DNA of 64,000 nucleotides, taken from positions 37,219,933 to 37,283,932 of the forward strand of contig NC_089279.1 of the NCBI RefSeq assembly GCF_963678975.1, given 5' to 3'. Positions 1 to 64,000 of this stretch are shown here, in pieces (the first letter of the stretch is position 1; each line of letters starts with the position of its first letter). The translations under genes and the position numbers were made by a program. Below the pieces are notes generated by a model, which worked only from the letters and a program-made list of their open reading frames with translations, was not told where the DNA came from and did no database searches. The DNA is from Dysidea avara (lineage: Eukaryota; Porifera; Demospongiae; Dictyoceratida; Dysideidae).

Positions 1-43
1 TATTATATATATATCAACAGTATAGCTGTAATAAAACATTATG

Positions 44-1043
44 TGGTGTGTGTGTGTGTGTAGTGTAGTGTAGTGTGTAGTGTAGTGTGTAGTGTAGTGT
101 AGTGTGTGTAGTGTAGTGTAGTGTGTGGTGTGTAGTGTGTAGTGTAGCATAGTGCAGTGTGGTGTGGCGTGGTGTGTGGTGTAGTGTGTGCGTGTTTTGT
201 GTAGTGTAGTGTGTGCGTGTTTTGTGTAGTGTGTGTGTGTGGTGCGTGTAGTGTGTGTGTGTGTGTGTGTAGTGTAGTGTGTGTGTGTAGTGTAGTGTAG
301 TGTAGTGTGTGTGTAGTGTGTGTTTTGTGTAGTGTTGTGTGTGTGGTGTGTGTGTGTAGTGTAGTGTGGTGTGCAGTGTAGTGTAGTGTGTGTTTTGTGT
401 AGTGTAGTGTAGTGTGTGTGTGTGTGTAGTGCAGTGTGTGTGTTTTGTGTAGTGTGTGTGTAGTGTAGTGTGTGTGTTTTGTGTAGTGTGTGTGTAGTGT
501 AGTGTGTATGTGTAGTGCAGTGTGTGTAGTGTAGTGTAGTGTGTATGTGTTTTGTGTAATGTAGTGTAGTGTGTGTGTGTGTAGTGCAGTGTGTGTAGTG
601 TAGTGTGTTTGCGTGGTGTGTGTTTGTGTGTGTGTGTGTGTAGTGTAGTGTGTGTGTAGTGTGTGTTTTGTGTAGTGTTGTGTGTGTGGTGTGTGTGTGT
701 GTAGTGTAGTGTGGTGTGTAGTGTAGTGTAGTGTAGTGTGTGTTTTGTGTGGTGTGGTGTGGTGTGTAGTGTAGTGTAGTGTGTGTTTTGTGTAGTGTGG
801 TGTAGTGTGTGTTTTGTGTAATGTAGTGTAGTGTGTGTGTGTGTAGTGCAGTGTGTGTAGTGTAGTGTAGTGTGTTTGCGTGGTGTGTGTTTGTGTGTGT
901 GTGTGTGTAGTGTAGTGTAGTGTGTGTGTAGTGTGTGTTTTGTGTGGTGTGGTGTGGTGTGTAGTGTAGTGTAGTGTGTGTTTTGTGTAGTGTAGTGTAG
1001 TGTGTGTGTGTAGTGCAGTGTGTGTAGTGTAGTGTGTGTGCGT

Positions 1044-1079
<36 letters not shown>

Positions 1080-1140
1080 TGTGTACGTGTGTGTAGTGTG
1101 GTGTGTTTGTGTAGTGTAGTGTGCATGTGTGTGCATGTGT
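44..1140. repeat. TG / TAGTG microsatellite-minisatellite array
   Basis: About 1.1 kb built from TG dinucleotides broken by TAGTG, TTTTG and TGCG units on the plus strand. Open frames through it encode only Thr-His-Leu-Tyr low-complexity strings, so no gene is called. The same TAGTG vocabulary recurs at 43300-44935 and 62400-62560. Confidence 0.95.
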
Positions 1141-1317
1141 GGTGTGTGGTGGAAGTTTTCTAATCCAACACCTTTACAGTCTGCAGTCCATAAGTTTGCT
1201 ACACCGATAACACAGTTTATTCACTAATCCAACACAATTTTTGAGCACCAACAAGCATCGAATTATAGAAGTTTTTACTGTAGTGTGTGCGTGTGTGCTT
1301 GCGTGCTCACACATCTA

Positions 1318-2168
1318 AGGGCATGGTGACAGAAATTGGAGCTGACACTTCTGTGTTGTCTCCAGAGGGAGATGTTGTAGACTTGGTGAAGAAGTTCCGT
1401 GTTTGGGAAGTATCATTAGTAATGACGGGGAGTTGTATGCTGAGTTGTCTGGGCGGTTAGCAAGATGTTTGGATGCCTCTGTCAGTTTGTTAATAAGTCA
1501 TTGTCAGTTGGTGCTCGTAGATGTGTTTATCTTTCTACTGTAGTGGCCACCTTGTTGTATGGGAGTGAAACTTGGCCTGTGAAATCTGATCAAATCAAGA
1601 GACTAGAAGTGTTTCACAGTCGCTAGGGATTTTGGGTTTTTTTCGACAGCAACAGTGGAGGGAATACCTTTTCTCTGGACAGCTGGCTGTAGATTTTGGG
1701 ATGACTGATGGGGTTAGTATGTTACTGGTGCAGCATTATCTGTGCTGGTTAGGTATGTGTTAAGGATGAGTGATGACTGCTTACCCAAGCAGATGCTATT
1801 TGCAGAACTTTTAACTGCTAGGCCATTTCATGACCCCAGTTGCATTGGAGAGATGTAGTTTTGAGGAACATACAAAGGATGGGATTGGATGCTATCAGTT
1901 GGTATGAAGTAGCCAAAATCGTTCAAGATGGTTTAATTTGTGCCAATGTATCTCGTCTGGAGGAGTAACTAGAGGTCCTACTGTGGTCACTGGCTCTTTT
2001 GTCTGCAGTTCTTTTGTCTGTGGTCGTGGAAGGACTTTTAGTTGTTCGGGAGATTTAACTCATCATCATAAGTGCTGTGCTGGTCAACCTCCTCCACCAA
2101 AGCAAACTTACTTTTACTGTGGGTGGGGCAGAATTTTCCATCGCAAAAGTGACCTCATCTGCCACTAG
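1318..2168 (+). pseudogene. Decayed LINE reverse-transcriptase C-terminus with zinc fingers
   Basis: Broken frames read as the end of a non-LTR retrotransposon ORF2. Near 1545-1620 is a segment with LLYGSETW and RLEVFHSR, the usual post-catalytic block. Near 1740-1800 is WLG..RMSDDCLPKQ, and at 2015-2168 two Cys/His finger-like motifs (CGRGRTFSCSGDLTHH and WGRIFHRKSDLICH). Stops and frameshifts separate the blocks. No YADD catalytic motif is present, so this is a 5'-truncated dead copy. Clade not assigned. Confidence 0.6.
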
Positions 2169-2169
2169 C

Positions 2170-2530
2170 AATACTGCTCAAGCTGAGTTTGTGCCAGGTC
2201 CAGGCCCTGCTATTGTCATTTGATAGGCTGATAAGGTGTGTGTGTGTGTAAATGGTAGCAGCCCTAGCCCTGACTGTGTGGTGGAGACCAGGGTGCCCTT
2301 GATTTGGCCTTGCAAGCCAACAACAGGGTTTACACCATGCACACGGTTCTATATTGCATTGAGGATGGACTAAGAGGAGTCTCAGGTCACTGCTATTATC
2401 AGTGGCTCCTTGGGAGTCCAGTCATTCATCTGGCCTAAAGAAATCGCTTGTAATTAGGTTACCCAGCATCCCTTAGGTGGGTGTTTCCCATGGATGGCAT
2501 GGGGCCGGGATGAAGAAAATAAGGGGACAG
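2170..2530 (+). repeat. LINE 3' untranslated region (family shared with 62120-62375)
   Basis: Follows the decayed zinc-finger ORF directly. It shares ordered blocks with 62120-62375: TTGGCC.T.CAAGCCAA, CCATGCA.AC, GCTTGTAA.TAGGTTAC and GGGTGG.TGT...ATGG. The shared order supports one repeat family, with this copy being the 3' tail of the LINE at 1318-2168. Confidence 0.55.
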
Positions 2531-2694
2531 GCAGTCAAGGAGTCAAGAAGAGTGTGTGCAAGCACATACACACCCACCTACGCACGCCCACGCATGCAAG
2601 TCACACCACTAGAGTGGCATGTTACCAGAGGAAGTTGGTAGCATGGACACACACATGTGCATGCTTGTGTGAGCTAAATGGTTATGCATACCGT

Positions 2695-2766
2695 CAAGAG
2701 TACATAATAAAGAGGAGAGTATCTAAGTTCAATATGCCCTATCAAGAATGAGCGCGGGTAGACCTT
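2695..2766 (+). repeat. Left terminal inverted repeat of the P-type transposon
   Basis: 72 bp, matching the reverse complement of 7496-7567 with only a handful of mismatches. It begins CAAGAGTACATAATAAAG and ends AATGAGCGCGGGTAGACCTT. Confidence 0.9.
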
Positions 2767-2877
2767 TGGCTTCTTATGGTGGCTGATCAATGTGTTGATT
2801 ACTATATGGTTCGCAGGCGCAATGCGCATGATTCACAAATTAACCCATCTGATGAAATACACACGTGATTGTGAGAA

Positions 2878-4364
2878 ATGGCGTCGAAGTCCACGAATGG
2901 CAATGATGAAATATCTATCAGTAACTCGTGCAAGAAGCAGCTGAAAAGCGGAACGGCCACTGTAGTTGATTCCATTGCTGCACGGACTCGTAATCGGGTG
3001 AAGCCTAGCTCAAAGTCGATGAAGAACTCTGAACAGGCAGCTGCTACCACCACTGTTAATGGAAAATCTTGATCTGGTAAGCAGAGCAAGCGAACATGCA
3101 AGGAGGCAGAATCTATCGACGATGATTTACCACCAACCAAGCAGCCACACAAGTCTAAGGATAACGACCAGTCATCAGCCAGTCAACACACTACGAAAAG
3201 AACTCGCAAAGCCCTGAATAAAAAGGAGAGGCAAAGTTTGTGTAAGTTTTTGAACGAAGTAGATGCATCTGTTTTGTTTGACGCTGCGCGAGTTAAATTG
3301 AGTGAGCAGTTGTTACCAGCAGGACTTGGGGAATTTGTGGATGAAGTGTTTAGAAACAAGCAGTTAATTGAAATAATTTTAGTCCACCACAGGGAACGAT
3401 TTGTGGAGTTGTTTGCTGAATGTCAGAAAGGAACGGATTCTTTTTTACGCTTTCAATTGCAGTGGCATCAGCATTGCAGTGCCTTTCTCTTGGCCAAGGA
3501 ATATTGCTTATCTGTGATCAATCTGGATAAATCTGTTGAAACTTCAGTTGCTGATCGTAGAAAGCAGTGGTTGGACTTTTGTGATATCCATCATATTGCC
3601 ATTGATGACAGCAAGAAAGTGATGATACCAATATCTTCCTCAGTTTATGAACTTTTGTTGGAGCGAAGTAGTGATTTCCAGAACAAATTGGATGCCACTG
3701 GTACTATGAAGGAATCAGTACAATTGCCAACTGACGGTGATGATGTTTATCTGCGCTTTGGAGGTGCTGCTCTATGTGACATGCTACATCAGCATTACAA
3801 ACAGATCAAGAGTTGTCCAGGTGCACAAAGAGATGTATTATCCCAAGAAATAACTATATTGCAAGCCATAAACATGAAGGATAAGTCAAAGCTACCTCAG
3901 TACCTCATGTATCGTGACAACGGCTACATGTACTTCCCAGATGTAGCATTTGTTCCATTTTTACGGAGCTTGGATGAAATTGTTAGAGGTGTAATAAATA
4001 CTGAGACTATACAAGATGATGACCAGATTATAAAGGTAACGTCTGTAATCCATGTAAAATTGGTACCTATTATATTTTACTTTAGTTAGTTCATGAAAAG
4101 GTGAAAGAACAAGGGTCACTAAAAGAATCATTCATAAATATTCTAACTGGGAAGTTACCAAATATTCATACATTTAGTGAAGAAGCTATGGACAATGTCT
4201 ACAACATCCTGGTACGCAAACTATGTAACACACGAATCCAAGAAGTGGTTTCAGCAGTGAAACAGCACATGGCATCAAAGAAGGGCCTAGCTTCTACAAC
4301 AGATGTGAATTTACGGCCACTTTTATTAGCTAACCATACTAAACTTGAAACTAAATTTACTTAA
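2878..4364 (+). CDS. Second gene of the P-type transposon, unknown function
   Basis: Not recognised. Two exons: 2878-4035 and 4086-4361 (stop at 4362). They are joined by a 50-nt phase-0 intron (AAG|GTAACG ... TTTAG|TTAGTT). The frame runs from the ATG at 2878 but meets one in-frame TGA at 3070-3072. It then continues without further stops for over 300 codons, so the full product would be about 478 residues. The first ~120 residues are basic, Ser/Thr/Lys-rich and probably disordered. The remainder is a compact, Cys- and His-containing, mostly helical-looking region with no motif I can name. It converges on the transposase gene inside the same TIRs, so an accessory transposition role is possible but is only inference. 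Confidence 0.7.
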
Positions 4365-4389
4365 AGTAGTTTATTTGATTGGAATACAC

Positions 4390-7389
4390 TCATGAATTGT
4401 TTGTTGTGTTGTGCTTATTGTATGTCTTCTTCCGTAGTGGCAACTCGGTTGTATTGAGATTTTCATCTCGGTAACCCTTTCCGCTGTGATGAGTGCTGAC
4501 AGTCTGTTTCACTAGATGAGCGGCTCTGGCTGTACAGTAGTTGACTGAGTCCAACTTTCCTCCAGCATTGTGCTTATATTGACTGAACAAGCTTTCAACA
4601 GCTGATCCCGATAGTCGTTCTGGTGAAATAAAATAGGTTGGGTAGGTTTTGAAGAACCACTCACTGAAGGCCCTAAAGCCATACACATCAATTCTTAAGA
4701 GGTCCCAAGCTGTAAGAAATGTACACATAAGCACATGTACACTAACTTATGCATGCACATTTAAGAACAAATACTTACTTTGCCAAGACAAAAATGACCT
4801 TTGTGTATTTGAGGTATGGGGAAACTTGGGATCTAAGCGTGGGAGAAAGGTTCTGAAATAGAACTATTACAAAGGATGTACACAATTACCTTGTTGTAAA
4901 ATAGCATCAAGCCAATCGGTGAAGTAGCTGAAACCTTCGTTGATGTTTTTAATCACATCAGAATTCATGTCCCTGACACAGTCATGGCTTAGAAAGCCTT
5001 TTTCAAACAAACGACTGCTAGCTTCCAGATACTCCAGGGTCTCTGATGTTACTCCAGCATCTGGTGGCGTGGGCTCTTGGTTAGCATACCAGTAGAGCTC
5101 TCCTAAAACTTGTTCTTGCTACCAATATTTTTATACAATTACATCATTGAATGCCAGGAATTTAATACTAAACCTTACCTGCATGATCTTTGCTGGATGA
5201 ACATTCAGTTTTGTCCATGCATCCCGCAGGACGTGAGTCTCTTTTAGCCTTGGAACCATTCTGGCTAAATTTTGCTTTGCTCGTTCCAGCTCCCTTTGAT
5301 ACAAACTATCAATAGCCTCCCATCCAAACGTACATTTGTCTGTACGCTGAAATTGTTTGGAGCCACCTATCTTTGATGAGAACAGAGCATTGATCATGTT
5401 CTTTAACTGCAGTGAAACAGGTATATGTAAATATATAATTATATAGACATACAACATGCCTGATGTGACGGACAAATTAACCAAAAAATTTGGTTTGGAG
5501 GGTTGAATGGATTGATCATCCATGGCTTCACTTCAAACTTGTCTTCACCATCAGTGACAGAGTAAGCACCATGATGACCATGACAAGCCTTGATGGTAGC
5601 AATGTTGGAGGAGCCCCCGTCACACACTAAAACACTTGTCTGCAAGCCATGACATTGAAACAGTTTCACTGTTTCTAGCACACAAGCCAACACAAACTTG
5701 CCATCTACAGAGGGTGCACATGTAAAATAAGGCCCAACAATGTCAAAGCTGCTTGTCAGATCTCTCCATAGGAATTGTAACACATATGATGTCTGCTTGC
5801 TGCCCTCAGAATTCTTCAACAGTAGATAAATATCATTCAATGATGCAAGATCAGCTGCCGTCATTGCCAATCCCATTAGTTGATTGTTTCGAGAATTCCA
5901 CATTAATTGACAAGCAACTTTGACTTCGTCAAAGATCAATGCACCATCTCCCCTCGGCTCATGCTTCCCTACTAGTCTACATTGCTCCTTAAACAACACA
6001 TAGCGAGACACTTGGTCAGTTATGCATGCTGAACTAGCCCCTGGTGCATGGATGAAAGCACCTGAGTAGGACTGTAGCGTTGATTTGGCTGGTAAGCTCA
6101 GGATGTTAAAATCCTTTAATGCCTGGTATGCAGCAGGACTACGACAGTATATCGCTAAGGCTACAAAATATTGAGATAACAATACACTCATGATAATTGA
6201 CGCATACATTACCCATTCTGATTGTAACCATACTCCATCGATTACCTCGTCGACCATTACCTACAACAAAAACAATAGAATTTTAAAATACATGTATTAA
6301 AGTTTTCTTACAATTGGTTGCCTGATCATGAGAAAACTCCTTTCGCTGGCGATCTAAATCTGTGGCCCAAATATCCTTCAAAATGCTTCCAACTCCATGT
6401 TTTTCTCCTTCATCAAACAATTTCTGCAAGTCTTCGTCTTCCATTTTCTTTACAATAGCACACATTTCATCATTCTGCTCTTCGTCCAATTCAATTTCAT
6501 TTTCTTCATATCGTGCCAGCTTCCTAATGTTACTAGTTCTTTCATACTGAGCCAATTTTCTTCTTTTTGCTTGACTGGCTGGGCTCATATATGACATCCT
6601 GGCTCGGGATGATGGTTGCTGTCGTTTCGTTTTTCTTGTTGGAGTTTCTGAAGATGTCCTACGTTTCTGGTGCTTCAAATATAAAAGCAGACTCTTGCAT
6701 GGATAACACTTCACTTCCTTCGATGACTTTTCTTCCTTTGTAGCATTATGAGCTAGCTGAAACAGAAGGCTGCAATCCACAGAATCTACACGCTTGAATG
6801 GGAATGTTGTGAGCCGTACTTTCTTAAGATGGAAGCGGATTGTCTTATTGTATTCAGACATGTATTGATCATACTGAAGCAGCCCCGGACAAAACTTGTA
6901 TTGAGATTTATCTCCTAGCAACTTGCACAAGGAAGCTATGTCCTCAAATGTGTCGAAGCTTTCTTTTTTCCAGAGCCTCATTAGCACGTGTACACTGTAG
7001 ATCTTATACTGTACCTGGATCTGAATTCGTGGCATAACTCCCAAAGGCTGGTGGACGAACAGTTGCAGTGGAGTAATCATCAAAACTGGCACTTGCAAAT
7101 CACCTTCAGCACCGTCGATTGATACACGTGACAACACAAAAGAAAACTCTGGGAAAAAATCGCTTACATTCTCCTGTATATCTTTCAGAAATTCTACCTG
7201 CCTTTCAATCGAGATAGTCGTCAAGATGTCATTTTCAGAGCTATTGTCTTCCACGGCAGTCGAGTCGGGTGCTACACTAGCAGTTCCGTTGTAATCTTCT
7301 TCCTCGCACAATTCCTCAATGGGATGGCATTCGACTTGCGACGACAGAGGTGAAGAATCGTGACTGCTCAATCGCCTCGGAGTATCCAT
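4390..7389 (-). CDS. P-element/THAP9-like transposase, five exons
   Basis: Exons read as 7389-6312, 6232(or 6260)-5460, 5406-5179, 5118-4890 and 4709-4390. Exon 1 gives an acidic/basic N-terminus with no THAP zinc finger visible. Exon 2 has LPAKSTLQSYSG (helical lead-in of P transposases), then LIFDEV and LVCDGGSSN, placing the first two RNase H acidic residues. Exon 2 ends CPSHQ and exon 3 begins LKNMINALF, the counterpart of the P-element DPPHLLKNLRN block, followed by FGWEAIDSLYQ. Exon 5 carries ERLSGSAVESLFSQYK, whose Glu fits the third catalytic acid, then the GGKLD block. Intron 2 (5459-5407) starts with GC rather than GT. At intron 1 the clear donor (6311) is phase 1 while the nearest acceptor (6261) is phase 0; an acceptor at 6233 keeps frame. 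The product is about 870 residues and could be near functional. Confidence 0.8.
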
Positions 7390-7495
7390 CGATTCCTTTC
7401 CAGTGACTGTACGGCTCTATCCCGATGCGTTAATTAACCATTGTTTACACCCTTATCGTTTACGTAAATTTACTAATAAAATCGGAAAACCTACT

Positions 7496-7567
7496 AAGGT
7501 CTACCCGCGCTCATTTTTGATAGCGTATATTGGAGTTAGACACTCTCCTCTTTATTATGTACTCTTG
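7496..7567 (-). repeat. Right terminal inverted repeat of the P-type transposon
   Basis: Reverse complement partner of 2695-2766. The outer end is at 7567 and is followed at once by the direct repeat ATACCGT, which is also the start of a MITE. Confidence 0.9.
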
Positions 7568-7568
7568 A

Positions 7569-7781
7569 TACCGTATAGCCTAAATATTTCGAGGGGCAAA
7601 TATTTCGAGGTTGAGCAATGTTGCTAAAAATAAAATTTTCACAGATTTGCAAACACGCCCAAAATGTATTAGACTATATATGGAGGTCAAAATATTTCAA
7701 GGGTAAAATTTTCGCTGATAACACCCAAAACCGCAAAATCAGCGAAAATTTTCCCCCTCGAAATATTTAGGCTATACGGTA
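7569..7781. mobile_element. 213-bp MITE with TA duplication (family copy also at 26236-26435)
   Basis: Inverted termini CCGTATAGCCTAAATATTTC at 7571 and its complement ending at 7779, each followed outward by TA, as expected for a Tc1/mariner-type non-autonomous element. The interior contains AATGTATTAGACTA.ATATGG and a second inner inverted pair. The P-type transposon sits exactly at its left end. Confidence 0.75.
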
Positions 7782-7789
7782 GTTCCAGG

Positions 7790-8160
7790 TTTGACACTTG
7801 GCCTGTCCAGTTGCTGCTGTCGTTTCCTTGAGCAGGAAACTTTACTCTCATTGCTCCAGTCTACCCAGCTGTACAGTGAGGACCTGATGTCAACTGGGGA
7901 AGAAATCTACTCATCTGTGTCATCAATGGATACCTGGTGTCAACTAGGAAATGTCCATGTCAGGTGAAAGTCCAGGTGGGACTTCGGGTACCCACACATT
8001 CACGTGTTAGACATGGTATAGCCTTCTGCGGGTTGCTAGTCCTGCCCCAGATGTCTGGGTTGACTCTTACCACCTGAGTGGTGCACAGTGACCCAGTTTA
8101 CTGGGTAAGCAGAACTGTAATGGCAGGTAAAGGCTTTATTTTGTATTACATGCCAATGTT
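7790..8160. repeat. Dispersed SINE-like repeat (three copies in window)
   Basis: Shares CCTGCGGGTT.CTAG, CCTGCCCCAG and CCTGAGTGGTGCACAG with 47920-48245, and the ACATGGTA.AGCCTT block with 62565-62710. No tRNA-like A/B box could be assigned with confidence, so the SINE label is tentative. Confidence 0.5.
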
Positions 8161-8628
8161 CTGTGATAGTAGATTGTTCTATTAGAGTAGATTACATCAC
8201 TAGTTTTGCCAGTGACCCAAATAACATGTTGTGTTTTAAGAAGGTCTGACTGTGGTAGACAGTGGGATTTTCCTTGTCACATATTCATCATTGACACAAT
8301 AAAATATTATATTGTGTGTTTACACAACTCTGATGCTTTATTTCATGGTTACCATGGAAAGTAGTACCCTTTCATTATTTCTTTGTCGAATGCAGTGAGA
8401 ACTAATTAGAGCGCTATCTCATTATGTCAATTATCAGCAGTGGTAATTTATTTTTATTGTCACATTCGGCATAGTGGCAGCGGCTGTTAACCATAAGGTA
8501 GGCTGTGGTTTACTAATAATATAGCCAGTGTATTATATTTTCAATGGCAGCAGACTTAGTGACGGCTGCTTGGCTGCTAAGTTGTTGATAGCAACACTTA
8601 TTAACACTAACCACATCTCATTGTGTAG

Positions 8629-11349
8629 GGTGTCAGCAGATTCTATTCAGCTAAGAAGAAACATGTTATCACAACACAAACAGTGAGAGATCTCACTTGC
8701 TAGCTTTAGTTGTCACTCTGTCTTCTTCAGGAGCACAAATGTGTGTTGGACTCTTGTAGAGTGTTAGAACAAGAAGGGTTTGAGGTGACCTATCTACCTG
8801 TGCAGAAGAATGGAATTATTAAACTAGAGGTGTGTATTATTGCTTTATATGGAAGTGACTACATGTTGTTCAGGAGTTACAAGAAGCAATCAGACCAGAC
8901 ACCTCTCTTGTCTCCATTATGACAGTCAATAATGAGATTGGTATCAAGCAGCCTATTAAACAAATAGGTATATATGACATGGTTGAAATACCAGTATGTG
9001 AGGGATGACAAGGATCAAAGGCTTCCCACCATTATATATGAATAACTTGTTATGTATTGTTGTACCACCATATTAGGTGAAATATGTCGTTCCAAAAAAG
9101 TCTTCTTTCACTCTGATGCAGCTCAGGTAACCCACACATGTTACAGTAACCATGGTAACACATTGGTACATAGGCAGTGGGTAAGATCCCGATTGGTGTT
9201 AATGATATGAAGATTGATCTTATGAGTATCAGTGGTCATAAGATATATGGACCCAAAGGTACTGGTTGAGCAATAACAGCTCTTTATAATGTACGGGTAT
9301 TTTTTGTAAGCTACCACAAGTGTAGGCACTTGTGAGAAAGCAATATTATAGGCTGAGTCACCTACCGCACAGCCTTGTATGGTTATATTCAGCCCATTCA
9401 GTGGGTTAGGTGGCAGCGTCACTTGGTTGGACTGATATGGGCTCATGAATGGACCAGTTGTAAACACCTAACCTTGCTAATTGTTATATTAATAAGATTA
9501 GTGTGTAAACACTATTGACATCTCAACTATTTATAATAGTCCATAAACAATAATATGAAGTCAGTGTCTAGTCTTGGTAAACACTACTATACTATCAACA
9601 ACAGATAAACTACTGGAGACAAAGTATTAATAACTTTGAGATGACAACATTTTGTAGTTTGTTTAACTACTTGCAGTGCAGAGATGTTATGCATGCCACA
9701 CACAAATTGGTCACTGCTTCTGGGGGATCTGTCGTTTATAGAAGCCATTTTGTCTGTGTCAAAACAATTAAGTTTTACCATCTACAAAGTATTTAGCTTG
9801 TAATTGAATGCTACAAGGAATGGTTGAAGCTATAAAAAATTTGTTGAAGCTATAAAATATTTGATGTATAAAGCCTGACAATGTTTATTCATATGATGCA
9901 ATAGGATGGCTGGTAGACTTTTGAACTATCCTCACGGATTATAGTCTATTATCTACCAGCTGTTCATATTTCACATAACAATACTTAATATGGATTAGTT
10001 CCATTGTCTTTATATAGTATTTTACACTGTGATAATATCATCTATTGACTAGTTCCACACAAATACCTATAACTCTCCTATGTGCTCCAGCTGTACTAGT
10101 TTACTATTGTACTCTATAATATGCTCCACAGGTATTGGAGCATTGTATGTTAGGAGGAGACCTCGTGTGAGGATTGATCCTCTCCAAAGTGGGGGAGGAC
10201 AGGAGCGGTAAGAGCTACTATTGTGTACGAACAATATTACAATTGTCGTCACTCTAGTGGCATGCGTAGTGGAACAGTCCCACACACACTAGTAGTTGGG
10301 CTGGGAGCTGCTTGTGAAATAGCTGGTGAAGAAATGGAGGTATTATGGCAGCTGTTGTTTGGTCCCCAACATAATCAGAAAACAGCTTGTAGTTTGTGTG
10401 AACTACTTTCCTACAGTTTCTCACACTTCATTAACTCCACTTCAAACTGACCACTACAATGTAGCTGTAATTATCCTGTGTATTCACTACTTGAAGCTTG
10501 TAGGGTAGCTATTATTTAATAATTTATGTTTTGGGTGAGCCTGACTGCAAACAGCAAGGTTTCCATGAGCCAGTGTTCTTAACTCTCATTGTAGTATGAT
10601 CACAAACATGTTACCTGGCTAGCAGACCGCCTCATTACTGGCATCACCTCACAGTTAGACCATGTCATCAGGAATGGTGATCCAGACCATAGCTACCCTG
10701 GTATGATGTTGTCGATGTAAGCGTTGTTGATATAGTCTGGTCACTAGGTTGTGTCAACTTGTCCTTTGCTTATGTTGAGGGAGAGAGTTTGCTAATGGGA
10801 CTTAAAGATATCGCGTTATCATCTGGGAGGTAACTGGCTCCATGAAGTGTGCCTCATTGTGTAGGGGTGTGTTGTTCATGATGTAACCACATGTAATCCT
10901 TATACTATCTGTAGTGCTTGTACCTCAGCATCGCTGGAGCCGTCTTATGTGCTGCGAGCTATTGGATCAGACGAAGATCTGGCCCACTCCTCCATCAGGT
11001 AATGTTATCATGTTAATTATTGAATAAGCTGATAATGTGTCAGTTGATCCTGATCAATTTTCCATCTCAATAGCTCAAAGTACAACTTGTAGATATCAAA
11101 GTTATGAAATATGCATAGACACAATGTTGTCACTATTTGATTGACAGGTTTGGTATTGGACGGTTCACTACAGTGGAAGAAGTGGACTACACTATTGAGA
11201 AATGTGTACACCAAGTTAATCACCTCAGATCAATGAGGTATTATTATATTAGCCCATCAGTTATGTATTGTATTGTTACGTATAGTCCTCTGTGGGAGAT
11301 GATACAAGAAGGAGTTGATATCAAGTCTATACAGTGGAGCCAACATTAA
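8629..11349 (+). CDS. NFS1: Cysteine desulfurase NFS1 (3' exons only)
   Basis: Mitochondrial/cytosolic PLP enzyme that takes sulfur from cysteine for Fe-S cluster assembly. Twelve exons: 8629-8682, 8731-8829, 8874-8967, 9077-9126, 9174-9258, 10132-10207, 10258-10339, 10595-10700, 10748-10829, 10915-10998, 11148-11237, 11286-11349. Visible are [26 protein letters not shown], the PLP lysine in [26 protein letters not shown], and the catalytic cysteine loop [13 protein letters not shown] (split by an intron). The protein ends SIQWSQH. All splice phases agree. The N-terminal third, including the mitochondrial presequence and the GATESNN substrate-loop region, is not found between 1140 and 8628. 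Either those exons lie left of the window across a repeat-filled intron, or the gene is 5'-deleted. Confidence 0.92.
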
Positions 11350-11516
11350 TATAGCAGGGTTTATTCCCTTAATACACAAGTTCAATTGATATTATCACAA
11401 TAACTGTTTATCAATCTGACGTTGTTACTTGACACTTGTGGGCCAAACATGTGTAAACAACATAGTTGAACTTTGTTAGATGTCATCAAGAAATTATTTA
11501 TTAGACCTTGTAACAT

Positions 11517-11935
11517 GTACAGTGTATCATGATGTAGAGACAGTGACACAACACATGACAGTACCATGATGTAGAGACAGTGACACAACACATGACACAG
11601 TATCATGATATAGACACAGTATCATGATGTAGAGACAGTGACACAACACATGACACAGTATCATGATATAGACACAGTATCATGATGTAGAGACAGTGAC
11701 ACAACACATGACAGTACCATGATGTAGAGACAGTGACACAACACATGACACAGTATCATGATATAGACACAGTACCATGATGTAGAGACAGTGACACAAC
11801 ACATGACACAGTATCATGATATAGACACAGTACCATGATGTAGAGACAGTGACACAACACATGACACAGTACCATGATGTAGAGACAGTGACACAACACA
11901 TGATACAGTACCATGATATAGACACAGCACATAAC
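11517..11935. repeat. Minisatellite 3' of NFS1
   Basis: Tandem units mixing two blocks, ATGATGTAGAGACAGTGACA + CAACACATGACA and CAGTATCATGATATAGACA. A degenerate outlier lies at 12033-12075. Open frames through it (His/Cys/Val/Ser repeats) are artefacts. Confidence 0.9.
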
Positions 11936-11939
11936 ATGG

Positions 11940-12834
11940 TATGTGTATATATATAGTGACAATGGTCAGCAGGCTTTTGCTTACCAGTAGTGGCTCAGAT
12001 TGAAGAGGTGTTTTATGTCATCACTACAAAAACCATGATATAGACACAGTGACACAACACACATGATATAGAGACACAATGAAATAGCAGTGCTAGCTAC
12101 AGGGAATAGGTTCAATATTGACACCAATAACATACACAATAAACAGACTAGCATATTCACCAGTGTCATGTTGAGATAGGCTAGCTAGTTCAATAGACCA
12201 GCTCTCTAAGTCTCCTTCACCAGAGATCACATGATCTAAGATGTTGATACCATGTCACATGTTCAGTTGTACTTCAAAACCAATCAAATACTGACAAGCA
12301 GAACTCAACACCTGGACAAGTACAGTGCACAATATTAATAGTATAATATACTGTGTCATCATAAACAATTGGAGAGTATTCATTTCCTATGGTTACATTG
12401 ACACTATATAGTTCCCATCTCACACGATAAGTTGTTTATTTGGTCAACCCACAAACTAGTCACACTGATAATATTACCAACTATTACATATATAGCTAGT
12501 TGAGGGTGATCCTTATGACCATAGCTATTCGTGTTATGGATATTATATCCATGAAGGGAACTGGTCATATAACTGGTTGTAATACCACACCAATTAGCTA
12601 ATAATGATCTCTGCATGATCTACAGGAACTGAACTTCCTGTCTAGTGCAATAACTTCAGTTAGCATAATAAAGCTTCATGATTAAAAATTTAATAAAACA
12701 TGTGATAATACATAATTACAAAATCCTATAACTACAATATAATAAATTTTGTTAGATTTATAAAATAATTGAATTAAGTTATAATGTGCCTGGACTGGTG
12801 GGATTTGGTTAACACAACTCAACAAGTTTAAATT
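11940..12834. other. Convergent intergenic spacer NFS1 / POU gene
   Basis: No ORF or RNA gene seen. The stretch at 12660-12760 is very AT-rich and may contain the 3' end of the minus-strand POU transcript. A short degenerate minisatellite tail lies at 12033-12075. Confidence 0.5.
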
Positions 12835-14217
12835 TTAACATGCAATAATTTCTTGATCATCTGGTAAAAAGACTGAGTTCTGTTGTTTTTCCTTGTGTCT
12901 TCTGAAAGCAAACCAGTTTTGTACCGTGTTAGTAGGTAGCTCAAGTGATTCAGCTATCTCTCTCCTCTCCAAAGGTTTAGGGTTTGGATGTTTGTTAAAG
13001 ATCACTTCAAGTGTAGCTTTCTTCTTAGGGTCGATGCGAATTTTCTTTCTTGAAGGAGTTAGGTTGTATGTGGTTCCATTGGTGGGGCTACCTGCAATGC
13101 TACCACCACCAGCACTAATGATGTTGTCAACAGAATTGATCCATTCCTCAAAGTAATGTTTAAACTGACTAGCTTCAGTCAGTGACATTTGGAGGGTCTC
13201 AAACAATGAGATAAATGCTTGACTGAAGGATCTGCCATGCATAGCCTGCAGCTCTTCTGCTGCCCTTTGCTGAGAGATACCGAGTTGTTTACGTTTTGTT
13301 CTAAACCTCTTTACCAGGTTGATAACGTCAAGTCTAACTTTTCCCTTCTCTTCTTCAGAAAAAGGATAAGTTTCTTCATCTAGCGGAAAAAGTTCTGCAG
13401 ATGATCGCCGTTTTCGAGGTCGGCACAAGGAAGGAATGTTATTACCAGCTGGCTTGGCTTCTTGAAGCCATTTCTCCAGTAGTGACTTTAGACGGTGCAT
13501 TCTCACGGTGCTCATTTGCATCTTTTCAAAGTAACAAATGACAGCTTGTTGACATGAATACCCCATCTTATTGGTGATATCGTTAGCGACCATCTCCTGT
13601 GTGTACCCTAACTCAATTCTCTTAGCCTTGAAGGACTTAGCAAACTCCTCCAAATCTTTAGCCTCTGATACAACAATATGGTGCCACTTCTCTAGTGTTT
13701 CCTCGTTTGGATGCATCATGGGACTAGTGGGAGTAGAACTACTAGTGCTCTCAGCCTTACACACATAGCTGGGATTGGACACTATTACTGAAGGACTGTT
13801 CAGCTTTTTTGGCTCAGGAGAAGAAACGGGTGAATTGACCTCTTCAATGAGCTGTAGTGCTGGTGGCATTGATGGTCTAGTAACAACCTGCTGTTGCTGT
13901 GGTAAAACGTAAGGTTGAATCAAGTTAGAAGACTGAATCAAGTTAGAAGACTGAATCAAGTTAGAAGACGTTGGCACACAAATGGCAAAGATTTGGGTGG
14001 GAACAGATGCCGGAATTGCTTTGGAGTTTGCACAAGTTGTTGACATGGGAAATTTGATCACATTAGCAGATAATGGTAAATTAAATACCATTGGAGTCCT
14101 CATGGAGTCTGGGCTGGTGGTCGATGCCTGTACTAACTGTCCATTAGCAGCAGCAGGTAACACAGTCACTATATTACCATTCATGTTGAATGGTAGTACT
14201 CCTTTGACTGGTAACAT
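12835..14217 (-). CDS. Transcription factor with two POU-specific domains and a homeodomain
   Basis: Single large exon, stop at 12835. The ATG at 14217 is the first Met. A good acceptor (TTTTGTACAG) just upstream suggests that a 5' exon, possibly non-coding, is spliced on. The N-terminal ~180 residues are Ser/Pro/Asn/Gln-rich, with SSNLIQ repeated three times and a short Gln run. A first POU-specific domain (about residues 185-255) includes LEEFAKSFKAKRIELGYTQ and LKSLLEKWLQEA. A basic linker RPRKRR follows. A second POU-specific-like domain (about 300-367) includes VKRFRTKRKQLGISQ, FSQAFISLFETLQMS and FEEWI. A homeodomain follows (about 394-450) with RKKIRIDPKKK and VQNWFAFRRHKEKQ. Ordinary POU factors have one POU-specific domain and WFCNRR in helix 3; here Asn51 is Phe (codon TTC). 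Nuclear, sequence-specific DNA binding is expected, with altered homeodomain contacts. Subclass not assigned. Confidence 0.88.
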   Translation of the reverse strand: MLPVKGVLPFNMNGNIVTVLPAAANGQLVQASTTSPDSMRTPMVFNLPLSANVIKFPMSTTCANSKAIPASVPTQIFAICVPTSSNLIQSSNLIQSSNLIQPYVLPQQQQVVTRPSMPPALQLIEEVNSPVSSPEPKKLNSPSVIVSNPSYVCKAESTSSSTPTSPMMHPNEETLEKWHHIVVSEAKDLEEFAKSFKAKRIELGYTQEMVANDITNKMGYSCQQAVICYFEKMQMSTVRMHRLKSLLEKWLQEAKPAGNNIPSLCRPRKRRSSAELFPLDEETYPFSEEEKGKVRLDVINLVKRFRTKRKQLGISQQRAAEELQAMHGRSFSQAFISLFETLQMSLTEASQFKHYFEEWINSVDNIISAGGGSIAGSPTNGTTYNLTPSRKKIRIDPKKKATLEVIFNKHPNPKPLERREIAESLELPTNTVQNWFAFRRHKEKQQNSVFLPDDQEIIAC

Positions 14218-14232
14218 GTTGTAGCTGTACAA

Positions 14233-16785
14233 AATAATAAGATATATCCCATCATCACATTATCAGTTACCATATGACAATTAACAAACCACACAATTAT
14301 CAAAGTGTTACAATGTAATCATACTGTGGTCATGTACTGTGTGTAGGACCAATTTCTTTTCTTGTCTCAGTCAACAACTTCCTAACACAAGTAGCTATGC
14401 AACATCCTAGCTATATTTAGTATTTGTATAGCTCACTACTCTCTATTACACCCAATCCTCCCCCACCTACTGCTGGCTAGTAAGGCCATGTAGGATTGAC
14501 CAGTGTTATACAAGAGATAGATTACATTAACACAATCACAATAAGCACATCACAGGTATCTGTTGCTAATGGGTAACAATGTCATCAAAAGTGTTCAGTC
14601 AATAAACATGCCAACTTGATCATCATGCAACTGTAACTAGTTTAACTGGCAAATGGCAAACACATTAATAGGTGGTATCAACCTGACTGGTTGACTATCC
14701 CAACAGGTTTAACCAGTTGGCTAGGCATTAGGTTATTGGACTACATTGACCTCGATCCCATTGGTTGGGGTTATAAGACTATAAAATATAACTCAACTAA
14801 CATGATCACATTAAACTACCTTCCTGTAGGCCTTCACGACGGTGTACGGCCAGTATTATTATATACGTATATTAGAACTTATAATATCGACTATTGTACG
14901 GTACATAATAACTAGCTATAATAACAACTATTCAGTACAGCTATACTAGCACAATTAATAATTCATCATTTTATTAGTAAAGTCGAACAGGACACGCCAT
15001 AGTACTGCACAACTACAGATCGCAGTACATCATGGCCGGAACACTACACAGCTACGCCCAACACAAATCGATCTAACTACAGCTTCTTACCACGAGATGG
15101 GCGTATCGAAGGGTCTTAGTGGCAGCTCGGTGCTACAGCTGCAATCGTCAAGGAGAAATCACAGCTAATACCCGATATGCTGTTCCGAGCGCATATATAA
15201 ACATTTTACAACATTAATTATTACATATAAAACATATTTTTGTGGTTTGTATCTCATCCGCGGCGCCATAGGGCTTCTCGTATAATTAGTAAAAAGCACA
15301 TGCTAAGGGAGACCTTACAACAGCAACTTACTTTACGAATATGATTGGCTTCTTCCCCTCGCTAGCAGACCTGCACGAAATATTGGTGTGCTGCGTGTTG
15401 TTGCATGCCAATATAACATCCACGTGTCACAGGATACTCGTGACCAATTAACTAATAACACGTGGTTTAATTATGGGCGTGGCTCTCCATCCACAAACAT
15501 CCCACTGTATAATAACATAATGACGTCATCTGGACTGAGAATATGCACATGCTTTTTTCTCAGATTTATCAATCACCTTATCCCTAGCTGTATGTAGCAA
15601 GATTGCAGATCGCTGCCAAGCAGGATACAGGGCTGCTATATCAGCAAGACCACAGCAACTTGTTGCAACTCAGCCCAGATCATCAGACCCTCCATCTGAC
15701 ATAGTTAATCACTTTGAACACACATACAGTCTGCATGATATCAGTCGATCTGCTGTGCTAGCTTTTCTGACAATATCCCAGCTAGCTATTATTATTATTA
15801 TTATTATTAGCACTTTACAGTGACCAGCACTGAAGGTCTGACAGCAACATGTCCTGCAGCCTTAGGATTACCTAACCTAATTCAGGACTTAGACTTAATG
15901 ACTTGACCTACTGACTGATAAGGTGTAACAGAAAAGGGGCCAAAGTAAGGAAAAAAATATACTATACTGACTGATCTGTGACTATCTCCCTCATGCATAG
16001 AATCAGAGTGACAAGTTCTGCTAGCACTTTTGGACAGTCAGTCTGACCATTTTTATCAAAATTCGCAACACATTGTGACTGTCAAGTTGTATAACTAAAA
16101 CAAAAGTGATGTCATATCAACATGGCATTATACGGTCTTTCAGATGAAATACCCTCGCTGCACAGTACTATAAGAAGACTGCTACACATATCAGTCTAGT
16201 CATAGGAATAGCTTAGTCACTATAACTGCAATATACTATGCATGTCATGCAGCTCTACATCAATCTAGGAAATTCAGTATACAAAAAGAATGTCTAGTTC
16301 TGCAGGCCTCAACTCAGTTGTGCCTGCATGGTGTTGATGGGTCACATACTGTTACCACCTTCATGACAAGCAAGAATCATTTTTTGCATTGTGTTCAGCA
16401 TGCTTGTCTAGAACAAGCACTGTTCTACAATTTGTAGCTATATTTGATGTTGAGGAAATCATTATAAATTTCCTTGCTTCTTCCATTAAAATTTGTAGTT
16501 ACTATTCATACAACTAAATACCCCGGCCCCCACTTGATTGTTGGCACAATAATTGTTCATGGAATATTTAAGTGTCGAATAACATATGCGGAGTGGACCC
16601 TCACACTCTTACAAGTGTCGTAGACTTCAAAGACAGAGACACACTTCTCAGACAGCTAGCATGGTGGTTAGCAATAATACCTTTGTAATTATCACCACCA
16701 ACCACTAACTATTGCTGGTTAATTGTTTGGCCTTTGGCTGCCAGACCACAAGAATAGATAATGACCACTATGACCAATAGCAATA
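14233..16785. other. Intergenic region upstream of the POU gene
   Basis: Divided between the 5' flank of the POU gene (14233 to ~15400) and the 3' flank of RUSF1. No convincing coding exon was found. Small ORFs at 14691-14915 and 15388-15597 lack any recognisable motif. A short (ATT)n run lies at 15791-15808. Promoter elements could not be assigned by eye. Confidence 0.4.
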
Positions 16786-18667
16786 CTACACAAATTTATC
16801 ATGGTTTAAATTATATCTCCATCCAGTCGGTCCTAGTAAGTTTCTCTCTGTAATCCAACCAGCTTGTTCCAACTCAATCTTCAGACTACCAAAATGTTGT
16901 GACACAATTTCCTCCGTAATTTGTATCAGTTCCACCTCCACACTACTGCTCACTCCACCTATAGTAACAAGTTTGTGACCAGCAGTGACCTATAAGAGCT
17001 CACCTGTTATAGTAGGCTCCTGTTTAATTATATTTGATAACTTTATGTAATAGTTGTCAAATAACTGGTGAAAGTCCTGTACAATAGTCAGTTGTTATAA
17101 TAGCAACTCCATGACAAAAACAATGATATCAATGTGTGTGTTTTAATATATGATCATATGTCACAAACAGGTGATCTTATTTCACACCTAAATGAATAAC
17201 ATTAGGTAGACAATATTAGAAATACCACAAATTAAATTCAAAAAACAGTATAGCCAAGAGGCTCATCTGGTTTAGTCTGGAAATGATGACATTACCATTG
17301 ATCAGAGAGTGATTTAGTGTAATACTTGTAACAATATTAACACTACATACAGTTGTTTCCCATCGGTAGGAATTCCAGTGGTTAAATATGAACTGAAGTA
17401 GTTCAACCTGTACACAACCACGTAGCTGATCATGAGATGTCGAGTCCTTGTGGAGTGCTATATGTACTACAAACAAAGTATGAATACGTTATCAACGAGC
17501 CATCCTTACCTCTCTGTTGTTTACTTGTTAAACTTATTATGACAAGTGAATCTTCATGCTTGACAACATCACGAGGTTCCCTACATTAACATGACAGACA
17601 GGAAGAAGTGATATTATCTGGATACCTGATGACATGTCGTAGTTCACAGCCTAGTTGATATGACAGATAACACTTGAATCCTACACAACAAACACACATC
17701 CTATAATTACAAGTTTATACTACATAGACACTAATTAAACCAAAAAATTTAATCATATAAAGTATAAAGCCAACTCCTACATACCACAATAAGATGTTAT
17801 TGTCAATAGATTGTGTTACAACATGTGTAGGAGCTCTTTCAAGCTATTACGCTACAGCAAAAACAACTAGCTACTATAATTAATATCATTAAAATTCATG
17901 ACTACCAAACTGAGTGGGAGGATGTTGACAACCCACAGTTCACCAAGTCTAATTCAATATTACTAATGGAAATTATTATGATGTGTTATGTTTAATGAGA
18001 AAAGTCTGCATAGGAGGTGCTGCCCTGGATGGCTTCACAGTAGTGTTGAATTATTATCAGTGTAGTGTGTATGTATGTATGTATGTGTGTGTGTGTGTGT
18101 GTGTGGGGTATGTGGTGTAGCATACACAAAGTGGTTACATATTATAAACCATTTAAAACTTGTGAACAATTAATTGACAAAAGCCACATACATCACACAG
18201 GAATGTATACCATCATAGTTTTGGATAATAGCAAGCCATTAAACTGCCTAATGATATAAAAACACAATAAGTTTGAAGTGGTTAGATAATATGCTTAATT
18301 AAAATATTTTTACAATAGAACAATGTAGTGACAACCTGCTAGTATTGGTTCCTGATGATTAACTATAGCTGGGGATAACATTACACCAGTGGTAAGGTAG
18401 TGTTGAATCAACAAGTGAAGCCTCCTTCTGTTCAGCGTCTCCATCTTAACTGAAGCAACAGCGTGATAGTTGAAGAGAAGGTGAAGGAATGTGAACAGGA
18501 TAAACAACAACCAGATTAACCTGTATTAAAAACCAGTTCATCCTGTATTATTTGACCACAACTAACTGTTGACTGCCAGTCACCAGGGGAGTTAAAACCA
18601 GTCCAACCAGTAGGGCTGACAGGTTGACCAGCGTCTCCTAGGTTAGCATCATAATATGGAAACCACA

Positions 18668-18727
<60 letters not shown>

Positions 18728-21700
18728 CACGAGTGAAAAAACTGTCACGTTCCTATTTAGTTCTTCTCCACTAGCTATAATGGACAGACCCAGTGTCTGG
18801 GTTATGCTGCCAGACAGTTGGAACACCAAGAAACTTGATTTGTAAATTACAGGCATTTGACTATCAATCATATCTCACAACTTATCAATCATAACTCACA
18901 ACTGCAAGACAGTATGAAGATGGAGACTTGGTTCAGACTGTTCATTAGAAGTCCACCAAAGTATAGAGCATTGTACACAAACTCTTTTAAGATGGCTTTA
19001 TGTTTTTATAGCAAAATAGAATTTTGCGAACATGGGTGGGTTTTCAACCAGCCAGTCACATAAGTGAGTTATTATTGGTACCCACTAAAGTGGCTTACTT
19101 GACTACCATCTTTAGCAGACACATCCGCCATGTTGTTACATCTAGCTTGGTGTTGTGTCAATGCTGCTCGTGTGGCACCTCCTGCCACACCCACTATTGC
19201 CTAAGGAAAATGCTACATGATATAACCATAGTGACACATGAGCACAACCTTAGTCACGCTAGCAGTACAGACTATCGGCAGAAACAGAGTAGGGAAGAGC
19301 GGAGACAAGAGTTCCAAAAATATTGCGGTGTCATTCAGTATATCAGCAACAAATCTGTGGGGCATTGTGCTGTGTTGCTAAGTGTCACCAGTAACTAACC
19401 TCCATTTCTTAGCATTACAATCCAGATCTGATCTACATTTACGACATAGACACTTTATTTGGCAGAGGTTAACTTACCCTTGCAGCCATGCAAATAGAAT
19501 ACGTCCCACCATGCCGGCACCATCTAATAAACAACATTTGACTGATGACTGCTCTATTAGAGAATGTTTACCTTTCAGTAACCAAGTGATGGTAGCAGCA
19601 GCAGCAGTAGCAGAGCTGTCACCAACACCAACACCCTTGAGGACAGCATGTGTTGCCAGGGTACCAGTGATACTGGAGCAAAATGCCTATAAGACACCCC
19701 TAACATAAGACACCCCCTAATATAAAATATAAGACCCACTTAACATACGACACCCCTAATATAAGACACCCCTAATATAAAACACCCTGATATAAGACAC
19801 ACTTAACATACGACACCCCTAATATAACACACCTAATATAAGACACACCTAACATACGACACCCCTAATATAACACACCTAATATAAGACACACCTAACA
19901 TACGACACCCCTAATATAACACACCTAATATAAGACACACCTAACATACGACACCCCTAATATAACACACCTAATATAAGACACACCCAATATAAGACAC
20001 ACTTAACATACGACACCCCTAATATAACACACCTAATATAAGACACACCCAATATAAGACACACTTAATATACGACACCCCTAATATAAGACACACCCAA
20101 TATAAGACACACTTAACATACGACACCCCTGAATGATGATCATTTCTATTGCTAGCAATCTACATAATAAAGGTGCTTAAACACACAAGTGGAGATCATG
20201 ACCTGAAGTGCAAAATTCATTCTTATATAAATAGAACTGATAAAGCATGGATTGAATTTGTACCCCCCCAGCACCTTTTATTGCAATGATCCCTTCTAAA
20301 TTGTTCCTTACACTTGCTTGTTTCATAAATCATTCTACAATATCACATCAGAAGAGAGAATGGCACCACACAAATAAGGCTCCATCCCTATACTGAGTTT
20401 GTAGGCATGACGTTTGTGAGCTAAGCAATGTAGTTGTGTCACATCGTTTTACACTATGTTCTGCCTGTACACAGACATACACACAGAGAACAATTCATGA
20501 AGCTGGCTAACAACATATTTTGACAGTTGAGGGTGTGTGGTGTGAAAACTATCGATGATTTTCAACACAAAGTGCTACCACAAATCAACACCTTGTGTTT
20601 CCAGCAAAAAGCAATGGATGATAAAGGTTAGCTGTGATGTACATATAGCAGTATATGCCAAAAGGCACCTCTAGTGACATCTATCAGAATTAGTTAAGCT
20701 GGTCTGAAATTAGTTCATTAGTTACACCAAATTTAAAAAAAAAATTATAAATTGGAAGCATTTCAGGTTGTAGTGAAGACACTTTTAATACCTAACCAAC
20801 ATTGCTAAGGCACCATGAAGATATCATTAGGTTGGTTTCTGGTCAATATTTGTGACCCGCTGAGCAAAAGCCTGACTTGTTTGCATTTTCTTCCAACTTC
20901 ATTTTATAACTTCTTTGCTGTCTAGTTCGGGCATTTATCAATGTACAGATTTTTGGCCATGCCATTAAGCAAGAAGACTGTTCAAGCTTAGAAACGGCAA
21001 CGATAAACTTGTTTTACAGAAACATAAACAAACACACGTAACTCACATTTGCTTTGTCATACAGAAATGAAACAAAGATATTGTTACTCCCAACGTATTT
21101 CAATGGCATTTATCTCAAAAACTGAATTATGCAAACAGGTCGGGTTTTGCTTAGCGGGTCACATTTTTGTGAGAAAGTACAGACCTGCATGATCCCTTCA
21201 TGATAAGCTAGTACTCATTTTGGATATAGAATATGATTAGAGTAACAAGAGCACTACAAGCACTGTGGAGTAAAAGTCTACCACATTTGACGGTGAGATC
21301 AAATCTCATTAATTTTGTGATTATAGTCAATCTATGGTAAGGCTTGCAGGACTGATTTTCACAGAGATGAACTTGTCATTTATAGCCTATGAAAATTTGA
21401 TGACATAGCAGTGGCTCAGCTGGGCTAGTAATCACCTTGATGATTGCTTGATTCAGGTTGACTAATCTGACTCATGAGTCTCACATGGCCATACAATTTT
21501 AAGCAAGCAAAAACATGTTGACCTCCATTCAAAAAGAGAACGCCAAATATGAGATCAGGTAACTAATGAAGTTGTGATGCGGCACAAGTAAGGGGCCTCT
21601 TGCATGCGTCTCATCATCACTTCATTTGGAAGATGTACTCAGCCACAGCAATGATATGTGGTCCAGCACCTGTAGAGTGTCCCATTTCTGGTAGTTCCAG

Positions 21701-22133
21701 TAATCATCACTAACGCTATCCGGATATCCTTCTGGTAGAAACACTTCCTACAAGCGACCACACGTGACTACTGTTATTTAAGCGGAGCACAGTGGAACTC
21801 CTCTAAATGGACACCATCGGGGAGGTCTGGGTTCGAGACTAGGGGAGTCCCTTGTATAAAAGAGGTATCCTCAGTTAAGGGGTGTACAGACTACTAGTAT
21901 TGTTGATTTGGGAACTAGACGGTCGTCCTTTATAAAGGGGTTGGCCAGAATTTAAAGGCGTGCAAGAGGAGCTCCACTGTATGTAGTCTAACTTTGAAAA
22001 ATTGCGTCACTGAAGTGGAGAATCCGGTGTTCCGTGGAACAGGGACTATTGATAAGCGGTCATTCTTAACCTCGTAGCTCCTAACAGCTCCTTTGGAGTA
22101 GTACTCCACAATGCGCAGCGAGTCAGTTGTCAT
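16786..22133 (-). CDS. RUSF1: RUSF1 / DUF647 (root UVB-sensitive family) protein
   Basis: Metazoan member of the RUS/DUF647 family; molecular function poorly defined. Exons on the minus strand: 22133-21993, 21747-21670, 19686-19572, 19523-19478, 19432-19400, 19354-19249, 19200-19099, 18520-18336, 17680-17626, 17580-17510, 17466-17351, 17076-17004, 16958-16786. Family blocks in order: FLPEGYPDSVSDDY, AFCSSITGTLATHAVLKGVG, DGAGMVGRILFAW, DLDCNAKKW, FVADILNDTA, VGVAGGATRAALTQHQAR with NNMADVSAKDGSQ, then FLHLLFNYHAV and METLNRRRLHLL. The start ATG at 22133 opens a frame whose first exon resembles the family N-terminus. Phases imply one further exon (length 2 mod 3) between 19098 and 18521, where the NLAGLL..-type segment is expected; I could not identify it. 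Intron 2 (about 2 kb) holds a minisatellite and MITEs. Confidence 0.88.
18669..18725. repeat. (CA)n microsatellite in RUSF1 intron
   Basis: About 28 CA units on the plus strand, so TG/UG on the RUSF1 sense strand. Confidence 0.95.
19690..20128. repeat. Minisatellite in RUSF1 intron 2
   Basis: Roughly 13 imperfect ~33-bp units built from CCTAATATAAGACACA and CTAACATACGACACC. The array ends 3 bp from the acceptor of RUSF1 exon 3 (exon starts at 19686). Confidence 0.92.
20545..20850. repeat. Dispersed repeat family D, copy 1
   Basis: Shares ordered blocks with 45410-45800, 52735-53150 and 53690-53935: CA.C..CCTTGYGTTTCCAGCA, TTTCAGGT...CTGAAG, and CTAACCAA.ATTG..AAGG followed by GGTTTCTGGT.AATAT. 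No coding capacity. Confidence 0.5.
20852..21162. mobile_element. MITE with GTGACCCGCT termini
   Basis: Inverted ends of about 38 bp: GTGACCCGCTGAGCAAAAGC at 20852 and the complement of GTGACCCGCTAAGCAAAAC ending at 21162, followed inward by GTTTGCAT on both sides. Possible 4-bp duplication ATTT. Lies in RUSF1 intron 2. Confidence 0.7.
21789..21981. mobile_element. MITE with ACAGTGGARCTCCTCT termini
   Basis: Short inverted repeats ACAGTGGAACTCCTCT and its complement AGAGGAGCTCCACTGT flank about 160 bp with GGGGTGTACAGACTAC inside. Located in RUSF1 intron 1. Termini of this type occur in Tc1/mariner-like MITEs (general knowledge). Confidence 0.65.
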
Positions 22134-23626
22134 ACTCAACACCACAATCGAATCATTCTAGCTGTATTCTAATAAAACAGTCAGTTGTTTCTGGGAGCAG
22201 GCAATCAGTGTTTAATTAGTCTATAGCTCAGTACTTTTTTTGTGCTTATTTACTGTGTTGTATCTAGCTGCCGGCTAGCAGCAAAATTATGGAGAAAAAG
22301 AAAATTTTTACTAAAATTTCACAGGATAAGAGCTGAAGGTCTACAGGTCTCAACAGTCCTGTAGCCTGATATTGTTTAACTATATAATTAGGAGTAGGAT
22401 CATTGTTGCAAGTATACATGCAGCATGCAAGGAAGAAGTACATGCACTATGTAAAACGATTCCAGAGGTGATGTATAGTGTATGTATTATAGGTCATGTG
22501 ATGTTATAGCATTATACCATGCAGCTTTGTGTGTAGCCAGTATAATCATACAAGAAGGGATATAAGCAAACCGTGATACCAAAAAAGAATGTATGCTCAT
22601 ATATGGGAATGCAAATTTAAGAAAAAATTGAGCAGGCAGGCAGGCACTGATATTACCTGTTAATTGTTGCTATCATTAGGCATTCCAGTATCCGAGATTT
22701 TTTAATAAAAAAATTCTCCGTATATTCCCCAATAGAACCCTGGCACAAAATAACAACTCGTATTTAACTTGGGATTGCTCCGTCGTCCAAGCTTCAATGA
22801 GGATGAAAATCACTGTGGGGTTTGTCCACACGCTGATCATCATGAAAATCTTAGTTTTATCGTGCGCGTTACATATAAGTAAGTTTTGTGTTGTTTTGTA
22901 ATCTTTTCAAGCCTTATAATGTATGTAGAACACTTTAAAACTTTAAAAAACGTACTGTCCGGTGGAAGGTAGTCACTGGTGCTTACTTTAAAGTGCGTAG
23001 TTACTTTGCTCGGGTTAGCGATTTTCAGCTCCAGAGCAATTTTCTGATGGCTGTGTCATCAGCCCAAAGTATAAACCACTTCAAAGTCGGCATAACAATA
23101 CCATAATTGAAACCACAACTCCACCATAGGTATTGTTGCATCATTGCGGCACCTCCACTTTAGTTGTTTACCTTTATAAGTTGTTAACTTGATGTTTTTA
23201 CTTACTTGATATAGCCTCTTGCCTATAGGTATGCACCATTGTATTGAGAAGTGTGCAATAGGTGAAACATATTTGCTCACCACAAAGTATACAAAGATAG
23301 CTGAGATCTGATACAATCTGAAGTTACTCTCATTACATGTACAAACTTGCAGATTGAAGCAACTGCAGTTTCAAGATGGTCCAGATTGCTAGATGGCTTC
23401 CTGATTCAATTGTGCCATTTTTCCCTTTAAAATGTATGGGGAGCCCCAGAGAAAATATGTACCTTTTTTCAGTTTTTAAGCACTGTGCATGCCAAAGTAG
23501 TTAATTCCAACCCAACAAACTATATATTTCTGAGATCGGCAATCAATACTCTATCTTATTGAGCATATAAAAAGCCCATTTTTCCAAAATTTAAAAATCG
23601 GGCTGGGATGCCTACTATCATAATTA
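22134..23626. other. Intergenic region upstream of RUSF1
   Basis: No coding exon identified. ORFs such as 23059-23316 on the minus strand show no recognisable motif and a random composition. It presumably contains the RUSF1 promoter. Confidence 0.4.
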
Positions 23627-23936
23627 CAAGAGTAAATAATGGAAGAGAGAGTATCCAACTGCCATATACTGCATCAAAAATGAGCACGTCAAGTAGAGAA
23701 GCCATCCCGTAGTGCTATCAAAGTAAGAGTTGAATGAAGTAATAAACACCTTCTAGCTCAGACTGTTTGACTTCAAATCATGCCTGGGCACTACAAACAG
23801 ACTGACCCAGCAGGTGTTTATTACTTCATTCAACACTGTCTTTGAAAGCACTACAGGATGGCTTCTCTACTTGACATGCTCATTTTTGATGCAGTATATG
23901 GCAGTTGGATACTCTCTCTTCCATTATTTATTCTTG
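23627..23936. mobile_element. 310-bp MITE derived from the P-type transposon
   Basis: A near-palindrome: arms of over 120 bp face each other. The outer ~70 bp (CAAGAGTAAATAATGG..AGAGAGTATCCAA...ATCAAAAATGAGC) align with the TIRs of the 2695-7567 element. It is flanked by a perfect 7-bp duplication ATAATTA (23620-23626 and 23937-23943). No coding capacity, so it would be mobilised in trans. Confidence 0.82.
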
Positions 23937-24340
23937 ATAATTATATATAGCAATAATAGCTAGAGGCTGTTTGATGATTTAATAGCAGCATGCAGTCTTT
24001 TCACTGCATGCATACTGCACTATATTGTTGCTTTAAATTTGCATTCCCATGCATGCATGCATATGTCTGTATGTAATACAGATTTTTTTTCCTTTTTGTA
24101 TCTAACTTGGCATAGCGGCTATGTGTATAGTTTTGTCCGTAATATTATGTACATACAGCAGCTCTCAACTGATCAGTAGCTAGGAAAAAATGCCAAAGCA
24201 AGGGGCCCAGCTGACTGTTACTTAAGAGCTTATAAATCAATCAATCAATCAATCAATCAATACGTATATGGGACGGTATAATGGTATAATCCACCTTCCA
24301 TGACACTGAGAATGTATGCAATACAGAGAAGAAGGGTGTT

Positions 24341-24744
24341 CAGTGGAATGGAATGGTGGAATGGATTGACTGCACGAGTCATATAGATATTTTTTTGGAA
24401 ATTATAGTTAGTTGTCAGTATTAATAATCATTTCTTGGCCCTACCAGGTATTAGTTCCTTTATAATTGCCAGTTACAGGGAGTCTGTAGACACATCTTTT
24501 TTGAACAGCCAAGCTTTTTTTGCTTGGGGGTATTGTATCACGATGATCATTCTGACTTTTCTAGGCATGTGGCACACAACTTAATCAATAAGATTGTCCT
24601 ATGGGGATACACTCTATATAGCCATAATTTAGACATTAAAGTGAAACTGTCTTATATAAAGAGGTGGCTTTTGTTGGAAGGTGACTTATCAAGAGGTTCT
24701 TAATACCGTTCCATTCCAGTCCATCCCACCATTCCATTCCACTG
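24341..24744. mobile_element. Foldback/MITE with CAGTGGAATGGAATGGTGG termini
   Basis: Inverted arms of ~30 bp: CAGTGGAATGGAATGGTGG at 24341 and its complement ending at 24744. No clear duplication. A (CAAT)n run (24236-24262) lies just outside. Confidence 0.6.
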
Positions 24745-25023
24745 AATCCAAACGCCCAGAGAAGAACTAGTATAGCTCTGCTGCATGGGGGAATAAAGCC
24801 ATTCAGCAGCTGCATGCATGCATGCATGGTGGGATTGGTGGCTGCATTCCAGATCCTGGTAACTATGATAACTATAGCTGCTGTTGGAAACACCTTCAAA
24901 AATTCCTTATTATATATATTTGAATATTTAATGGCTAGCTCAAAACTCAACAGATTTAATAGTATAATTATTGTCCTGTGGTCAAATCATTTGATGCACT
25001 TCTCTACATACTGTGAAGTACGT

Positions 25024-25342
25024 CAGTGGCAGATGTAGGGGGGTTTCAAGGTTTCCGCGGAAACCCCCTTTGAAAAATGATTGCGTAACAATTAAATGAA
25101 TTAATTAGCGCGACGTGCGCCTCAATCAAGATACTCTAATAGAGCAGTCGCAGTAGCTATTAAAGTACAAGTTATTTAAGATATTTTATGTACTGTCACT
25201 AGGTTGTGACCTTTTTTTTTTTTTTTGGTCTCACCTTACCAAACCAGACGATGTAGTGCAAACTTTTGCGTATCTCATGTCAGTGTATATCTCCACCTTC
25301 TAAACTGGAAACCCCCTTTATAAATTCCTAGATCCGCCACTG
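25024..25342. mobile_element. MITE with CAGTGGCRGAT termini, 5-bp TSD
   Basis: Ends CAGTGGCAGATGTAGG and the complement of CAGTGGCGGATCTAGG, each followed inward by GGGTTTC-rich sequence. Flanked by TACGT (25019-25023 and 25343-25347). Same family as 36711-37206. Termini resemble hAT-type MITEs, although hAT usually gives 8-bp duplications. Confidence 0.75.
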
Positions 25343-25887
25343 TACGTGCATCATAACAAGTGACTGAATGGAGCATATATTAATGTTATAAGTACCCTGG
25401 GAGCTACGTAGCTAAGACACAAGTGTAAAAGTGTAGACCATGAATCCACTGATACAAGATGGACAATCAAAACATCATTATTTTGCTACAAATATCATGA
25501 ACTAGTATAGTAGCAGCCACTCCAGCCTGAGAAGTAGCAGAGGAAATAACAGCAGACTATATACTCGCCTGACAGAAAATCAAAATGAACTGGTGTGTTG
25601 CCTCATTTTGTATGCCAATTACATTATAAGTGATATACACTGAGCAGGTCACTATAGATGTCTATTTCCATATAGGACTACAGCAATATAATTATTATTA
25701 TAAGATCACATTACATCACTTATATACAATTACAATGCCTGCATGGTCTGCTCTAATGGAAATAAAAGATCCTGAAAAGTAACACTCTAAACAATGAATG
25801 TCCCTTTACATTAATTGTTATACTTGACTGCTCTACTATAGAGTATATATTAGAGATATCAATCTTTTTAAAAAGCTTCTATGTAAT

Positions 25888-25963
25888 GCCATGATGTGTA
25901 ATGTATCATGCCATGATGTGTAATGTATCATGCCATGATGTGTAATGTATCATGCCATGATGT
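25888..25963. repeat. Short tandem repeat, ~22-bp unit
   Basis: Three to four copies of ATGCCATGATGTGTAATGTA. Confidence 0.9.
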
Positions 25964-26235
25964 GGTATAGATTATTGTATACTGTACTACACATGCTGTT
26001 ATGCAGTCATTTTTGTGCTGCCAAACTATTAGAAGTCTAAAATTTATTTTTAAAGAGTATCTAATGGTTTTTCAATACACAAATTACAAGCATGCACATA
26101 CATGATTATTAAATCAATTGTACAAGTGTGTTGGAGGTTCAGTAGGTTAATTACCATATTGAATTAGCTAAAAGTGTTAAAAATTTGGTAATGGGTGATT
26201 TGTTACATCCACTACACGCATGGAAGAAATGTGCT

Positions 26236-26435
26236 GAATATTTTGAGGGGCAATATTTTCGAGATTGAGCAAGCAGCTAAAAATAAAATTTTGGCAGATT
26301 TGCATGCAAACAATCCCAAAATGTATTAGACTAATATGGAGGTCTAAATATTTCAAGGATGAAATTTTCACTGTTAACCACCAAAACCTCAACATCAGTG
26401 AAATGTTCTCTCTCGAAATATTTGGGCTATATATG
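26236..26435. mobile_element. Second copy of the 7569-type MITE (diverged)
   Basis: Aligns along its length with 7590-7775: TTTTGAGGGGCAA, AATGTATTAGACTA, ATGGAGGTC.AAATATTTCAA, CTCGAAATATTTGGGCTAT. The inverted termini are more degraded than in the first copy. Confidence 0.7.
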
Positions 26436-26717
26436 GGACATGGATAATTTATTCTATGTATAGTAAATATTTTAGACAATAGATATAGCAAAATGGCTAT
26501 ACAGCTTCTGGAAGCATACTACTCAGTTTTGTACTGATCAAACTTCCCCCATGCAGAGCAACTCCTTTGAGTTAAATGATAAAACCTACATAGCTACATG
26601 TTGTATAATTTGAATCATTTCATGATCAGTTGCCATATGCATAGCAACAGATGAAGAGAAATTTAAATTAGCTATATTATAGTTAGTATTGAATAGAACA
26701 TTATAAGTCTCTGGAGC

Positions 26718-26800
26718 ATATAAGGTATCTAAACCACATGCTCTAGATTGTGACACCATATAAGGTATCTAAACCACATGCCCTAGATTGTGACACCATT
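26718..26800. repeat. Tandem duplication of a ~41-bp unit
   Basis: TATAAGGTATCTAAACCACA followed by TGCYCTAGATTGTGACACCA occurs twice in a row with one base change. Confidence 0.95.
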
Positions 26801-27231
26801 AACACTGAGCTAGTAAAGTCTTAACACATGCACAGTCAACAATGAGAAGGATCCATGACAATGTTCAGGACTATACTGCTTACTGTGTCACTTTAGAAAC
26901 AATTACACCATTTGTATTATATATGATTTTCTCTAATTACTAGCTAACTTGTAGATCCATTGCAAGATATTACTGGGAAGACATAATGTCTCCGGCAATG
27001 TTTTTGTAGCTTAATTGGTGACTGGGAGTCCTGTGGATTTGTTTGCTATATTAGCTAATAATTTTAAGTGTTGGCTATTTTAGTACATACACATGAACAG
27101 TTCAGCTGGATGAAGTGCAAGGCAGCTAGTGATGTTACTTTACAAGTGACTATAATATAATTATAATATCTACATGTTCACCATTTCGTTCTCTACATGC
27201 TGCATAGTTTTTACCCTATCTGAGGTAATGG

Positions 27232-28014
27232 TTGTTGGGATTTGTCGACAAACCTCTTCATGGTCAGTATTATGCACTTTTAAACAAGAATTCAATTGAC
27301 AAGACTAGAAGTGTGTGCTGGCTGAAAAGCCATGTTCACTCAGAGTCGGAGTCTACAATACTTGCCATTCAGAATCAGGCCATCACCACCAGAGTTCTTC
27401 AGGTTAAGATTATGAAGATGAGCATTCCTTCTATAATGTGTAGATTGTGTGGAGAGCATGAAGAATCTGTTGTTCATTTGTTGGCAGCTTGTCCATCATT
27501 GGCTGCCACTGCTTATTTATACCGTCATAACTTAGTAGCTGGAGTGGTGCATTGGCATTTGATGAGGCTGCATGGATTTTTACCTGGTTCCTCGTGTTGG
27601 TTCACTCATAGACCCCCTGCTGTGGTTGAATCATCGGCAGTGAAGATCCTGTGGGATTTTAGCTTACAGTCTGCCAGTCACCACCTGAGTAATCACCCAG
27701 ATATTGTTTTATTTGACTATGACCTTAAGAAGATCTACTTCATTGAAATTTCTTGTCCAGCTGATGTAAATGTGCCCTCTAAGGAGCAAGAAAAGTTACA
27801 GAAGTATCAATCATTGGCACATGATTATCACTTGATGTACAGAATGCCGGTGATAATTATCCCTGTGGTGGTTGGATGTACAGGTGTTGTATCTTCTAAC
27901 TGTATTACTCACCTTCGTCGTATCCCAGACTTTTCTAACAATTTATTTTGTACCATTCAAAAGGCAGCCATAATTGGAACTGTTCATGTCCTACGGTGTA
28001 CAAATGTGATTTAA
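27232..28014 (+). pseudogene. RLE-type LINE, 5'-truncated copy with intact C-terminus
   Basis: An open 260-codon frame with no reverse-transcriptase core. It contains a zinc knuckle (CRLCGEHEESVVHLLAACP), then PDIVLFD...KKIYFIEISCPADVNV followed by KEQEKLQKYQ. This arrangement fits the CCHC plus restriction-like (PD-(D/E)XK) endonuclease end of R2/NeSL/R4-like non-LTR retrotransposons. The frame ends at 28014 and is followed by ~80 bp of 3' UTR ending AATGAAAAG joined straight to (TAG)n. The left boundary is an abrupt 5' truncation near 27220, not in a TAG repeat. Confidence 0.75.
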
Positions 28015-28095
28015 TGAACATTATCTTATGTACTTGTACATGATTCTGTTCTTTGTCTGTACAATTGTGTGTACATGTAATTCTTTTAATGAAAA

Positions 28096-28330
<235 letters not shown>

Positions 28331-28620
28331 CCAAGTACCAGCGGTTAGCAGGGGAGATGTCAAGGACTTATTGTCAGCCGGTAGTGGTTGTTCCAGTTGT
28401 TTTTGGAGTCTCTGGAATAGTTTCAAAGAATCAGAAGAGCCATCTGAAGAAGATTCCAGCCTATAATGAAGTAGTTTTTGCCACCTTGCAGAAGGCAGCC
28501 ATTCTTGGAACAGTTGACGTTCTTAGGAATGTTAATTTGTGTATGATGTAGCTTAGGCTTTGGCTTGTTACATCATTACTATTGTCTGTACAATGTGTTG
28601 TACATGTAGAATTTCATTAA
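28331..28620 (+). pseudogene. RLE-type LINE, short 3' fragment
   Basis: Starts directly after TAG units with a fragment of the endonuclease domain: frameshifted YQRLAGEMSRTYCQP, then VVFGVSGIVSKNQKSH and AAILGTVDVLRNVNLCMM-stop. About 70 bp of 3' UTR (ending TTTCATTAAATCCG) joins the next TAG array. Nearly identical in sequence to the minus-strand copy at 33583-34439. Confidence 0.75.
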
Positions 28621-28623
28621 ATC

Positions 28624-29344
28624 CGTAGTAGTAGTAGTACTAGTAGTAGTAGTAGTAGTAGTAGGTAGCAGTAGTAGTAGTAGTAGCAGTAGCAGTAGCA
28701 GTAGCAGTAGCAGTAGCAGTAGCAGTAGCAGTAGCAGTAGCAGTAGCAGTAGCAGTAGCAGTAGCAGTAGCAGTAGCAGTAGCAGTAGCAGTAGCAGTAG
28801 CAGTAGCAGTAGCAGTAGCAGTAGCAGTAGCAGTAGCAGTAGCAGTAGCAGTAGCAGTAGCAGTAGCAGTAGCAGTAGCAGTAGCAGTAGCAGTAGCAGT
28901 AGCAGTAGCAGTAGCAGTAGCAGTAGCAGTAGCAGTAGCAGTAGCAGTAGCAGTAGCAGTAGCAGTAGCAGTAGCAGTAGCAGTAGCAGTAGCAGTAGCA
29001 GTAGCAGTAGCAGTAGCAGTAGCAGTAGCAGTAGCAGTAGCAGTAGCAGTAGCAGTAGCAGTAGCAGTAGCAGTAGCAGTAGCAGTAGCAGTAGCAGTAG
29101 CAGTAGCAGTAGCAGTAGCAGTAGCAGTAGCAGTAGTAGTAGTAGCAGTAGTAGCAGTAGCAGTAGTAGTAGTAGTAGTAGTAGCAGTAGTAGTAGCAGT
29201 AGCAGTAGCAGTAGTAGTAGTAGCAGTAGTAGTAGCAGTAGCAGTAGCAGTAGCAGTAGTAGTAGTAGCAGTAGTAGTAGTAGCAGTAGCAGTAGCAGTA
29301 GCAGTAGCAGTAGCAGTAGTAGTAGTAGCAGTAGTAGCAGTAGC

Positions 29345-29391
<47 letters not shown>

Positions 29392-29923
29392 CAGTAGTAG
29401 TAGTAGTAGCAGTAGTAGCAGTAGCAGTAGTAGTAGTAGCAGTAGCAGTAGCAGTAGCAGTAGCAGTAGCAGTAGTAGTAGTAGCAGTAGTAGCAGTAGC
29501 AGTAGTAGTAGTAGTAGCAGTAGTAGCAGTAGCAGTAGTAGTAGTAGTAGTAGTAGCAGTAGTAGTAGCAGTAGCAGTAGCAGTAGTAGTAGTAGCAGTA
29601 GTAGTAGCAGTAGCAGTAGCAGTAGCAGTAGTAGTAGTAGCAGTAGTAGTAGTAGCAGTAGCAGTAGCAGTAGCAGTAGCAGTAGCAGTAGTAGTAGTAG
29701 CAGTAGTAGCAGTAGCAGTAGTAGTAGTAGTAGTAGTAGCAGTAGTAGTAGTAGTAGTAGTAGCAGTAGTAGTAGCAGTAGCAGTAGCAGTAGTAGTAGT
29801 AGCAGTAGTAGTAGCAGTAGCAGTAGCAGTAGCAGTAGTAGTAGTAGCAGTAGTAGTAGTAGCAGTAGCAGTAGCAGTAGCAGTAGCAGTAGCAGTAGTA
29901 GTAGTAGCAGTAGTAGCAGTAGC

Positions 29924-29961
<38 letters not shown>

Positions 29962-30020
29962 CAGTAGTAGCAGTAGCAGTAGTAGCAGTAGTAGTAGTAG
30001 TAGTAGTAGTGGTAGTAGCA
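28624..30020. repeat. 1.4-kb CAG/TAG array with hexanucleotide core
   Basis: 28684-29130 is an almost perfect (CAGTAG)n hexamer tract. 29130-30010 is a mosaic of TAG and CAG with visible higher-order repeats of 100-300 bp. It lies between the 3' end of one LINE copy and the truncated 5' end of the next. The 480-codon poly-Leu frame on the minus strand is not a gene. Confidence 0.97.
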
Positions 30021-31655
30021 CTTACTTCTTAGTAATAGAATCTGGCATCAAGTTAAATCCAAAAACAGATCATTGTCTATTAGCTGGCTGGACTACAAGA
30101 AGGCCTATGACTCAGTGGTGCCTACAATTGTTTCGGGTCCACCCTGCACTAATTCACTGGATACAACATCTTCTCTCATTGTGGAGCACTACTCTGTATC
30201 TTAGGATGCCATGCAGGTACTGCTCCTATACAGTTTGCGGCTGTCTCTATATGTTGCGGAATTTTTCAAGGAGACACACTAAGTCCATTGCTATTTTGTG
30301 TTGCATTGAACCCACTTAGTTTTCTTTTAGATGGGTTAAGTGGCTACCAAGCTACTGCTACCAGACAGATCAATCATCTACTGTACATCAGTGGATGATC
30401 TGAAGTTGTTGCAAGATCAGCCTGATTCACAACTAGAGATTTTGCTTCAAACTGTAGATATGTTTTCAGCTGATGTGGGTCTTTCATTTGGTTTGGACAA
30501 ATGTGCCAAGTTATCAGTAACTTGGCCTATCTGGTTCAATGACACTGTCACAAGATGTTGACATTCGTGAGCTCAATGTGGGGGAGTGTTACAAGGTTTT
30601 TTGGAATCAGAAGGTTTGGATTGTGATGGTAGTAAACGGAGAATCTTGGAGATGTATAAGAAGAGGTTATCATTGATCTGGAAGTCTTATCTGAGCGGAC
30701 CATGTAAAGTGAGAGCCACAGATTCATTTTGTATTCCTGTCTTGACATATAGGTTTAGCATGGACAAAGCAAGAAATAAGTCAGATGGATGTTCAAACTA
30801 GAAAACTACTGACAGCAACCTGTAACCATCATCCTAGGAGTGCTGTAGAACGGCTTTACATACCGCGAAGTGCTGGTGGTATTGGCCTGGTCAATGCGGA
30901 GAACCTGTACTATAGAAGGTTGGTGGCACTAGCATGCCATCTGAGTTGTTCCTCTGATACTCTGGTAAGTCTGTGCAAAGAGTTAGATAATTCCCTATCA
31001 GCACATAGATCCTTAATAGCCCAGGCTGAGGAGTATTATCGTTCATTAGGTCTACCATTTGAATGAACAGTTGTGACTCTATGCGTGATGTGCTTTGTAG
31101 AAAGCAGTTACATTCCTTATCTTCATCTCTTTTGGAAAAACCTCTTCATGGCCGGTTTTATTCTTTTGTGGATACTGAGGATGTGAATAAACAGAAGAGT
31201 TTTGTGTGGCTGAAACAACATCTACACTCAGAAACTGAATCTACTATCTTTGCCATCCAGAACCAAAAGTGATAGCAACCAGAGTAATGAAGGCAAAAAT
31301 AATGTACAAATCAGTACCATCATTGAATTGTAGATTATGTGGCCAGGAGGAGGAAACCGTTGTACATCTGTTGTCAGCCTGTCCTGTGCTTGCCCCGACT
31401 GCCTACCTCCATTGTCACAATCCGATTGCTGCTGCTATTCACTGGCACTTAATGAGAGCTTATTCATTCCCAAGAGTTAGTCAGTATTGGTGCTCCCATA
31501 GACCTGGAATCGTCTGATGTGAAGATACTATGGGATTTTAGTTTATTCACTGACCACCATCATTCAAGCAATCGTCCTAAAATAGTTGTGTTTGATTATT
31601 ATAAGAAAAAAATCTATTTTATAGAAATATCATGCCCTGCTGATATTAATGTGGT
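30021..31655 (+). pseudogene. RLE-type LINE, RT to endonuclease, frameshifted
   Basis: Begins with the remains of the RT palm (DYKKAYDSV at ~30090), then the HPALIHWIQHLLSLWS and DTLSPLLFC-equivalent blocks, and the thumb/post-RT region (ARNKSQMDVQTRKLL, PRSAGGIGLVNAENLYYRRL). Further on are the zinc knuckle CRLCGQEEETVVHLLSACP and IEISCPADINV, where it stops abruptly at 31655. At least four frameshifts are present. It lacks its own 3' UTR. Confidence 0.75.
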
Positions 31656-31982
31656 AGTGAACTACGTACAGTAAAGTAGAAACCTACGTAGCTACATTCA
31701 TTATGTCAAAGCACAGACATGCAACTGACAAACTCTACACATATTTAGTTTTGCACAATACATTATTCAGGGTTGGCAGCTTTGTGACTTAGATCGGACC
31801 ACATTATTTTCGCCCTGCCACCTTGGTTATAGTAATAGTTGACATTAGCTATACTGAAGATAAAATGATTTGCAGGAAACCACTTTTCCCCTCACTACAG
31901 AGGACTTTGCACACTTGTCAAGCCCAAAGGTGAGACAAACATCATTGGAAAACATATAAACAGTGTGAAGTAGCCTTTCAAG
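31656..31982. other. Unassigned spacer between opposed LINE fragments
   Basis: About 330 bp of non-repetitive AT-rich DNA separating a plus-oriented fragment truncated at its 3' side from a minus-oriented fragment also truncated at its 3' side. No ORF or inverted termini seen. Confidence 0.5.
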
Positions 31983-33120
31983 CTAGATATCCGATTTTGC
32001 AAACAATTTAATGTCATCCATATACAACAAATGATTTACTTTTCTCGTAGTGGTGGCCTGATACCCACTCAAGGAATCCAACAGCATACTCAATGGTGTA
32101 AGAGTAAGACAAAACAGTAGAGGACTAAGTGTGTCTCCCTGGAAAATACCGCGCTTAATAGAGACTGCTGCCAGCATCACTGGGTCACAAGTAGGCATCC
32201 AAAGGTACAAAGTAGTACTCCATAGTGAGAGCAATTGTTCAATATACTGTACTATGGTGGTGTCAAATCGAAATAATTTTAAACAACAAACAATCCAGTT
32301 ATGGGGTACAGAATCATAGGCCTTTTTATAGTCAAGCCATGCAACAGAAAGTGATCGATTCTTAGACTTGACCTGCTTCCAAATATGACTATTCAACAAC
32401 AAATGATCTGTGCATCCAAGCTCTCCTCTAGCACACCCCTTCTGTGCTGGATGTAAAACATTATTAACAATGCAGTGCCTTAGCACTACTTCACTAATAC
32501 ATCCTGTCCACAGCTTGTACAAAATGTTCAGACAGGTTATTGGCCTAAAATTCTTTGGCTGTTCTGTATCAGAAGCTTTGGGAATTAAAATAGTTTTGCC
32601 CTTTGGAAACCATGATGGTATAAGAGACCCATCCTTCAACATGTTGTTAAAATGGGAGACAATCACTGACCTCAAAGCTGTGAATCGTTTAATCCAAAAG
32701 CCCTGAACGCCATCAGGACCTGGAGCAGCCCAGTTGCGTAACCTAGACACACAACCATTTAAACAAACCTCATCAATGACAGACTGCTCCACAATAAATG
32801 ACTTATCTGCAATCTTGCCCTCAAGGTCACTGAGCCAAGAGGTATCCAAGTTTGCTTTTGCTGGATTCTCAAAAATGTTTTTCCAGAAAGATTCCAAGGC
32901 AGCCAAATCAGGGGATGGGTGAACTTCATCCTTACCCCTTAACAACTCAGAATAAAATCTCTTTTCATTCTGGCGAATCTTCTCCAAATGTCTATTCTGG
33001 TTATTTGAAACCACTCCAGACACTCCAAACACAACAGGAATGATCACTGCCGGCTGACAGTAAGTTCTTGACATCTCTCCAGCGAATCTTTGATATTTTG
33101 TGATCTTCTCATTTTCTTTA
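31983..33120 (-). pseudogene. RLE-type LINE: chimera of endonuclease tail and RT domain
   Basis: One long open frame on the minus strand. It first reads the endonuclease tail (DKENEKITKYQRFAGEM ... VVSNNQNRHLEKI). It then passes without a stop, near 32985, into the pre-RT region RQNEKRFYSELL and the RT core: GPDGVQGFW, FRPITCLNILYKLW, LDYKKAYDSVPHNW, GDTLSPLLF and YMDDIKLFA (catalytic pair YMDD). It is truncated at 31983 just after the catalytic motif. The order tail-then-RT is the reverse of a real element, so this is a junction of two copies. Confidence 0.75.
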
Positions 33121-33123
33121 TCA

Positions 33124-33171
<48 letters not shown>
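33124..33171. repeat. (CTA)n, TAG on LINE sense strand
   Basis: Fifteen to sixteen CTA units between the 3' end of the copy at 33172-33540 and the start of the copy below it. Confidence 0.97.
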
Positions 33172-33172
<1 letters not shown>

Positions 33173-33540
33173 TTTTCATTGAACAATAATGACACACATG
33201 TACAATAGTACAGAATAATATTTGTAATACAGGCATACGCTTAAGTATAACCAAAGTTAATAGATGTTAAGATATTAACAGTCCCAAAAATAGCTGCTTT
33301 TTGGAGGTTATTAAACAATGTTTCGTTATAGTCAGGTATTTGCTTCAAATGAGTTTGTTGGTTAGCCGATACCACACCAGAATGGCCAATCACAACAGGA
33401 ACAAGATCAACAGGTTGACCATAACACCTGGAAATCTCTCGGACAAGGGTTTGATACTTATTCAATTTTTCTTGCTCCTTAGTTAGTACATTGATATCTG
33501 CAGGGCAAGCAACTTCAAAGAAAATTATTTGCTCTTCCTC
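33172..33540 (-). pseudogene. RLE-type LINE, 3' fragment
   Basis: Minus-strand frame with ACPADINV, KEQEKLNKYQTLVREIS, VIGHSGVVSANQQTH and AAIFGTVNILTSI, stop near 33241. A 3' UTR then ends AATGAAAAAAG next to (TAG)n. It is 5'-truncated at 33540, where it meets another TAG array. More diverged from the other copies, so a distinct subfamily. Confidence 0.75.
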
Positions 33541-33582
33541 TACTACTACTACTACTACTACTACTAGTACTACTACTACTAC
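33541..33582. repeat. (CTA)n between two LINE copies
   Basis: Thirteen to fourteen CTA units with one AGTACT interruption. The interruption also occurs near 28638 in the array following the nearly identical plus-strand copy. Confidence 0.95.
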
Positions 33583-34437
33583 GGATTTAATGAAATTCTA
33601 CATATACAACACATTGTACAGACAATAGTAATGATGTAACAAGCCAAAGCCTAAGCTACATCATACACAAATTAACATTCCTAAGAACGTCAACTGTTCC
33701 AAGAATGGCTGCCTTCTGCAAGGTGGCAAAAACTACTTCATTATAGGCTGGAATCTTCAGATGGCTCTTCTGATTCTTTGAAACTATTCCAGAGACTCCA
33801 AAAACAACTGGAACAACCACTACCGGCTGACAATAAGTCCTTGACATCTCCCCTGCTAACCGCTGGTACTTGGTTACCTTCTCATTCTCTTTGTCAAGAA
33901 CATTAATGTCAGCCGGACATGACACTTCCACAAGCAAAATCTTCTCCGGAGCCTCCTTCATAAAAACAACAATATCTGGGCGATTGCTCACAACCCGGGA
34001 CACGGTGGTCATTCCAAAGTCCCACAATATCTTGATTGTGGCATTCTCTACCACAGGCAGTGGCTGATGAGAATACCAACTGTTGGCAGATGTACGAATG
34101 CCAAAAGTACGACATAAATGCCAGTGAATCACACGGGCCACCAAGTTGTGACGATGGAGATAGCTTGTTGGTGCCAGCATCGGGCATCCTGCCATTAAGT
34201 GCTGAATGGTCTCCTCGTGACTGCCACACAAACGACACATTAGAGTTGGTATAGAGACATGCATTATTTTTGCCTCATACACTCTAGTCCTTATAACCTG
34301 GTCCTGGATGGCAAAAATAGTGCTTTCTGATTCACCATGCAAAAACTCGCCAAGCCAGCGAAAGCTCCTTGATACATCTATTGGGTTGGAGCAACACCAG
34401 TTAACAAACTTACCATGCAGTTAACAAACTTACCATG

Positions 34438-34439
<2 letters not shown>
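33583..34439 (-). pseudogene. RLE-type LINE, 5'-truncated, C-terminal domain nearly intact
   Basis: Minus-strand frame: HGESESTIFAIQDQ, zinc knuckle CRLCGSHEETIQHLMAGCP, RPDIVVF...EKILLVEVSCPADINV and KENEKVTKYQRLAGEMS, ending VLRNVNLCMM at 33656. One codon is deleted (SHLKIP) relative to the 28331 copy. Both ends contact (CTA)n arrays. The 17-bp segment AGTTAACAAACTTACCA is duplicated at its 5' junction (34398-34436). Confidence 0.78.
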
Positions 34440-34519
<80 letters not shown>

Positions 34520-34561
34520 GCTACTACTACTACTACTGCTACTACTTACTACTACTACTAC
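34440..34561. repeat. (CTA)n array
   Basis: About 40 CTA units with a few CTG and one TTA variant, at the 5' junction of the LINE copy to its left. Confidence 0.97.
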
Positions 34562-34930
34562 ATACAAGCAGGGGAATGCAACTAAGGGAAAAAGGGATTG
34601 TCATCAATATCAATACCCTGAAATGCCCAATACCTTAAGGCACTGTTCAACCATAATGCAACAGAAAGTTGCTGAAGTAGATTACGCACAATGTCTGCAG
34701 CTGCCAAATGCTTCTTATAATCCTTGGCCACCTCTCAGCAGTAGCAGCCATCCCCCAGCACAGGAAGCAGAGGAGGAAATGAAGGCAGGCTGAGTAGTGC
34801 TGCGTACGGAGATATCAAAATAAGCAGGCTGACCATTGGGATGGCAGGAAACATCACCTGGACGTAACCCATCATCAAATGAAGCACACTGCTCCTTGAG
34901 AACACCAGGGTGGTCTTATCTGAATTATAG
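34562..34930 (-). pseudogene. Degenerate retrotransposon-like fragment
   Basis: Read on the minus strand, short blocks such as ASFDDGLRPGDVSCHP and PAYFDISVRS resemble the post-RT/endonuclease end of some LINE proteins (RPGD...DV). Frameshifts follow. Weak evidence; a distinct family from the TAG-tailed copies. Confidence 0.35.
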
Positions 34931-35521
34931 AGTGCAATTGGATGGTATGCTATCTGCAGCTAAGGAGTTACCCCGGTATCTGTCAACTGTCCTTGTAAGT
35001 TTCATGGAGCTTATCATGATTATAGTGGTTTAAACGCAGTGACTATAGCTATACAGGACTGATACTAGATAACTGGATCATTATCGTGCAGATTAACCTG
35101 AGGCAAAAAAAGAAGCATAGATTTACTGTCTCAAGGGTGCTCACAATGACCTAGCGCTCCCATCTCATGCAGCAAAGACTGTGCGTTACAACCCTTAATA
35201 AAAAAAGGGAAGAGCAAGGTGAGGAACTCGCAAATCAAAATAGTTTGCACGCGCCAGACACAAATTATCTGCAGTACATGTACAAGTAACTTGACTTTTT
35301 GCGAAGGGGCGGGCGGCACCAAAGTTCGGTTCATACCAATGAGGTGTCCCACTATAAATAATTATTACGTAGTATCTTTTTAAAGCTCATGACGCAATAT
35401 ATGACACGTTGGCAGACGAAGCGTGGAAAGTGGAACGATCACTCATGGCTGAGTATTTATACATCCTTTATGTCTCGCTTAATTCAAAACTTTACTGCGA
35501 CTGTGATCATCAAACAACAGG

Positions 35522-36404
<883 letters not shown>

Positions 36405-36710
36405 TGTTCATTGCAATTATTTTTATCAAATGAATTCATTAATGTTTGTCAGAAGTCATGGAAGTGTATACTGTTTGAAATGGTACCTCATGGTATTGAT
36501 AGGACAATTACTTGAGTGCCAGCATGTTCACTATATAATTTTCTTGTTCACTTTCTGCTATGAAATCAATTTTAAAAGATGAGTGAAATCATTCTCTACT
36601 AAGTAGGCTAAGTCTCAATGCGATATTTGTGCTATTAAGGTAAACTGTTGAAGTGATCAGCTGAGGACACAATCATATTGTCCAGCACCTGAGGTCAATA
36701 TATACATACT

Positions 36711-37206
36711 CAGTGGCGGATCTAGGATTTTTAAAAGAGGGTTTCTGAAAATAGCTAAATAAGGCATCTGATGACAATTCTCTGGAAAATTTTGAGATTT
36801 TAGAAGCTCTGAGATCGGATTTTAGGCTATTTTTAGTTAGCAGTTACAATAAATTCAATACTTTAAACTGTAAATAGTTACTAAATACTATATAGCTAAC
36901 TATAGGGAAATATGGTGACTACAAACTGTAGCTTTGATTGCTCTATTAGAGTAGTTACTTGACTGCTCTATTAGAGTATCTCGATCGTTTTTAATGCAGT
37001 GGGAGATGAAAAGTGAAGTGTTGCTGATGGTTTAATAGCTATAAATGGTGTTAGTTAAGTGCAACTGTATGCATGCTACTGGTATTTAGTTGTTTGCTAT
37101 GACAAATTGTTAATACAACAATGTTTATGTAATGAGATTGCCACTAAGCTAAATTTAAAAGGGGGTTTCTGTCGAAACCCCAGAAACCCATCTGGATCCG
37201 CCACTG
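36711..37206. mobile_element. MITE with CAGTGGCGGATC termini, 5-bp TSD
   Basis: Ends CAGTGGCGGATCTAGG and the complement CCATCTGGATCCGCCACTG. Flanked by ATACT (36706-36710 and 37207-37211). Interior shares GGGTTTCTG arms and two copies of the GCTCTATTAGAGTA motif. Same family as 25024-25342. Confidence 0.8.
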
Positions 37207-38422
37207 ATACTGCATGAAGTCAGCTGTATATAGAAAGGCCATTTCTCTAAAAAAGAATATTTTATTTTCAATAATCCAGTTGTGTAAAGCAGGCACCTGC
37301 CTATTGAAGTTTGACGTAACTTGCTCACTACATTTTCCCTCTATATACGTATAGTATTATGCATGCCGGGATGTTCTAGAACAGTAAGTGATGAAACATT
37401 GATTGAGGGAGCCTAAGACAAAGTGCCCCCACTCCATCCCTGACCATCTGGCAGCTCCTCCCAGAAGCTGACTGATGTGTTCAGTATAGACTCCTCTAAA
37501 CCCATGCACATGATAGTACTGACTTCAACTGATCAGGCCACAGAACTGGTATAGCTAAACAAGTAGCTATATGAACACATGAAAGCCCAGGCAAGGGGCA
37601 ATTTCACCTTGTCAAATTACCAATGAATTAATCATATACTTATAGTTGTATTAAATTATATCTGTACGCCTTCTTTCCATCTGTCATCAGACCTTGATCA
37701 TGAGTGCTGTCTGCTCAGTATATACATCAAACGAGTACTGAGATAATCTTGCTGCGGCAATACTGCCGGTATTTTTGTTTGGTCCATATGTAGTGGATAT
37801 ACAGATATACTGGTAGTAGTTACTAGCCTGAGTTTTAGCTAGATCTACTATAATATAGTATAGATCTAAAAGCCGGTTCTTGTACAGGTATAATATAATA
37901 TAATACCTATACAAGAATATGATGGCTTTTCTTTACCATCCTTTGGCTTTGAGATATAGTTGAATTCTTTTCTTACTGTGCATGTGGCACTAGCTCTTCT
38001 ATTGATCTTGTCCAAAGGGTAGATTTACCCCAATGAGGTGAGGGACCTTATATTATCTGAATTGTACTGATGTGTAGGTTGAGCCAATTTGCAGTCTCTA
38101 AGTGATGAAACATTTCATTCAGCACAGAGGCAAATCTAAGGTGGTTTCCTGGTGCAGGGGTCTGTGGGGCACAGCTGATAGATTTTGAGCATCAAAATTA
38201 CAATTTCATGGATCTTTTTTCAATATATAGCTATCCTAAATGTCAATTAGTATGGCTATGTGGATGATCCAAATACTGACACATTCCAATTGAGACTTAA
38301 TATTCTTTAATATCAGTAACCCGGCATTTTAAAGTTGTATTAATTTCATTAGTTGACTAGTGGTGACTGCTGTATTAGAATACATTTGACTTCTCTATTA
38401 GAGTATCTTGATCTTTGTGTTA
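37207..38422. other. Intergenic, no gene seen
   Basis: Contains a 42-bp hairpin (37876-37917, arms TTCTTGTACAGGTAT / ATACCTATACAAGAA) and two copies of the TCTATTAGAGTAT-type motif at 38360-38412. No ORF with recognisable content. Confidence 0.45.
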
Positions 38423-38804
38423 GGCCACTCCAAATAAATTTTCTGTTTCCCGTCCACCGCCCACATCTAGTTACTGTCAGCTTTAAATACTCCATTATTC
38501 CGTATTCTTTCATTATTTTCCGGTTATTCTTGCATACTGAAAGGCTCAGTAAAAGCCATCTTGAAATAGTGTCAGCTCACATGTCAGCAGTGCTGTCAAG
38601 TCGGCACAGACTGCACGTTTGTGCTATTTTTGCAACTTGAAAAGGAAGGTACAAACTTAAGCATGCTTTTATGCAGCTTTTCCAGGAAAATAATGGCTTG
38701 AAAAGCTGCCAGCATCATAATGACATAATGTAAATGGACCGCCCGCCCGCATGCAAATATGCTTGAGTCCAGGACGGGAAACAGAGAATTTATTTGGAGT
38801 GGCC
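38423..38804. mobile_element. Harbinger-like MITE, TTA duplication
   Basis: Inverted termini GGCCACTCCAAATAAATT (arms ~33 bp, continuing into TCTGTTTCCCGTCC) with TTA on both sides (38420-38422 and 38805-38807). A 3-bp TWA target and GG-starting ends fit PIF/Harbinger. Confidence 0.75.
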
Positions 38805-39024
38805 TTAATCACAAGATAAACTTTCAGAAGGGCTTTCCACAGTCCCAAGAATTAACCTCCTGCCCCTGCAGCATATATGAGGAATAACACCAGACTACGT
38901 GTGTTGCATGGCAGCCTGGAACAACTAATAGGAAACTTACATTGATCAAACACGTGGGCGGTTTAGGCACTGCTATATAAACGCACATATAAATTAATTC
39001 AAGTAAGCGCGTAGTAACTGGGAA

Positions 39025-56880
<17,856 letters not shown>

Positions 56881-57220
56881 ACAATAGATTGTATTCAAAT
56901 GTAACAATGCTGAGCTGAATTGTTCATTAATATGTGGGGATGTGAAGAAGTTGTAGTTTAGTCAAGTCCTCAATAATCTGAACCGAGAGTTCATAATATT
57001 ATGAACTCTTGCCTGAATATAAAGCTACTTAGTATAGGCAGCACAGTAGCCATTGCTGGAGGCTAAAGTGTTACGAAATGCAAACTAGAGTTTGCTAAAA
57101 AAACTTATCTGCATGTTTCCCTAGTGGTATGTATCTGTACACTTCTCTAATACGTTGGTGTGTGTGCGTGTGCGTGTGCATGTCAATGATCTGCGAAACG
57201 TTTGATTGTGGGTTGGAGTT
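56881..57220. other. Short intergenic spacer
   Basis: Head-to-tail spacing of 340 bp between the VPS9D1 stop and the helicase ATG. Contains a small palindrome GAGTTCATAATATTATGAAC TC near 56987 and a (GTGTGCGT)n run. It probably holds the helicase promoter. Confidence 0.45.
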
Positions 57221-63597
<6,377 letters not shown>

Positions 63598-64000
63598 CTT
63601 AGTGGCTGTAGTTAGCTTAGTGGTTGTCATGTCATATTTGTATTGTAGTCATGTGATGACGACTAAAGGTTGTATTGCTAAAAAAAATGTTATCTTAGTC
63701 TATACTGATGTAACACTGTAGACACTTGATTAATAGTTTATGTAGTGTTATGTAATAGGAATGATGTAATTATGTGTGCTGTAATGTAGCTCACGTGTAG
63801 AATGTGAAAGGAGAGTCATAAAGCTTCTTGTTTAGTGTTGTAGCTCGCTCGCTTGCTGACAGATTAGCTCACATATCGTTACACTTATATAGCTGCACTG
63901 CTTGTCCTTAGGTTATTGTTATGTTCATAATGTTATACTGTGAGCAGTGCTCATAAAATCTCCTCTTCTGCTAATGAGAAATATTTAATATTCACAAACC
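63598..64000. other. Window end, 3' flank of the helicase gene
   Basis: No further helicase exon is convincing. The acceptor-like TTGTATTGTAG at ~63648 would give V-M-stop if used. The rest is AT-rich with no ORF of interest. Confidence 0.4.

Follow-up and report, generated by a model that had tools for sequence, protein, structure and literature searches.

We found that a protein encoded in a single frame on the minus strand of the Dysidea avara genome carries two POU-specific domains in tandem (POUs1 and POUs2) before one homeodomain. This POUs-POUs-HD architecture is well supported. The residues of the three domains suggest a highly derived transcription factor of the POU class, whose paired POUs would carry most of the DNA reading and whose homeodomain would be demoted, and we give this reading a probability of about 0.45. 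The gene lies in a window of 64,000 nucleotides (the whole stretch of DNA that was analysed) on contig C8, and the searches described below covered a genome of 550.8 Mb in 108 contigs. The features of the gene are as follows.

12835..14217, minus strand, POUs-POUs-HD coding sequence (ATG at 14217-14215, stop codon at 12837-12835, 460 amino acids)
14225..14226, minus strand, AG shortly ahead of the ATG, a possible splice acceptor read off the sequence (ttattattttgtacag before the junction, CTACAACATG after it)
13916..13969, minus strand, tandem repeat of three perfect 18-bp units, in frame (SSNLIQ), in the N-terminal part of the protein, found with Tandem Repeats Finder
13456..13665, minus strand, POUs1, first POU-specific domain (PF00157, profile positions 2-71 of 72)
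13399..13416, minus strand, RKRRSS motif, 17 residues past the EKW of POUs1, similar to the arm at the N terminus of POU homeodomains
13126..13326, minus strand, POUs2, second POU-specific domain (PF00157, profile positions 6-72)
12883..13050, minus strand, homeodomain with a WFAFRR recognition helix and an R5K arm (PF00046)

The preliminary description had placed two POU-specific domains and a homeodomain at 12885-13680, which corresponds to the DNA-binding part of the minus-strand open reading frame 12835-14259, and had named a search with the POU-specific profile as the check. The search returned two significant domains. Against PF00157 (Pou, cut-off 27 bits), POUs1 scored 82.4 bits genome-wide (E = 1.1e-20) and 83.0 bits when the protein was scanned alone (E = 1.4e-23), and POUs2 scored 57.5 bits both ways (E = 6.1e-13 and 1.3e-15, respectively). 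PF00046 matched once, with 50.2 bits alone and 50.6 bits genome-wide against a cut-off of 22.9. Thus, the claim of tandem POUs before one homeodomain in one frame is borne out. If the POU class is defined broadly by a POUs N-terminal to a homeodomain in the same protein, the gene belongs to it, as PF00157 is found twice and then PF00046. The canonical POU1-POU6 definition allows a single POUs, and here two are present.

Structure prediction was the other check named in the preliminary description. AlphaFold2 models built from one or two input sequences showed a 4+4+3 helix pattern at low confidence (pLDDT 47.5 and 66.2). Four helices were predicted for each POUs, but at these pLDDT values and with poor superposition on the four-helix, lambda-repressor-like POU-specific fold; the model of POUs2 had its four helices at moderate confidence and superposed poorly on POUs structures. 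These models are too weak to establish the POUs folds.

The frame 12835-14259 is free of stop codons and holds both POUs and the homeodomain. Its 474 open codons would occur by chance at a given place with a probability of about 10^-12.85, assuming independent bases of the window composition and before any correction for the number of places. The possible acceptor AG at 14226-14225 would imply a 5' UTR exon upstream of the start codon, so that the whole coding sequence probably sits in a single exon behind it. The SSNLIQ repeat has 3.0 copies with 100% matches. Protein and DNA queries with the gene gave no full match in the genome besides the gene itself.

Several other elements were seen in the window. 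A minisatellite-like array (11524-11927, periods of 58, 95 and 153 bp) lies downstream of the stop codon of the POU gene, and a TNP-like RNase H domain at 5442-6260 (minus) marks a gene, or the remnant of one, that resembles a transposase. LINE-like pieces of reverse transcriptase and zf-RVT stand amid long simple repeats at 27229-28011 (plus), 31986-33266 (minus) and 33659-34420 (minus), the last with a match below the Pfam cut-off. A very long trinucleotide-type simple repeat array at about 28100-30030 leaves several frames open on both strands. Neighbouring host genes are represented by an Arf-family GTPase frame at 35633-36229 (plus) and a DEAD-box helicase frame at 62746-63594 (plus).

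We searched the whole genome for Pou domains and found four matches in three genes, two in the POUs-POUs-HD gene and one each in L001 (contig C6) and L002 (contig C12); the searches were run exon by exon, and a POUs split by an intron could escape this count. In 14 control genomes, the same search gave matches in two and none above the cut-off. L001 is POU1-like, with Pit-1 as its best PDB match (72% identity in the POUs), and L002, with a single POUs, is of uncertain family. Besides the POUs-POUs-HD gene, the genome shows one gene like POU1 (L001) and one derived gene (L002). Neither the whole window protein nor the POU domain of human POU6F1 as query turned up any other POUs-containing gene; the POU6F1 query additionally listed six weak matches in homeodomain regions (E = 0.02 to 0.8). 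A separate POU6 gene was not found with the Pou profile and the POU6F1 query, exon by exon. POU6 has been reported from every annotated animal genome except those of nematodes (PMC4245813).

To describe the residues, we compared the domains with eight rows: L001, L002, five PDB chains and one human POU4F1 sequence. Of the 20 columns that are hydrophobic in all eight rows, POUs1 keeps every one and POUs2 keeps 19, and because of this retained core hydrophobicity both copies look folded. Invariant columns were kept at 18 of 20 positions in POUs1, where G31 and R49 are lost, and at 11 of 20 in POUs2. R20, Q27 and Q44 are present in both copies. Position 49, otherwise invariably R, is Y in POUs1 and L in POUs2; position 45 is A in both copies versus T or S elsewhere, and position 31 is A in both versus G in all eight rows. 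The DNA-interacting residues listed for Oct4 include Arg20, Gln44, Thr45, Arg49, Asn143 and Gln146 (PMC4720428).

The homeodomain differs from the eight rows by R5K, V47N, C50A, N51F and Q54H in the residue table. It kept 8 of 13 invariant columns and lost the others through R5K, I31R, R46Q, N51F and Q54H. Three of these five losses concern residues that contact bases, and so does a fourth substitution, V47N, at a position with V or I elsewhere. A canonical POU homeodomain has R5, N51, Q54 and C or S at position 50; here K5, F51, H54 and A50 were found. In POU-domain numbering, V139, N143 and Q146 bind AT steps (PMC9943670), and by our own conversion they are homeodomain positions 47, 51 and 54. 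R5 is present in 99 of 106 Drosophila homeodomains (PMC4901127). Over 27 rows from this genome (overlapping loci included), position 51 is N in 23, K in two, A in one and F in one, the sole F being that of the POUs-POUs-HD gene. The loss of these base-reading residues suggests that DNA reading has shifted to the doubled POUs domain.

The genome contains at least 34 homeodomain matches, which together with the POU genes mark it as that of an animal. On contig C10, L028 (about 19.41 Mb) has A at position 51 (WFSARR) and is likely a non-standard reader, and L036 (19.46 Mb) is a weaker match near it. The open frames L026/L037 and L029 (about 20.17 and 20.20 Mb of C10) each contain more than one homeodomain match, and in L026/L037 the residue at position 51 of one homeodomain is K (WFEKRR). 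Three further matches, L008, L011 and L014, which we take to be NK-like, lie within about 12 kb of C10 (28.445-28.457 Mb), which suggests a retained NK cluster and would be in keeping with a demosponge.

The preferred reading may be set out as follows. POUs1 and POUs2, each with R20, Q27 and Q44, would be tethered to one another and bind two adjacent half-sites through Q27 and Q44. The homeodomain would still fold and may serve non-specific backbone contact or protein contact, not base reading. Because R49 and T45 are absent from both POUs copies, the preferred sequence would differ from the classical octamer half-site. The linkers, of 40 residues between POUs1 and POUs2 and 24 between POUs2 and the homeodomain (domain ends as chosen here), would permit several arrangements of the domains.

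The preliminary description had also suggested that such a layout would allow bipartite or tripartite DNA recognition. The layout is supported by the profiles. The tripartite part of the idea loses ground, because positions 5, 47, 51 and 54 of the homeodomain all carry other residues and R49 and T45 are missing from the recognition helix of each POUs. True tripartite recognition would place POUs1, POUs2 and the homeodomain each on a half-site of its own. All three domains exceed their curated cut-offs, and linkers of these lengths could allow separate docking. However, N51F, V47N, Q54H and R5K strip the homeodomain of its usual base contacts, and we regard tripartite reading as improbable. The residues fit paired POUs with a demoted homeodomain better.

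The substitutions could also be caused by decay. The gene might be a POU paralog that evolves fast, with constraint relaxed and DNA binding on the way to being lost; it would act as a competitor or cofactor if anything, and its POUs2 would be drifting. DNA-contact residues are altered in all three domains, and all three sit on long branches. POUs2 lacks nine of the 20 invariant residues, and R49 is the sole one of the nine among the named base contacts. However, the frame of 474 codons is intact, and the hydrophobic cores of both POUs are retained. The homeodomain lost base contacts and kept its core residues L16, F20, W48, F49 and R53, a more selective pattern than one would expect of drift alone. 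Decay is an explanation that we consider possible but rather doubtful.

How the second POUs arose is a separate question. Internal duplication is hinted at by exclusively shared residues and by the RKRRSS motif in the linker: the POUs, its linker and the basic homeodomain arm may have been duplicated in tandem within the gene, leaving RKRRSS between the copies. Among nine rows (the two copies and seven others, POU2F3 being dropped as near-identical to Oct-1), A31, A45 and M55 are exclusive to POUs1 and POUs2. This sharing is a weak hint, because POUs1 also has three exclusive residues in common with POU6F1 and three with L002, and the highest-ranking pair of rows has four. Between POUs2 and any row other than POUs1 there is no more than one.

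We infer that RKRRSS is a remnant homeodomain arm, comparable to the arm RKRRTT of L001; the arm of L002 falls outside the pattern. The arm-like pattern, which was picked post hoc, occurred in 34 of 200,000 linker shuffles and in 13 of 200,000 random segments. The motif may also be a mere nuclear localisation signal.

The second POUs could instead have come from the fusion of two adjacent POU genes, or from insertion of a POUs taken from a different POU gene. The identity between POUs1 and POUs2 is only 32%, no higher than that between POUs2 and Pit-1, and an RKRRSS motif after POUs1 would be expected from fusion or insertion as well as from internal duplication. In the POUs trees (built without POU5 and with the human POU4F1 row), neither copy had a supported placement and the branch of POUs2 was very long. 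Holding POUs1 and POUs2 together cost 1.22 log units (p-AU = 0.246), and holding POUs2 with POU6F1 cost nothing (p-AU = 0.53). The homeodomain and joined trees gave no supported placement either, and no starred branch (at most half of the rows) in any of the trees includes POUs1, POUs2 or the homeodomain. Against fusion or insertion stand the three residues exclusive to both copies, a weak argument, and the fact that profile and protein queries found no donor gene with a POUs2-type domain in the genome. We consider this origin unlikely, though by no means negligible. It concerns origin only and is compatible with any DNA-binding mechanism.

POU proteins are a familiar example of two unlike DNA-binding modules joined by a tether. 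In the available text of PMC4245813, PMC2211742 and PMC4901127 they consist of a single POUs, a linker and a single homeodomain, which agrees with the earlier statement that known POU classes have one POUs. The exceptions mentioned there and in PMC2959044 lack a POUs, as in human HDX (PMC2211742) and two of the three Mnemiopsis POU26 homeodomains (PMC2959044), and none has two. In open-access PubMed Central papers, screened partly by title (20 of 58 hits), no account of two or tandem POU-specific domains came up. Like POU1-POU6, the present protein has a POUs N-terminal to a homeodomain, both Pfam-significant, and a basic arm-like motif after a POUs. Unlike them, it has two POUs, neither with R49, and its homeodomain is without R5, V47, N51 and Q54. 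Amphimedon POUB is likewise a sponge POU gene of uncertain family, called 'highly derived' and showing affinity to either POU4 or POU6; in contrast, no second POUs is mentioned for it in the available text of PMC4245813.

The closest parallel in layout is the CUT class, which has one to three copies of the CUT domain, a domain structurally similar to POUs (PMC4901127). In this class (SATB, CUX, ONECUT), repeated POUs-like domains also stand before a single homeodomain, and thus the principle of the layout has a precedent with a different domain. However, both repeated domains of the present protein match the POU profile, and CUT (PF02376) gave no match up to E = 10 in the whole protein or E = 1 in pieces. 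CUT is marked as absent from Amphimedon in Table 3 of PMC2959044. The HNF class, which has a POU-like HNF domain, was considered and rejected: there was no HNF family match, and the homeodomain aligns without the long insert that HNF homeodomains have between helices 2 and 3.

It is conceivable, and we put it forward only tentatively, that in one animal lineage, possibly sponges, reading moved from POUs plus homeodomain to POUs plus POUs, with the homeodomain becoming a non-reading fold. If true, the layout of repeated readers seen in the CUT class would have been reached a second time, independently and with a new target site. Two POUs beside a homeodomain stripped of base contacts test how far the POU layout can be rebuilt, and the protein shows one possible route by which a transcription-factor class may reach new target sites. 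If the POUs-POUs-HD architecture is conserved across sponges, it would also bear on the number of POU families in early animals.
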